From Planctomycetota bacterium (lineage in GTDB: Bacteria; Planctomycetota; Phycisphaerae; Phycisphaerales; SM1A02): a stretch of 53,473 nt of DNA. The stretch covers positions 1 to 53,473 of the forward strand of contig QWPV01000011.1 in NCBI GenBank assembly GCA_003671055.1, read 5' to 3'. Numbering within the stretch: the first letter of the stretch is position 1; every line of letters starts with the position of its first letter. Shown here one piece after another: positions 1 through 53,473 of this stretch. Made by a program: the position numbers and the translations under genes. The notes beneath the pieces are model-generated. The model did no database searches and was not told where the DNA came from. It was given only the letters and a program-made list of their open reading frames with translations.

Positions 1-127
1 GTGCATACGACTCCTGCGTTATCGCTGCAACCGCTCGCGAAGAGTGAACGCATTTCAGGTGTCGACATCGCGCGCGGCGTCGCGTTGCTTGGCATCTTGC
101 TGGTGAACGCGCGATACTTTTTCTGGC
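1..127 (+). pseudogene. 5' fragment of a DUF418 membrane protein gene (exact copy of 5672-5798)
   Basis: Bases 1-127 are identical to 5672-5798, the first 42 codons of the intact DUF418 gene. After base 127 the two copies diverge completely: here the sequence enters an insertion sequence, while at 5799 the gene continues. The reading frame runs on to a stop at 226-228 but gives no known protein. The duplicated block begins exactly at the first base of the window and is 127 bases long, a common maximum k-mer size in short-read assemblers. It may therefore be an assembly-graph overlap and not a biological gene fragment. Confidence 0.85.
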
Positions 128-147
128 GCTTCAGGAATCCGTGCGGG
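125..147 (+). repeat. Left terminal inverted repeat of the ISL3-like element
   Basis: This 23-bp end begins GGCGCTTCAGG and matches the reverse complement of 1090-1112 at 17 of 23 positions, including a shared CTTCAGG core and a CGTG..GGG inner part. The first three bases coincide with the end of the DUF418 copy, so the exact element boundary is uncertain by up to three bases. Confidence 0.65.
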
Positions 148-1112
148 TTGATGCGGTTTGTGGATACAAATCAAGTCCGCCTCAGGTGGAACATGATCGC
201 GTTGCGGAAGCGCTGCCGGTTGCGGTAGCCGCAGGCCTGCGACTTGATCTTCTGGATCTTCGCGTTCATCGATTCGCCCAACGCATTGGTCGCCTTCAAC
301 ACGATCGCGTTGATGATTCCGTCCAGATGTTTCTGCACCATCTTCGCCGCGCAGATCATTAGTTCAAGTTTGCAACTCATCGCCAGTGCCAATCCACTCT
401 TTCCACGCGCGACGCGCCCATGTTTCACTGACATAGTGCCACAACTTGGACGCGGTCTCTTTCAACGCCCACGCGCGCGCGGTGCGAAGCGTTCAGTAAA
501 TCAATTGCGACAACAACCGCCGCGCACGCTTCATCCTGCTTGGCTTCTGCAACCACACATACTTCGTCTTCGTAAGCGTCGCGTCGCCTTCGGCAAGAAG
601 TTTGCGATGTTCTTCCTTGCGCACGGCATTCACCGCATCGCCAAGATGCTTCGTAATATGAAATCGATCGAACGCGATCTTCGCGTTGGGCAAGTGGCGC
701 GACACCGCGTTGATATACGCGGGCCACATGTCCATCGCTGCGACCTTGATGGCGCTGCGGCGTGGCTCGTCCATCGCGCCCAAGAATGAGCCAAGACTTT
801 CCTCTGTTCGTCCGTCCATCACTGCAATCACGCGGGAATTGTCGATGTTTGTCACCACCGTCACATACTCGTGGCGCTTCTGTAAAGATGTTTCGTCAAC
901 TCCAATGCGTGTCGGCGAAATCTTTTCGCGGCGTGCGAGTCCACGCGCAACAGCCCGCGACATGATGCCGTCGACTTCGTGCCAGCTCAGTTGAAGTTGG
1001 CGGCCGACTGCGGATTGATTCGCCTCTCGCAGCCAGTCGATCACAATACACTCGAAGAGCGCCGTGAAGTGCGAACCGCGATCCGATGACCCACACGAAA
1101 GCCTGAAGACCC
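131..1112 (-). pseudogene. ISL3-family transposase, N-terminally truncated with stop and frameshifts
   Basis: Reading leftward, the product from about 1090 to 493 is a clear ISL3 (IS204/IS1001/IS1096/IS1165) DDE transposase core, with the blocks GVDETSLQKRHEYVTVV, AAMDMWPAY and IAFDRFHITKHL. An in-frame TGA at 493-495 interrupts it; the same frame then continues with [21 protein letters not shown] frameshift near 388-392 moves into the frame with the conserved block [21 protein letters not shown] further shift near 178-182 is needed to reach the family-like tail GGLDLYP, with a stop at 131-133. About 100 N-terminal residues are absent. It cannot make an active enzyme as assembled. The open frame reaches 1140, but its first residues lie outside the element. 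Confidence 0.8.
1090..1112 (-). repeat. Right terminal inverted repeat of the ISL3-like element
   Basis: The 23-bp end, read on the minus strand, begins GGGTCTTCAGG and pairs with 125-147 at 17 of 23 positions. It abuts transposase coding sequence directly, which is why the N-terminal part of the transposase is judged to be deleted. Confidence 0.6.
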
Positions 1113-1177
1113 AAAATTTCTTAGAATTGCCGGCGAACATGATCGCGGCGGACTTTTAATCTATGTAGCATGACCGA

Positions 1178-2587
1178 ATGAATCGGTTCGCACGCAGAGC
1201 AATTTTGGTCGCATGCCTCGCTATTGTGGCGTCCGCTTCGTCGCAAATGATTGAGCTGAGGCTTGAGGAAAAAGTGCCTGAATCTCGCGTTGAGCATCAA
1301 GACGAGAACACGCCAGCACCGGATGAGGCAGCGCCGCCGTCCACCCGAACTCGCCGCCGTTCGGTCAGTGAGCAACCTGAGCAATACCGCAGGTTCATCA
1401 AGGTAATGGCAACGGATGAAGATTGGACACGAGTTGCAGTCGCCTTAGGGGTGGAGCGCGATGCTCCCGCAGTCGAGGAAGTTGCAAGGTGGTATCGAGT
1501 GGAATTCGATCGCCTCGCGATGGAGTTCGGGCAGTGGGCAACCGAGCGGCGCGTCGTGACTGCGCTTACGTCAGTGCAGACGCACATGGAAACTGGCGCA
1601 ACCAAGGAAGAAGCTGAGTGCCGTGAAACACTGCAATCATGCGTGCGCAAGTTGCGTTCGTCGGCGCTGCCTGCAGCTGATGCCGCCATCGAGCAAGGGT
1701 TTGAGCGCCTGGCACTGACTGTTCCGAACGCGTCTGCTGAACTCATTGCCCGAGCGCGGCGAGGCTTGTTTCTTGCTGCGCGCCAACGGTCGCTCGAGAG
1801 AGACGGTGAACTTGGTCTCAATCCGCGAGCGTCTCTTCCCGAGATTGTCGCCAACGCGCCACCCGATGCGTGCAACACCGAGGGTTCAGAAAGCCCGCTT
1901 GGGACTGATCAACGAGCAACTGCGATCGCTCAGATTGTGCTCGATTGGGAGATACAGGTCGAAGCAGTTGTCGTGCAGGCGATCCGCCTCAATGAAACAG
2001 CGATGCTGAAAGTTTTTTCGGCGGAGGGGAACGCGCACCAGGCCATCGTCGAAGAAGAAAGGCAATCCCTCCGCACTCGGGCTCATCTGCCGATTCAGCG
2101 TGCGACGGACAATGCAATCGATCGAATCGCGGATGTCATTGGTGAGTCCTGTGGAATCGAAGCGCGCGCGGCTTGGGAGGACTTTGCGTGGTCCGCGACA
2201 CTCGGAGTGTTCCATTCACCGGAGCGGCCTACACACGCGTGGGCTTGGATTTCAAGGCGCGGCGCGGAGGGCGTGATCGCGGCCGAGGTCGTCGACAGGT
2301 GCCGTGACTTCCATCGTGCGTACTTGGTGGATCGTGCTCCGCTCAGGCTCGCGATGCGTGCGGCGCTGCTCTCGTGCACGCTCAAGGATCTGGAGAGGCA
2401 ATTCCACCACAAGACGGTGCCAGGAGCGCTCAATGCAGCGTTGAAGTCGAGGCACGACCTCTCCACGTCCTGCCTGCGATTGATGTTGGATGCGCTCCCC
2501 GAAATCGAGAGGAGTTCCTTAAATCGTCATCTCGAGTTGGTTGAGAAGCAACGTGGTAACCCATATGGTCACATGGATGATGTCTGA
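1178..2587 (+). CDS. Exported protein of unknown function
   Basis: This gene encodes 469 residues. Residues 1-23 look like a Sec signal peptide (NRFARRA followed by a hydrophobic core and ASASSQ). An acidic, proline-rich stretch follows at about 30-55, then a long, mainly helical, charged body without membrane segments. I recognise no domain. The body contains several Cys residues, which fits an oxidising extracytoplasmic location. There is no clear Shine-Dalgarno site before the ATG. It is the first of three same-strand genes that all appear exported (next starts at 2624 and 3070), so a shared envelope or extracellular task is a reasonable inference but is untested. The upstream neighbour is the decayed insertion sequence, so its promoter must lie within 1113-1177 or in the element. 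Confidence 0.7.
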   Translation: MNRFARRAILVACLAIVASASSQMIELRLEEKVPESRVEHQDENTPAPDEAAPPSTRTRRRSVSEQPEQYRRFIKVMATDEDWTRVAVALGVERDAPAVEEVARWYRVEFDRLAMEFGQWATERRVVTALTSVQTHMETGATKEEAECRETLQSCVRKLRSSALPAADAAIEQGFERLALTVPNASAELIARARRGLFLAARQRSLERDGELGLNPRASLPEIVANAPPDACNTEGSESPLGTDQRATAIAQIVLDWEIQVEAVVVQAIRLNETAMLKVFSAEGNAHQAIVEEERQSLRTRAHLPIQRATDNAIDRIADVIGESCGIEARAAWEDFAWSATLGVFHSPERPTHAWAWISRRGAEGVIAAEVVDRCRDFHRAYLVDRAPLRLAMRAALLSCTLKDLERQFHHKTVPGALNAALKSRHDLSTSCLRLMLDALPEIERSSLNRHLELVEKQRGNPYGHMDDV

Positions 2588-2623
2588 GTGCAAAAAATAA
2601 CCCCTTACCTTTGGAGATTGCGC

Positions 2624-3073
2624 ATGTCAAACTTAACTCCCCAACACTTGTCTCGATACTCCGTCACGCGTTTCGCGCCGTGGTGCGCCGCCATAGCTGC
2701 CGCGCTTGGGGTCTCCGTGGTGTCGGTCACGATGGGCCAAAGCGGTCCGATTGAGTGGGAGTATCACGTGTTTTCGGATTGCTTTAAGACCGGAACTTGC
2801 ATGAGTCCGACGGGCGCGTGCGCAGGATCGATGCCGGGGAATCAATGCAGGTACTGTGAGTATCAGAACCCAGTGTCAGAGTGCGAGTTGGATTGGACAT
2901 TGACTAGTTGTTGGCAGCGCGACCTGAAGAGCGGCGATCCACAAATAGGTTGTGGTCTTATGATGTTAGGTATCTGCCAAAACTTAGCGTCGCCATTCTG
3001 CGGGTCGGCACTATCGAGCGGATCACTTTGCGATCGACCAGTGTGCACGGATGGGAATGTGTCAGTGCCATGA
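2624..3073 (+). CDS. Small cysteine-rich exported protein
   Basis: The product has 149 residues. The ATG at 2624 is chosen because GGAG lies nine bases upstream; a GTG at 2588 in the same frame, directly after the previous stop, is less likely. Residues about 17-38 form a hydrophobic export signal. The mature part of about 110 residues holds 12 cysteines, an even number that would allow six disulfide bonds, with spacings such as CFKTGTC and CRYC. Such density is typical of secreted disulfide-stabilised proteins. No family is recognised. Its stop overlaps the next ATG in the sequence ATGA (3070-3073), so translation of the two is probably coupled. It could be a secreted effector, a structural surface protein or a pilin-like component; nothing in the sequence decides. 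Confidence 0.7.
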   Translation: MSNLTPQHLSRYSVTRFAPWCAAIAAALGVSVVSVTMGQSGPIEWEYHVFSDCFKTGTCMSPTGACAGSMPGNQCRYCEYQNPVSECELDWTLTSCWQRDLKSGDPQIGCGLMMLGICQNLASPFCGSALSSGSLCDRPVCTDGNVSVP

Positions 3074-5190
3074 CGGTGCTTTGCATTGCCGCCCGTTCGT
3101 TGGTCAATGTTTACGCGCGTCTTCGACCGCTTCAGCTAGTGTCGCGAGCTGCCGCTGAGGGATTCCGCATGGGAGCGGTGGCTGCAACGGTCGCGTCGAG
3201 TCTCTGTCTCTCGAGCCTTGCGCAGGTTGAGCAGCATGACTCGCTGAACCATGAGGATCGCGACCTAGCACTTGCAGAGTTCGTGCAGCGAGTAATTCGC
3301 ATACCCCAATTGAACCTCCACGCGAGTTGGACGGTGCGGACCCGCTTCGCTGAGCCTGCGCGACGCGCCGACGGACCCGCCGAGCGCGTCGGGGTTCTAG
3401 AGTTTGTCGGCCGCGCAGGCGAATTCTGGGCTAGCTTCACGGACGATTCAGCGGATGGCGCCGGTGGTCACGCCCCTGTGGAGATTGCATGGTTCGGCGG
3501 AGCAAAGCTCGCCTTCGTGCATCAAGGGCGCGGAGAAACTGGCACGGTTTCAATTTCGTCGACCCCGGTCTTGTCCGGACCGTTTGAAGACATTCCTCTG
3601 CTCGCTCAGTTCATACCTGGAGTAGCTGGGTTACCGCTTCCGCGCATCGCCGATGTGCTGGCCCTCACGCCAAGCGATGCTATCTCACGCATCGATGGCG
3701 AGCAGTATGTGTGGACTCTTCCAAATGTATGGGGAGCAACTGGACTTGTGCCGACCACGCTGACTTTCTCCGACTTACCTACGCCGCGGCTTACGCGCCT
3801 TGTGTGCCGTGTACCCGTGCCCGCCGAGCCTCTAACTAGTTTTCCTGAAGCTTGTGGCGGTGAAGCCAGCGTCTTGGTTTGGAAAGATGTTCACGGAAGC
3901 TCTGTGGCTCAGTTAGCCGAACGCGCGAACTTCGCATGGTTTCCTGGTCGTGTATCGCCCGACGCTCAGCGCACAGGATATGAGCTCAATGAGGCGAACC
4001 GCTCGAGTTCGCGTCCGTCGGAGTTTCTGCGGCCTGCACAATGGCTTGTCGATGGGGCTGGCGTTTCCGACCTCCGCATCGGTGCTTTCGGAACGATCGG
4101 CGACGCGCGGCTTGTCATCGCTGGAACTCCACTCCGCTTGCGAAGAGCGCTGGCAGTGGAGGATGTGCTGAGCGGGCAGCTTCTCAGTTCACTGTGTGAA
4201 GGCGTAGATTCGAGCCAAGTCGCGCAGGAGGTGCCGAGCGGCAGCATGCAACCGCGCATCGAGAGCGGCGCTGCGGTGTCGCGTGGACTCGTCGCGTCGG
4301 CAGAGCCGGAGCCGCAGCTCGTTCGATTTGTTGTAACTGTCGCATTGGCTGCGATTGGTGGGTGGATCATTGCCATCGCGTGGCGAAGACGGCGCCTTGG
4401 CATTGGTTTTCCCGTTGATGCGTCTGCATCGGCGACGAGTTCTGCCGTGCCGCCGCGATGGATCTATCTCGCATGCTTCGGAGTCTGCGCCCTTGCTACT
4501 GCAGGATTGATTGCGCTCCGAACAAGCGATCTCCAGTCCCGATCGTCGACCTATGTTGACCTCGGCGATGTCGTGATCTCTGGTGGAAGCTTCCGCCTTC
4601 ATGGCGCCATTCCGATGAATGGTCGCACAGACCAAGACTGTCGGATCGAGGCGGTGTCTGCATCGTGCGGATGTGTGCGGGTCGCCGATGTCCCGAGGCT
4701 GATCCCAAAGAACGAGTCAATTTCGATTCCCATCACCTTCGATGTGACGACGGAAGGAGAGAAGCGCGTCGATGTTGTGGCAGTGCTCGACGATGGAACT
4801 ACGCGCCACATCACCCTCGTTGCGCGCGGCGTCGTCGACATCGCGGGACTCGCACCCCTCGCGATCGCACCCCAACTACTCGAGCTCGGCGTTGGAGCCG
4901 AGAGCACGATTGTCTGCCTCATCCGTGATTCGAGCGAGGATCCGAACGCTCTTCGACCGCCGCAGATTCGTTGGATTGCTCCCGAGGGAGTCGAGTTTGG
5001 AGAACAGCAACTTCGGCTCATCGAGCCATTCACGAAGGGCAACTCGCCTGTCTGGGAGTCGTTGACGCGCGTGAAAGCCACCGGCACGATCGCCACGCTC
5101 AGAACCGCAATCGCGCGGCTCGATCTAGATGGTGTCGCAGCAGGGCAGGTGCAAATCGTCTTGGCTTCGACAGAAACAGAACCGCAGTAA
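3070..5190 (+). CDS. Membrane-anchored protein with C-terminal DUF1573 domain
   Basis: The product is 706 residues from the ATG at 3070, which overlaps the previous stop (ATGA). A second good start is ATG 3169, with GAGG eight bases upstream and an immediate hydrophobic export signal (AVAATVASSLCLSSLAQ). Both are plausible. About 380 residues of unknown extracytoplasmic domain follow. Two membrane segments lie near residues 419-437 and 464-483, with a short Arg-rich loop (WRRRRLG) between them. The C-terminal part, near 494-590, is a DUF1573/HYDIN-like beta-sandwich with the typical ASCGC motif. The two segments probably place both large parts on the same, outer side of the membrane. It is the last gene of the exported trio. 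DUF1573 is common in Bacteroidetes and Planctomycetes but has no settled function. Confidence 0.75.
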   Translation: MTVLCIAARSLVNVYARLRPLQLVSRAAAEGFRMGAVAATVASSLCLSSLAQVEQHDSLNHEDRDLALAEFVQRVIRIPQLNLHASWTVRTRFAEPARRADGPAERVGVLEFVGRAGEFWASFTDDSADGAGGHAPVEIAWFGGAKLAFVHQGRGETGTVSISSTPVLSGPFEDIPLLAQFIPGVAGLPLPRIADVLALTPSDAISRIDGEQYVWTLPNVWGATGLVPTTLTFSDLPTPRLTRLVCRVPVPAEPLTSFPEACGGEASVLVWKDVHGSSVAQLAERANFAWFPGRVSPDAQRTGYELNEANRSSSRPSEFLRPAQWLVDGAGVSDLRIGAFGTIGDARLVIAGTPLRLRRALAVEDVLSGQLLSSLCEGVDSSQVAQEVPSGSMQPRIESGAAVSRGLVASAEPEPQLVRFVVTVALAAIGGWIIAIAWRRRRLGIGFPVDASASATSSAVPPRWIYLACFGVCALATAGLIALRTSDLQSRSSTYVDLGDVVISGGSFRLHGAIPMNGRTDQDCRIEAVSASCGCVRVADVPRLIPKNESISIPITFDVTTEGEKRVDVVAVLDDGTTRHITLVARGVVDIAGLAPLAIAPQLLELGVGAESTIVCLIRDSSEDPNALRPPQIRWIAPEGVEFGEQQLRLIEPFTKGNSPVWESLTRVKATGTIATLRTAIARLDLDGVAAGQVQIVLASTETEPQ

Positions 5191-5198
5191 GCGCCGAA

Positions 5199-5491
5199 GA
5201 GTGCATTGGACAAGAAGAGTGCATTGGAAGAGAAGACTGCATTGGACAGAAGACTGCATTGGACAGGCAAGCCAAGATCACAATTCTGTCGGAGAGGTGT
5301 GCCTGTCCTCAATTGGGAGGGAGAAGACTGATTGGACAGGCAAGCCAAGACTGCATTGGACAGGCAAGCCAAGATCACAATTCTGTCGGAGAGATGTGCC
5401 TGTCCTCAATTGGGAGGCGTGAAGAAGTGCCTGTCCACGATTGGTGTGCAGGTCCAAAGTGCCTGTCCTCGATTTTCTGTCCTCGATTTTC
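5199..5491. repeat. Array of short hairpin-forming (REP-like) repeats
   Basis: The array starts with four copies of a unit of about 18 bp, (A/G)A(C/G)TGCATTGGACAG and variants, at 5199, 5217, 5235 and 5252. Two near-identical units of about 70 bp follow at 5251-5320 and 5349-5418. In each, ATTGGACAGGCA near the left end pairs with TGCCTGTCCTCAAT near the right end (two-base bulge, loop about 30 nt). A solo left-arm copy lies at 5331-5346. Degenerate right arms follow at 5428-5437 and 5459-5470, and the end is a 14-bp tandem duplication, TGTCCTCGATTTTC, at 5464-5491. The pattern resembles REP/BIME elements mobilised by REP-associated transposases, but no such transposase is in the window. Readthrough of short ORFs here is not considered coding. 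Confidence 0.75.
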
Positions 5492-5671
5492 CATGTGAAG
5501 CATCTCCATGCAACGGCACTCGCGTGCCTCGGGCTTGATCCCAATCACCTCGCGTACTTCTATGCAGGGCTCGATCAGAAACTCGTCGGCGTTGAGGGCG
5601 CAGACCCCATTCGACAGATCATGATTTGAGCGCGAGAGTTTCATGGGGGTGTTCTTGGGTACGCTGCGACC
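5492..5671. other. Gap between repeat array and DUF418 gene
   Basis: No gene is called here. Both strands stay open for 45-60 codons with protein-like composition (for example NADEFLIEPCIEVREVIG on the minus strand), which may be the eroded end of a gene once next to the array. I could not match it to a family. Any promoter of the DUF418 gene must lie here; no clear -35/-10 pair was recognised. Confidence 0.4.
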
Positions 5672-6997
5672 GTGCATACGACTCCTGCGTTATCGCTGCA
5701 ACCGCTCGCGAAGAGTGAACGCATTTCAGGTGTCGACATCGCGCGCGGCGTCGCGTTGCTTGGCATCTTGCTGGTGAACGCGCGATACTTTTTCTGGCCA
5801 TTTGCTTCGGCGATCACTCCAGAGCATCTCGTGCCAGGCTTGGAGACGGACACGCTTGATGCGATCGTGTGGACCGGAGTCGAAGCGTTCTGCGCATTCA
5901 AATTCATCTCGCTCTTCTCCATCCTCTTCGGATTCGGCATCGCGTTGCAGGCGAGTCGAGCCGCTGCGATGCAGGTGAGTCGCTGGCGTTTGGGACTGCG
6001 AAGGTTCGCGGTGTTGCTTGGCTTCGGCGTCGTGCATGCAACATTGATTTGGTACGGCGACATTCTTGTGGTGTACGCGGGCTTTGGTGTGCTGGTGCTC
6101 GCGATATCCGCGTGCAAGCCAAAGGCGATCTTCACATGGTTCATTGTCTTTGCCTGCATCCTTGGCGGACTTTCGCTGCTGACTGGCGTTGGCACATACA
6201 TCATTTCCACACATCCCGAATGGTTCGGCTCGGCAGAGGGCGTGGTTGCGCCGACGGTTGCGCTCGCGCCGCTTGAAGGAGAAGCAGCACTTCGTGGAAC
6301 GGACGCGATGCGCGAAGTCTTCTTACGCTCGGCGTTTCCCTTCGGCGATCCCGTGTGGATGCAAGCCGAAATCACCGCGCAACAAGAGGGTCCATGGTTT
6401 GACGCGTTCACATTTCGGATGGTGAACTGGTTGACGTGCATCCTGATTGCATTCTTCGGATACGGATGGCACGCGTGCACGATGATGCTGTTTGGCGCGT
6501 ACGCATTCGCGAGCGGGCTCTTCGAAGCAGACGCATCTGCGCGGCGGCGTCGCATTGGTTGGCGATGCTTCTGCATAGGCGTGCCGATCGCGCTTGCGAG
6601 CGTGCTTCCATTTTGGTTCTGGAATCTCACTGATCCAATGGCGAAAGCATTTCACTCCATCGGTCTTGAGTGGGCTGCGCTCACGCTTCCAATTGGCTAC
6701 GCACTGCTTCTTGTGGAGTACGGACCGAAACTTCCAGCACTCTTGCGCGGTCCGATCCAATCCGCCGGGCGCATGGCACTTACCTTCTATCTATGTGAAT
6801 CCGTTCTTGCGATCGCAATTGCGTCGTGGTGGGGATTTGGACTGTTCGCGAAACTTGGAGACAGTGAACTTGCGGTGATGAGTGTCGGCGTGTGGGCGGG
6901 TCTCGCCCTCTTCGCGTGGCTTTGGTTACGACGATTCAACATCGGTCCCGCAGAGTGGCTGTGGCGGCGGCTCAGTTACGGTCGCAAACTCGATTGA
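5672..6997 (+). CDS. DUF418 family integral membrane protein (YeiB-like)
   Basis: The 441-residue product has many hydrophobic segments. The N-terminal block SERISGVDIARGVALLGILL is the hallmark of the DUF418/YeiB family, and the C-terminal third (PIQSAGRMALTFYLCESVL) matches the DUF418 domain itself. The family is predicted to be related to membrane acyltransferases and transporters, but no reaction is established. The assigned start is GTG 5672, without an obvious ribosome binding site. Its first 127 bases are repeated exactly at the start of the window. It precedes the SDR and sugar-transport genes by 47 bp on the same strand, so it may be co-transcribed with them. Confidence 0.85.
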   Translation: MHTTPALSLQPLAKSERISGVDIARGVALLGILLVNARYFFWPFASAITPEHLVPGLETDTLDAIVWTGVEAFCAFKFISLFSILFGFGIALQASRAAAMQVSRWRLGLRRFAVLLGFGVVHATLIWYGDILVVYAGFGVLVLAISACKPKAIFTWFIVFACILGGLSLLTGVGTYIISTHPEWFGSAEGVVAPTVALAPLEGEAALRGTDAMREVFLRSAFPFGDPVWMQAEITAQQEGPWFDAFTFRMVNWLTCILIAFFGYGWHACTMMLFGAYAFASGLFEADASARRRRIGWRCFCIGVPIALASVLPFWFWNLTDPMAKAFHSIGLEWAALTLPIGYALLLVEYGPKLPALLRGPIQSAGRMALTFYLCESVLAIAIASWWGFGLFAKLGDSELAVMSVGVWAGLALFAWLWLRRFNIGPAEWLWRRLSYGRKLD

Positions 6998-7044
6998 GTG
7001 TTCGTTGCTGCGTGCACCGCGTTGCGCTGTAGACTGCGATTCCG

Positions 7045-7809
7045 ATGCACGCCCCTCACTTCCGCCTTGATGGCAAAGTTGCACTCGTAACAGGCTCAAG
7101 TCGAGGCCTGGGGAAGGCGATGGCATTCGCGCTCGGCTCTGCCGGAGCACGCGTTGCATTCAATTACCTCAACGATGAAGCATTGGCGAAGCGAACATTC
7201 AACGAGTATCGCGCGCTCGGCTATGAAGGCGGACTGTTTCGCGCGAGTGTGATTGACGAAGCCGAAGTTCAACGACTCAACAGCGAAATCGTTGCGGAGC
7301 TTGGCGCGGTCGACATCGTTGTTGTCAGCGCAACGCCGATGCAGCCACTGAAGCGCATCGAGGATTACGACTGGGATTTCTATCAGTCGATGCTCGATTA
7401 CTTCGTGCGCAGTCCGTACCTCTTGACGCGTGCGGTGTTGCCTCACATGAAGGAGCAGCGGTGGGGGCGCATCATCAATCTCACGAGTGAAGTGTTCAAG
7501 CGTGGTGTCGCGCCGTTCTCAGCCTACTCTGCTGCGAAGGGCGCGCAGAACGGATGGTCGCGTTCGATGGCGCTCGAACTCGCGCCCTTCAATATCACAG
7601 TCAACATGATTGCTCCAGGATGGATTCCTGTCGAGCGTCATGCGAACGATCCGCAACACGAGAAGGACGCATACCGCAGCCTGATTCCTATGAATCGCTG
7701 GGGAGTGCCGACCGACGTTGGTGGCGCTTGCGTGTTTCTCGCGAGCGATGCAGCGAGTTTCATCACGGGCGCAGATCTTCATGTGAATGGCGGAATGACA
7801 GTCGGTTGA
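7045..7809 (+). CDS. SDR-family NAD(P)-dependent oxidoreductase
   Basis: The product is 254 residues, the usual length for a classical short-chain dehydrogenase. It has the nucleotide-binding motif TGSSRGLG at residues 16-23, the catalytic Ser148, Tyr161 and Lys165 (YSAAK), and the closing motif ITGADLHVNGGMTVG typical of 3-oxoacyl reductase-like members. The usual NNAG motif is replaced by VSAT near residues 94-97, which sets it apart from FabG. Position directly upstream of a sugar ABC transporter and an aldose 1-epimerase suggests that it oxidises a sugar, a lactone or a polyol; this is inference from context. Substrate specificity cannot be read from the sequence. Confidence 0.88.
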   Translation: MHAPHFRLDGKVALVTGSSRGLGKAMAFALGSAGARVAFNYLNDEALAKRTFNEYRALGYEGGLFRASVIDEAEVQRLNSEIVAELGAVDIVVVSATPMQPLKRIEDYDWDFYQSMLDYFVRSPYLLTRAVLPHMKEQRWGRIINLTSEVFKRGVAPFSAYSAAKGAQNGWSRSMALELAPFNITVNMIAPGWIPVERHANDPQHEKDAYRSLIPMNRWGVPTDVGGACVFLASDAASFITGADLHVNGGMTVG

Positions 7810-7842
7810 TTGCGACACAGACACCAGACTTCGAGAACTTTT

Positions 7843-8922
7843 ATGAACACAACACGAGCACTTCTTTCCGGTCTCACTCTCGCCATCGCCGCCCTCAGCA
7901 TCGCGGGCACTGCTTCGCAAGGCGACCTTGTCGCAGCACAGAAAGCGCGCATCGCGGAATTTGCCAAGCACCCAAAGGCGCGGTCTCACGTTGCATTCGT
8001 GTCCAACGGCGTCGCTGATTTCTGGACGATCGCGAAAGCAGGCGCGATGGCGGCAGGACGCGAACTTGGATGCGATGTCACGGTGGAGTTTCCAGGCGGA
8101 GGCCTGAGCGATCAGAAGCGGATGCTCGAAGATCTCATTATTCGCGGCGTGGACGGTGTCTCGGTCAGCCCGATTGATCCAACGAATCAAATTGAAGTGC
8201 TGCAACTGGTCGCGGAGAAGTCGCTGCTCATCACCAATGATTCAGACGCACCGACTGCACCGCGGCTCTGTTACATCGGGATGGACAATTACATCGCCGG
8301 TCGCATGTGCGGCGAACTTGCACGCGCTGGCTGCAAGGGTGGCGAGGTCGCGATCTTCATCGGTCGGCTCGAACAAGACAACGCAAAGCGCCGTCGTCAA
8401 GGGTTCATCGATGGATTGCTCGGGCGCAGCAGTGATCCCACGCGCTACGACGAGCCATCGAAAGTGATTTCAGAATCGGGCTATACCATCGTCGGTACCT
8501 GGACCGACTCATTCGATCGTGCGAAGGCGAAGGCGAACATTGAGGACGTCATGACGAAGCATCCGAAATTGGCGCTCGTCACAGGACTGTTTGAATACAA
8601 CTCAACGCTCGCGGTCGAGGTATTCAAGCAATCGGGCAAGGCGGGCAAGATCTTGATCGCGGGCTTCGATGAAGGCGCGGATGTGATTGCGGGTATTCGC
8701 GATGGCATCGTGCTCGGCACTGTTGTGCAAGATCCGTACGGATACGGCTATGAAAGCGTGAAGATGCTCAACGCATTTACGAAGGGCGACTTCTCCATGG
8801 TGCCTGCGAACGGGATGCTTCCGATCTCCGCACGCGTGATCAAGAAGGACAATGTCGATGCGTTTTGGGCTGATCTCAAGGCGAAATTGAAGGCGGGCAA
8901 GGAAGCCGCATCGAAGGCTTGA
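7843..8922 (+). CDS. Periplasmic sugar-binding protein of an ABC transporter
   Basis: The product has 359 residues from ATG 7843; a TTG at 7810 in the same frame is less likely because the signal peptide starts at the ATG (LLSGLTLAIAALSIAGTA). The mature part is a type I periplasmic-binding fold of the RbsB/XylF group: HVAFVSNGVADFWTIAKAGA, the DGVSVSPIDP segment and the GFDEGADVIAGIRDG hinge region are characteristic. It would capture a sugar outside the membrane for the ATPase and permease encoded next. The ligand is unknown; ribose-, xylose- or galactose-type ligands are all possible. Its stop codon overlaps the ATPase start by one base (TGATG). Confidence 0.9.
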   Translation: MNTTRALLSGLTLAIAALSIAGTASQGDLVAAQKARIAEFAKHPKARSHVAFVSNGVADFWTIAKAGAMAAGRELGCDVTVEFPGGGLSDQKRMLEDLIIRGVDGVSVSPIDPTNQIEVLQLVAEKSLLITNDSDAPTAPRLCYIGMDNYIAGRMCGELARAGCKGGEVAIFIGRLEQDNAKRRRQGFIDGLLGRSSDPTRYDEPSKVISESGYTIVGTWTDSFDRAKAKANIEDVMTKHPKLALVTGLFEYNSTLAVEVFKQSGKAGKILIAGFDEGADVIAGIRDGIVLGTVVQDPYGYGYESVKMLNAFTKGDFSMVPANGMLPISARVIKKDNVDAFWADLKAKLKAGKEAASKA

Positions 8923-10457
8923 TGGCGGAGTTACCCGTGCGTGAAGGCTCGGTGCTTGCACGCACAGTGCTGCGCGTGACGGGTATCGGTCGTCGCTATG
9001 CAGGCATCCCTGCGCTGACTGGCGTGACGATGGATGTGCGCGCTGGCGAAGTGCTCGCCGTGGTTGGTGAGAACGGCGCAGGGAAGTCGACGCTGCTCAA
9101 GATTCTTTCGGGCGTCATCGCGCCGAGTGATGGCGTGATCGAGCAAGTCGATGCGAATGGGACGAGCGTCCCGCTGCAGATGGAGAATGTGCGTGAAGCT
9201 GCGCGCGCAGGCATCGCGCTCGTCCATCAAGAACTCAATCTCGCGGAAAACCTCGATGTCGCGGGATCGATCTTTCTCGGAAGAGAGCCTGCGCGTTTCG
9301 GATTCCTCAAACGCGCAACGATGATGCGAGAGGCACGGGAGTGGCTGCACCGCGTTGGACTGAACGTCGATCCATCCACGCAGTGCGAATCACTTTCGAT
9401 TGCGCAGCGGCAGCTCGTCGAAATCGCGAAGGCGCTCTCCACGCAGGCGAAAATCCTCATCCTCGATGAGCCGACATCGAGCTTGTCCGCGCGGGAAGCA
9501 GCGCGATTGCTTGCGATTGTGAAAGTTCTTCGCGCGAGTGGTGTGGCGATTGTCTTCGTCTCGCACCATCTTGATGAGGTCTTGGAAATCGCGGATCGCG
9601 TCTTGGTGCTTCGTGATGGGCAGCAGACGGGAATCCTCAATCGTGATGCGTGTGATCGTGCCACGATTGAGCGCTTGATGGTCGGCCGCGAAATCGCAGC
9701 ACCTGCTGCGCGAGTATTGCCAGTTGATGCGCAAGTGCGGCTTCAAGTGCAATCACTGCAGACGGTGCATCATCGGCGACATCGCATCTCGTTCGAGGTT
9801 CGCGCGGGTGAAATCGTTGGTCTCGCTGGACTTGTTGGTGCGGGGCGAACAGAAGTGCTTGAAGCAATTGCGGGCGTTACCTCGAGTGCGGGTCACGCGA
9901 GCCTTGATGGCATTGCGCTCACAGGCAACGCATCACAGCGTGTATGCGAGGGTGTCGCGCTTGTCCCGGAAGACCGCGCGCGGAATGGTCTGTTTCTGCA
10001 AGACTCGGTGTCGATGAATCTGTCACTCGCTTGGATCGGTCAGCACCGACAGCGTGGATTGGTGAATCGCCAGGGCGAGCGCGCAATCGTGAACCACATG
10101 ATTTCGCGCATGCGCGTGCAACCTCCAGCACCCGCGCGTCGCGTACAAACGCTCTCAGGCGGCAATCAACAGAAGTCGGTGATCGGACGGTGTCTTGCGG
10201 TGAATCCGAAACTTCTTCTGCTCGATGAACCTACGCGTGGTGTGGATGTTGGCGCACGCGCCGAGATTCATGCTGAAGTTCGCAGGCTCGCGGACACAGG
10301 AAGCGCGGTGCTGTTCGCATCGAGTGAACTTGAGGAAGTGCTGATGCTTGCAGACCGCATCCTCGTCATGCATGAAGGTCGCATTCTCGGAGAGTTTGCC
10401 GCGCGCGACGCGACGGAAGTTGCGATCATGCACCTTGCGACTGGTGGTACCGCATGA
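8922..10457 (+). CDS. Sugar ABC transporter, double ATP-binding subunit (RbsA/MglA type)
   Basis: The 511-residue product has two nucleotide-binding domains in tandem, as in carbohydrate uptake (CUT2) transporters. Domain 1 has Walker A GENGAGKST, the signature LSIAQRQLVEIAKAL and Walker B ILILDEPTSSL. Domain 2 has a degenerate Walker A region (GLVGAGRTEV), the signature LSGGNQQKSVIGRCL and Walker B LLLLDEPTRGVD. This asymmetry is normal for the family. The start is ATG 8922, overlapping the stop of the binding protein; its own stop overlaps the permease start (ATGA at 10454-10457). It powers import of the sugar captured by the 7843 product. Confidence 0.93.
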   Translation: MAELPVREGSVLARTVLRVTGIGRRYAGIPALTGVTMDVRAGEVLAVVGENGAGKSTLLKILSGVIAPSDGVIEQVDANGTSVPLQMENVREAARAGIALVHQELNLAENLDVAGSIFLGREPARFGFLKRATMMREAREWLHRVGLNVDPSTQCESLSIAQRQLVEIAKALSTQAKILILDEPTSSLSAREAARLLAIVKVLRASGVAIVFVSHHLDEVLEIADRVLVLRDGQQTGILNRDACDRATIERLMVGREIAAPAARVLPVDAQVRLQVQSLQTVHHRRHRISFEVRAGEIVGLAGLVGAGRTEVLEAIAGVTSSAGHASLDGIALTGNASQRVCEGVALVPEDRARNGLFLQDSVSMNLSLAWIGQHRQRGLVNRQGERAIVNHMISRMRVQPPAPARRVQTLSGGNQQKSVIGRCLAVNPKLLLLDEPTRGVDVGARAEIHAEVRRLADTGSAVLFASSELEEVLMLADRILVMHEGRILGEFAARDATEVAIMHLATGGTA

Positions 10458-11440
10458 AGAAGAGCCTTGGCATCATCTGTCTGTTCGTTGCGATCTGCCT
10501 CATCACGGCGATCTATGGCGATGGCTTTCTCACGGGCTTCAACCTCACGAACCTTACGCAACGCACCGCGCTCTTTTCCATTCTCGCGCTCGGCGCGGGC
10601 GTGGTCATCGTTGCAGGAGGGATCGACCTGTCGATCGGCTCTGTCGTATGCCTCGCGGGCATCATGACGCCGTGGTTGCTTGTTGAGCATGGATGGTCGG
10701 CGTGGGCCGTGATTCCACTCGTGTTGGCGATGAGTGCAACCATCGGCTTGTTTCACGGAGTGCTCATCACACGGTTGCGACTGCAGCCTTTCCTTGTGAC
10801 GCTGTGCGGATTACTGCTCTATCGAGGTATTGCGCGATGGATGACAGGCGATCAATCGCAAGGATTTCAAGGCGAGTTTGAGGATGTGCGATCCATCGCG
10901 CTCGCGAGATTTGATGTGCCGTTCCTCGGCGACTATCGATTGCCTGCGACCGTCATTCCACTCGTCATCCTCGTGGTGCTCATCGGACTCTTCTTCTCTC
11001 GAACTGTGTGGGGCCGGTGGCTTCTCGCGACGGGTCGCAACGAAAATGCTGCGCGCTATTCAGGGGTACCCACAGCGTGGCTCACGACAGGCGCATATGT
11101 CGTCTGCAGTTTGCTCGCGGGCTTTGGCGGCATGTTGTTTATTTTCGACATCGGCAGCGCGCAGCCTTCCGACTTCGGAAACTTCTACGAGCTCTACGCG
11201 ATCGCGGCTGCAGTGCTCGGCGGATGCAGTCTTCGTGGCGGTGACGCGAATGTGCTTGGCATCGTTGTCGGTGCGGCGACGTTGCAGGTCCTGCGCACCG
11301 CGATCATTCTGGTCGGTCTCGGCTCCCAACTGGAGTTCGCTGTGATTGGTGGAGTGCTGCTCATCGGCATCGCAGCAGATGAGCTCGTGCGCCGTTACTC
11401 CGCACGCCGCGCTGAACAAACTTCTCGAATGCAACATTGA
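10454..11440 (+). CDS. Sugar ABC transporter permease (RbsC type)
   Basis: The product is 328 residues with about eight to ten hydrophobic segments and the family motif VVIVAGGIDLSIGSVV near residues 52-67. The central and C-terminal segments (GRNENAARYSGVP and a Gly-rich GGMLFIFDIGSAQ region) match BPD_transp_2 permeases of CUT2 systems. It forms the membrane channel with the 8922 ATPase and receives sugar from the 7843 binding protein. Only one permease gene is present, as expected for homodimeric CUT2 permeases. It is translationally coupled by a 4-bp ATGA overlap and followed after 15 bp by the epimerase gene. Confidence 0.92.
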   Translation: MKKSLGIICLFVAICLITAIYGDGFLTGFNLTNLTQRTALFSILALGAGVVIVAGGIDLSIGSVVCLAGIMTPWLLVEHGWSAWAVIPLVLAMSATIGLFHGVLITRLRLQPFLVTLCGLLLYRGIARWMTGDQSQGFQGEFEDVRSIALARFDVPFLGDYRLPATVIPLVILVVLIGLFFSRTVWGRWLLATGRNENAARYSGVPTAWLTTGAYVVCSLLAGFGGMLFIFDIGSAQPSDFGNFYELYAIAAAVLGGCSLRGGDANVLGIVVGAATLQVLRTAIILVGLGSQLEFAVIGGVLLIGIAADELVRRYSARRAEQTSRMQH

Positions 11441-11455
11441 CTGAGGAATCCATTG

Positions 11456-12613
11456 ATGAACACCATCCATACTCTCGCCATCCTTGCGCCTCTCATGCTC
11501 GCAGCAACTTGCGCGCTCGCGTCCACACCAGTGGCCCCAGGCATTTCCGTTGCGCCGTGGGGAACGGTGGATGGCAAGGATGTGCATTTGTGGACGATGA
11601 AGAATTCCAACGGCATGGAAGCGCAAGTCACGGACTATGGCACGATCTTGGTCGCGCTGAAAGTGCCCGATGCAAAGCGCGGCCTTACGGATGTGGTGCT
11701 CGGCCGAAGCAGCGTCGCGGACTACGTTGCACGCACGCAGTACTTCGGTTGCACAGCGGGGCGCTGCGCGAATCGCATCGCGGGCGGGAAGTTCACGCTT
11801 GATGGTGTGACATCGACACTCGCAACGAACAACGGGCCCAACCACTTGCACGGCGGCGTGAAAGGATTCGACAAGGTGATGTGGACTGGTGTTGCCTCCA
11901 TCACGGAGGAGGGGCCGTGCGTGACCTTCACGTATCGATCAGTCGATGGCGAAGAGGGATATCCAGGCAATGTGGACGCCAAGGTTGTCTACACGATCAC
12001 CGATGCGAATGAACTGAAGGTCGACATGTATGCGACGACCGACAAAGCCACGCCTGTGAATCTCGCGCATCACTCGTATTGGAATCTCGCCGGTCATGGT
12101 TCTGGCTCGGCGCTCGAGCACACGCTGATGCTGCCTGCTGCGCAGTACACGCCTGTTGATGCCACGCTCATCACCACAGGCGAGATCAAGCCAGTTGCAG
12201 GTACACCGCTCGACTTCACAACGACGAAGGTCATCGGCAAAGACTTCGCGCAACTTCCGCCAGTGAAGGAAGACCCTGGTGGCTACGACCATAATTTTGT
12301 GCTCGATCGCAAAGTTGTGAAAGGATCACTGTGGCTCAGTGCAGTGTTGTGCGATCCGAAGTCGGGTTGCACGATGGAAGTGTGGTCGAATCAATCGGGC
12401 ATTCAGTTCTACAGCGGAAACTTTCTCGATGGCGTGCCAGGGAAAGACGGAGCGGTGTACGCGAAGAACTCCGCGGTATGCCTTGAAACACAGATGTTTC
12501 CTGATGCGATCAACAAGCGCGGCGTCGCAGGATGGCCTGATGTGGTGTTGAAGCCAGGCGCGACATACGAGCATCACATGGTGCACGCGTTTTCCACAAC
12601 GCCGACAAAGTGA
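11456..12613 (+). CDS. galM: Secreted aldose 1-epimerase (galactose mutarotase)
   Basis: The product has 385 residues from ATG 11456, with GAGG nine bases upstream. Residues 1-24 are a Sec signal peptide (LAPLMLAATCALA), so the enzyme acts outside the cytoplasm, unlike E. coli GalM. Family motifs are present: ANRIAGGKFTLDG, the substrate-binding NGPNHLHGG, the catalytic His region LAHHSYWNLAGHG and the C-terminal catalytic Glu in VCLETQMFPDA. It interconverts alpha and beta anomers of aldoses. Its place at the end of the ABC operon suggests that it supplies the anomer taken up by the transporter. The exact sugar is not defined. Confidence 0.9.
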   Translation: MNTIHTLAILAPLMLAATCALASTPVAPGISVAPWGTVDGKDVHLWTMKNSNGMEAQVTDYGTILVALKVPDAKRGLTDVVLGRSSVADYVARTQYFGCTAGRCANRIAGGKFTLDGVTSTLATNNGPNHLHGGVKGFDKVMWTGVASITEEGPCVTFTYRSVDGEEGYPGNVDAKVVYTITDANELKVDMYATTDKATPVNLAHHSYWNLAGHGSGSALEHTLMLPAAQYTPVDATLITTGEIKPVAGTPLDFTTTKVIGKDFAQLPPVKEDPGGYDHNFVLDRKVVKGSLWLSAVLCDPKSGCTMEVWSNQSGIQFYSGNFLDGVPGKDGAVYAKNSAVCLETQMFPDAINKRGVAGWPDVVLKPGATYEHHMVHAFSTTPTK

Positions 12614-12706
12614 CGCATCACATGCAGCGCGCAAGTTCGACGCACACCACGGAATGATTGCGTGCATTGCCTCGCAGGCGACAAGCCGAGTTTGTGATGC
12701 CCCAAC

Positions 12707-13063
12707 TCAGGAGCTTGCTTCGCACGCGATCAGCGTCACCGTCGCGCCCTGTCGCATGATCCCTTCGCAGCGACCAGCCTCGCGTAGCGCTTCGAGAAGT
12801 TCATCGTCGGTTTCGATAATGCGGACAAATGCGGGAAGCGATTGCGCAGGCGACAACTTCGCCGAAGTACCGACAGCGACCTCCGTCTGTGGCGTGCGCG
12901 TGACCCGCTCGCTTGCACGCATCAACAGCAGTGCGGCGGCGCAGGTCACGACAAGCGCCGCGCCGCCTAGGCGCAGTCGCACGCGTCGCGCGTTGCGTGC
13001 ACGATCAAACTCGACCAACGTGCGCTGGCGCAGGCGATTGCGGTTGTGTACGTCGTCGTTCAC
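12707..13063 (-). CDS. Probable single-pass anti-sigma factor
   Basis: The 118-residue product has a basic N-terminal region (about residues 1-26), one membrane segment near 30-47 (LGGAALVVTCAAALLLM), and a short C-terminal domain outside. It starts with GTG overlapping the sigma factor stop (GTGA, 13060-13063), so the two are translationally coupled. A small bitopic protein coupled to an ECF-type sigma gene is the classic anti-sigma arrangement. No HxxxCxxC zinc anti-sigma motif is present, so identification rests on topology and neighbourhood. Alternatively it could be an unrelated membrane protein. Confidence 0.6.
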   Translation of the reverse strand: MNDDVHNRNRLRQRTLVEFDRARNARRVRLRLGGAALVVTCAAALLLMRASERVTRTPQTEVAVGTSAKLSPAQSLPAFVRIIETDDELLEALREAGRCEGIMRQGATVTLIACEASS

Positions 13064-13662
13064 TTATAGGTGCCCTCGAGAGTCGTTCGTGCTTGTGCGG
13101 CCGCGCGCCTCAACTTGCTGTCGAGCGCTGACGCTCCGATGCCGAGCGACTTTGCCAACTGCGCGATCGTGCCTTCGGTTCGTGCCCGCAACGTCAGCAA
13201 CAGTGCGCCATCGCGCATGTCACGATCGAGTGCCAAGAGCGCAACGCGCGTTGCTTCAAGTCGATCGTGTTCGTCGAGAAATCGAACTGCTTCGTCATGC
13301 GTTCGACTGAACACACATTCGCGCACTCGTCGCGCAAGTTCGCTTCGAAGGAGATCGATTGATGCGCTCATCGCGACTCTTCGCAGCCACAGCGCCAACT
13401 GCGCTGCGCTCGAACACACCACTGGTCTGCGCGCCACTCGCAGCCACGTTTCCTGCGCGGCGTCTTCCGCGAGCATGAAACCCAGTCCAGATGATTTGCG
13501 ACATTCACTCAGCACCATCGTGTAGTACCTGTCGAAGAGTTGCCCAAGTGCTTCGCGATCTCCGCGCGTGATCGCGGCCGTCAGCGCGTGTGCGTCGACG
13601 TCGACGTCGCTCGAAGTCGACGCGCTTACTCCGTCGGGCACGCGGTTCGTCAATCCCTTCAT
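13060..13662 (-). CDS. ECF-like RNA polymerase sigma factor
   Basis: The product is about 200 residues from the ATG at 13662, chosen because AGGA lies eight bases upstream; TTG 13713 and an ATG near 13692 are alternatives. It has a sigma-70 region 2 (DREALGQLFDRYYTMVL, then AEDAAQETWLRVAR) and a region 4 helix-turn-helix near the C-terminus (GTIAQLAKSLGIGASALDSK). Region 4 starts with a less conserved linker, and the protein is not a close match to a named ECF group as far as can be judged. It sits between an exported protein (13761-14708) and a coupled putative anti-sigma factor, suggesting a regulon that responds to an envelope signal. Confidence 0.8.
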   Translation of the reverse strand: MKGLTNRVPDGVSASTSSDVDVDAHALTAAITRGDREALGQLFDRYYTMVLSECRKSSGLGFMLAEDAAQETWLRVARRPVVCSSAAQLALWLRRVAMSASIDLLRSELARRVRECVFSRTHDEAVRFLDEHDRLEATRVALLALDRDMRDGALLLTLRARTEGTIAQLAKSLGIGASALDSKLRRAAAQARTTLEGTYK

Positions 13663-13760
13663 GCGGATTCCTATGGATCCAGAGTTCGCCATGCATCGGG
13701 GATTCTCGTACAAACAGACCCCGGTAAGGCGCAGGATCTCGGAGAATGGCGCAGTGAACC

Positions 13761-14708
13761 TCAGGGACCAACAAGATGAACGACTTCACGCACCATCCGA
13801 AGTTCATCCAAAGTGCCCTTCACGAACACGGTTCCAGTGGGTCGGTGCAGTTTGATCTGGAACTCCGGACTTCGTCCCATCACTTCGAGCCCAGCATCGA
13901 TCGCCGCGAGAATATTGTCCTGCGACTCTTTCATCTCTGCGACCATATTGGCGTCCGGGTCTTGCGCGGCGACAATTTTGTAGACTTCGTTTTCATATGC
14001 GGGGCGCACCGTTGGACTCGGCGTCTCCTCCGGCGAGAGGAGCCGCTCGATGAGCATGACTTGGCTCTCGCGATACAGGGGGCTGGGGTTCCCGCGTTGA
14101 GAGGCATGCTCAGGCACCGAAATCGCGAACTGCGCAGGTAGATCGGTCATCAGCTTTGGAATCAAGGCGACAACTGCTCTAAAACCGACGGAGCGAAGTT
14201 TCGTATTCGCCAGCGGCAATTTGAGCAGTTCAGGATCGGTCACCACCACGTTCAGGACGAAATTCTCTGCGGCGAAGGCAGCTTCGACGCGCTCGAGTGT
14301 CTCGCCGAGTGTCGGCCCTGTTTCTAGATTGAACGGGGGCATCCCATATTGCCTCCGGCTTGCTTCGTGATCGATTCTCAGATCTTCTTCATGCGCTGCT
14401 ATGCGAGCCCGATCCAATGTGTAAGCGAGTTTCGCAAACTCATCGATGCTCTGCGGAGATCCGCTGATGCCCATTGTGCTGCCAGTCGTACTGATCGTGA
14501 CGCCGAGCGAATCCGCAGCCTCGAGCATCCTCGAATGGAGGTTTGCTGCATCCCCCTGCAACTCAATTGTCCTCGTCTCGCTCTCCACCGAGGGCTTGCT
14601 TGTTTGCGCTGCAGCGATGGCGGGCGCGGGATCTTGAGCGAGGATTCGCTGAGTTGAAATTCCTAAAGCGAGTGCGACGGCGAGAATTGTTTGAACGGTT
14701 GTCTGCAT
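13761..14708 (-). CDS. Exported protein of unknown function, first gene of the sigma operon
   Basis: The product has 315 residues with a signal peptide (TILAVALALGISTQRILAQ, residues about 7-25). Region 45-110 (RTIELQGDAANLHSRMLEAA and following) and the last 40 residues (LHRPTGTVFVKGTLDELRMV) resemble short ring-building or secretin N-domain-like beta-alpha-beta modules, such as those in secretins and STN domains. This is a weak structural impression, not a family match. It lies 98 bp upstream of the sigma gene on the same strand, and an inverted repeat sits in its leader. It may be a sensor, or a target, of the sigma/anti-sigma pair. Confidence 0.6.
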   Translation of the reverse strand: MQTTVQTILAVALALGISTQRILAQDPAPAIAAAQTSKPSVESETRTIELQGDAANLHSRMLEAADSLGVTISTTGSTMGISGSPQSIDEFAKLAYTLDRARIAAHEEDLRIDHEASRRQYGMPPFNLETGPTLGETLERVEAAFAAENFVLNVVVTDPELLKLPLANTKLRSVGFRAVVALIPKLMTDLPAQFAISVPEHASQRGNPSPLYRESQVMLIERLLSPEETPSPTVRPAYENEVYKIVAAQDPDANMVAEMKESQDNILAAIDAGLEVMGRSPEFQIKLHRPTGTVFVKGTLDELRMVREVVHLVGP

Positions 14709-14755
14709 AGGTAGCCTCCATTGGAGAAACGGAGTCGAGGAAGAGAATCCGTCGG

Positions 14756-14799
14756 CTACGGGTAGATATGTCTAGTTTTGTGTTCACATCTGCCCGTAG
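14756..14799 (-). promoter_or_regulatory. Inverted repeat in the leader of the sigma operon
   Basis: CTACGGGTAGATATGT (14756-14771) faces ACATCTGCCCGTAG (14786-14799); the arms match with one substitution and a 2-base bulge. The spacer is 14 bases. It lies 48-91 bp upstream of the start of the 13761-14708 gene. It may be an operator, or an RNA hairpin in the 5' leader. No protein is known to bind it. Confidence 0.45.
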
Positions 14800-14850
14800 A
14801 CGAGGGGTGATGCATGCGGACCACACGAACGCCAGAAGGTCCAAAACGAC

Positions 14851-14893
14851 ACTCGGCTCACCGGGTGCATAGCGCTGCACGCGGTGAGCCGAG
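14851..14893 (-). terminator. Strong hairpin, probable terminator of the PEP-CTERM gene
   Basis: ACTCGGCTCACCG (14851-14863) pairs perfectly with CGGTGAGCCGAGT (14881-14893), with a smaller GTGCA/TGCAC pairing inside the loop. It lies 26 bp after the stop of the minus-strand PEP-CTERM gene. The U-run is imperfect (GTCGTTTT on the minus strand), so termination efficiency is uncertain. Confidence 0.6.
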
Positions 14894-14918
14894 TTTGTCA
14901 ATATCTGTGGGAACAGCG

Positions 14919-15578
14919 TCAGCGAGTGCGACGACGACCGCGAGCAGTAGCCATGCCGACAGCAAGCATCGCGAGCGCGCTTGGTCCTGGGACGGCGACG
15001 AATTCGAAGCCAGCGTTGTAGGTGGCGACCGTGGATCCCGCGCTTGTGCTCATTGCGTTCGCACTGATTCGAAGTTCGTAGTTGTATTGACTCGAGAGCG
15101 CGATGCTTCCGTTGCCGTTGGAATTGCCCGTGTACACGAACAAGTACTGACCGGTGGTGAGGTTGATGAGCGTGATGCTCGTGTCAGCCATATTGCTGCC
15201 ACTTGCAGACGAGTTTGTTGTGGCGATCCAGTTCAAACTTCCTGCGCTCGTGACGGCGAATCGAGTAGTTGCGAAACTCTCGCCAGCGAGGGCGATCGCG
15301 ACGCTTGAACTCGTTTGTGCGCCACCTGCGAAAGTCATTTGGCTGGCAGCGAAATCGGAGCCTTGATTCGCAAGCACGGAGCTCGCGCCATCAGAGAAGA
15401 ACGCGCTTCCGTACCACTGGCCGAGGTTCGTTGTCGAATCAGAGTCGACGCTAGTTCCCCCAACCCATGCTTGTGTTGTGCGAGACGTGTTAGTTGTGTC
15501 GTAGATGAAGCCAGCGTGAGCGGCGGAAGAGCCCACGAGAGCGAAAGCGATCACAGCAGAACGTGTGGTCAAAAACAT
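14919..15578 (-). CDS. PEP-CTERM-type surface protein
   Basis: The 219-residue product has a signal peptide (residues 1-22, ending AAHA), a Ser/Thr/Gly/Asn-rich body typical of secreted, possibly glycosylated proteins, and a C-terminal sorting signal: VPGPSALAMLAVGMATARG followed by an Arg-rich tail. In PEP-CTERM systems such tails are recognised by exosortase; no exosortase gene lies in this window. An AAGGGAG ribosome binding site precedes the ATG by about ten bases. The hairpin at 14851-14893 closes the transcript. The body shows no enzyme motif, so an exopolymer or surface role is only inferred. Confidence 0.85.
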   Translation of the reverse strand: MFLTTRSAVIAFALVGSSAAHAGFIYDTTNTSRTTQAWVGGTSVDSDSTTNLGQWYGSAFFSDGASSVLANQGSDFAASQMTFAGGAQTSSSVAIALAGESFATTRFAVTSAGSLNWIATTNSSASGSNMADTSITLINLTTGQYLFVYTGNSNGNGSIALSSQYNYELRISANAMSTSAGSTVATYNAGFEFVAVPGPSALAMLAVGMATARGRRRTR

Positions 15579-15859
15579 ACTTTTGAAACTCCCTTTTCAG
15601 AAACGATCAATTGGCCTCCCAGCCAACGTCGTTCAAACCTGTAAAAAAATACCCTACAACCTCGAGACACAATTGCGATTGACCTAGAGGCCCTCACAAC
15701 TGTCGGCAACCCTCATTACCTGCATTCAATCTACTTCGATAAACCGTCGATGCAGGAAAAAGCGTGCAAAATGGTTGAAATATTGCGATTGCTGTGGGAT
15801 TTCGAACTCTGTGAGCCCCATAACAGGACTTGTAGCGCTCAAGATTCAAATATTTCGCA

Positions 15860-16252
15860 TCAATACGGATGCTGGGTCAGCCAAATCGTCGCAGCCAACT
15901 CGACCTCGCTCAACCGGTCGCCGTCCCAGTTCAGCAAAACTTTTCCGCGTCCGCTTCCTTCATAGAGCTTGCCGCTAGAGATGTTGAAAACTGTTGTCCC
16001 GCGACCTGAACCCTCATACACCTTTTCGCCGTCGAAGTTGAAGAGCACCTTGCCGCGACCTGCGCCCTCGTAGACCTTGTGATCGTTCACGTTGAGCACA
16101 GTGGTTCCGCGGCTTGATCCCTCGTAGATCTTCTCTCCCGACACATTGAGGAGTGCTTTCCCCTTGCTCGAGCCCTCGTAGAACTTCTCGCTGTCGAGAT
16201 TGAAAACGGTTGTGCCTCGTCCGGAGCCTTCATAGAACTTGGTTACAGCCAT
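15860..16252 (-). CDS. Six-repeat YEG protein (18-residue beta repeats)
   Basis: The product is 130 residues from ATG 16252, with GAGAGGA nine bases upstream; the open frame continues to 16384 but that part does not belong to the repeats. Six consecutive 18-residue units begin with K-(F/I/V/L)-Y-E-G-(S/A)-(G/S)-(R/K)-G. The second half alternates strictly: units 1, 3 and 5 have GTTV, while units 2, 4 and 6 have GK(V/A)L. The structural unit may thus be a 36-residue pair present three times. A short tail with a different sequence follows (RLSEVELAATIWL). There is no signal peptide, so it is probably cytoplasmic. It resembles short Gly-rich beta-repeat proteins such as beta-flower-like folds; the function is unknown. 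Confidence 0.8.
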   Translation of the reverse strand: MAVTKFYEGSGRGTTVFNLDSEKFYEGSSKGKALLNVSGEKIYEGSSRGTTVLNVNDHKVYEGAGRGKVLFNFDGEKVYEGSGRGTTVFNISSGKLYEGSGRGKVLLNWDGDRLSEVELAATIWLTQHPY

Positions 16253-16350
16253 TTTGGTTGGTCCTCTCAATAGCGCGGCGGAACTGATGAGTTCGATCAC
16301 GACCTGCAGGATTGCGTGCATTCCCATGGTGAAAGTATCGTAGCGAGCAG

Positions 16351-16986
16351 ATGCTTGATCGTGACGAACGTATCGCCGACGCACGCGGAGTTCCCCCGTT
16401 TTTCTTTCACCAGGTGTACGACGCTTTAGATTTGCCGCCGTGGGAGATCGATCGTGCGCAGCGTGCGGTGCGCGACGCGATGCAGCGTGGATGGTTTGCT
16501 TCGACGCTGCTCGATGTTGGTTGCGGCACAGGATGTAACGCAGTCATGCTCGCGCAAGCGGGATTTGATGTTGTTGGCACGGACCTGGTTCCTGCGGCGA
16601 TTCGCGTGGCGCAGACGCGCGCGATGGACGCTGGCGTCGCGTCGCGCGTGCGTTTCGTTGCATGTGATGCCCTTGACATGCGCGGCTTTGTGGAGGACGG
16701 CTGCGTGAGCAGTGTGCTTGACAGCGCGTTCTGCCATGTGCTCAGTGATGCGGATCGACCACGCTACGTGGAGGAATTGCGTCGCTGCACGCGCAAGGGC
16801 GCGTCAATCGTGATGCTGAACTTCAATGAACATGAATCGCGAGGTGGACCGCGTCGAATGTCGATTGACGATTGCACCGCAATGCTCGGCGCTGAGTTTC
16901 GTCTCGACTGCGCGGTGGAGACGCGCTATGAGTCCACCGCACATGAGGGTGGCGCGGCTGCGTGGCTGTTGCGGTTTCTCCGATAG
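16351..16986 (+). CDS. Class I SAM-dependent methyltransferase
   Basis: The 211-residue product has motif I LLDVGCGTGCNAVMLAQAG near residues 53-71, an acidic end of strand beta2 (VVGTDLVP) and the following CDALDM and SVLDSAFCHVL segments of a Rossmann-like class I methyltransferase. The size and the start of the domain resemble thiopurine/tellurite-type small-molecule methyltransferases, but the substrate cannot be set. Its start lies 98 bp from the divergent YEG protein start, and the sulfatase gene follows after 9 bp on the same strand. Confidence 0.85.
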   Translation: MLDRDERIADARGVPPFFFHQVYDALDLPPWEIDRAQRAVRDAMQRGWFASTLLDVGCGTGCNAVMLAQAGFDVVGTDLVPAAIRVAQTRAMDAGVASRVRFVACDALDMRGFVEDGCVSSVLDSAFCHVLSDADRPRYVEELRRCTRKGASIVMLNFNEHESRGGPRRMSIDDCTAMLGAEFRLDCAVETRYESTAHEGGAAAWLLRFLR

Positions 16987-16995
16987 GCTTTCAGC

Positions 16996-18438
16996 ATGCA
17001 ACTTCTTATCACGCTTGTTGCGGCGCTCCTCTCTCATCACGTTGAGCCGAAGCATCAAGCGCGTCCGAATGTCGTGCTGATTCTTTGTGACGACCTTGGC
17101 GCACATGATCTCGGTTGTACGGGCAGCACTGTCATCAAGACGCCGCACATCGACGCACTGCGCGCGCAAGGGATGCTGTTCACGCAGGCATATTCGAGTG
17201 GCTGCGTTTGCGCGCCGAGTCGTTGCGCGTTGCTCACAGGTCGATCGCTCGCGCACGCGCAGATTCGCGATAACCAAGAAGTTGCGAACGCGGACGATGG
17301 AACATACGGCGGTCAACGCGCGCTCACAGCGGGGACCGAAACAATTGCGCGAAGTTTGCAGCGTGCGGGATATGCGACTGCGTGCTTTGGAAAGTGGGGC
17401 TTAGGTGGTCCAGGCGATGCGACAGGCCATCCGCTCTCGCAAGGGTTCGATCGCTTCTACGGATTTCTCTGCCAACGCAACGCGCACAATCATTACGCGG
17501 CGTATATCGAAAGTGATCGCGAGAAGATCGTGCTCGATGGAAATTCACGCGGCGTGACTGGCGCGCAATTCGTCCCTGATCTCTGCGCGAATGAAGCGGT
17601 GCAGTGGATTGCGTCGAAGGCGCCGAGTGATGCGCCGTTCTTTGTGTACTTCGCGACGAACCTGCCGCACCTCGCGCTGCAAGCGCCGGAAGAGGCGGTC
17701 GCCAAGTACCTGCTCGATGAAGTCGCTTACGAAGGCAAGAAGGGATACCTCGCGTGTCCGAAGCCGCACGCGACCTATGCGGCGATGGTGACGAAGATTG
17801 ATGAAGCTGTTGGACGCATCGTGCGAGCGGTGACGGATGCGGGCGATCTTGAGCACACGATCTTTTTTTTCACGAGTGACAACGGCGCGCCGTGGGAGCT
17901 TGGTGGTTTCGATCCTGCATTCTTCGGTTCGAACAAGGGTTTGCGAGGATCGAAGAACTCGCTGTGGGAGGGCGGGCTGCGCGTGCCGTTCATCGCATCG
18001 TGGAAAGGTCATGTGCCGTTTGCATCGGCGTGCGAAGAGCCAGTGGTGGGGTACGACCTCGTCCCAACCATTCTCTCGATGACGGGTACTCGAAGTGATG
18101 CGGTAGTGGATGGCGTCAGTCTTGCGCGCGTGATTCTCGGCGAAGCACCGTGTGAGAGTCTCGCTCTGCGACCGCCGCTCGTGTGGGAGAATCCGTCCGG
18201 CGCTGGACAGCAAGCAGTGCGCGATGGTCGATGGAAACTGGTGCGTGTGCAGGCGAAGTCGGTCGAAAGGGCGCGATTCGAACTCTACGACCTTGGCGTT
18301 GATCCGCTCGAAGCAATGGACGTGGCGCGGGCGAATCCGGAAGTGCTCGCACGGCTTGTAAAGGTGTTTGAATCTCGAACGCCGAGCGAAGTGACGGAGT
18401 GGAACTACGCGCCGATCGCGTCCATTGATGCGCGATAG
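16996..18438 (+). CDS. Type I (Cys-type) sulfatase
   Basis: The product has 480 residues with a short N-terminal export signal (LLITLVAALLS). The alkaline-phosphatase-like sulfatase fold is evident: metal-binding DD at residues 32-33, the modification motif CAPSR with Cys72 as the residue to become formylglycine, GKWGLGG, TSDNGAPWE (Asp-Asn metal ligands) and the C-terminal VRDGRWKLVR. It hydrolyses sulfate esters, probably of a polysaccharide or another organic sulfate, outside the cytoplasm. Activation needs a formylglycine-generating enzyme; a true one is encoded at 35874-36917. Sulfatases of this kind are numerous in Planctomycetes. The substrate is not evident. Confidence 0.92.
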   Translation: MQLLITLVAALLSHHVEPKHQARPNVVLILCDDLGAHDLGCTGSTVIKTPHIDALRAQGMLFTQAYSSGCVCAPSRCALLTGRSLAHAQIRDNQEVANADDGTYGGQRALTAGTETIARSLQRAGYATACFGKWGLGGPGDATGHPLSQGFDRFYGFLCQRNAHNHYAAYIESDREKIVLDGNSRGVTGAQFVPDLCANEAVQWIASKAPSDAPFFVYFATNLPHLALQAPEEAVAKYLLDEVAYEGKKGYLACPKPHATYAAMVTKIDEAVGRIVRAVTDAGDLEHTIFFFTSDNGAPWELGGFDPAFFGSNKGLRGSKNSLWEGGLRVPFIASWKGHVPFASACEEPVVGYDLVPTILSMTGTRSDAVVDGVSLARVILGEAPCESLALRPPLVWENPSGAGQQAVRDGRWKLVRVQAKSVERARFELYDLGVDPLEAMDVARANPEVLARLVKVFESRTPSEVTEWNYAPIASIDAR

Positions 18439-18461
18439 CATCCAAGCGAAAGATCTCATCC

Positions 18462-19094
18462 ATGCAACTCACCACATGTATTCCTGTCCTTGCACTCACT
18501 GCCGTAATCGCATTCGCGCCGAAGAACTTTGTAGGTGTGGAGTTGAGAGATCCGCCAGCGTCCTCAGCGACGATCAAACTTGATGCAGTGCACTCCGCAG
18601 CGATGTTTCGTATTCAGCATCTCGGCGCTGGATTTTTCTGGGGGCGGTTCAATGCACTCGACGGCACAGTCACATGGCCGCTTGATGACAGCGCGGCGCC
18701 GATGTTTGATGTCACGGCGAAAGTCGCCAACGTCGACACCGGCAGCGAGAAGCTCGATGGCAATCTGCAGGGTCCGAACTTCTTCAGCGGGAAAGAGTTT
18801 CCGGAGATTCGATTTCGTTCAACCGCTGCGACGCGAACCACTGAGCGCGCCTGGCATCTCGTCGGTGATCTCACGCTTCGCGGTGTGACGAAGAGCGTGG
18901 AAGCGGAGTGCATCGTCGCAGGCATCGGAAAGGGTCCGATGGGAAAGAAGGTTGGATTCGAATGCACGCTCACGATCAAGCGGAGTGACTTCGGCATGTC
19001 ATGGGGCATTGAAAAACCACCGAAGATGCTCGGCGATGAAGTGCGATTGATCATTGCGATCGAAGGCGATGAAGTGAAAGCCGCAGCGGAATAA
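18462..19094 (+). CDS. YceI family exported protein
   Basis: The 210-residue product has a signal peptide (CIPVLALTAVIAFA) and a complete YceI lipocalin-like domain: KLDAVHSAAMFRIQHLG at the start, then VDTGSEKLDGNLQGPNFF and FRSTAATR, ending with KRSDFGMSW. YceI proteins bind isoprenoid or other amphiphilic ligands in a beta-barrel and are periplasmic. It follows the sulfatase by 23 bp and is followed by a membrane protein after 6 bp, so it is probably part of the same transcript. The ligand is unknown. Confidence 0.9.
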   Translation: MQLTTCIPVLALTAVIAFAPKNFVGVELRDPPASSATIKLDAVHSAAMFRIQHLGAGFFWGRFNALDGTVTWPLDDSAAPMFDVTAKVANVDTGSEKLDGNLQGPNFFSGKEFPEIRFRSTAATRTTERAWHLVGDLTLRGVTKSVEAECIVAGIGKGPMGKKVGFECTLTIKRSDFGMSWGIEKPPKMLGDEVRLIIAIEGDEVKAAAE

Positions 19095-19100
19095 GCGCGC

Positions 19101-20093
19101 ATGGAATCCTCAAACGAACTCCTTTGGTATGCACTGAGCGTCGTCGCGTTTCCCGCACTCATCGCGTGGTTGGCTGCGATGCCCGCGTTGGTCGGTCCGT
19201 TGCGAACTCGCCGCGCCGCAGTGGAGATGAGCGTTGCATTTGCGCTCGCGCTCGCGTTTCTTGTTTCGTTCGTGCGCGAACTTGAAGTCGGCGCACTGAC
19301 GCGCCAATTCCCGTGGAGCCCACTTGATCCAAGCGCGCCGATTGAACGCTGGCATCGACTCGCTTTGATCGCACTCGCGCTCTGCGTGCTCGCGCCCGTG
19401 CTTGCAGGATCGCGCGAACTTGCAATGCGCGGCATGGATCGACTGCTCTCCGCGAAGTTCATCGTCATCGCATCGCTGTGTGTTGGGTTGCTGGTGGAGT
19501 TTCCCGAATCGACCGCGCTTCGGCAGTGGATGCAGGCGCTGCTCTGCGCGGTGAGTGCGTACTACTACTCGCGTCTTGGCGGCGCGGCGTTGTGGGTATC
19601 CGCGATTGTGTTTGCGTCACTCGCGGCGCTCACACTGCTCGCGGGTTGCGCGTCGTTTGCGGTGATGTGCGCAGCGACTTCGCTCGCAGCATTTGGCATG
19701 GCGATCATTGCTGCAATCGGCGCGTGGAGAAATCCTCGCGCTGTTGCCATCGTCTCGGGCGGAGCATTCGCGCTCGTTGCAGGGATTCTCACCGCGTCGG
19801 TCGCGATGGCAGGGGGTGCCTACGACATGATGAGCATTCCAGTGTGGGTATGGCCCGCGGTGGCGTGTCTTCCGGTGGGCGGATTTGTGTTTGATCGACT
19901 CGCGCGGCGGGCTCCGCATCGCGCAGCGGCGACATTTTGGCGCACACTCGGCGTGTTCTTGCTCGCGATCGTGCTCTTTGTTGCAGTCATGGTGCTGCAA
20001 GCTGCGGATTCGAAAGAGGGCGAAGGAGGAGCCGATCCGATGGACGGAATCTACGGAGTTTCCTCTGAGACGATCCATGTGACGTTCTCATAG
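19101..20093 (+). CDS. Polytopic membrane protein of unknown function
   Basis: The 330-residue product has about eight to nine hydrophobic segments distributed over its whole length (for example ALSVVAFPALIAWLAAMPAL, FIVIASLCVGLLV and VFLLAIVLFVAVMVL). A short acidic, Gly-rich tail ends the protein (DSKEGEGGADPMDG and following). I recognise no transporter or enzyme motif. It is 6 bp from the YceI gene and 9 bp from the DUF4139 gene. YceI is often paired with a cytochrome b561-like membrane protein, but the His ligands expected of b561 are not evident here. Confidence 0.75.
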   Translation: MESSNELLWYALSVVAFPALIAWLAAMPALVGPLRTRRAAVEMSVAFALALAFLVSFVRELEVGALTRQFPWSPLDPSAPIERWHRLALIALALCVLAPVLAGSRELAMRGMDRLLSAKFIVIASLCVGLLVEFPESTALRQWMQALLCAVSAYYYSRLGGAALWVSAIVFASLAALTLLAGCASFAVMCAATSLAAFGMAIIAAIGAWRNPRAVAIVSGGAFALVAGILTASVAMAGGAYDMMSIPVWVWPAVACLPVGGFVFDRLARRAPHRAAATFWRTLGVFLLAIVLFVAVMVLQAADSKEGEGGADPMDGIYGVSSETIHVTFS

Positions 20094-20102
20094 AGTGCCA
20101 CT

Positions 20103-21878
20103 ATGCGCGCTCCTCAACTCGATCGAATCGGTGCTTTGACGGCAATCGTCTTCGCCTTCTCCTCTCCAATGTTCACTGCACCGACACTCGCGTCGCCACT
20201 TCAAGAGGCGCCTGTTGCGCAGGTGTTGGTCGCTGCTGCGCCAATTGGTGCAGTGACGCTCTATCAAGGACGCGCGATGATCGAGCGCACTGCGGATGCG
20301 CCGGAAGAGAAGGGACTGTTTGAACTTCGCTTTGAAGGACTTCCAAGTGCGATTGAACCAGACTCTTTGCAAGCGACAGTTGTTGCGCCCAACGGTGATT
20401 GCAAACTGCTCGATGTTCGTTACGAAGAGCGTGTGACTGCACTTGATGCGTCGAACAATCCTGAGTTGCAGCAAGCGATCACGGACCTCAACGCAGCGCA
20501 GCGTGCGAGCGAACTTATAGAGCTTCGTGCGGCGCTCATCTCGGATCAGAATGTATTGCTTAACAGCATCGCATCGAAAACCGCGACCGAGAGTGCGAAG
20601 GACTTTGGTTCGAAGGCGCTTGATCCTGCAGCGCTCGCGCAACAGGTTGCATTCCTCGAGCAGGCACGAAATCAGTTGATCGATCAACGCACTGCACTTG
20701 ATGCGCAGCGGCGCGAGAATTCCGAGCGCGCGACGGCGTTGCAAGCCAAAGTGCACGCACTCGGCGGACGGACGAAGACAGAGCGCTGTGCGGTTGTTGC
20801 GATTGGTCGTTCAAGTAACGGCGCTGCGACTGTGACATTGAAGTATCTCGTGCATGATGCTGGATGGGCGCCGCGTTACGCGATCCGCGCGGACATGGAA
20901 GCGACAGCGCTTGTTGTGGAATACAACGCGGAAATTCGCCAATCGACGGGCGAGGATTGGAAAGATGTTGGGCTCACACTTTCGACGGCGCAGCCAACAA
21001 GCAACGCGCAGCCGAGGCAGGTCGATTCGATCTTCGTGGATATCTATGTGCCAGTGGCGGAGACGAGCGGATTCGCATACCCAGTGTCAGCCGACGCCTC
21101 AATGCCGGCGCCTAGTGTCCGTATGCGTAATTCTCCAGTGGAAAGCGCGAAACTCGCCGACCAGAAGGACGCGGCGCTTGAAGCATTCTTCAGCGACGCA
21201 CAGGCTGTTTCAACCGGCACGGTGGTGAACTTCAAACTTCCGCGCGCCGTGACGATTCCGTCGGATGCACAGAAGTCACGGTCGCAACGCATCGCCAACA
21301 TCGACACGAAGCCGAGCTTCATTCATGTCGCGCGTCCACTTGTGGAGACCGCCGTGTATCTCAAGGCAGTGACAGCGAACGCATCGAGCTACCAATTCCT
21401 CGCAGGTCCGGCGACAGTGTTTCTCGGTGGTGATTCGGTCGGCAAGACATCACTTCCTGATCTCGCGCCTGGTGCGGAGATGACGTTCTGGCTTGGCACC
21501 GATCCACGCATCACTGCCAAGCGTGTGTTGGTGAAGAAAGACTCTGCTGAACGCGGAGTCTTCGGCAAGAGCGATGTGATGACGTGGGACTATCGCATCG
21601 ATCTCACGAGTACGAACTCGATGCCAGTGACGGTTGAAGTGTTCGACCGCATGCCGGTCTCGCGCAATGAGCAAATTGTGATCAAGCTCCTCAACATGAC
21701 TCCAGCACTCGCGACGGATGTGCGCTACGAGAAGGATGAGAAGCCACAGGGATTCATGAAGTGGATCATGAATATCCCTGCGCGCAAAGAAGGTGGAAAG
21801 GCTGAGGAAACAGTCATCGCATGGACGGTTGAACTCACGAAGCCCAAGGCGGCAGTGATGTCGGGAAACCCTGAGTAA
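20103..21878 (+). CDS. DUF4139/MuiA-like exported protein
   Basis: The 591-residue product has a signal peptide (residues about 1-32), an N-terminal DUF4140-like strand region (PIGAVTLYQGRAMIERTA), a helical coiled-coil section near 115-225 rich in Gln, Ala and Arg, and a C-terminal DUF4139 beta domain (YLVHDAGWAPRYAIRADM, then STGEDWKDVGLTLSTAQP). This order is that of the mucoidy inhibitor A (MuiA) family. The family is periplasmic and its biochemical role is not established. The gene is tightly spaced after the membrane protein gene. Confidence 0.85.
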   Translation: MRAPQLDRIGALTAIVFAFSSPMFTAPTLASPLQEAPVAQVLVAAAPIGAVTLYQGRAMIERTADAPEEKGLFELRFEGLPSAIEPDSLQATVVAPNGDCKLLDVRYEERVTALDASNNPELQQAITDLNAAQRASELIELRAALISDQNVLLNSIASKTATESAKDFGSKALDPAALAQQVAFLEQARNQLIDQRTALDAQRRENSERATALQAKVHALGGRTKTERCAVVAIGRSSNGAATVTLKYLVHDAGWAPRYAIRADMEATALVVEYNAEIRQSTGEDWKDVGLTLSTAQPTSNAQPRQVDSIFVDIYVPVAETSGFAYPVSADASMPAPSVRMRNSPVESAKLADQKDAALEAFFSDAQAVSTGTVVNFKLPRAVTIPSDAQKSRSQRIANIDTKPSFIHVARPLVETAVYLKAVTANASSYQFLAGPATVFLGGDSVGKTSLPDLAPGAEMTFWLGTDPRITAKRVLVKKDSAERGVFGKSDVMTWDYRIDLTSTNSMPVTVEVFDRMPVSRNEQIVIKLLNMTPALATDVRYEKDEKPQGFMKWIMNIPARKEGGKAEETVIAWTVELTKPKAAVMSGNPE

Positions 21879-21968
21879 ACGGTAAAACAGCGCGAGACTT
21901 GCTTGCTACGATCTCTCTGCCCTCGACATTCATCAGGGGCTTTTTCTCAGCTTGACGAGGCTCTTACT

Positions 21969-22424
21969 ATGGCAGCGATGGAACCGTTCACTGGCACGGA
22001 AGCACTAGCATTTTCGCTCGAGCGATCACTCGGCGCTTTTCGCGATCTCGAAGGGATCGTGAAGCGCATGGGTGATGTGCAGAGCGTGGCGCGTGTCGAC
22101 GCGAACACACTTAAACTCGTGGTGCGCCCTGGATTCAGCTTCATTCGCGGCACGATGCGCACCACGATGTCGTGCGTGGAGACTGCGCCGCAAACACTGA
22201 CTCTTGTTGCAAAGAGTGAGGGCATCGGCATGGGCATGACCGTTGAAAGCGAGATGCGTTTCTCCGCCGATGGGGCAGAGGCAACGAAGGTTGACTGGAC
22301 TGCATCGGTCACCGAGCGCAAGGGCCTCGTGAGTGCAGTCGGCGTGTCACTCATCAAGGCTGCCGCGGAGAAGGTGTTGAAGGATGGCTGGGGCGCGGTG
22401 CGCGATCACTTGAACGCGTCGTAG
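21969..22424 (+). CDS. CoxG-like SRPBCC protein
   Basis: The product has 151 residues from ATG 21969; GACGAGG lies about eleven bases upstream, and an earlier start at 21903 is unlikely. The pattern (RSLGAFRDLEGIV, SFIRGTMRTTMSC, a Gly-rich central strand and a final amphipathic helix with AAAEKVLKDGW) matches the SRPBCC superfamily, CoxG group. CoxG proteins bind hydrophobic ligands and are named after CO-dehydrogenase clusters, but no CO-dehydrogenase gene is nearby, so CO metabolism is not implied. The last 19 bp overlap the 3' end of the convergent acyl-CoA dehydrogenase gene. Confidence 0.7.
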   Translation: MAAMEPFTGTEALAFSLERSLGAFRDLEGIVKRMGDVQSVARVDANTLKLVVRPGFSFIRGTMRTTMSCVETAPQTLTLVAKSEGIGMGMTVESEMRFSADGAEATKVDWTASVTERKGLVSAVGVSLIKAAAEKVLKDGWGAVRDHLNAS

Positions 22425-23644
22425 TCTTTGCCAAGCAGCTTCCCGGCGATCTTCATCTTCATGATTTCGTCAGTGCCTTCATAGATTCGGCACACGCGCA
22501 CATCTTGCAAGTGACGGAAGGGGCGATAGAGCTCGCTCCAACCACGACCACCGAAGATCTGGACCGCGTGATCGCTCGCTTCCCATGCTGCATTGCTTGC
22601 GAAGAATTTCGCTTGCGCGACCTTGAAATCAGCATCGCCGTAGAGCTCGGCGTCTCCGGGATTGTCATCGGATGCTTGCTTGGCGAGTGCGGCGCGAATG
22701 ACCATCGCTTCGCTCGCCGCGCGCGCCATTTCGATCTTCGCGAGATGATCCTGCACGAGTTGATGCTTACCGATTTCCTTGCCGTGTTGCTTGCGCGTCT
22801 TGCAGTAATCGATGCACTCGCTGAGGCAGTCTTCGATTGCGCCAAGGCAACCACTGGCAACCGACAGTCGCCCTGAGACGAGCGTGTGCATGGAGATGCG
22901 GAATCCTTCGCCCTCCTTGCCGAGCATGTTGTCTGCGCGGACCGGGTGATCGTTCATCTGAAACATCGCGGTGTCGCAGGTGAACAAGCCGGGCTTCGCG
23001 TGGAGTTGTTCCTTCTCGAACGTGTCGCCCGCGGTGTCAACGATGAACGCGGTCATGCGACGCGCTGCACCAGTGACGCCTTCAGGAAATGCGAAGAGCA
23101 CGATCGCATCCGCAATCGTTCCATTCGAGATCAAGTATTTCACGCCGTTGAGCAGAAACTTGTCGCCTTCGCGGCGATAGGTTGTGGTGCCTTCAAGTGG
23201 ATTCGAACCTGCATCAGGCTCCGTCAATCCAAACGCCATCGTGCAGCCGCCGCTGCAAGAACGAGGCAGGTAACGCTGCTTCTGATCCTCGGTGCCGTAG
23301 CGCAGGACTGGGTACTGACCAATCGAAGTCTGACCTGAGAAGAAGGTGCGCGGACCGGAGCCTTCGCGGTTGATGCGTACGAGCGCGCGTGCGTATGTGA
23401 CGCTATCCGAGCCGCGGCCGCCGTACTTCTTTGGAACAGCCATACCGAGAAGGTTGTATTTCTTCGCAAGATCAACGATCGCAGGGTTAAAGCGATGCTC
23501 GAGGTAGCAGATTTCTTCGATCGGACGGAGCTCTTGGCAATACGCTTCAACGTCAGCTTCAAGTTGTTTGCGATCATCAGCAGTGAAAGCGTCTGTGCCA
23601 GTGGTGTGGAAGGAAGACATTGGCGCGGTAGCAATAGGGGTCAT
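22406..23644 (-). CDS. Acyl-CoA dehydrogenase
   Basis: The product has 412 residues from ATG 23644 (AAGGAA upstream). The longer frame to 23764 has poor N-terminal sequence and is rejected. The family pattern is complete: an N-terminal helical domain, the FAD/substrate segment GLTEPDAGSNPLEGT, then the C-terminal helical domain with QIFGGRGW and YEGTDEIMK, where the Glu of YEGT is the usual catalytic base. It oxidises an acyl-CoA to the enoyl-CoA and passes electrons to ETF; chain length cannot be told. The gene stands alone between convergent and divergent neighbours, with a 102-bp divergent promoter region shared with the antiporter gene. Confidence 0.92.
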   Translation of the reverse strand: MTPIATAPMSSFHTTGTDAFTADDRKQLEADVEAYCQELRPIEEICYLEHRFNPAIVDLAKKYNLLGMAVPKKYGGRGSDSVTYARALVRINREGSGPRTFFSGQTSIGQYPVLRYGTEDQKQRYLPRSCSGGCTMAFGLTEPDAGSNPLEGTTTYRREGDKFLLNGVKYLISNGTIADAIVLFAFPEGVTGAARRMTAFIVDTAGDTFEKEQLHAKPGLFTCDTAMFQMNDHPVRADNMLGKEGEGFRISMHTLVSGRLSVASGCLGAIEDCLSECIDYCKTRKQHGKEIGKHQLVQDHLAKIEMARAASEAMVIRAALAKQASDDNPGDAELYGDADFKVAQAKFFASNAAWEASDHAVQIFGGRGWSELYRPFRHLQDVRVCRIYEGTDEIMKMKIAGKLLGKDYDAFK

Positions 23645-23746
23645 GATCAGATTCCTTTTTGGAGACGAGGTATTGATGGTAGCCCGAGCAGCGCTGCATT
23701 GGCACGCATATGTCAATCTCTCGCGATCGCCGTACATTGCGCAGCG

Positions 23747-24913
23747 ATGCAAACAGTCAGCCATGATTTCGGTCAGAGTCGAAGTGCACTCGTTCGCTTG
23801 TTGCCCGAGATTCCCGTTTTTGTTGCGCTAGGTGCAGGCGCGTTGATTCTTCTGCATATCGGACCTGATGGCAGTTCAGCCACGTGGCGCGGCGTTCTCT
23901 GGACGCTCTTTCTCGTGGGTTGCGTCCTCGCGTGCGCGATGCGAGCGATGACACACGCGGATTCGTTAGCCGAGCACTTCGGCGAACCGTATGGAACGAT
24001 CATTCTCACCGTCTCCGCAATCACGATCGAAGTTGCTGCAGTCTGCGCGATCATGCTTGGGCCTAGTGGCAATGCGACAGTTGCACGCGACACGATGTTC
24101 GCAGTGCTCATGATTATTCTGAATCTGCTTGTCGGCATCATCATTCTTGTGGGCGTGCGCAAGCGAGCGGAAGCAGTCTTCAATTTGCAATCCGCAGGTA
24201 GCTACCTCGCAATGATCATTGCGCTTGCGACCATCACGATGGTATTGCCGCGATTCACCAACTCGAAAGTGGGTGGATGGATGAGTAATCCAATGGAGAT
24301 CTTTGTCGGTCTGTCCTCGCTCCTCATCTACGGTGTGTTCTTGAAGATGCAGACCTCGAAGCATCGCGAGTTCTTTGAGTATCGTGGAGAACGCGTGGCG
24401 ACCCACGCGGGCATCGCGGGAGAGGTTGGTCATCCGAGTGTGCCAACAACCGGCGGTCCAACGCGTTCGATCGTGCTGCTCGTGATCTCGCTTGTGGCCG
24501 TCGTACTCGTTGCCGAAGGACTTGCGCCCCACATCAACTTGCTGCTCGAAGCTGCATTGATTCCAGAACCGATCGGCGGCGTCTTCATCGCAGCGCTTGT
24601 GCTTGCGCCGGAGGGATTTTCAGCGATTCGCGCGGCGCGCAACGACGACATGCAGCGATCGATCAATGTCCTCCTTGGCAGCGCCCTCGCAACCATCGGA
24701 CTGACTGTGCCCGCAGTCTTGGCGATTCGATGGCTCACAGGCAAGAGCCCCGAACTCGGACTCGAGCCGCCGTACATCGTGCTGTTTGTTGCGACGCTGT
24801 TTCTCGCGTCGTTCAATCTCACTCGCGGTCGCGTGAATGCGATTCAGGGATTCGTGCACTTGCTCCTGTTCCTCACCTGGATCATCGTGATTCTCGATGA
24901 ATCCGGTCATTGA
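23747..24913 (+). CDS. chaA: ChaA-like Ca2+(Na+/K+):H+ antiporter
   Basis: The product has 388 residues from ATG 23747, with about eleven membrane segments. It carries the two inverted alpha-repeat cores of CaCA exchangers: AEHFGEPYGTIILTVSAITI in the first half and ALVLAPEGFSAIRAARND in the second, the order seen in ChaA. It would extrude Ca2+ or monovalent cations in exchange for protons at the cytoplasmic membrane. The gene is divergent from the acyl-CoA dehydrogenase and 33 bp upstream of the next plus-strand gene, so co-transcription with that gene is possible. Confidence 0.85.
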   Translation: MQTVSHDFGQSRSALVRLLPEIPVFVALGAGALILLHIGPDGSSATWRGVLWTLFLVGCVLACAMRAMTHADSLAEHFGEPYGTIILTVSAITIEVAAVCAIMLGPSGNATVARDTMFAVLMIILNLLVGIIILVGVRKRAEAVFNLQSAGSYLAMIIALATITMVLPRFTNSKVGGWMSNPMEIFVGLSSLLIYGVFLKMQTSKHREFFEYRGERVATHAGIAGEVGHPSVPTTGGPTRSIVLLVISLVAVVLVAEGLAPHINLLLEAALIPEPIGGVFIAALVLAPEGFSAIRAARNDDMQRSINVLLGSALATIGLTVPAVLAIRWLTGKSPELGLEPPYIVLFVATLFLASFNLTRGRVNAIQGFVHLLLFLTWIIVILDESGH

Positions 24914-24946
24914 CGGCACGATGTAGCGCGTGAGTACACTTCGCGC

Positions 24947-27166
24947 ATGCTTGCACGATTGATCGCCCCTGTGTTCATTCTCGCATTCGCAGTGTGCTCT
25001 CTCGCGCACGGCGCTCCGCAGTCTGCTGAGATTGAGCGTGCGCTCGCGGATGTTCCACCGAAGCAGCGCGCGAGCATGGAGTGGCTTGTTGCGCATATGC
25101 CGCCGGAGGATCGCGCGACACTCTCTAGTGCGTTTCTTCTCGCGCATGTTGCCGCAGCCACTGAAGCGTGGGAACAATCGCCGTGGCGTGGACAAGTGGA
25201 TGAAGCGATGTTCCGCGAGGCGATCTTGCCCTACGCGAACATCTCTGAGAAGCGCGAACTCTGGATGCTTCCGTTGCACGAGAGATCGCAGCGCATCATC
25301 ACCGACATGAAGACGGCGCCCACGCTTGCCGCATGCGCAGCGGAGTTGAACCAGAAACTCTTTGCCGAGACAGGCGTGAAATACTCGACGAAGCGCGCGC
25401 GTGCGGATCAATCGCCGAGCGAGTCGATCGCGAGCGGACTTGCCTCCTGCAGCGGTCTCTCGATCTTGCTCATCGATGCGTGTCGATCTGTTGGGATTCC
25501 TGCACGATTCGTAGGCGTTCCGATGTGGGTGGACGGCAGCGGCAATCATTCGTGGGTGGAGATTTGGGATGGCGCGCGCTGGCGTTTCACCGGAGCCGCA
25601 GAGGCAACGGGCGATCGACTTGATGAGGGATGGTTCGCTGGACGCGCAGCGGGACAGAACAACGCGAAGCCTGAGCACGCGATTTATGCAGTGACATGGC
25701 GCGACACAGGCGTCGAGTTCCCCATGCGTTTTACGGAGAGCGCGCCGCGTGTGTTTGCTGTCGATGTGACGAGTCGCTACACGAGTGGCGCGGTCACGAT
25801 TCCAGAAGGACAACAGTTGGTGCGCGTGGCGGTGCGCGATCGCGCGACGAAAGCCCGTGTGTCACAAACGGTTGTCTGCACGGGCAAGGGCGCGCAAGAA
25901 TTCGCGCGGGGCGTGTCAAAAGATGAGCGCGCTGATCTCAACGATCATCTTGAGCTGATCGTACCGAAGAGTTCGCCGCTGACGTTTGCGGTGGAAGGCG
26001 TGAGTGACTCGGCAATCACGCAAGTTGACGGAGAGGGTGGTAGTGGTGTTTCCACGATCTCACTCTTTGTTGACGCCGACGCCCCGATCGCGTTGACGAA
26101 GGTCGCTGCGGAGCGCGTGACGAAGTCGATCACCAAGCCATTCCTCGACGCCGCGCGTAAAAGCAACGCTGCAGCATTCAAGTCGCGCGTGTTGAAGCAT
26201 GGCGCAGTGGAGATGCCGTTTTGGTTCACGACCTACGGCGAGAAGCCGAAGAGTGGACGCAGTCTTTTCATCTCAATGCATGGCGGCGGTGGCGCGCCGA
26301 AGGAAGTGAACGACCAGCAGTGGGAGAATCAAAAGAAGCTGTATCGCCCGGAAGAAGGCGTGTATTGCGCGCCGCGTGCGCCGACGAACTCCTGGAATCT
26401 CTGGCACGAGGGACACATCGATCCGCTCTTCGATCAACTCATTCGCGACATGATCCTCTTTGAAGATGTCGATCCCAACAAGGTCTACATCATGGGGTAC
26501 AGCGCAGGCGGCGATGGTGTGTTCCAACTTGCGCCACGCATGGCGGATCGCTTCGCGGCTGCAGCGATGATGGCAGGCCATCCCAATGAAACGAAGCCAG
26601 ATGGATTGCGGAATCTTCCATTCGCGTTGCACATGGGTGGCAATGATGCGGCGTTCAAGCGCAACGAGATTGGTCGACAGTGGAAAGTGATGCTCGATGA
26701 ACTCTCTGCGAAGGATCTCGGTGGATATCCGCACGAAGCAGTGATCCATGAAGGCAAGGGTCACTGGATGGATCGCGAAGACGCAGTTGCTGTTCCGTGG
26801 ATGGCGAAGTTCACGCGCGATTTGCGCCCGACGCGCATCGTGTGGCTGCAAGATGATGTGACGGAAAATCGCTTCTACTGGCTTGCAGTGAAGGAACCAA
26901 AGGCAGGGCAGCGCGTGGTGGTTGTGCGCGAAGGGCAATGCGTCACGATTGAAGAAGCAGCGGGGGTGACCGAGTTGTGCATCCGACTCGATGACTCCAT
27001 GCTCGACCTCGACAAAGCGGTGAAGGTCGTGATGGCGGGGCGTGTGCTCTTTGAAGGCATCGTGCCGCGCATGAAGGATGTGATCGTGAAGACGCTTGAA
27101 GAGCGCGGCGATCCAACGGGCATCTTCACAGCGGAAATCAAAGTGCAGATTCCAGCCCCTCTGTGA
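24947..27166 (+). CDS. Exported transglutaminase-like / alpha-beta hydrolase fusion
   Basis: The 739-residue product has a signal peptide (residues 1-22). A transglutaminase-like core follows with Cys168 (GLASCSGLSILLIDACRS) and His201 (GSGNHSWVEIW), plus an acidic residue about 15-18 positions later. A linker near 260-420 leads to a C-terminal serine hydrolase of the PHB-depolymerase/esterase D type: oxyanion region SMHGGGGAP, nucleophile Ser519 in GYSAGG, an Asp in GGND and a His in GKGHWMD. Substrates are unknown; the pair suggests modification or hydrolysis of a secreted peptide or ester. A very strong terminator follows directly. Confidence 0.85.
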   Translation: MLARLIAPVFILAFAVCSLAHGAPQSAEIERALADVPPKQRASMEWLVAHMPPEDRATLSSAFLLAHVAAATEAWEQSPWRGQVDEAMFREAILPYANISEKRELWMLPLHERSQRIITDMKTAPTLAACAAELNQKLFAETGVKYSTKRARADQSPSESIASGLASCSGLSILLIDACRSVGIPARFVGVPMWVDGSGNHSWVEIWDGARWRFTGAAEATGDRLDEGWFAGRAAGQNNAKPEHAIYAVTWRDTGVEFPMRFTESAPRVFAVDVTSRYTSGAVTIPEGQQLVRVAVRDRATKARVSQTVVCTGKGAQEFARGVSKDERADLNDHLELIVPKSSPLTFAVEGVSDSAITQVDGEGGSGVSTISLFVDADAPIALTKVAAERVTKSITKPFLDAARKSNAAAFKSRVLKHGAVEMPFWFTTYGEKPKSGRSLFISMHGGGGAPKEVNDQQWENQKKLYRPEEGVYCAPRAPTNSWNLWHEGHIDPLFDQLIRDMILFEDVDPNKVYIMGYSAGGDGVFQLAPRMADRFAAAAMMAGHPNETKPDGLRNLPFALHMGGNDAAFKRNEIGRQWKVMLDELSAKDLGGYPHEAVIHEGKGHWMDREDAVAVPWMAKFTRDLRPTRIVWLQDDVTENRFYWLAVKEPKAGQRVVVVREGQCVTIEEAAGVTELCIRLDDSMLDLDKAVKVVMAGRVLFEGIVPRMKDVIVKTLEERGDPTGIFTAEIKVQIPAPL

Positions 27167-27175
27167 ACACGCATT

Positions 27176-27219
27176 AAACAACAAGCCGCAGCGATGCCCC
27201 GCTGCGGCTTGTTGTTTTT
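27176..27219. terminator. Perfect 17-bp stem intrinsic terminator
   Basis: AAACAACAAGCCGCAGC (27176-27192) pairs without mismatch with GCTGCGGCTTGTTGTTT (27201-27217) around an 8-base loop; a T-run spans 27215-27219. It lies 9 bp after the stop of the 24947-27166 gene. The A-rich start makes it able to act on both strands. Confidence 0.92.
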
Positions 27220-27222
27220 CAG

Positions 27223-27613
27223 CCTAAGAAGACCGCTTTCCGCGGCGGTCCTCGATCAGCTGCCCTTTCGCTACCTCTGCCCGCGAACTACTTACGAGAG
27301 TCTGCCATCCATACGCAGGAGAGTGCCCTAAGAGATCGGTTAGATCGCCAAATTTTCTACAAGTAGGGCAAGCACCCTAACGCATTCGCATACGAAGAGG
27401 GTTTGTTCCCGCTTGGGCCATCGATTTGAGACGATTCTCAGGACCTCACCCTCGTTTGTGACATCATCGATCTGATGAACCTCTCCGAGGGGAATCTTGC
27501 CTGTCTGAGCCCGTGACAATCGCGTGGACGCTTAGCAGCGTCGCAGGGGTGTTGAGCAACAGGAGTTGATCGCGTCGCAAGTCTGATGACGCGATCGTGA
27601 TGCGGCCAGTCGA
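27223..27613. other. Intergenic stretch with two further hairpins
   Basis: No gene is supported in these 390 bases. A short hairpin, GACCGC/GCGGTC, lies at 27231-27250. A perfect 9-bp inverted repeat, GATCGCGTC (27568-27576) and GACGCGATC (27588-27596), lies 18 bp past the stop of the minus-strand FG-GAP gene and may help to end that transcript, although no U-run follows. The rest shows no repeat, RNA gene or clear promoter that I can identify. Confidence 0.45.
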
Positions 27614-29293
27614 TTACTCGTTCACGATCTTCCAATTCAACGAGACATTCCGAATGAACGATCCGCTTTCACGCACCAGGCCGTTCATCTTCCATCCGAA
27701 GACATCGCCCGTTGCCTCGTTGCGCCAGAACACATCGTCATCACCATCGTGATCGGTGTCCATCGTGGAGAGCACTGTGTACTGAGAAGTGACGCCCGTT
27801 CGAATGAGCGCCGCTCCCACTTTGAGTCCGCCTTGCAATGTCCATCCTCGAACTTCGCCATTCACAGGGTTGTGCCAGAGAATGTCGTCATCGAAGTCTC
27901 CGTCGAAGTCGCCCACTGCTGCAACACGCCACGGCGCGCTCACCAAATTCGTCGCGATGAGTGAGAAGTACGCGATCCCTTGCGCGGTTGCGCGGCGCAG
28001 GAAGTGTCGACCTTGCGCGTCGCGTGCCATGATTTCGAGTTTGCCATCACCATCGCCATCGACGCCGCACAGATACGTGTATCCAGCGGGAAGCGTGATG
28101 ATTGACCAATCGACATACGCGTGCCCATTCGCATAAGGCTGCACGCGAAGGCTGGAACCGTTGCGCATCAAGACGTCTGCACGACCGTCGCCAGTGAAGT
28201 CGCCGACATCAATCGCTTCCCATCCAATGCCGAGCGTCGCCGTGACCTCTGCGCGGAGTCGCACATCACCGACGACGGTCCACGCTGTGACAGTTCTATT
28301 CGACGGATTCCAAAAGAATGCTTCGGGGATGGAGTCATCATCGATGTCGCCGTGACCGAGTGGCCGCATGCTGGTACCAGTACTCCAAGGCGTGAGGCCT
28401 CCATCGATACGGCTTAAGCCGTCCATCTCCCACACGCTTGTTCCACCAGTGGTCGCGTTGTGCCAGAAAAAGTTGGGCGTCCTGTCGCCATCGAAATCGA
28501 AACTTCGAGGATCGGGGTTGGGCACGCCATCTGGCGGAACATCTTCGCCGCTGCCACCACCGCCGCTGCCACCACCGCCACCACCAGCGGAACCATCACC
28601 GGCGCCGCTGCCTGGAGTTTCGATGTAGCAAAACGGTTCAGGCGATGGGATATCTATCTGATTGAGCGCGTCGCCAGAAGGCGCGAAGCTGAACGCGGGC
28701 GAAACTGAGAGGTCTCGAATCTCGAGACCATCTGCAACGCTCGTCGTCGCGATTCGGCAGAAAAACGTACAGCCCTGATTGCCTGTCCATTGCTGTTGCG
28801 TGATGGTGATGCGTGCGAGTCGAACGCGCCGATCGGGCCCCGCGTAGTTGTACTGCGTGATGGGAGGAATGATGAAGAAGCATCCGGGCTCAACTCCATC
28901 GCCGTCATCGAGCGCGCCTTCCCAATCAGGCGTGGTCAACGCCAGACCGCCTGAATCCATCTCGTCATTGCCGCCGATGCAAAGGTGCGAGTCAACCGCC
29001 CAATGCGGATCGGGTCCGTGTCCTAGTGGGATCATCGTGGTGGGAAACACATCTGCTTCCGCTTGGAACAGACCGTTGTAGTTTCCTCCGAGACCGATGC
29101 TCCACATGAGGAGCACGCGATCGCACTCGTTAACGCAATTCGCAAACACGTCGACGTGATAGAAACGCTGCCCTTCGATCACCGTCGATGCTGCGTAGTA
29201 ACTCAGATGCGTGGATTGCGCGCTTAATGAGGAGGCGCAAGCGCTGGCAAGGAGAAGTGTGGATGCCGCGAGCCAAGGTGTTCGAAGTGCCAT
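27614..29293 (-). CDS. Secreted FG-GAP/VCBS-repeat protein
   Basis: The product has 559 residues from ATG 29293, where the signal peptide begins (WLAASTLLLASACASSLSAQ); the frame extends to 29566 but that part is not signal-like. The N-terminal part (to about 240) is a secreted domain with several Cys residues. A Gly/Ser linker near 245-275 follows. The C-terminal half holds repeated Asp-rich loops of the FG-GAP/VCBS beta-propeller kind: DFDGDRTPNFFWHN, DIDDDSIPEAFFWN, DFTGDGRADVLMRN and DFDGDFDDDILWHN, each a probable Ca2+-binding loop. It is probably an extracellular adhesin-like protein. The second half of each repeat carries a conserved Trp-containing strand (VWEMDGL, VRGWTLQGG, VFGWKMNGL). 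Confidence 0.82.
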   Translation of the reverse strand: MALRTPWLAASTLLLASACASSLSAQSTHLSYYAASTVIEGQRFYHVDVFANCVNECDRVLLMWSIGLGGNYNGLFQAEADVFPTTMIPLGHGPDPHWAVDSHLCIGGNDEMDSGGLALTTPDWEGALDDGDGVEPGCFFIIPPITQYNYAGPDRRVRLARITITQQQWTGNQGCTFFCRIATTSVADGLEIRDLSVSPAFSFAPSGDALNQIDIPSPEPFCYIETPGSGAGDGSAGGGGGGSGGGGSGEDVPPDGVPNPDPRSFDFDGDRTPNFFWHNATTGGTSVWEMDGLSRIDGGLTPWSTGTSMRPLGHGDIDDDSIPEAFFWNPSNRTVTAWTVVGDVRLRAEVTATLGIGWEAIDVGDFTGDGRADVLMRNGSSLRVQPYANGHAYVDWSIITLPAGYTYLCGVDGDGDGKLEIMARDAQGRHFLRRATAQGIAYFSLIATNLVSAPWRVAAVGDFDGDFDDDILWHNPVNGEVRGWTLQGGLKVGAALIRTGVTSQYTVLSTMDTDHDGDDDVFWRNEATGDVFGWKMNGLVRESGSFIRNVSLNWKIVNE

Positions 29294-29421
29294 CGTGTTT
29301 TCCAATCGGATCGGTAGGCGGGCGAGAGAGGTGCCGATGTATCTACGCAAAAATACCTGATTCGCGAGTGGCGAAGGGGAAATATTGTCAGATTCGTCTG
29401 CAAACCGCGCTACGCCTGAAG

Positions 29422-30813
29422 TTACGCGCTCGCAGGCTTCGTCGGAATGTGCCAGCCACCCTCTGGGAGCAGCCATTCTCGCGTGATCGCGGCTCCCCAG
29501 GTGCCAATATCGTACTGATGGACGGGCACCGCATTTCCTAAGATCGGATCGAAGATACGCCAGCATTCTTCCACGGCATCTTGACGCGCAAACAACGCGG
29601 AGTCGCCCTTGATCGCATCACCGAAGAGCCGCTCATACGGCGTCATCTCGTCGTTCTGTTGATCAATGGCGAGCAGTTCGAGCGGCTCGCCAATCATGCG
29701 CTCGCCTTCCGTCTTCACTTCAGCTTGAATTCCGATCTCGATGCGCGGAGAGAGACGGAATCGGATCGCGTTGTGCGCAGGAGGTTGCGCTTCGAAGAAC
29801 ACGACGCCAGGTGCGCGATGCAACTCCACGCGCACTTCGGTGCATGTGAAGGGCATATTCTTTCCAGCGCGGAGATAGATCGGCACTCCTGACCAACGCC
29901 AATTGTCGACAGCTAACTGCATCGCAGCGCCGGTCTCCATTGTCGAACCGGGCGCAACGCCATCTTCCTGCAGATAGCCATTGAACTGGCCGCGCACAAC
30001 ATTCTGTGTCTCGATGGTGCGCACCGAACGGAAGAACTTCACTTGCTCATCGCGAGTGCGCTCCATGTCGCGCCAATCCGGCGGTTCCATGCACAAAAAC
30101 GCGAGCACTTGCATGAGGTGATTCTGCATCACATCGCGAATGCATCCGGTGGCATCGTAGAAACGACCTCGACCTTGCACGCCGAATTGTTCCGCCATCA
30201 CGATCTGAATCGACTTCACATGCGTCCGATTCCAGATCGGCTCCAGGAAGGCGTTTGCGAATCGGAAGTAGAGAATGTTCTGCACTGCCTCTTTCCCGAG
30301 GTAGTGATCGATGCGGAAAACATTTTTCTCGTCAAACGCAGCGTGCAAGTCAGCGTTGAGCGCGATAGCAGAATCACGATCGTGCCCGAATGGTTTCTCG
30401 ACGATGACGCGCGCGCCCGTTGCGCAGCCCGATGCTTGCAGCGAGGTCGCGACCGAACCAAAGAGCGATGGCGGAATCGCGAGGTAGTGGATGGGATGTT
30501 CCGCCGCGCCGAGTGCGCGCTTCACGGCAGTGAATGTCGCGGGGTCGGCGTAGTCGCCATCGATGTACGTGAAGCGCGACATCAACTTCTCAAACGCAGC
30601 TTGATCGACGCCGTTCGCGCCGAACTTCTGAATGCCCTCAAGTGCGCGCGCGCGAACTTGCTCGGTGGTCATCCCACTCTTCGCAACGCCGATGACGGGA
30701 ATGTCGAGATGTCCTCGGCGCACCATTGTGTGGAGCGTGTCGAAGATTTTCTTATGCGCGAGGTCACCCGTCGCGCCGAACAGAACAAATGCATCACTCG
30801 AAATTCGGTCCAT
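29422..30813 (-). CDS. zwf: Glucose-6-phosphate 1-dehydrogenase
   Basis: The 463-residue product is somewhat shorter than the usual 480-510. It has the N-terminal dinucleotide-binding motif [10 protein letters not shown], the catalytic-site motif RIDHYLGKE, the EKPFGHD segment and [15 protein letters not shown] in the C-terminal domain. It makes 6-phosphogluconolactone and NADPH at the entry of the oxidative pentose phosphate or Entner-Doudoroff route. No gene for phosphogluconolactonase or 6-phosphogluconate dehydrogenase is in the window. It lies 30 bp downstream of the cytochrome c/SUMF1-like gene on the same strand. Lys in place of the usual second Arg in GATGDLARRK does not affect the call. 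Confidence 0.95.
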
Positions 30814-30843
30814 AGAAAACCTCCGCTGCGTAGGAAGGTAGTT

Positions 30844-32571
30844 TTAGCGTATTCGTGCGCCGATCACTGCGCGGAATCCGAAGAGCTCGTTCAACACGCT
30901 CGGTGGCACGGTCGCCGAAGTCTCGACTTTGCGCTGCGCTTCTGGATCCGCCCACGATCCGCCTCGCACCACACGCGCTTCACCGCGGGCGTCTTCGCAC
31001 CACTCCCACAGGGATCCAGCGGCATCGACCACATCCTCAAGCGCGGCAAGTGCCGTCCATTCTGCGGTGGAAGGAAGTCGAAACCCGTCTCCATCGAGCA
31101 TCGTCACGACTGCTGAGGTTGCGGCGCCTGAACCATCGCGCTCGATATGGGTGAGTTGGTAGCACGGATGTTTGCTGAGCGACTCACTCGCGGCGTTACA
31201 CCACAACAGCGCATCAAAGAATGTCGCGCCTGCAGACACAACTGATCCTGTGCGAGATACAGCGGAGCGACCGAGGAGTGCTTCGTAGAGTTGCGCGTCT
31301 ACTTCGTGTGTCATGACGCGAAGCGATGGCGTGAGGACTGCAGTTGAAATTGCGAGTGCAGCGGATTTCGCGCGCGGAGTGGATGCAGCATTCGCCGATT
31401 CTGCGACTTCGATTGTCGCAGTTTTCGGAGAGTCGACAACACGCACGAGCAACACGCATTCTGGTGTCGACTGCGTCGCAGCCAATGCAGTTTCAAACGT
31501 GGTCTCGAGAAGAAGTCGACTCCCTGCAGTCGCCCGCACAGGCTTCGCGAATGCATACGGTCTATCGCGATGTCCGTTGTAGATCGGGATCGTGAGAAGC
31601 TCATGCGATCGATCATTCGCGGTTGACTCGACGGAAAGTTTCAACGCACGCGCAAGTCGTCCAGGGCGCGCGATCACTGCGACGATGTCGTATGTCTGTT
31701 GCAGCGCAGGGGACATCGTGCGCACAGTTTCTTCGGATGAACTCGACTGCCGCGTTGCGCCATGCGAACCGACTGGAAGCGCGGTGAGCAGCATCGCGTC
31801 GGGTTTCGCGGCGAACAATTCAAGCGTGAATCCAGCGTTTTCGATCTTCCCGCGTCCACTCGCGCGCACTTCCGCGACAACGGTCGCGTTGGGTTTGACT
31901 TCTACCGCGTATCCATCGGGCAACGCGAACACGCCATCGGCACCAACACCAAGGAGCGAGCCACTTGAGACATCGCCAATGTCGCCGGCGAGTTTGAATC
32001 CGTCTGCGCCATCGAGCGCATCGAGTCGCTCCGCTTCGCCGTTGTTGTCCGCGGCAAATGTCACGTGGCCTACATGGCCGGGATTCACGAAGTGCGCGCG
32101 CAACGCACTGACGCGGAGTGCTGCAGTATTGCCTAGACGCACCGCGAAACTTCGCATCGCGTCGCGCTCTTCGGGCGCTGCGCTCCAACCCTCAGCAAAC
32201 GCGATGCTCGCGATCGAAGGTTCGACGAGTGTGGAGGACGCGCGTGTTGTTGGTTCCGCATCGAGAGGCGCGACACATCCTGCATCAACCCACGCGCGCA
32301 ACAATGCGCGATCCGCAGCATCGATGCGAAGTTCATGAAGAAATGATCCCGCGGGATTCGTTGGAAGCCACGGAGGCATCGAGTGATCCGCGAGCACTTC
32401 AGCGACAGTCGAGCGTCGACGCCGAAGTTCGCTCGCACTTGCAAGTGGATATGCGCCCGATCCGTTTCCCGCATGACACGGCGTGCAGTTCTTCGCGAGA
32501 ATTGGAGCGACCTCCGACCAACTCGGTGGCACGAGAGTGATGAGAATGCTCGTGAATCCTGCGAAGAACAT
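30844..32571 (-). CDS. Cytochrome c / SUMF1-like fusion protein
   Basis: The 575-residue product starts with an export signal, then a single haem-c site CTPCH (Cys29, Cys32, His33) with a likely Met65 ligand in HSMPPWLP. The middle part (about 100-260) follows the layout of copper type II ascorbate-dependent monooxygenase modules of Planctomycetes cytochromes, but the His pairs expected there are mostly absent (AEVRASG at the site where HYH is usual), so copper chemistry is doubtful. The C-terminal 100 residues are SUMF1/FGE-sulfatase-like (SLWEWCEDARGEARVVRGGS, then FGFRAVIG) but lack the two catalytic cysteines. The reaction is unknown. It is 21 bp after the YHYH-dockerin gene and 30 bp before zwf. 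Confidence 0.7.
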   Translation of the reverse strand: MFFAGFTSILITLVPPSWSEVAPILAKNCTPCHAGNGSGAYPLASASELRRRRSTVAEVLADHSMPPWLPTNPAGSFLHELRIDAADRALLRAWVDAGCVAPLDAEPTTRASSTLVEPSIASIAFAEGWSAAPEERDAMRSFAVRLGNTAALRVSALRAHFVNPGHVGHVTFAADNNGEAERLDALDGADGFKLAGDIGDVSSGSLLGVGADGVFALPDGYAVEVKPNATVVAEVRASGRGKIENAGFTLELFAAKPDAMLLTALPVGSHGATRQSSSSEETVRTMSPALQQTYDIVAVIARPGRLARALKLSVESTANDRSHELLTIPIYNGHRDRPYAFAKPVRATAGSRLLLETTFETALAATQSTPECVLLVRVVDSPKTATIEVAESANAASTPRAKSAALAISTAVLTPSLRVMTHEVDAQLYEALLGRSAVSRTGSVVSAGATFFDALLWCNAASESLSKHPCYQLTHIERDGSGAATSAVVTMLDGDGFRLPSTAEWTALAALEDVVDAAGSLWEWCEDARGEARVVRGGSWADPEAQRKVETSATVPPSVLNELFGFRAVIGARIR

Positions 32572-32592
32572 GCAGCGACACTCTTCGACGCT

Positions 32593-33738
32593 TTAGCAGT
32601 TACCCCAAGAGTTCAGCAGGATGGCGAGATCACCGCCGCCCACATCGCCGCTGCGATCAAGGTCACCGAGACCGCCGCCGAATCCCCAGCGCGAGAGGAG
32701 TGAAGCGAGATCTGCCGCATCGACGACGCGATCACCATTGAGATCTGCAAGGCAAGGCGTGGAGGTGAAGTTGATGGTTGCTTCGGAGATCACAACATGG
32801 CCGCCGCCTGGACCAGTGTTGCCAGCCGTCACCACGCCGCGATATCTCGCGCCAATGAGAAATGGATACGCAGGAGCCAACGCGCTATCGATCGTCGCGA
32901 AGTACGCCCATGTACCGTTCGGAAACTCAGGCGTCACACAGAAGCGCGCATTCGTTGCATCAAGGTCCGCGCCCTTCATGACAAAGACATAATCCTCTGC
33001 GTAGCAACCGAGCGGATAGGTCGCGCTTACCGCAGGGCCGTACTGATTCGGCGGAAGTGCGGTGCCATTGGGAAGCGTCGTGCGCTGCGTGATTGCACGC
33101 TTCTGGTAGCCACTTTGCATGCGGCGAATGCCGCCAGTTCCGTCGACTGCGGAGTAGCCGTAGGAACCATAGATCGGAATACCATCGAAGCCCCATCCGA
33201 GAATCATGGAGTGTTTCGTCGGATCGTTCATCGCGACGCAACCTGAAAGCTGATGCGTGTGATACGCGCGGCTCGGTCCGGGGTGCCCTTTGCACGAATC
33301 AAACCCCGCTGCCTCGAAATACACCGCAGACTGATGCCAGATGTTCTGGTTGTTGTAGCTCATCGCATCAAGTGCGCTGAAGAAGACGACGCCGTTTGTG
33401 AAGACGCCGACATGACCGAGCCCAACGACTGCACCAGTGGCGGTGTACGTCACCGTCTTTGGAAACTTAAACGTCCAATTCTGATTCGACGGCGTAGTGG
33501 GATTTCCTGGCCACGGTCCGATCATGTACGACGGAATGTTCGTGCTCTTCACGTAGACGAAGTTTGTGGAGTGCAGCACTTGTTGGACATCAGCAAGGAT
33601 GCCGCCGTAACCAGCCTGACCTGTGAGGTTCAACTTCCAGTTGCTCACCGTCGGCGTGATTGTTTGCGCGGAGCACACTGTGGAGAGGCACGTTGCGAGG
33701 ATGCTTGCGGCGAACGGTGCGATCGTGTTGCGTTGCAT
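32593..33738 (-). CDS. Secreted YHYH-domain protein with dockerin-like tail
   Basis: The 381-residue product has a signal peptide (APFAASILATCLSTVCSAQ). A YHYH domain follows, with the name motif present as YHTH in PSRAYHTHQLSG and the companion motif LGWGFDGIPIYGSYGY. The end is two Asp-rich dockerin-like repeats, DLNGDRVVDAADLASLLSRW and DLDRSGDVGGGDLAILLNSW, typical of Phycisphaerales secreted proteins. YHYH proteins are thought to bind metal or act in secreted complexes; the function is not established. A cohesin partner is not seen in this window, so the dockerin-like tail may serve in surface attachment by another route. Confidence 0.82.
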   Translation of the reverse strand: MQRNTIAPFAASILATCLSTVCSAQTITPTVSNWKLNLTGQAGYGGILADVQQVLHSTNFVYVKSTNIPSYMIGPWPGNPTTPSNQNWTFKFPKTVTYTATGAVVGLGHVGVFTNGVVFFSALDAMSYNNQNIWHQSAVYFEAAGFDSCKGHPGPSRAYHTHQLSGCVAMNDPTKHSMILGWGFDGIPIYGSYGYSAVDGTGGIRRMQSGYQKRAITQRTTLPNGTALPPNQYGPAVSATYPLGCYAEDYVFVMKGADLDATNARFCVTPEFPNGTWAYFATIDSALAPAYPFLIGARYRGVVTAGNTGPGGGHVVISEATINFTSTPCLADLNGDRVVDAADLASLLSRWGFGGGLGDLDRSGDVGGGDLAILLNSWGNC

Positions 33739-34060
33739 AATGGGTCGGAGTACCTAAACGAGGCTCTATCGAAGCAGTTCGCGTACGTGAGTTTGCCTTC
33801 AATTCTGCATTCGGGACGGGCAGAATCCGGTTTATCTCGAGAGCGCCACTTCGCGGGTTCCCTGTGTGCAGACCGCAGGGGGATTCGCGTCCGTATATCT
33901 ATCAATAATTTTGCGTCGTGCACGTTAAATCACGAGGATTCGCGCCCAATAGGTGGATCGTATCTTCAAATTGCTCTACACATTATTGTTCTCTATTCCC
34001 GCCCTCTGCCGCGCATGGACTACAAAAGTCCATCGCGGATCGCTTCTCCTCAAGGTTCCT
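33739..34060. other. Divergent promoter region between YHYH and PEP-CTERM genes
   Basis: This 322-bp stretch separates two divergently transcribed secreted-protein genes and must hold their promoters. It is more A/T-rich near 33890-33990 than the neighbouring genes. A nonamer GGATTCGCG occurs twice (near 33882 and 33938). I cannot assign -35/-10 boxes with confidence. Long open frames on the plus strand here are continuations of antisense frames. Confidence 0.5.
34009..34039 (+). promoter_or_regulatory. Leader hairpin upstream of a PEP-CTERM gene
   Basis: CCGCGCATGGACT (34009-34021) pairs with AGTCCATCGCGGA (34027-34039) with one bulged base around the loop ACAAA. It ends 21 bases before the ATG at 34061, in the likely 5' untranslated leader, where it could affect translation or mRNA stability. 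No known riboswitch class fits. Confidence 0.4.
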
Positions 34061-34741
34061 ATGCGCACCATTCTGTATCTCTCGATCGCCACCTCCATCG
34101 CATTCGTCGCGACAGGTTCCGCACATGCGGGCATCACTGACTTCAACGAGTCATTCAGCACGGGCACGGCAAACTGGCGCGGAGCTTCGAGCGCAACGCT
34201 GCTCAATTGGAACGCTGCGGGTGGACCGAGTGGCGAGGCGTATGTATCGAGCCTCTTGAACCTCAGTTCGACGAGCGGAGGCGGCTTTCCCGCGACAGTT
34301 TTCCGCGCATCAGCATCGCTTGGCTCAAGCGGAAACGCGTTCGCTGGAAACTGGATCGCAGCGGGCGCGACCGAGTTGTCGTTCGCGTTCCGACATGATC
34401 TTGCTGAAGCACTCACGATCACACTTCGTGTTGCGACTCCGCAAAACTTCCCTGGCGCCGCGGCATTCGCCTCCGTCACGGTCGCCCCAAACGTGTGGAG
34501 CGTCGTGACCTTCGATGTCTCCGCCACGAGTACGCAGTGGGTTTCCTTCGAGGGATCCAACTACGCAACCGTGCTGTCGAATGTTGGCGCAATGCAACTC
34601 GGCTTCGTGGTGCCGAACGCACTCGCAGGACAGAACATCGACGGTCACTTCGACATGACGGACTTCTCGATTGTGCCCGCGCCAGGCGCGATCGCGCTGC
34701 TCGGACTCGTAGGAATTGCGGCTCGTCGCCGTCGCAACTGA
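34061..34741 (+). CDS. PEP-CTERM-type surface protein
   Basis: The product has 226 residues from ATG 34061, preceded by AAGG. It has a signal peptide (residues 1-23, ending SAHA), a body that looks like a single beta-sandwich of the laminin-G or galactose-binding-like kind (SFSTGTANWRGASSATLLNW, then WSVVTFDVSATSTQWVSF), and a C-terminal signal of the form VPAPGAIALLGLVGIAA with an Arg-rich end. It would be secreted, processed by an exosortase-type system and kept at the surface or in the exopolymer. A hairpin with a weak U-run at 34768-34791 may end the transcript. Confidence 0.85.
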   Translation: MRTILYLSIATSIAFVATGSAHAGITDFNESFSTGTANWRGASSATLLNWNAAGGPSGEAYVSSLLNLSSTSGGGFPATVFRASASLGSSGNAFAGNWIAAGATELSFAFRHDLAEALTITLRVATPQNFPGAAAFASVTVAPNVWSVVTFDVSATSTQWVSFEGSNYATVLSNVGAMQLGFVVPNALAGQNIDGHFDMTDFSIVPAPGAIALLGLVGIAARRRRN

Positions 34742-34767
34742 GTTGATTCTCACAGCATTTCTCGAAT

Positions 34768-34791
34768 CGGCGCGGTGCTTGCACTGCGCCG
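34768..34791 (+). terminator. Hairpin after the PEP-CTERM gene
   Basis: CGGCGC and GTGC on the left pair with GCAC and GCGCCG on the right around a two-base turn, with one mismatch between the two helices. It lies 27 bp after the stop at 34741 and is followed by GTTCTCGTT, a weak U-rich stretch. Confidence 0.45.
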
Positions 34792-34832
34792 GTTCTCGTT
34801 AGGCGGAGTACTCTTTCGGCGAAGCACGGCTC

Positions 34833-35684
34833 ATGCACATCGCACTCGTCACAACTCATGAACTTCCTCACGCGGATGTCGACTTGCTTCCGCTCGCAGC
34901 GGCGTGTGCTCCACTCGGCATCAAGACATCAATGGTGTGCTGGGAAGATCCGAGAGCAGATTGGTCATCGTTTGATCTCGCGCTCATTCGATCAACATGG
35001 AACTACGTTGCGCGGCTTGAGCAGTTCGAACGATGGATCGTGTCCGTTGATCGCGTGACTCGTCTGTTGAATCCACTTCGTGCCCTGCAATGGAACATGC
35101 ACAAGCGATACTTGCTCGAACTGCATGCCGCGGGGATTCCGGTGGTGCCAACCGAGTTACTCTTGAAGGGCGAGGAATGTGATTGGTCGAGCGCGTTTTC
35201 GCGGTCGAGCGAACTTGTGCTGAAGCCCGCGATTTCGGCGGGTTCGTTTGGGACGATTCGAGTTGCGAATGGAGACGAAGTAGCGGCGCGCGCGCATCGT
35301 GCGGCGCATATCGATCGTGACTTTCTCGTGCAACCCTTGCTTCACGATGTGCTTCGCTCCGGCGAGCGCAATCTTGTGTTTCTCGGCGGCGAGTATTCGC
35401 ATACCGTCACAAAGTCCGCGCGCTGGAGTGGCGATTCGAATGGCTCGAATGGAAGGGTGGAGGCAACCTCTGCAGAGCGTGCGCTTGCTGAGCGCGTGCT
35501 TGCGTATGTGAAGTCGCTTGGCTTCGGTGATCTTGCGTATGCGCGCGTAGATATCGCGCGAGGCCCATCTGGCGATCCGCTCCTCATGGAACTCGAGATT
35601 CTCGAACCGAGTCTTGGCTTTGAGTACGAACCTCAAGGCGCGCAACGACTCGCCGCGTGGCTTCGGTCGCAAGTGGTAGATTGA
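34833..35684 (+). CDS. ATP-grasp (RimK-like) ligase
   Basis: The 283-residue product has an N-terminal pre-ATP-grasp domain (ALVTTHELPHADVDLLPLAA), a Lys-containing ATP-binding strand ELVLKPAISAGSFG, and the metal-binding end LLMELEILEPSLGFEY. These are typical of a RimK/glutathione-synthetase-like branch whose members join a carboxylate to an amine or thiol using ATP. The substrates are not known. It is followed after 4 bp by a short ORF resembling a sulfotransferase tail and then by a true FGE, so the three may be one operon. I can exclude neither an amino-acid ligase nor a peptide-tailoring role. Confidence 0.82.
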   Translation: MHIALVTTHELPHADVDLLPLAAACAPLGIKTSMVCWEDPRADWSSFDLALIRSTWNYVARLEQFERWIVSVDRVTRLLNPLRALQWNMHKRYLLELHAAGIPVVPTELLLKGEECDWSSAFSRSSELVLKPAISAGSFGTIRVANGDEVAARAHRAAHIDRDFLVQPLLHDVLRSGERNLVFLGGEYSHTVTKSARWSGDSNGSNGRVEATSAERALAERVLAYVKSLGFGDLAYARVDIARGPSGDPLLMELEILEPSLGFEYEPQGAQRLAAWLRSQVVD

Positions 35685-35688
35685 ACGC

Positions 35689-35868
35689 GTGCCGCCTGCT
35701 CAGACACCACTGCTTGCGTTGCAACGCTGCCTCGAGGGTGGCGATTTCACGCGCGCAGTCTTCACCCTCAGTCGCGAGCAGGTTCGCCGACCGATCAATA
35801 CAACATCGATCGGACGTTGGAAGAACTACGCCTTTGCGTTTGATGGTTCTTGGGAAGGAATGGAGTAA
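35689..35868 (+). CDS. Short ORF equal to the C-terminal tail of a TPR-type sulfotransferase
   Basis: The GTG-started frame encodes 59 residues. The block SREQVRRPINTTSIGRWKNY closely follows the end of bacterial tetratricopeptide-linked sulfotransferases, where such a segment precedes the last helix. The PAPS-binding P-loop and the rest of the enzyme are absent, so it cannot be an active sulfotransferase. It sits 4 bp after the ATP-grasp stop and 5 bp before the FGE start. The frame is closed upstream by TAG at 35677, inside the ATP-grasp gene. It is most likely a remnant left by a deletion that fused two operon parts; a retained small protein is possible. Confidence 0.6.
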   Translation: MPPAQTPLLALQRCLEGGDFTRAVFTLSREQVRRPINTTSIGRWKNYAFAFDGSWEGME

Positions 35869-35873
35869 ATCCG

Positions 35874-36917
35874 ATGCTGATGTCCACGATGCTTTCATGT
35901 GCCCTCTTGCTTCTCCTTGAGCCGCCTGCCGCGCTAGATGGAATGGTGTGGATTGAGGGGAGCGAATTTCTGATGGGAAGTGATCTGCCATCGGCTCGAC
36001 CAGACGAGCGACCAGTGCATCGTGTGCGTCTCGATGGATTCTGGATGGACACGACGGAAGTGACGAACGCGCAGTTCGCGAAGTTCGTCGACGCGACGAA
36101 GTACAAGACAGTTGCGGAACGCGCAGTGGATTGGGAGGAGTTGAAGAAGCAGTGTCCTCCTGGCACGCCGAAGCCTGCAGCTGAAATGTTGCAGCCAGGC
36201 GCACTCGTGTTTACTCCACCAACGCAAGCAGTGCAGTTGAACAATCCAGGGCAATGGTGGCAGTGGGTGAACGGCGCAGATTGGAAGCACCCCGAAGGAC
36301 CAACGAGCAACATCGAAACGCGATGGAACCATCCAGTCGTACAGATTTCGTTTGAAGATGCGCTTGCGTACTGCGCCTGGGCGGGAAAGCGATTGCCGAC
36401 CGAAGCGGAGTGGGAATTCGCAGCGCGCGGCGGACTCGTGCAGAAGGAATTTGTATGGGGCCTAGAGCCAATCGATGCGAAGCGTGCAAACACTTGGCAG
36501 GGCGATTTCCCCCATAAAAACACGGAAGAAGATGGCTTCGTGCGCAGTGCACCAGTCAAGAGTTACCCCGCGAATGGGTACGGACTTTTCGACATGGGTG
36601 GCAACGTTTGGGAGTGGACGAGTGATCTCTATCGCATGGATGCATACGCGCGCGATGTTGCCTCGGCGGGAGCAGGCGTGACGATTGTGAATCCAAAAGG
36701 TCCAACCAAGAGCGCTGATCCACGCAATCCCGACGCACCAGAAACACGCGTGCATCGCGGCGGATCGTTTCTCTGTCACGCGAGCTACTGTTCAAGCTAC
36801 CGCCCGAGCGCGCGAATGTCCTGCGCGCCAGACACCGGGCTTGGGCACCTTGGATTTCGTTGCGTGAAGTCAAAGGCGATTGAACCCGCCGTGCCCACGA
36901 AGCCCAGCGCGCAATGA
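35874..36917 (+). CDS. Formylglycine-generating enzyme (SUMF1/FGE)
   Basis: The product is 347 residues from ATG 35874, with GGAG eight bases upstream; ATG 35880 is an alternative. It begins with a short hydrophobic export signal, followed by the complete FGE fold: GSEFLMGSDLPSARPDERPV, DTTEVTNAQFAKFV, GKRLPTEAEWEFAARGG, MGGNVWEWTSD. The active-site block RGGSFLCHASYCSSYR carries both catalytic cysteines, Cys301 and Cys306, in the same spacing as human SUMF1. It thus probably converts the Cys of CxPSR motifs to formylglycine, activating sulfatases such as the one at 16996. This distinguishes it from the many cysteine-less SUMF1-like proteins, including the tail of the 30844 product. Confidence 0.9.
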   Translation: MLMSTMLSCALLLLLEPPAALDGMVWIEGSEFLMGSDLPSARPDERPVHRVRLDGFWMDTTEVTNAQFAKFVDATKYKTVAERAVDWEELKKQCPPGTPKPAAEMLQPGALVFTPPTQAVQLNNPGQWWQWVNGADWKHPEGPTSNIETRWNHPVVQISFEDALAYCAWAGKRLPTEAEWEFAARGGLVQKEFVWGLEPIDAKRANTWQGDFPHKNTEEDGFVRSAPVKSYPANGYGLFDMGGNVWEWTSDLYRMDAYARDVASAGAGVTIVNPKGPTKSADPRNPDAPETRVHRGGSFLCHASYCSSYRPSARMSCAPDTGLGHLGFRCVKSKAIEPAVPTKPSAQ

Positions 36918-36938
36918 TGCAGTGACGCGCGACGATTA

Positions 36939-37382
36939 GTGAGCTGCGTGGGGTGCATACCTACACTCATGCGTGGCGCACGAGTTGCGTGCGAGATGTG
37001 TTGTGTTGTGTGGAAGGTGTCTATCGCTTCAAGCGCGATCATCGGAACTGCGGGGCAAGCACTTCAAATCTCGCCGCCACTCTCCGCGGTGTACGGCGCG
37101 TTGCCCGGCCCACCAGCGTTCTGCTGGGATGAGCAGTCTGGGATCACGACCACAGGCATGACCGTGAACACCATCGACAATGGCTTCTACACCGCTCCCG
37201 CGCTCTTTCAGTCGCAATACACCGTCACGGGTAACCAATTGCACTTCGATTTGTGGGTGGGCGGCGCATCTTTCCCGAACCGTATGTCAGAGTTGCGCGT
37301 CTTCACTGAGAGCGTGCCAGCGCCAGGCGCAATCGGGCTCCTCGGATTCGCAGGACTCGTTGCTCGCCGCCGACGCCGCTGA
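36939..37382 (+). pseudogene. PEP-CTERM protein, probably N-terminally truncated
   Basis: This open frame of 147 residues has a clear C-terminal PEP-CTERM signal (VPAPGAIGLLGFAGLVA with an Arg-rich end). The N-terminus lacks a proper signal peptide: the first residues are Cys-rich and of mixed character (MSCVGCIPTLMRG or, from an internal ATG at 36969, MRGARVACEMCCVVW). The remaining body is only about 85 residues. Either the 5' part has been lost or a frameshift lies just upstream. The gene lies 21 bp behind the FGE stop. Because the body reads smoothly, loss is suspected, not proven. Confidence 0.55.
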
Positions 37383-37446
37383 CATGTTTAAAGTCTGACC
37401 TACTCATGTGAATTCGCGCAGAGTCAAAAGGCGCGCTCGCATAAAA

Positions 37447-37495
37447 CGAGCATCCTCCGTGCGGCGACAGCGCCTTCGGAGGGTGCTCGTGTTTT
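37447..37495. terminator. Intrinsic terminator between PEP-CTERM remnant and pyrimidine island
   Basis: CGAGCATCCTCCG (37447-37459) pairs with CGGAGGGTGCTCG (37477-37489) with one wobble pair; TGTTTT follows and ATAAAA precedes it, so it could act on both strands. It separates the exported-protein genes from the pyrimidine degradation operon. The 194 bp between the two coding regions otherwise show no feature that I can identify. Confidence 0.75.
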
Positions 37496-37578
37496 CGCGA
37501 CTTCGGTCGCTCGCGGTTACGCTCTCTGTGCTTAGGAGCATGCGAGTTCCTGAGATCACTTCTTGGATACTCTCACGC

Positions 37579-38895
37579 ATGGATCTTCCGCTTCTCGCGC
37601 ACCGAACTGAATCCGCATTTACGGATTTCAAACTCCCTCTGATGCGAGGCGAAGCGATTGCGGAAGCGACGAGATGTTTGTTCTGCGCAGATGCACCTTG
37701 TATCGCGGCGTGCCCGACGTCCATCGACATTCCGCAATTCATTCGCAAGATTTCGACCGACAATGTGCATGGCTCTGCGAAGACGATTTTTGAATCCAAC
37801 ATTCTTGGCATGAGTTGCGCGCGCGTGTGTCCGGTGGAAGTGCTCTGCGTTGGCGCGTGCGTGTACAACCAACTTGAACAACCGCCGATCGCGATCGGCA
37901 AGTTGCAGCGTTACGCTACCGATCGCGCGTTTGCAGAGGGTTGGGAGTTTTTCGAAGCGGGGGCGGACACAGGCAAGCGCGTCGCTCTCATTGGCGCTGG
38001 ACCAGCGAGTCTCGCAGCGGCGCATGAACTCCGAAGACTCGGTCACGCGTGCACGATCTTTGAGAAGCGCGCGACTGTCGGCGGACTTAACACGACGGGC
38101 GTTGCGCCTTACAAGATGAAGTCTGATCGCGCGCTCACTGAAGTTGAGTGGATCCTTTCCATCGGCGGCATTGAAGTGAAAACGGGAGTGACGATTGGCG
38201 AGCAGATCTCGCTTGCGGATCTTGAGCGTGAATTCGATGCAGTCTTTGTGGGCGTAGGACTCGGCAGCGACAGCGCGCTTGGTATTGCGGGCGAAAGTCT
38301 TGCAGGCGTTCATGGCGCCGTCGAATGGATAGAGCGCATGAAACTCGAGCACCTTGATCTTCGCGCGGTGCAACGCGTCGTTGTCGTGGGCGGAGGAAAC
38401 ACCGCGCTTGATGCAGCGCGCGAATCGCTCGGCCTTGGCATCCCGAATGTCACGATGCTCTACCGCGGACAACGCGAGGTGATGAGTGGGTACTCGCATG
38501 AACTCGACGCAGCGATGTCGGAGGGCGTGCGGATTGAGTGGCAGTCAGTCGCAACATCCTTCGGCGGCGGCAATCGTGTTGAGCGCGTGGAATGCATGAG
38601 ACTTGACGAGTCGAAGCGTCCAATGGAGGGGGGCGCATTCGTGCTTGAAACAGATCTCGTTCTCATGGCGATCGGGCAATCGAAACTCCATGCGATGTTT
38701 GCGACTCTTCCCGGCATTGCATTCGATCGCGGAAGCATTCGCGTGAACGCGGACGGCGCAACGGGTCGGCGCGGTTGGTTTGCGGGTGGTGATTGCGCCA
38801 ACGGTGGCAAAGAAGTTGTGTACGCCGCCGCCGAAGGCAAACGCGCCGCGCACGCGATGCACGCGGAAATGATGGGAGGACACGCGCATGCCTGA
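37579..38895 (+). CDS. preT: NAD-dependent dihydropyrimidine dehydrogenase, flavin/Fe-S subunit
   Basis: The product has 438 residues from ATG 37579; an upstream in-frame region rich in Arg is not coding-like. The N-terminal part has two Cys clusters (CLFCADAPCIAACP and CARVCPVEVLCVGACV) for [4Fe-4S] centres. The FAD-binding GAGPASLAAAHELRRLG and an NAD(P)H-binding VVVGGGNTALDAAR follow, then the closing FAD motif GWFAGGDCANGGKEVVYAA. It takes electrons from NADH and passes them to PreA for reduction of uracil or thymine. Its 3' end overlaps preA by 8 bp, and the following genes complete the reductive pathway. Confidence 0.92.
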   Translation: MDLPLLAHRTESAFTDFKLPLMRGEAIAEATRCLFCADAPCIAACPTSIDIPQFIRKISTDNVHGSAKTIFESNILGMSCARVCPVEVLCVGACVYNQLEQPPIAIGKLQRYATDRAFAEGWEFFEAGADTGKRVALIGAGPASLAAAHELRRLGHACTIFEKRATVGGLNTTGVAPYKMKSDRALTEVEWILSIGGIEVKTGVTIGEQISLADLEREFDAVFVGVGLGSDSALGIAGESLAGVHGAVEWIERMKLEHLDLRAVQRVVVVGGGNTALDAARESLGLGIPNVTMLYRGQREVMSGYSHELDAAMSEGVRIEWQSVATSFGGGNRVERVECMRLDESKRPMEGGAFVLETDLVLMAIGQSKLHAMFATLPGIAFDRGSIRVNADGATGRRGWFAGGDCANGGKEVVYAAAEGKRAAHAMHAEMMGGHAHA

Positions 38896-40156
38896 TCTTC
38901 GTACCAACACCGGTGGGATTCACTCGCCCAATCCGTTCTGGCTCGCGAGTGCGCCGCCAGCGAATAGTGGATTGCAAATTCAGCGCGCCTTCGAAGCAGG
39001 GTGGGGCGGTGCGGTTTGGAAGACGCTTGGGATTCCGATTCAGAATGTGTCGAGCCGATTCGGCGCGCACACGATTGGTGGCGTGCGTGGCGCGGGCTTC
39101 AGCAATATTGAGTTGATCACTGATCGTTCGCTCGACATCAACCTGCGTGAAATCACGGAGACGAAGCGACTCTTCCCGAAGCATCCGATCATCGTCTCAC
39201 TCATGGTGGAGACGGAGTCGGAGTGGCGTGACATCATCAAGCGATCGATCGATGCGGGTGCGGATGGACTTGAGTTGAACTTCGGTTGCCCGCACGGCAT
39301 GTGCGAACGAGGCATGGGAAGTGCGGTTGGTCAGGAGCCGACCGTGAACGAGCGCATCACGGGATGGGCAGTGAAGCACAGCAGCGTGCCCGTGCTTGTG
39401 AAGCTCACACCAAATGTGAGCAATATCGTTCCGCATGGGATGGCAGCCCAGCGCGGCGGCGCGCATGGTGTCTCGCTTATCAACACGATCAAGAGCATTA
39501 TCGCGGTGGACATCGATCGCTTCGTGCCCGAGCCGCGTGTTGGCTCGATGAGCACGAACGGCGGCTACTGCGGTGCGGCGGTGAAGCCGATCGCGTTGCA
39601 TATGGTCGCTGCGCTCGCGCGCGAGAGAGATTTCAAACTCCCCATCAGCGGCATCGGCGGTATCTGCAACTGGCGCGATGCTGTGGAGTTCATCTTGCTT
39701 GGCGCAAGCACTGTGCAAGTGTGCACCGAAGTCATGCTTCGCGGTTACGGCGTTGTGGAAGACATGATCGATGGGCTTGAGCAGTACATGCGCACGCATG
39801 ATTTCTCGACGATTGATCAGATGGTCGGCAAGGCTGTTCCCGCATGCGGCGAGTGGGGCGAACTCGATCTTAACTACGAGACCGTCGCGAAGATTGACGC
39901 GAGCAAGTGCATTGGATGTCAACTGTGTGTTGCAGCATGCCACGACGGCGCGCATCAATGCATTCATCCTGTGGAGGGCACGCGTGTGCCGACGGTGGAT
40001 GAGTCCGAATGCGTGGGATGCAATCTGTGTCAGATTGTGTGTCCCGTTGAAGGATGCATCGAGCTTGTGCAGGTTGACAACGGACAAGCACGCGCGAGTT
40101 GGAATGAGCACATGACGGAAGGAAAGCCCATTCGACCGAAGAAGGGCGCGCACTAG
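38888..40156 (+). CDS. preA: NAD-dependent dihydropyrimidine dehydrogenase, catalytic subunit
   Basis: The 422-residue product begins with an FMN-dependent TIM barrel of the dihydroorotate-dehydrogenase type: NPFWLASAPPANSGLQIQRA, LELNFGCPHGMCERGMG (with the catalytic Cys in the GMCERGMG loop in this family), VKLTPNVSNI, and the FMN phosphate region SGIGGICNWRDAVEFI. The C-terminal 80 residues hold two ferredoxin-type Cys clusters (CIGCQLCVAACHDGAHQC and CVGCNLCQIVCPVEGC). It reduces uracil or thymine to the 5,6-dihydro base with electrons from PreT. GGGAGGA about 11 bases upstream supports the ATG at 38888. Confidence 0.94.
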   Translation: MPDLRTNTGGIHSPNPFWLASAPPANSGLQIQRAFEAGWGGAVWKTLGIPIQNVSSRFGAHTIGGVRGAGFSNIELITDRSLDINLREITETKRLFPKHPIIVSLMVETESEWRDIIKRSIDAGADGLELNFGCPHGMCERGMGSAVGQEPTVNERITGWAVKHSSVPVLVKLTPNVSNIVPHGMAAQRGGAHGVSLINTIKSIIAVDIDRFVPEPRVGSMSTNGGYCGAAVKPIALHMVAALARERDFKLPISGIGGICNWRDAVEFILLGASTVQVCTEVMLRGYGVVEDMIDGLEQYMRTHDFSTIDQMVGKAVPACGEWGELDLNYETVAKIDASKCIGCQLCVAACHDGAHQCIHPVEGTRVPTVDESECVGCNLCQIVCPVEGCIELVQVDNGQARASWNEHMTEGKPIRPKKGAH

Positions 40157-40172
40157 GGATCGTGAGCATCAC

Positions 40173-41051
40173 ATGACAACACCATCGAAAACTGTTCGCT
40201 GCGGACTCATTCAGTGCAGCAATCCACTCAATGACGAGACTCGAAGCATCGCTGACATTCAAGCGGCGATGGTAGAGAAGCACATCAAGTACATCGAGGA
40301 TGCGGGCAAGAAGGGCGTGCAGATTCTGTGTTTGCAAGAGATCTTCAACGGTCCGTATTTCTGCCCGAGTCAAGATCCGCGCTGGTATGAAGCTGCGGAG
40401 AGCGTGCCTGGTCCGACCACGGAGCGCATCGCGAGCATTGCGAAGAAGTACGCGATGGTCGTGATCGTCCCGGTGTATGAGCGGGAGATGAGCGGCGTCT
40501 TCTATAACACTGCCGCGGTTTATGACGCGGATGGAACATACCTTGGCAAGTATCGCAAACAGCACATTCCGCAGGTGAATCCTGGCTTCTTCGAGAAGTT
40601 TTTCTTCAAGCCCGGCAACGGTGGCTACCCAGTGTTCAAGACGCGTTACGCGACGATTGGTGTGTACATCTGCTACGACCGTCACTTCCCTGAAGGTGCG
40701 CGCTGCCTCGGACTCAATGGGGCGCAGATCGTCTTCAATCCTTCCGCGACCGTCGCGGGGTTGTCGCAGTATCTTTGGAAGATTGAGCAGCCCGCACACG
40801 CGGTTGCGAACGGCTACTACATGGGCTGCATCAATCGCGTCGGCGTCGAAGCGCCGTGGAACATTGGGAAATTCTTTGGAACGAGTTACTTTGTGAATCC
40901 ACGCGGCGAGACGATCGCTCAAGCGAGTGAAGACAACGACGAGTTACTCGTGAGCGATCTCGATCTCGGCATGATTGAGCAAGTGCGAAGTGTGTGGCAG
41001 TTCTATCGCGATCGCCGACCAGAGGCGTATCCCGAAATCTCCAAGCTGTGA
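40173..41051 (+). CDS. Beta-ureidopropionase (nitrilase family N-carbamoyl-beta-alanine amidohydrolase)
   Basis: The 292-residue product is a carbon-nitrogen hydrolase with the Glu-Lys-Cys triad visible: Glu in CLQEIFNGPYFCP, Lys in YRKQHIPQ, and Cys in GVYICYDRHFPEGAR. It splits N-carbamoyl-beta-alanine (or the methylated product from thymine) into beta-alanine (or 3-aminoisobutyrate), CO2 and ammonia, the third step of reductive pyrimidine degradation. Other members of the family have different N-carbamoyl substrates, but position between preA and hydA makes this assignment secure. It lies 16 bp after preA and 7 bp before hydA. Confidence 0.92.
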   Translation: MTTPSKTVRCGLIQCSNPLNDETRSIADIQAAMVEKHIKYIEDAGKKGVQILCLQEIFNGPYFCPSQDPRWYEAAESVPGPTTERIASIAKKYAMVVIVPVYEREMSGVFYNTAAVYDADGTYLGKYRKQHIPQVNPGFFEKFFFKPGNGGYPVFKTRYATIGVYICYDRHFPEGARCLGLNGAQIVFNPSATVAGLSQYLWKIEQPAHAVANGYYMGCINRVGVEAPWNIGKFFGTSYFVNPRGETIAQASEDNDELLVSDLDLGMIEQVRSVWQFYRDRRPEAYPEISKL

Positions 41052-41058
41052 GGCAAGT

Positions 41059-42516
41059 ATGAGCGACTCGACACTCTTTCGAGGCGGCACCGTCGTCAAC
41101 GCACTTCGCACGTGGCGTGCGGATGTTCTTGTCGTGGGTCCGAAGATTATCGCGGTTGGCGAAGGGCTCGACGCGCCTGCAGGTGCGCGCATCATCGACG
41201 CTGGCGGCGCATATGTCATGCCAGGTGGAGTTGATCCACATACGCACATGGAATTGCCGTTCATGGGGACAGTGTCGAAGGATGACTTCTTCACGGGCAC
41301 GGCTGCGGCAGCGGCGGGCGGCACGACGACCATCATCGACTTCGTGATTCCTGCGCCAGGCGAGAGTCTGATGCACGCGCTCGACACTTGGCGCACGCGT
41401 GCTGCGAAAGCTGCAGCGGATTACTCCTTCCACATGGCGATTACATGGTGGAGCGATGCAGTGCGCGAAGAGATGGGCGAAGTGACGAAGCAGGGAGTGA
41501 CGAGTTTCAAACACTTCATGGCGTACAAGGGTGCGATCATGGTCGATGACGCGGTGCTCGTGCAAAGCTTCATTCGCGCGCGCGACCTCGGTGCGATTTG
41601 CACCGTCCATGCGGAGCACGGCGATCTCGTGGCGCACTTACAAGGCGAGATCTTTGCACGCGGGATCACTGGGCCCGAAGGCCATCCACTCTCGCGTCCG
41701 CCTGAAGTTGAAGGTGAAGCGAGCAATCGCGCGCTTCGCATCGCGGAGGTCATCGGCGTTCCGTTGTATGTCGTGCACACGAGTTGCAGTGATGCGATGG
41801 ATCCGATTGCTCGTGCGCAGAGCGAAGGACAATGCGCGTTCGGTGAAGCGCTCATTCAACATCTCATCGTGGATGACAGCGTCTATCGCAATCCAGACTG
41901 GAATACCGCGGCGCATCATGTGATGAGCCCGCCGTTTCGATCGCGCGAACATCAAGCTGCGCTCTGGCGAGGATTGCAATCGGGCGTACTTTCCGTTGTC
42001 GGCACTGATCACTGCGTGTTCGATACAGCGCAGAAGCGCGTGGGCTTAGGCGACTTTCGCAAGATCCCTAATGGAACGGGCGGCATAGAAGATCGCATGA
42101 GTGTGCTCTGGCATCACGGGGTTGGCACAGGCCGGCTCACGCCGAGTCAGTTCGTCGCGCTCACAAGCACGAACGCGGCGCGCATCTTCAACTGTCATCC
42201 GCAGAAGGGCGCGATTCAGGTCGGCAGTGATGCGGACATCGTGGTGTGGGATCCAAAGAAGACTCGAACGATTTCAGCGAAGACGCAGCATCAGAAGAAC
42301 GACTTCAATGTCTTCGAAGGAATGACAGTGACAGGAAACGCCGCAGTGACAATGTCGCGCGGAAAGATCTTGTGGCAGAACGATCAATTGCAAGCGACGC
42401 AAGGCTGGGGGCAATTCGTCGCTCGCAAACCATTCGCGGATTACGCGCAGGCGCTCAAGTTGCGCAACGCTCTCGCTGCACCAAGTGCAGTGGTTCGGAA
42501 GGACGCTCATTCATGA
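41059..42516 (+). CDS. hydA: Dihydropyrimidinase
   Basis: The product has 485 residues from ATG 41059, preceded by GAGG; an upstream in-frame region overlaps the ureidopropionase. It is a cyclic amidohydrolase with the dinuclear-zinc ligands: the His pair in GGVDPHTHMELPF, the probable carboxylated Lys in TSFKHFMAYKG, His in CTVHAEHGD, His in YVVHTSCSDAM, and Asp in VVGTDHCVF. It opens dihydrouracil or dihydrothymine to the N-carbamoyl amino acid. Its stop overlaps the start of mmsA (ATGA, 42513-42516), so these are translationally coupled. Confidence 0.94.
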   Translation: MSDSTLFRGGTVVNALRTWRADVLVVGPKIIAVGEGLDAPAGARIIDAGGAYVMPGGVDPHTHMELPFMGTVSKDDFFTGTAAAAAGGTTTIIDFVIPAPGESLMHALDTWRTRAAKAAADYSFHMAITWWSDAVREEMGEVTKQGVTSFKHFMAYKGAIMVDDAVLVQSFIRARDLGAICTVHAEHGDLVAHLQGEIFARGITGPEGHPLSRPPEVEGEASNRALRIAEVIGVPLYVVHTSCSDAMDPIARAQSEGQCAFGEALIQHLIVDDSVYRNPDWNTAAHHVMSPPFRSREHQAALWRGLQSGVLSVVGTDHCVFDTAQKRVGLGDFRKIPNGTGGIEDRMSVLWHHGVGTGRLTPSQFVALTSTNAARIFNCHPQKGAIQVGSDADIVVWDPKKTRTISAKTQHQKNDFNVFEGMTVTGNAAVTMSRGKILWQNDQLQATQGWGQFVARKPFADYAQALKLRNALAAPSAVVRKDAHS

Positions 42517-44030
42517 CAGCATCAGCCACGACAGCAACGACAGCCACGCCATTTTCTGCAAAGAGCGATGACTTCGCAACCTACTCCACCGCACGCAACT
42601 GGATCAATGATCAGTGGTGCGATCCAGTTGCCGCAAGCAGTACGCAAGATGTTCTCAATCCTCGATTCGGCAAGTCGATCGCTCAAGTGCGACTCGGAAG
42701 CAGCGCGGATGTTGATCGTGCAGCGAAGGCTGGCGAAGCAGCGGTGGGCGCGTGGAGCAAGTGGCCGATTCGTGATCGCGCGCATGTGATGTATCGCTTG
42801 CGAGAGTTGATGGTTGCGAATCTCGAAGAACTCTCGTGGCTGCTCTCGCACGAAAACGGCAAGATTTTCAGCGAAGCAAAGGCAGAAGTGGAGAAGGGCA
42901 TCGAGTGCGTGGAGTACGGATGCTCGTTGCCTAATCTCGCAGCGGGCGGTCAACTCGAAGTGAGTCGAGGCGTCGCATGCGAGGTGACCTTCGAAGCGCT
43001 CGGTGTGGTTGCAGGCATCACGCCATTCAACTTCCCGATGATGGTGCCGCTGTGGATGCTTCCGCAAGCGCTTGTCGGAGGAAATGCATTTATTCTGAAG
43101 CCGAGCGAACGCGTGCCGCTCTCGACGATGCGCCTTGCGGAGTTGCTCAAGCAAGCAGGACTTCCCACTGGAGTCTTCAGCATCGTGCAAGGTGGACGCG
43201 ATGTGGTGGAAGCACTGTGTGATCACCCCTCGATCAAGGCGCTCGGATTTGTGGGAAGTACGAAGGTCGCGAAGTTGGTCTACGCACGCGCGAGTGCAGA
43301 GGGCAAGCGCGCGCTCTGCTTAGGTGGCGCGAAGAATCACTTAATCGTGGTGCCTGATGCGGATGTCGAACTCACGACTGAGAATGTCGTCGCGTCCTTC
43401 ACAGGTTGTGCAGGACAACGATGCATGGCTGCGAGTGTCTTGCTTGCGGTGGGTGATGTGCATCACATCGTGGATGGAGTTCGAGCGCGTGCGGCGAAGA
43501 TCACGCCCGGCAAGGATCTCGGTCCAGTCTCAAGTCAAGCGGCGCGCGATCGAATCTCGGGATACATCGATGCTGCGGAACGCGCTGGCGCGACTATTCT
43601 GCTTGATGGTCGTCGCGCGAACGCAGTTGCGGGCGGCTACTGGATCGGACCGACGATCATCGACAATGTGACGACGGAAATGTCAGTTGCACACGAAGAG
43701 ATCTTCGGTCCCGTGCTCAGCATCATTCGCGTGCCGACGCTTGAGCGCGCAATTGAAATTGAGAACGCGAGTCCATACGGAAACGCGAGCAGTATCTACA
43801 CGAGTAGTGGCGACATCGCGCGGCGCGTGATTGCCAGCGTTGAAGCCGGCATGTGTGGCGTGAACATCGGTGTCCCTGTGCCGCGCGAACCCTTTGGTTT
43901 CGGCGGATGGAATGATTCCTGTTTTGGTCACGGCAACATGACGGGCTGGGATGGCTATCGATTCTGGACACGACAGCGAAAGATCACAAGCAAGTGGGCG
44001 CTGCAGCATGATCGCAATTGGATGAGTTGA
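42513..44030 (+). CDS. mmsA: CoA-acylating methylmalonate/malonate-semialdehyde dehydrogenase
   Basis: The product has 505 residues from ATG 42513. It belongs to the aldehyde dehydrogenase superfamily, with NAD-binding TPFNFPMMVPLWMLPQALV and GFVGSTKVAK, and the catalytic Cys in FTGCAGQRCMAASV; the GQRCMA sequence is typical of the CoA-dependent MmsA/IolA group. It converts malonate or methylmalonate semialdehyde to acetyl-CoA or propionyl-CoA with release of CO2. This ends the pyrimidine pathway by joining it to central metabolism. The next gene, an aminotransferase, starts 7 bp later and acts just before it in the pathway. Confidence 0.93.
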   Translation: MTASATTATTATPFSAKSDDFATYSTARNWINDQWCDPVAASSTQDVLNPRFGKSIAQVRLGSSADVDRAAKAGEAAVGAWSKWPIRDRAHVMYRLRELMVANLEELSWLLSHENGKIFSEAKAEVEKGIECVEYGCSLPNLAAGGQLEVSRGVACEVTFEALGVVAGITPFNFPMMVPLWMLPQALVGGNAFILKPSERVPLSTMRLAELLKQAGLPTGVFSIVQGGRDVVEALCDHPSIKALGFVGSTKVAKLVYARASAEGKRALCLGGAKNHLIVVPDADVELTTENVVASFTGCAGQRCMAASVLLAVGDVHHIVDGVRARAAKITPGKDLGPVSSQAARDRISGYIDAAERAGATILLDGRRANAVAGGYWIGPTIIDNVTTEMSVAHEEIFGPVLSIIRVPTLERAIEIENASPYGNASSIYTSSGDIARRVIASVEAGMCGVNIGVPVPREPFGFGGWNDSCFGHGNMTGWDGYRFWTRQRKITSKWALQHDRNWMS

Positions 44031-44037
44031 AACACCG

Positions 44038-45384
44038 ATGAACGCAACACCTTCTCTTGGAACGATGGGCTCGCGCGAGATGATCGACGCGTGCATGCAG
44101 CACAGCCTCTTTTCGTGGAGCGCGACAGGTAAGGTCGATCCGATACCGATCGCGCGAGCGGAGGGGATCTATCTCTACGGTCCAGAAGGGCAACGCTGGA
44201 TTGACTTCAACAGTCAACTCATGAGCGTGAACATTGGTCATGCGCATCCGAAGGTTGTGCAAGCCATTCAAGAGCAGGCCGCGACGCTCGCGTATGCGTA
44301 TCCTGGAATGGCGACGGAGATTCGTGCGCGACTTTCACTGCGTCTTGCCGAACTCCTACCGGGAAACCTCAACACATTCTTCTACACACTTGGCGGCGCT
44401 GAGGCCAACGAGAACGCGATCAAGGCTGTGCGGCTCTACACCGGACGCCACAAGATTCTCGCGCGCTATCGCAGTTACCACGGCGCAACGAATGGCGCGA
44501 TCTCGCTCACAGGTGATCCAAGGCGTTGGCCAACCGAACCAGGAATGCCTGGCGTTGTGCGCGTGATGGATCCGCGTCCCTACGAGTTCAGCTTTGGTTC
44601 AACGGATGAAGAGATCGTCGCGAACAATCTGACGTATCTCGAAGAAGTGATTCAGTACGAGGGCCCCAAAAACATTGCCGCGATGTTCATCGAAACAGTG
44701 ACGGGCACGAACGGAATATTGCCGCCGCCAAAGGGTTATTTGAAGGGATTGAAGACGCTGCTCGAGAAGTACGGCATCTTGCTCGTCTGCGATGAAGTGA
44801 TGTGTGGTTGGGGACGCACGGGAAAACTCTTCGCCTTCGAACATGGCGACATCGTTCCCGACATCTGCACGATGGCGAAGGGACTCACCAGTAGCTACTT
44901 GCCGCTCGGTGTGATGGCGGTTTCGGATCCAATCGCGAATCACTTCCGCGAAAACGTTTTCTGGGGCGGACTCACCTACAACGCGCATCCACTTTGCATG
45001 GCATGCGCGCTTGCTGCGGTGAATGTGATTGTTGAAGAGAAGCTCGTCGAAAACTCTGCACGCATGGGCGACGTGATGCACAAGCACATGGAAAGGCTCG
45101 CAGCGAAGCATCGATGCGTGCGCGAGCATCGCAACATCGGACTCTTCGGATTGATCGAACTCCGTAAGAACTCGGCGGGCGAGCGCCTTGTCCCGTACGG
45201 CGGAAGTCATCCCGTCATGGGCAAGCTCGGAAAGTTCCTCAAAGACAACGGCCTCTTCACCGTGCTGCAGTGGAGCACCGTGATGTGTAATCCACCGCTC
45301 ACCATCACCGAAGAGCAGATGCAAGTCTCGTTCGAGATCATTGACCGAGGCCTCACCATCGTCGATGAAGTCTTCGAGCAGTGA
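44038..45384 (+). CDS. Class III aminotransferase (probably beta-alanine / 3-aminoisobutyrate)
   Basis: The 448-residue product is a PLP-dependent fold-type I class III aminotransferase: GHAHPKVVQAIQEQ, the cofactor region FYTLGGAEANENAIKAVRLY, LLVCDEVMCGWGRTGKLFAF, and the Schiff-base Lys in CTMAKGLTSSYLPLG. It transfers the amino group of beta-alanine or 3-aminoisobutyrate to a keto acid, making the semialdehyde used by MmsA. The specificity is inferred from its position in the island; the family also includes other omega-amino acid transaminases. It is the last gene of the plus-strand operon and converges with the NCS1 permease. Confidence 0.9.
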   Translation: MNATPSLGTMGSREMIDACMQHSLFSWSATGKVDPIPIARAEGIYLYGPEGQRWIDFNSQLMSVNIGHAHPKVVQAIQEQAATLAYAYPGMATEIRARLSLRLAELLPGNLNTFFYTLGGAEANENAIKAVRLYTGRHKILARYRSYHGATNGAISLTGDPRRWPTEPGMPGVVRVMDPRPYEFSFGSTDEEIVANNLTYLEEVIQYEGPKNIAAMFIETVTGTNGILPPPKGYLKGLKTLLEKYGILLVCDEVMCGWGRTGKLFAFEHGDIVPDICTMAKGLTSSYLPLGVMAVSDPIANHFRENVFWGGLTYNAHPLCMACALAAVNVIVEEKLVENSARMGDVMHKHMERLAAKHRCVREHRNIGLFGLIELRKNSAGERLVPYGGSHPVMGKLGKFLKDNGLFTVLQWSTVMCNPPLTITEEQMQVSFEIIDRGLTIVDEVFEQ

Positions 45385-45420
45385 GATCGCTTGTCGGTGC
45401 TGATCCCAACATTGAGTTGC

Positions 45421-46968
45421 CTATCGCATGCGGTCGTGGCGGGTGGGGCTGAACATCCAGTGCACTGCCGCAGCGAGAATTACGCCTGAAAACCAGGCGT
45501 ATGGATAGATCGCGTCCCAGAAATTTGGTTCGCCACCAAGCAGTTTCACGCTCTTCAGAAATCCGGGAACGCTTGGCGCGACTCCGATGACGAGCGCGAG
45601 CATCGCAATCCAATTGATACCCGCGTAGCGGCCTTTCGTGCGATAGAGGTCTGGAACATCGAGCGTGCGCTTTCGCAACATCCAATAGTCCACGATCATG
45701 ATGCCTGCGATTGGACCGAGTAGTGCGGAGTATCCAATGAGCCAATTGAAGATGTAGACATCGGGGCTCGCGAGCAACTTCCACGGCATGATGAGAATGC
45801 CGATGACTCCTGTGATCACGCCGCCTGTCTTGAATGAAATCCATCGCGGTGCGATGTTGGAGAAGTCGTTCGCTGGGCTCACAACATTCGCTGCGATGTT
45901 CGTACTGATCGTTGCGATGGCGACACCGACGAGGCTGAGGATCGCGATGACGATGCGTGTCGTCGGATCGGCGAGAAGTGGTGCAGACAGACCAGTGGGT
46001 GGCGTTGCGCTCGTGATGTGGCCTAAGACAACAACGGGATCCCACAGCGTCTTCGGATCGCAACCGGAGAGCACCGTCTCCGATGCACTCGTGATGATGA
46101 CTGCCATCGCGCTGAACGCGAGCATCGTGGTTGGAAGTCCGAGTGCCTGTCCCCACATCTGCTGCTTCTGACCTTTGCCGAAGCGAGTGAAGTCTGGGAT
46201 GTTGAGACTCAGGGTCGCCCAGAATCCGATCATGCCGGTGAGTGATGGAACGAACACTCTCCAGAACTCTGCGTTCGTCGTGAATGATGAGGGCCGGTCG
46301 AACATTGGTCCAAGTCCGCCCGCGCGTTGCACCACCCACCACAAGAGCCAGAGCGCGAGGAGCATGATGATGGGCGCCGACCAATTCTCGAAGACGCGCA
46401 CCGCGTTGATGCCGACCAACACGATCACGATGTTGAGCACCCAGAAGATGAAGAACGTGATCATGCTCGGGACTGGAAGTCCGAGGAGCGATGCTCCGCC
46501 GCCGATGTCGTTGAAGGCTGGCCACACCGCGACGAGAAAAATGCGGACGGCTTCGCCACCGATGTAGCACTGGATGCCAAACCATCCACACGCAACGATT
46601 GCACGAAGCAGTGCGGGAACATTCGCGCCGATCGTGCCGAAGCTACTGCGCGCGAGTACAGGAAATGGAATGCCGTACTTCGTGCCAGGGTGCGCGTTGA
46701 GGAGAATTGGAATCAGCACGATCACGTTGCCGACAGCGATGGTGAAGAGCGCTTGCCACCAGTTCATCCCGAGCGCGATCAGTCCGCCCGCGAGCATGTA
46801 GGTTGGAATGCAGTGCGCCATCGCGATCCAGAGCGCGGCGAAGTTGTAGGTGGTCCAGGTTCGGCGCGCAATGGGCGTTGGCGCGAGATCGCCGTTGAAC
46901 AACGGGCTTGAGGCGATGTCGGGCGGCAATTCGGCGAGAGCTTCAGCGGTGAGTTTCGGATCGTGCAA
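45421..46968 (-). CDS. NCS1-family nucleobase:cation symporter
   Basis: The 515-residue product has about twelve membrane segments. It has the NCS1 signatures: WTTYNFAALWIAMAHCIPTY at the start, the first substrate helices (GNVIVLIPILLNAHPGTKYG, then GIPFPVLARSSFG), and SLNIPDFTRFGKGQKQQMWG in the middle. It is related to transporters of uracil, allantoin, hydantoin and cytosine. Next to the reductive pyrimidine operon, and facing it tail to tail, it is probably the uracil or thymine importer. It lies 60 bp downstream of the histidine kinase gene on the same strand, so readthrough from that operon is possible. Confidence 0.9.
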   Translation of the reverse strand: MHDPKLTAEALAELPPDIASSPLFNGDLAPTPIARRTWTTYNFAALWIAMAHCIPTYMLAGGLIALGMNWWQALFTIAVGNVIVLIPILLNAHPGTKYGIPFPVLARSSFGTIGANVPALLRAIVACGWFGIQCYIGGEAVRIFLVAVWPAFNDIGGGASLLGLPVPSMITFFIFWVLNIVIVLVGINAVRVFENWSAPIIMLLALWLLWWVVQRAGGLGPMFDRPSSFTTNAEFWRVFVPSLTGMIGFWATLSLNIPDFTRFGKGQKQQMWGQALGLPTTMLAFSAMAVIITSASETVLSGCDPKTLWDPVVVLGHITSATPPTGLSAPLLADPTTRIVIAILSLVGVAIATISTNIAANVVSPANDFSNIAPRWISFKTGGVITGVIGILIMPWKLLASPDVYIFNWLIGYSALLGPIAGIMIVDYWMLRKRTLDVPDLYRTKGRYAGINWIAMLALVIGVAPSVPGFLKSVKLLGGEPNFWDAIYPYAWFSGVILAAAVHWMFSPTRHDRMR

Positions 46969-46990
46969 TACAGGCCTCCGGAATCAAGGT

Positions 46991-47037
46991 CGGCAAACTC
47001 AATGCGTGGCGATGAATCTCCGGCAAACTCAATGCGT
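46991..47037. repeat. 17-bp direct repeat at the end of the kinase gene
   Basis: CGGCAAACTCAATGCGT occurs at 46991-47007 and again at 47021-47037, 30 bp apart. The second copy contains the kinase stop codon (47029-47031). This looks like a small recent duplication of the gene end into the spacer before the permease gene. Confidence 0.7.
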
Positions 47038-48885
47038 CGCAGGGGCAAGCGCATTCGGAATGCGCAGGATGAAGCACGCACCCGAAGTGCCGGCGCGTAG
47101 AGGGAGAAGCTCGAGTGATCCACCGAGCCCTTGCGCAAGCGCGCGAGAAACTGGAAGCCCGAGTCCGAGACCAACCTGCGTTCCACTCTCACGCCCCGCA
47201 CGATCAAACGGGCGCCAGATTGCGTTCGATGCATGGCGCGGGATTCCCGCACCCTGATCAGAAACTTGCACTTCGAGCGTGCCCTGATCAATGCGGACGC
47301 GCACATCGATGACCGCCTCCATGTCGTTCGCACTCCCGTACTTCGCAGCGTTCTCGATGAGGTTGGCGAGAATTTGCGTCAGCGCATCTCGATCGACGAG
47401 CACCGACGCATCGCCGAGCGAGTTCGTTGTCGAACTCGTTGCGTTCGCTGCGCGTTCTTGCGTGATCACGCTGATGAGCCGAGTGAAGTCCTCCGCATGT
47501 AGCACGCTTGGCGCATGATTGGGCTTCGCGCCGCGTTCGAGTCGCGAGAGACTCAGTACGTTTTCCACAAGATGCGACAGTCGAACGGATTCGCGGCACA
47601 GCGTGTCAAGGCACTCTTGACGGCGCGCTTCGTCAGTAACCATTCCGTCGCGCAGCATTTCTGCGTACAACTGAAAGGTCGTCAGCGGCGTGCGAAGTTC
47701 ATGCGTGACGCTTGACGCAAAGCGAGCCTGTCGGTCGCCGAAGGAAACACTCGTCCACGCAGCGAGTGCGGCAGCGCTGAGTGCGAGAACAGCAGCGCCC
47801 CACGCGAAGAGAAGTGCAGGCGTACTTGACGCGGGCTCGGTGTCGCTGAGCGGGATGATAAAGTCGCCTTGAAGTTCTACCGGAATGCTCGCAAGGCGCG
47901 CGGGCGCGAATCGATCTGCACCTGCTGCGGTCGGTGTGAGTTGCGGATTGTTGGCGAGGTCCGAGACCTGGCTCAGCAGCGATGCGGAGAGTTGCGTCCA
48001 GTCGACGAGAAATCCTTGCACGCGTGATTCGCCTTGCTCGCGAACGCGTCGAACAAACGCCAATTCTGGCGGATCGATGGAGAGCCATGTGGGAATGAGC
48101 GGTCCGATGGTGTCTTCCGCGCTGCCACCAGTTGCCGACGCGAGCATGTCACTCGTCGTAGACGCAACCTTGCCGCGTCCTTGCACGTCTTCAATCTGTT
48201 GTGCTTCATTGGATGCGCGTACTCGCGTTGCGTAGTCATTCAATGGGAGCTTTGAGCCGCCAGAGAGTCCGCCTGTCGCGCGCATCGCGAGCACGCCCGA
48301 CGACTTCTCTTCAACGTCTGCACTCCACGCGCTCGCGATTGCGGCGTTCGAAACTTCAGCTTGCGCCACACAAGCATCGAACGATTGATTCGCGCTTCCG
48401 ATGAGTGACGCAAGACGCTTCAACGACTCTGCGCGTTCCTTCGGCACGCCATCCTTGAAATACTGTCCCTCTGCAAGGTCAAGAAGATTTCCTTCTGGCA
48501 CCTGCGGACTCGTGAGCGTTCCATCCGTGCGCCATTCGAAGTGAAGCGGAATCCATTCAGGCGTTCCTAGCAGCAACGGACTTGGTGAAAGCACTTCGCC
48601 CTTCGGAACAGATTGAAGCAATCGATTCACCGCACCGCTCGGCGAAAGAAACGACGCGTACTCATCAACAGGTCGCGCGGCTTCGCGTGCGAGGCGCGGC
48701 GTCATCCAGCCATCCATACGCCAGAGTGCGAGTCGAATGACTTCTGCGCGTGCAAGATTCGCGCGAGCTGACGCTTGCTGCGCTTCAAGAGTTCGCACAG
48801 CATTCGTCACGAACCAAAGCCCCGCAATCATGATCAGCGCGGCAGCGATGAGCGCGATGAGCCACCATGGACGTTGACGCTTCAC
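47029..48885 (-). CDS. Sensor histidine kinase with large extracytoplasmic domain
   Basis: The 618-residue product has membrane segments near 8-27 and 357-378, leaving a domain of about 325 residues outside. The cytoplasmic part has the dimerisation/phosphoacceptor motif SSVTHELRTPLTTF with His395, the N-box LANLIENAAKYG, and G-boxes SDQGAGIP and GLGLGLPVSRALAQGLGG. It starts with GTG overlapping the response regulator stop (GTGA), so the pair is translationally coupled. The sensing domain has no recognisable fold. It lies downstream of two VWA-protein genes and may be part of the same operon, suggesting that those envelope proteins are linked to the signal or the output. Confidence 0.92.
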   Translation of the reverse strand: MKRQRPWWLIALIAAALIMIAGLWFVTNAVRTLEAQQASARANLARAEVIRLALWRMDGWMTPRLAREAARPVDEYASFLSPSGAVNRLLQSVPKGEVLSPSPLLLGTPEWIPLHFEWRTDGTLTSPQVPEGNLLDLAEGQYFKDGVPKERAESLKRLASLIGSANQSFDACVAQAEVSNAAIASAWSADVEEKSSGVLAMRATGGLSGGSKLPLNDYATRVRASNEAQQIEDVQGRGKVASTTSDMLASATGGSAEDTIGPLIPTWLSIDPPELAFVRRVREQGESRVQGFLVDWTQLSASLLSQVSDLANNPQLTPTAAGADRFAPARLASIPVELQGDFIIPLSDTEPASSTPALLFAWGAAVLALSAAALAAWTSVSFGDRQARFASSVTHELRTPLTTFQLYAEMLRDGMVTDEARRQECLDTLCRESVRLSHLVENVLSLSRLERGAKPNHAPSVLHAEDFTRLISVITQERAANATSSTTNSLGDASVLVDRDALTQILANLIENAAKYGSANDMEAVIDVRVRIDQGTLEVQVSDQGAGIPRHASNAIWRPFDRAGRESGTQVGLGLGLPVSRALAQGLGGSLELLPLRAGTSGACFILRIPNALAPATH

Positions 48886-49592
48886 GCGCGGACCTCCGCG
48901 TCAGCCGCGAGGCGGTAGCCTTTGCCTCGCACGGTTTGGATGACCGCATCAAGGCCCACACTCGCAAGTGATTCGCGCAGTCGTGTCATCTGCATGTCGA
49001 CAGCACGAGTCTCCGCACCGCGTGGATCCACTGCCCATACGACTCGCAACAATTCTTCGCGCGTCACCACTCGCGCGCGATTAGCTGCAAGCATGCGAAG
49101 GACGCTCGCCTCGCGTGTGCTCAGCGTCACCACAGTGCTTGCGCCGCGCGCTTCACATCGCGCGAGATCAATCGTGCCAGCGGGCACTGTGATGTGATGC
49201 ACATCCACAGGTCGCTCCGCACTGCGCCGCAACACGGCGCCAATGCGCGCGAGGACTTCACGCGCGCTGAACGGTTTCACCACGTAATCATCTGCGCCGC
49301 GCTCAAGGCCTTCAACGCGATCACGCTCATCGCCGCGCGCAGTCAACATCACCACGGGCAGTGTCGCGCTCGCGTTGCGAAGGTCTCGAAGCACTTCAAA
49401 TCCATTGCGCCCAGGAAGCATCACATCAAGCAGCACAAGGTCAGGCGACGCTTCGAGGATTTGCGCGAGCGCCGTATCGCCGCGCGCACAGGTGAGTGGG
49501 ATGTAGCCGCCGAAGCGGAGCACATCACACAGTCCTGCGCGAATCGCGTCGTCGTCTTCAACGATCATGACTCTTGGCTTTGCTGCAGTCAT
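48882..49592 (-). CDS. OmpR-family response regulator
   Basis: The product is 236 residues from ATG 49592 (AGGA eight bases upstream); the frame continues to 49670 without value. The receiver domain has the acidic pocket VMIVEDDDAI, the phosphoacceptor Asp in LVLLDVMLPGRNGFEVL, the Thr/Ala switch VVMLTARGDE and Lys in DDYVVKPFSAREVLARI. The C-terminal winged helix (TLSTREASVLRMLAANRARV, then VDMQMTRLRESL and VRGKGYRLA) is of the Trans_reg_C type. It is co-translated with the kinase and starts 19 bp after the VWA gene stop. Target promoters cannot be told from this window. Confidence 0.95.
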   Translation of the reverse strand: MTAAKPRVMIVEDDDAIRAGLCDVLRFGGYIPLTCARGDTALAQILEASPDLVLLDVMLPGRNGFEVLRDLRNASATLPVVMLTARGDERDRVEGLERGADDYVVKPFSAREVLARIGAVLRRSAERPVDVHHITVPAGTIDLARCEARGASTVVTLSTREASVLRMLAANRARVVTREELLRVVWAVDPRGAETRAVDMQMTRLRESLASVGLDAVIQTVRGKGYRLAADAEVRA

Positions 49593-49611
49593 GGTCGTCA
49601 TCCTACTTCGA

Positions 49612-50814
49612 TCACTGCTCCGATTGCACGCGCGCCGGGGTCGCGACAGGTGGAACAACGGGTGGTGCAACTGGAGCAGGAGGTACGAACTGCATTCCCT
49701 TCTTCGTTGCTTGAGATCGAATCGCTTGCTTGAGCGCGTCGTCGAGCGTGACGCCTTGTTCGTTCGCTTGGTTGCGAGCCGCGTTTGCGAGGAACGCCTC
49801 GCGCTTAGTTTGCAGTACCTGAACTTCCGCTTGAATGCGCACGCGTTCTACTTGTTTCGCTGCAAGGATCACCTTCTTCTCCTCAAGTGTTTTGCCCTTC
49901 ATCTCAGCGGGCAGATCCTCGTCCTTGACCTCTTCGATTTTCATTTCGCCAGCGGCGCAACCGTCCACGAGATCCCACGAGCGGTTGTCGTAGATCGCGC
50001 TGCTCTTGGACACAGAGCGCTGTGCGGCGACTCCGGCACCAAGTGACTGCGCATTCGCATCCTGCAATGTTTGATTCGCTGCCGCCGTCGCGCCACGCGT
50101 GCCGCAGGCGAGGTAGGTCGTGTTGATGGTTGCGGAGAGTTCCGCGAGTTGCTTATCGAATGGCGTTTCTGGAACGACCACGCCCGCGCCTTGATCGATG
50201 CAAACAAATTGACCATCCGCAAGTCGCGCGACATCGCCCCAGTTTGCGGCGATGGGATCCGATGCTGTGCCGCAGAAAATACTGTTCACCAGAATTCCGC
50301 GCTCGATGCTCGCTTTGCTCGCGGTTTGATAGGTAACGACTGTGTCTTGATCGGCTGCTTCATTGCCAGCGACAACGATGATGCGAAGCGCGTTTGGGTC
50401 TGTGGACCACGAGAGTGTTTGCGCCGCGGTGTTCACCACGCGTCCCACGAACTCAGTTCCGCCATTTGTATGGAGCGCGAACAACTTTTGCGAGATGAGA
50501 TCGAGATCTTCAGTGAGGCCGGAGTCAACGACAACCCATCCGGTCATCGGGTCGTAGGCATCGCATCCGTAACTCAGTAGTGCAACGCGAACTTCTGGAA
50601 TCGGCTTCGCTGTTGCGAGGTCGTTCACGATGCTCCAGAGGCGAGCCTTCGCGCTGTCGATGAGCCCGTCCATGCTGCCTGAGATGTCGAGGCAGATTGC
50701 GAGTTCAACGACGGGGCGCGCAGCAGGCTTTACCGCGACATCATTTTGCGCAAGTGTTGTGGTGGTGAGAGCGAGAACGGTAGAGGCGAGGATGAGCGTA
50801 GGAATGCGAGTCAT
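49612..50814 (-). CDS. Exported von Willebrand factor type A domain protein
   Basis: The product has 400 residues from ATG 50814, with AAGGAG upstream. It has a signal peptide (LILASTVLALTTTTLAQ), a VWA domain with the metal-ion-dependent adhesion site CLDISGSMDG and the following Thr/Asp positions (TNGGTEFVGR), and a C-terminal region rich in Lys, Glu and Gln that is probably helical (about 300-380) and ends in a Pro-rich tail. The segment AIYDNRSWDLVDG shares YDNR with the preceding VIT-VWA protein (QLAYDNRFYDEQ). It is 23 bp downstream of that gene and 19 bp upstream of the response regulator. A role in an envelope complex with divalent-metal-dependent binding is likely; the partner is unknown. 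Confidence 0.85.
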   Translation of the reverse strand: MTRIPTLILASTVLALTTTTLAQNDVAVKPAARPVVELAICLDISGSMDGLIDSAKARLWSIVNDLATAKPIPEVRVALLSYGCDAYDPMTGWVVVDSGLTEDLDLISQKLFALHTNGGTEFVGRVVNTAAQTLSWSTDPNALRIIVVAGNEAADQDTVVTYQTASKASIERGILVNSIFCGTASDPIAANWGDVARLADGQFVCIDQGAGVVVPETPFDKQLAELSATINTTYLACGTRGATAAANQTLQDANAQSLGAGVAAQRSVSKSSAIYDNRSWDLVDGCAAGEMKIEEVKDEDLPAEMKGKTLEEKKVILAAKQVERVRIQAEVQVLQTKREAFLANAARNQANEQGVTLDDALKQAIRSQATKKGMQFVPPAPVAPPVVPPVATPARVQSEQ

Positions 50815-50837
50815 GGTGAGCTCCTTGGAGTGCGTGA

Positions 50838-53228
50838 TTAGCACGCGGGTTCGAGAGGATTGCGAACGAGAATATTCTTTGATTGATGACGGATGAGCGT
50901 GTCGCCCGGAAGTGAGAGGACGGACTGCCGGCCTTCGCGCGCGAGTTCGTTGATGAGTTCGAAGTGGCGATGGCTGCCGAACTCCACGGTCTCATCGACA
51001 TGCATCGCGCCGAGTGTAGGAACGGCTGCTGCTGCGGTTGCTGCGATGAGTTGAGAGTCGAGCCAGACACCATCGTTCTGATAGAAGCAACGATCAGAGA
51101 GTTGTTGCACGTTCGTCACGCGCTTCTCTCGAAGTTGCTCGTCATAGAAACGATTGTCGTAGGCGAGTTGCGCCTTGCCCTTCATCTCATTGAAGTTGAT
51201 GCCTTGGTTCAGTGCACCTCCGCCGCTGCGCGTTGCAACGGCGCGCGAGTCGAGCAGATCACTGCAGCCTCCAGCGAGCGCGTTCCAGTCACCGAGATTC
51301 GTGCCTTGATCGGCAAAGAACGCGGTGTACTCCGTGAGCACGCCGAAACGCGCGCTGAGTTTCACAATCTCCTCGACGAGTTCTTTCACGCGCGGGTCGT
51401 TCATCGGAGTGGCAGACGCAAGCGGTTGACCTGGCACATCGGCAGCGAATTGCCGCACTTCATCGACGAGTTCCGCGATGCGACGCGTTGCCCACAGTCG
51501 CGCAACGTATCCGTGTCGCGTCGTTGCGGCGGAGGGATCGAACGGAACATTCGCCTTCACTGCACCGGCAGCACTTCGCGCAGTGATTTCGAATTGGGTT
51601 GGACTCTCGCCCACATAAGCGCCGAACACCACGAGTTGTTCGCCAGCGAACACATCGGGAATTCTGCGCGGCGCGAGATCGCGGATGCGCTTCGTGTCTT
51701 CGTTGCCGTCGTTGGACCGCGCAGTGAGCGCGATGTCCGCAAGCGTTGGACCGTCGAGTTGCCGCGCAACCTGCGCGACCTTCAATTCCACATTTTCACC
51801 AGGCACGATGTAGGTTGCGCGAGCCCGCGTGAGATCAGCGACACGATCGAGCAGGGGGACATTGACATCTGCGCCGACGCCGATGGTGTAGACACGGCGG
51901 TTGTGTGGATTGCCCTTCTCGACAATCTCGCGAATCGCGCGCTCTGATGTCTGACCAACCGTCGGCAATCCATCGGTGAGGAACAACACGATGCCGAGTG
52001 TTCCATCGACGTGTGGTTGTCGAAGTGCCTCGACGAGCGCATCGGAAATGTTTGTTCCACCACTCGGCTTCAGTGATGCGAGGTGCGCGCGCGCTTCGTT
52101 CACAGTTTGCGGCGTGTAGAGCACAGGTTCACGCGCGAACAAGCCCACCGCATTGGAGTAATCAACGATGTTGAAGCGTTCTCCGGTTGAGAGTCCTTCG
52201 ATCACTTGCAATACCGCAGCTTTCGCTTGATCGAGCTTTCCGCCCGCCATGCTTCCTGAGCGATCAAGCACGATGGTGACTTCGCGCTTCATGCTGCTCG
52301 CTTCGATGGTTGGTGCTGCGATGCCGCCGAGCAACATGAAGTATCCGCCACCTTGCGTTGGGTCGGGGTACGCAGCGATACTCGTTGCGGCTGTTGCCAC
52401 GCCAGAATCATCTTTCGCGTTCAACACGCTGACGAGGAATGGGCCAGGAGATTTTTGTGAGAGCGCATCGAGCGCGAAGTGGCGCTCGTTCGGCGTTGCT
52501 GCACGAAGCAACTCCACGATGCCGTGACTCGGTGAATAGACCGCAGCAATCGGGGTGACTTGCGCAACGCCCAATCGGACAGTCCAAGGGACGCTCTGTC
52601 GCAAGCTTTCGCTTCGAGGCAGCGCGTAGTCGATGCGCCCATCGGTGAGCGGGAGAAGTTCTTCCCACACAATGCGGACGCGTTGCTTCGTGCGCGGCGC
52701 GATCGGAAACACACTTGAGCGCAGCATGGTCGAGCCAGCAAACTCGAGCAGACCAGGATCACGACTCGCGCGCACGATCGAGTCGTACAGCCTTCGTGCG
52801 TCCTCGCGAGGCATGATGCGTGCGACGCCTTCGCTCGCTGACGCTGGTTGGTTTGGTTCGGCGCTGAACGAGAAACCATGGACTGTCGCACCCGCAGGAA
52901 TCGGAACCAACAGAATTGCTTCCGCGAGGGTGGACGACGGATTCTCAACCGTCATGTCGAGTGTCGTGCGCGCGAAGCGTTCGCGAATAACGATGTCCGC
53001 ATCCACTCCAACGAGCGCGACGCCTTGCGAGATCGTCCCGCGGATTGCGATCACGCGGTGCTGCGGGATAATGATGTGCGTCACCGTCGACGGAAGGTCG
53101 AGCGTTTCAATGGGCGCTTGGATGCTCTGGGCTTGCGCGGAAACTGCCAGATAACCCGCGAGAAACACGGCACCCATGGAGAGTTGACGGCGAAGAGTCG
53201 CGAAGTGGAGTGTTGCGGAAGTGATCAT
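50838..53228 (-). CDS. Exported VIT and VWA domain protein
   Basis: The product has 796 residues from ATG 53228; the frame extends to 53288 but the signal peptide fits the later start (LSMGAVFLAGYLAVSAQAQ). The N-terminal VIT domain spans about 60-220, with the typical segment SSTLAEAILLVPIPAGATVH and FPIAPRTKQRVRIVWEE. A VWA domain follows with VLDRSGSMAGGKLDQAK (complete DxSxS), KPSGGTNISDAL and FLTDGLPTVGQ. A C-terminal region of about 250 residues contains a GVWLDSQ segment common to VIT-VWA proteins. No ribosome binding site is clear; an 8-bp hairpin lies just before the start. It is the first gene of a probable operon with a VWA protein and a two-component system. Confidence 0.88.
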   Translation of the reverse strand: MITSATLHFATLRRQLSMGAVFLAGYLAVSAQAQSIQAPIETLDLPSTVTHIIIPQHRVIAIRGTISQGVALVGVDADIVIRERFARTTLDMTVENPSSTLAEAILLVPIPAGATVHGFSFSAEPNQPASASEGVARIMPREDARRLYDSIVRASRDPGLLEFAGSTMLRSSVFPIAPRTKQRVRIVWEELLPLTDGRIDYALPRSESLRQSVPWTVRLGVAQVTPIAAVYSPSHGIVELLRAATPNERHFALDALSQKSPGPFLVSVLNAKDDSGVATAATSIAAYPDPTQGGGYFMLLGGIAAPTIEASSMKREVTIVLDRSGSMAGGKLDQAKAAVLQVIEGLSTGERFNIVDYSNAVGLFAREPVLYTPQTVNEARAHLASLKPSGGTNISDALVEALRQPHVDGTLGIVLFLTDGLPTVGQTSERAIREIVEKGNPHNRRVYTIGVGADVNVPLLDRVADLTRARATYIVPGENVELKVAQVARQLDGPTLADIALTARSNDGNEDTKRIRDLAPRRIPDVFAGEQLVVFGAYVGESPTQFEITARSAAGAVKANVPFDPSAATTRHGYVARLWATRRIAELVDEVRQFAADVPGQPLASATPMNDPRVKELVEEIVKLSARFGVLTEYTAFFADQGTNLGDWNALAGGCSDLLDSRAVATRSGGGALNQGINFNEMKGKAQLAYDNRFYDEQLREKRVTNVQQLSDRCFYQNDGVWLDSQLIAATAAAAVPTLGAMHVDETVEFGSHRHFELINELAREGRQSVLSLPGDTLIRHQSKNILVRNPLEPAC

Positions 53229-53232
53229 GACA

Positions 53233-53254
53233 TTGGGAAGATAGGACTTCCCAA
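53233..53254 (-). promoter_or_regulatory. Perfect 8-bp inverted repeat before the VIT-VWA gene
   Basis: TTGGGAAG (53233-53240) and CTTCCCAA (53247-53254) are separated by six bases and end 4 bases upstream of the ATG at 53228. It could be an operator for autoregulation or an RNA hairpin that hinders ribosome access. It may equally be the 3' part of an upstream regulatory region. Confidence 0.45.
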
Positions 53255-53306
53255 CGCAACAATCGATCACGCATTTGTAACAACCCAACCGCGGCTCAGA
53301 TGGGGC

Positions 53307-53473
53307 TCACTTCTTTTTGAACATCCGGAACAACCGCGTGATCGGGTCGTAGAACTCGTCGACGACGCGTTCCTTCATCGGAATGATCGCGTTGTCAGTG
53401 ATGCCGATGTGTTCAGGGCAAACTTTCGTGCAGCACTTGGTGATGTTGCAATAACCGATGCCATCCTTGTTCT
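53307..53473 (-). CDS. sdhB: Succinate dehydrogenase iron-sulfur subunit, C-terminal part (window edge)
   Basis: The last 167 bases hold 54 complete codons of a minus-strand gene whose 5' part lies beyond the window. The block GIGYCNITKCCTKVCPEHIG, followed by ITDNAIIPMKERVVDEFYDP, is the last Fe-S cluster region of SdhB as found in Planctomycetes, Actinobacteria and some Firmicutes. Its Cys residues would bind the [3Fe-4S] and part of the [4Fe-4S] centre. It passes electrons from SdhA to the quinone. The stop TGA is at 53307-53309. The gap to the VIT-VWA start is 78 bp. Confidence 0.9.
   Translation of the reverse strand, partial: NKDGIGYCNITKCCTKVCPEHIGITDNAIIPMKERVVDEFYDPITRLFRMFKKK

Follow-up and report, generated by a model that had tools for sequence, protein, structure and literature searches.

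A conserved operon of VIT-VWA and VWA proteins with a two-component system, and its predicted operator, in Planctomycetes and Verrucomicrobia

In the genome of a Planctomycetota bacterium (Phycisphaerales; SM1A02; GCA_003671055.1), contig QWPV01000011.1 was analysed as one stretch of 53,473 nt, the window, in which four genes follow each other on the minus strand: a VIT-VWA gene (53228-50838), a VWA gene (50814-49612), a response regulator gene (49592-48882) and a kinase gene (48885-47029). The VIT-VWA and VWA genes are separated by 23 bp, the VWA and regulator genes by 19 bp, and the regulator and kinase genes overlap by 4 bp, which is the layout that the original prediction had described. 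A promoter and terminator in the gap between 49612 and 49592 had been named there as evidence against a common unit, and a simple scan lists neither a promoter-like nor a terminator-like site on the minus strand of this gap. The permease-like frame at 45421-46968, which starts 60 bp past the kinase gene, was considered as a fifth gene, but is excluded from the unit because a relative is found in just two of 114 loci (L034 and, as far as its contig reaches, L036), many of the 114 having few kb of downstream sequence.

The first gene encodes a protein of 796 aa with a VIT domain (52671-53009, minus strand; PF08487, 56.1 bits, cut-off 26.5) and a VWA domain (PF00092, 49.7 bits, cut-off 23.8). Its MIDAS is complete (D322xSxS, T392 and D419), and these residues are invariant in all 12 rows of the alignment. 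The protein matches the inter-alpha-trypsin inhibitor heavy chain H4 over residues 67-603 (E 2.7e-32), and with both domains above their cut-offs and the MIDAS residues kept it is inter-alpha-trypsin heavy-chain-like. It shares the VIT plus VWA architecture with these heavy chains, but is bacterial and has an extra conserved C-terminal part.

The second gene (49612-50814, minus strand) encodes a protein of 400 aa. The copy in the window matches the VWA family of Pfam at 22.9 bits, below the cut-off of 27, whereas among the 20 aligned proteins 18 match VWA at E<=0.001. An AlphaFold model (pLDDT 73.9) can be aligned to VWA domains with Z values as high as 19.8, among them BatB at 19.5, and on this model the fold is that of a VWA domain. 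The DxSxS motif is invariant in 20 of 20 rows, and AGNE stands at the third MIDAS position in all 20, so that the protein was rejected as a canonical MIDAS-bearing VWA protein and a complete MIDAS is clear for the VIT-VWA protein alone. Judged by their N termini, both VWA proteins are probably exported. A hydropathy scan flags an N-terminal segment, the single one above threshold, in the second protein; in the VIT-VWA protein the same scan finds no hydrophobic segment above threshold, neither at the N terminus nor as a C-terminal anchor. The YDNR segment, present in both proteins of the window and first taken as a hint of a common partner, lost that meaning upon comparison: the two proteins have 10 common 4-mers against a mean of 7.0 in shuffles, a number reached in 17% of the shuffles, and YDNR is found in both VWA proteins of only 10 of 38 loci, the window's copy counted.

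The third gene (48882-49592, minus strand) encodes a response regulator with a receiver (PF00072, 95.2 bits, cut-off 30.2) and a winged helix (PF00486, Trans_reg_C, 69.2 bits, cut-off 26.2), and is thus of the OmpR/PhoB type. A second in-frame ATG lies at 49601. The fourth gene (47029-48885, minus strand) starts with GTG and encodes a sensor histidine kinase of 618 aa, with matches to HisKA (PF00512, 66.4 bits) and HATPase_c (PF02518, 67.1 bits). Two hydrophobic stretches, at about residues 5-31 and at 355-383, leave some 325 residues between them, in agreement with the outer domain of 325 residues noticed initially.

The N-terminal half of the kinase, with this outer domain (47722-48885, minus strand), is conserved. 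Among the 27 members from which its profile was built, no convincing Pfam match was found for the outer domain (the best are LapA_dom in six members, E 0.022, and TarH in one, E 0.0041) and no match to a Pfam cache family; a profile search of PDB sequences gives nothing at E<=0.1. A model of the domain reaches a pLDDT of 80.6 and a pTM of 0.67, and Foldseek finds no match to it at E<=0.001. A second look by structural alignment ranks CqsR first (Z 7.7), followed by KinD (7.3), Mlp24 (7.2), PctC (7.0) and LuxQ (6.9). By their titles, the first 40 of these matches, with a best Z of 7.7, are mostly dCache/PDC-type sensors. They include calcium channel entries with the alpha2delta subunit, which has Cache domains according to PMC9901441. 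As a Z under 8 may merely reflect a common arrangement, this likeness is a lead only, and the outer domain is at best weakly indicated to be dCache-like. The domain is widespread, with a match at E<=1e-10 in 96 of the 392 genomes of the phylum sample. It is present in 13 of 194 genomes of the phylum that contains a Prosthecobacter locus, a group that also supplied 11 of the 27 profile rows, and in 0 of 151 genomes of the phylum of the Ardenticatenaceae locus L062, for which the search had no positive control.

Searching species genomes with the kinase yielded 30 loci. The four-gene order, whose conservation in the Phycisphaerae had been proposed as a check, is kept in eight of nine close loci (L034-L042), and five more distant Phycisphaerales loci vary: a VIT-VWA gene is found in L044 and L055, a VWA gene in L048 and L051, and in L043 the contig ends before the place concerned. 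Each of the five has a related gene ahead of the regulator gene, and in the one tested its product is DUF4139-like at 24.2 bits, below the Pfam cut-off of 31.8. As to contig ends among the close loci, the VIT-VWA gene of L041 is cut by one, and the contig of L038 starts within the VWA gene. The same four genes, in the same order, are found in each of the 11 verrucomicrobial loci. L056 has the regulator-kinase pair with neither a VIT-VWA nor a VWA gene on its strand, and in L060-L063 the kinase match is confined to the catalytic half.

A wider survey yielded 88 loci from 87 of 96 genomes, the window's own and eight others being left out, and after removal of 17 loci with less than 4.5 kb upstream, 71 were counted. 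In 51 of these 71 a VIT-VWA gene, a VWA gene or both lie ahead of the regulator-kinase pair on the same strand, in classes that depend on thresholds which I set and on open reading frames taken as genes: 32 have VIT-VWA, VWA and regulator within the set range, in L088 both VWA genes are present but the regulator is more distant, 13 loci carry only VIT-VWA and five only VWA; 19 have neither, and one (L158) has no class. Synteny in a single genome, which the original prediction had named as a reason to abandon a probable operon of VWA proteins and a two-component system, is contradicted by these counts and by the verrucomicrobial loci. All results come from sequence comparison, mostly of assembled environmental genomes. 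They support the view that the VWA proteins and the two-component system belong together in one conserved operon.

Ahead of the VIT-VWA gene, a block of about 20 bases, TGTTACAAAYGCRTGRTCGA, is found in eight of eight loci of the window clade, the window included, two of them with one mismatch; L005 and L006 do not differ from L037 and L035 in their identities to the window and were counted once, and L038 and L041, which lack sequence ahead of the VIT-VWA gene, stand outside the count. In the window the predicted operator, TGTTACAAATGCGTGATCGA, lies at 53263-53282 on the minus strand, with a 17-nt core at 53265-53281 made up of the half-sites GTTACA and GTGATC at a period of 11 bp. It sits just beyond the span 47029-53228 covered by the original prediction. 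The genome of the window (2.85 Mb) holds the 20-base box once exactly and once more at three mismatches, and in 1.73 Mb of sequence, allowing up to three mismatches, it occurs only before this operon. The block is not simply coding, since the frame that runs into the VIT-VWA gene has a stop in L042, as seen in the alignment. At the same place the verrucomicrobial loci have a cleaner direct repeat, mostly TTTACAG-N4-TTTACAG.

The strict form of this box, KTTACM-N5-KTTACM, occurs at 43 sites in the 1.41 Mb of the 114 loci, where mononucleotide shuffles give 0.4; part of this count is by construction, since the pattern was derived from some of the loci. The reversed and the complement-only controls give 0 sites each, and every other spacing from N0 to N20 gives 0 to 2. 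Eleven of the 43 sites are verrucomicrobial and 32 belong to survey loci of the planctomycete phylum. Assembled genomes named Prosthecobacter (L046, L047 and L050) carry both the operon and the strict box. In 39 cases no more than 132 nt separate the site from the next in-frame start codon of the gene that opens the operon, though the true start of that gene may be further on; this gene is VIT-VWA in 31 cases (one a remnant, in L143), VWA in one and the regulator in seven, and the remaining four sites are, by the rule used, not ahead of the first gene. In those seven loci the box directly precedes the regulator gene, and six of the seven have at least 4.5 kb upstream with neither a VIT-VWA nor a VWA gene in it, so that the regulator-kinase pair does not need adjacent VWA genes. 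In the genome of the window (G000) the strict box has 0 sites, because the second half-site differs there, and the operator of the window lineage is a variant related to the KTTACM-N5-KTTACM of other lineages. In one tally 64 operons are without the strict box (46 of the VIT/VWA type and 18 with the regulator only). Seven of these are window-clade operons with the variant, and four (L045, L054, L132 and L143) do have sites in the start-codon tally; among the remaining 53, a half-site with TANNNT at the right offset is found in 13, some probably by chance, and 40 show nothing of the kind.

The distance from the box to a -10-like element is likewise conserved. In the window, TATCTT (53238-53243, minus strand) follows 21 nt past the operator core, and the start codon comes 9 nt later. 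A TANNNT element at the same offset, 38 bases from the first base of the site, is present behind 23 of the 32 strict sites outside the Verrucomicrobia, behind 0 of the 11 within them, and in eight of eight loci of the window clade; this feature played no part in finding the clade's box. As the start codon lies 6 to 9 nt downstream of TANNNT throughout the window clade, the mRNA of the operon may be leaderless.

OmpR/PhoB-type regulators bind direct repeats with a period of 11 bp, and such repeats upstream of a promoter fit an activator of this type. Direct repeats stand at the operon in many relatives, with a variant second half-site in the window. The window clade, with its variant half-site, differs in the recognition helix of the regulator too: the region reads RAVDMQ in the window and RA(V/I)DMQ across its clade, against mostly DMH, a few DML and one DVH in relatives with the strict box. 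That the one variant matches the other is suggestive only; the covariation is weak, as the glutamine also occurs in five loci that lack the strict box (L056, L093, L099, L134 and L155) and the clade is a single lineage.

Together, these observations suggest that in many Planctomycetes and some Verrucomicrobia a kinase-regulator pair controls the timing of probably exported adhesion-type proteins with which it shares an operon. The extracytoplasmic, possibly dCache-like domain of the kinase would sense a signal from outside the cell, upon which the kinase would phosphorylate the OmpR/PhoB-type regulator. The regulator would then bind the direct repeat just upstream of the operon promoter and activate VIT-VWA, VWA, regulator and kinase genes as one transcription unit, so that the exported VWA proteins, presumably acting at the surface or in a matrix, would rise together with the system itself. 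What the sequences themselves show is the gene order and its conservation, the box, its spacing to a -10-like element and its place ahead of the first gene. I consider such a conserved, self-regulated unit fairly probable. The link first drawn between VWA proteins and two-component system is kept, with its direction turned: because the box lies ahead of the VIT-VWA gene, the VWA genes are likely targets of the regulator, and their products are most plausibly outputs, and perhaps inputs as well, of a two-component system that regulates itself. If so, two groups in which little is known of surface biology and gene control, Planctomycetes and Verrucomicrobia, would have a conserved signalling unit with a predicted operator, inter-alpha-trypsin-like proteins would be tied to a defined signal path, and the outer domain would be a widespread sensor outside the convincing reach of Pfam.

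The opposite direction, in which the VWA proteins are inputs that bind metal and a partner outside the cell and dock on the outer domain of the kinase, like LuxP on LuxQ, is unlikely. All four genes are co-conserved, and the structural alignments of the outer domain include LuxQ and the calcium channel, with VWA and Cache in its alpha2delta subunit, as such a model would have it. However, the box marks the VWA genes as likely targets, the pair has neither VWA gene upstream in 19 of 71 loci, and the YDNR sharing is at chance level. Both directions could also be combined. The alpha2delta subunit of animal calcium channels joins VWA and Cache domains in one chain, and the regulator could drive VWA proteins that dock through their VWA domains on the dCache-like outer domain. 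This I regard as similarly unlikely; if true, it would be a split version of the alpha2delta union, by which a cell gauges the assembly of its own outer layer and adjusts production.

The preference for activation over repression comes from one thing, the position of the box. A regulator that shuts the operon off from the box until a signal relieves it is a quite improbable alternative: the box is close upstream of the -10-like element, where a repressor could act too, but the fixed 21 nt between them is a usual place of an activator. The simple scan also reports no complete sigma-70-type promoter for the minus strand at the operator region, as expected if an activator replaces a weak -35. It is very improbable that a different regulator binds the box and the two-component pair merely travels with the exported proteins. 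Boxes do occur elsewhere in many genomes, but in seven loci with no intervening VWA gene the box still precedes the regulator gene, and its repeat form fits the OmpR/PhoB family. A chance neighbourhood with no functional link is hardly credible, for although VIT-VWA-like proteins are common (52 of 61 genomes, the window's included), the order is kept across two phyla together with the box, and from these comparisons the association of the four genes is not a chance one.

Among known systems, the nearest by composition is the dedicated sortase system of proteobacteria, which combines a VIT-VWA target with an OmpR-like regulator and a kinase whose outer part is long. The claim that no described system has the composition found here therefore holds only in part: this named system does have a VIT-VWA target, a kinase and a regulator, but the operon is not a member of it. 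Of the NCBIfam models, TIGR03788 of that system matches the VIT-VWA protein best, yet at 184.6 bits against a cut-off of 551.65, and the kinase scores 50.5 against the 612.2 of TIGR03785, through its catalytic part only (profile positions 488-687 of 703). TIGR03784 and TIGR03787 are further models of the same system, the latter for its regulator, and TIGR03787 is absent from the best 25 of 105 NCBIfam families for the regulator here. Furthermore, the VIT-VWA protein has no C-terminal hydrophobic anchor in the hydropathy scan, Pfam finds no sortase among the four operon proteins, and a second VWA protein stands in the place of the sortase. The operon shares a regulator and kinase core, and direct repeats of 11-bp period, with CreBC, PhoBR and other OmpR/PhoB-type systems, but the NCBIfam equivalogs among the best 25 matches each of regulator and kinase are all below their cut-offs, and for the outer domain here Pfam offers nothing convincing.

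In logic, the nearest precedent is PrsK-PrsR of the PEP-CTERM/EpsH system, likewise found through genome comparison, which according to PMC1569441 has a kinase with a novel outer domain, a regulator and a common cis site before exported proteins. PrsR is of the sigma-54 type, in contrast to the OmpR/PhoB type here (receiver and Trans_reg_C, with a sigma-70-like -10), and here the regulator-kinase pair lies inside the operon of its own targets. PilY1, to take another surface protein, has a VWA domain, and the system that controls it is not known to include a VIT domain. In Myxococcus xanthus the HsfBA phosphorelay sets the level of surface PilY1 proteins (PMC9109919), the targets being pilus proteins, unlike those here. 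In the excerpt of PMC2754498, a VWA protein and two-component systems occur separately. Among the matches listed, all from open-licence papers, no description of the four-gene unit was found.

Through the box, a broader group of surface proteins may also become accessible. In 20 genomes KTTACA-N5-KTTACA has 81 sites against 29 for the reversed control, which is a modest excess outside the operons, since the genomes were selected for their operon boxes, which account for 19 of the 81; genome G163 alone has 23 sites against 16 reversed, and G070, the source of L088, is another genome with several boxes. The box in its strict form occurs once each in five of 19 other genomes searched (G044, G099, G267, G430 and G431). 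Of 30 sites with examined surroundings, eight are the operons' own, and several of the other 22 precede nothing recognisable or unlikely targets. As the same box stands before other exported proteins in some lineages, a small regulon of cell-surface proteins is suggested there. Five of the 22 have TANNNT at the offset (L179, L180, L193, L198 and L199), and proteins behind boxes outside the operons recur between genomes. Cytochrome P460-like proteins behind the boxes of L193 and L199 are 40% identical, and a cyclase-repeat protein is found behind those of L179 and of the second site of L149 (L149b; 36% identical). L198 and L200 hold a pair from one genus, of no clear family and 59% identical, and behind the box at L194 lies a DUF4140/4139 protein.

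Four loci from the survey of the planctomycete phylum (L119, 4321-8828; L125, 4429-8952; L129, 4356-8910; L131, 4340-8258) belong to one family and have no VWA genes. In these loci two large frames, 546-821 amino acids long, point away from the regulator, and the predicted box, the direct repeat KTTACM-N5-KTTACM, is located between the regulator and these outward-facing frames, which apparently carry N-terminal membrane or signal segments. Two copies of the box are present on the minus strand of L149, another survey locus, the second 5.5 kb away from the first. Behind this second copy, in the same neighbourhood as the first, stands the gene of a cyclase-repeat protein, which is related to the cyclase-repeat protein behind the box in L179.

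In five distant Phycisphaerales loci (L043, L044, L048, L051 and L055), a related gene immediately precedes the regulator (5738-7249 in L044, 5679-7241 in L048), where it either replaces the VWA-type gene or comes after it. The one representative that was tested is DUF4139-like, with a match under the cut-off.

Upstream of the operon in the window lies a partial gene truncated by the contig end (53306-53473), with the residues YCNITKCCTKVCPEHIGITDNAIIPMKE ahead of its stop, which I take to resemble the iron-sulphur portion at the C terminus of succinate dehydrogenase subunit B. Downstream, the region 42246-46968 holds, by their appearance, a permease on the minus strand, 60 bp past the kinase, and an aldehyde dehydrogenase and an aminotransferase on the plus strand. 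Of the 114 loci compared, L034 and L036, close relatives of the window locus, are the only two with a permease relative in the neighbourhood of the kinase. Two copies of the 16-base CGCATTGAGTTTGCCG lie around the end of the kinase gene (window about 46980-47040).
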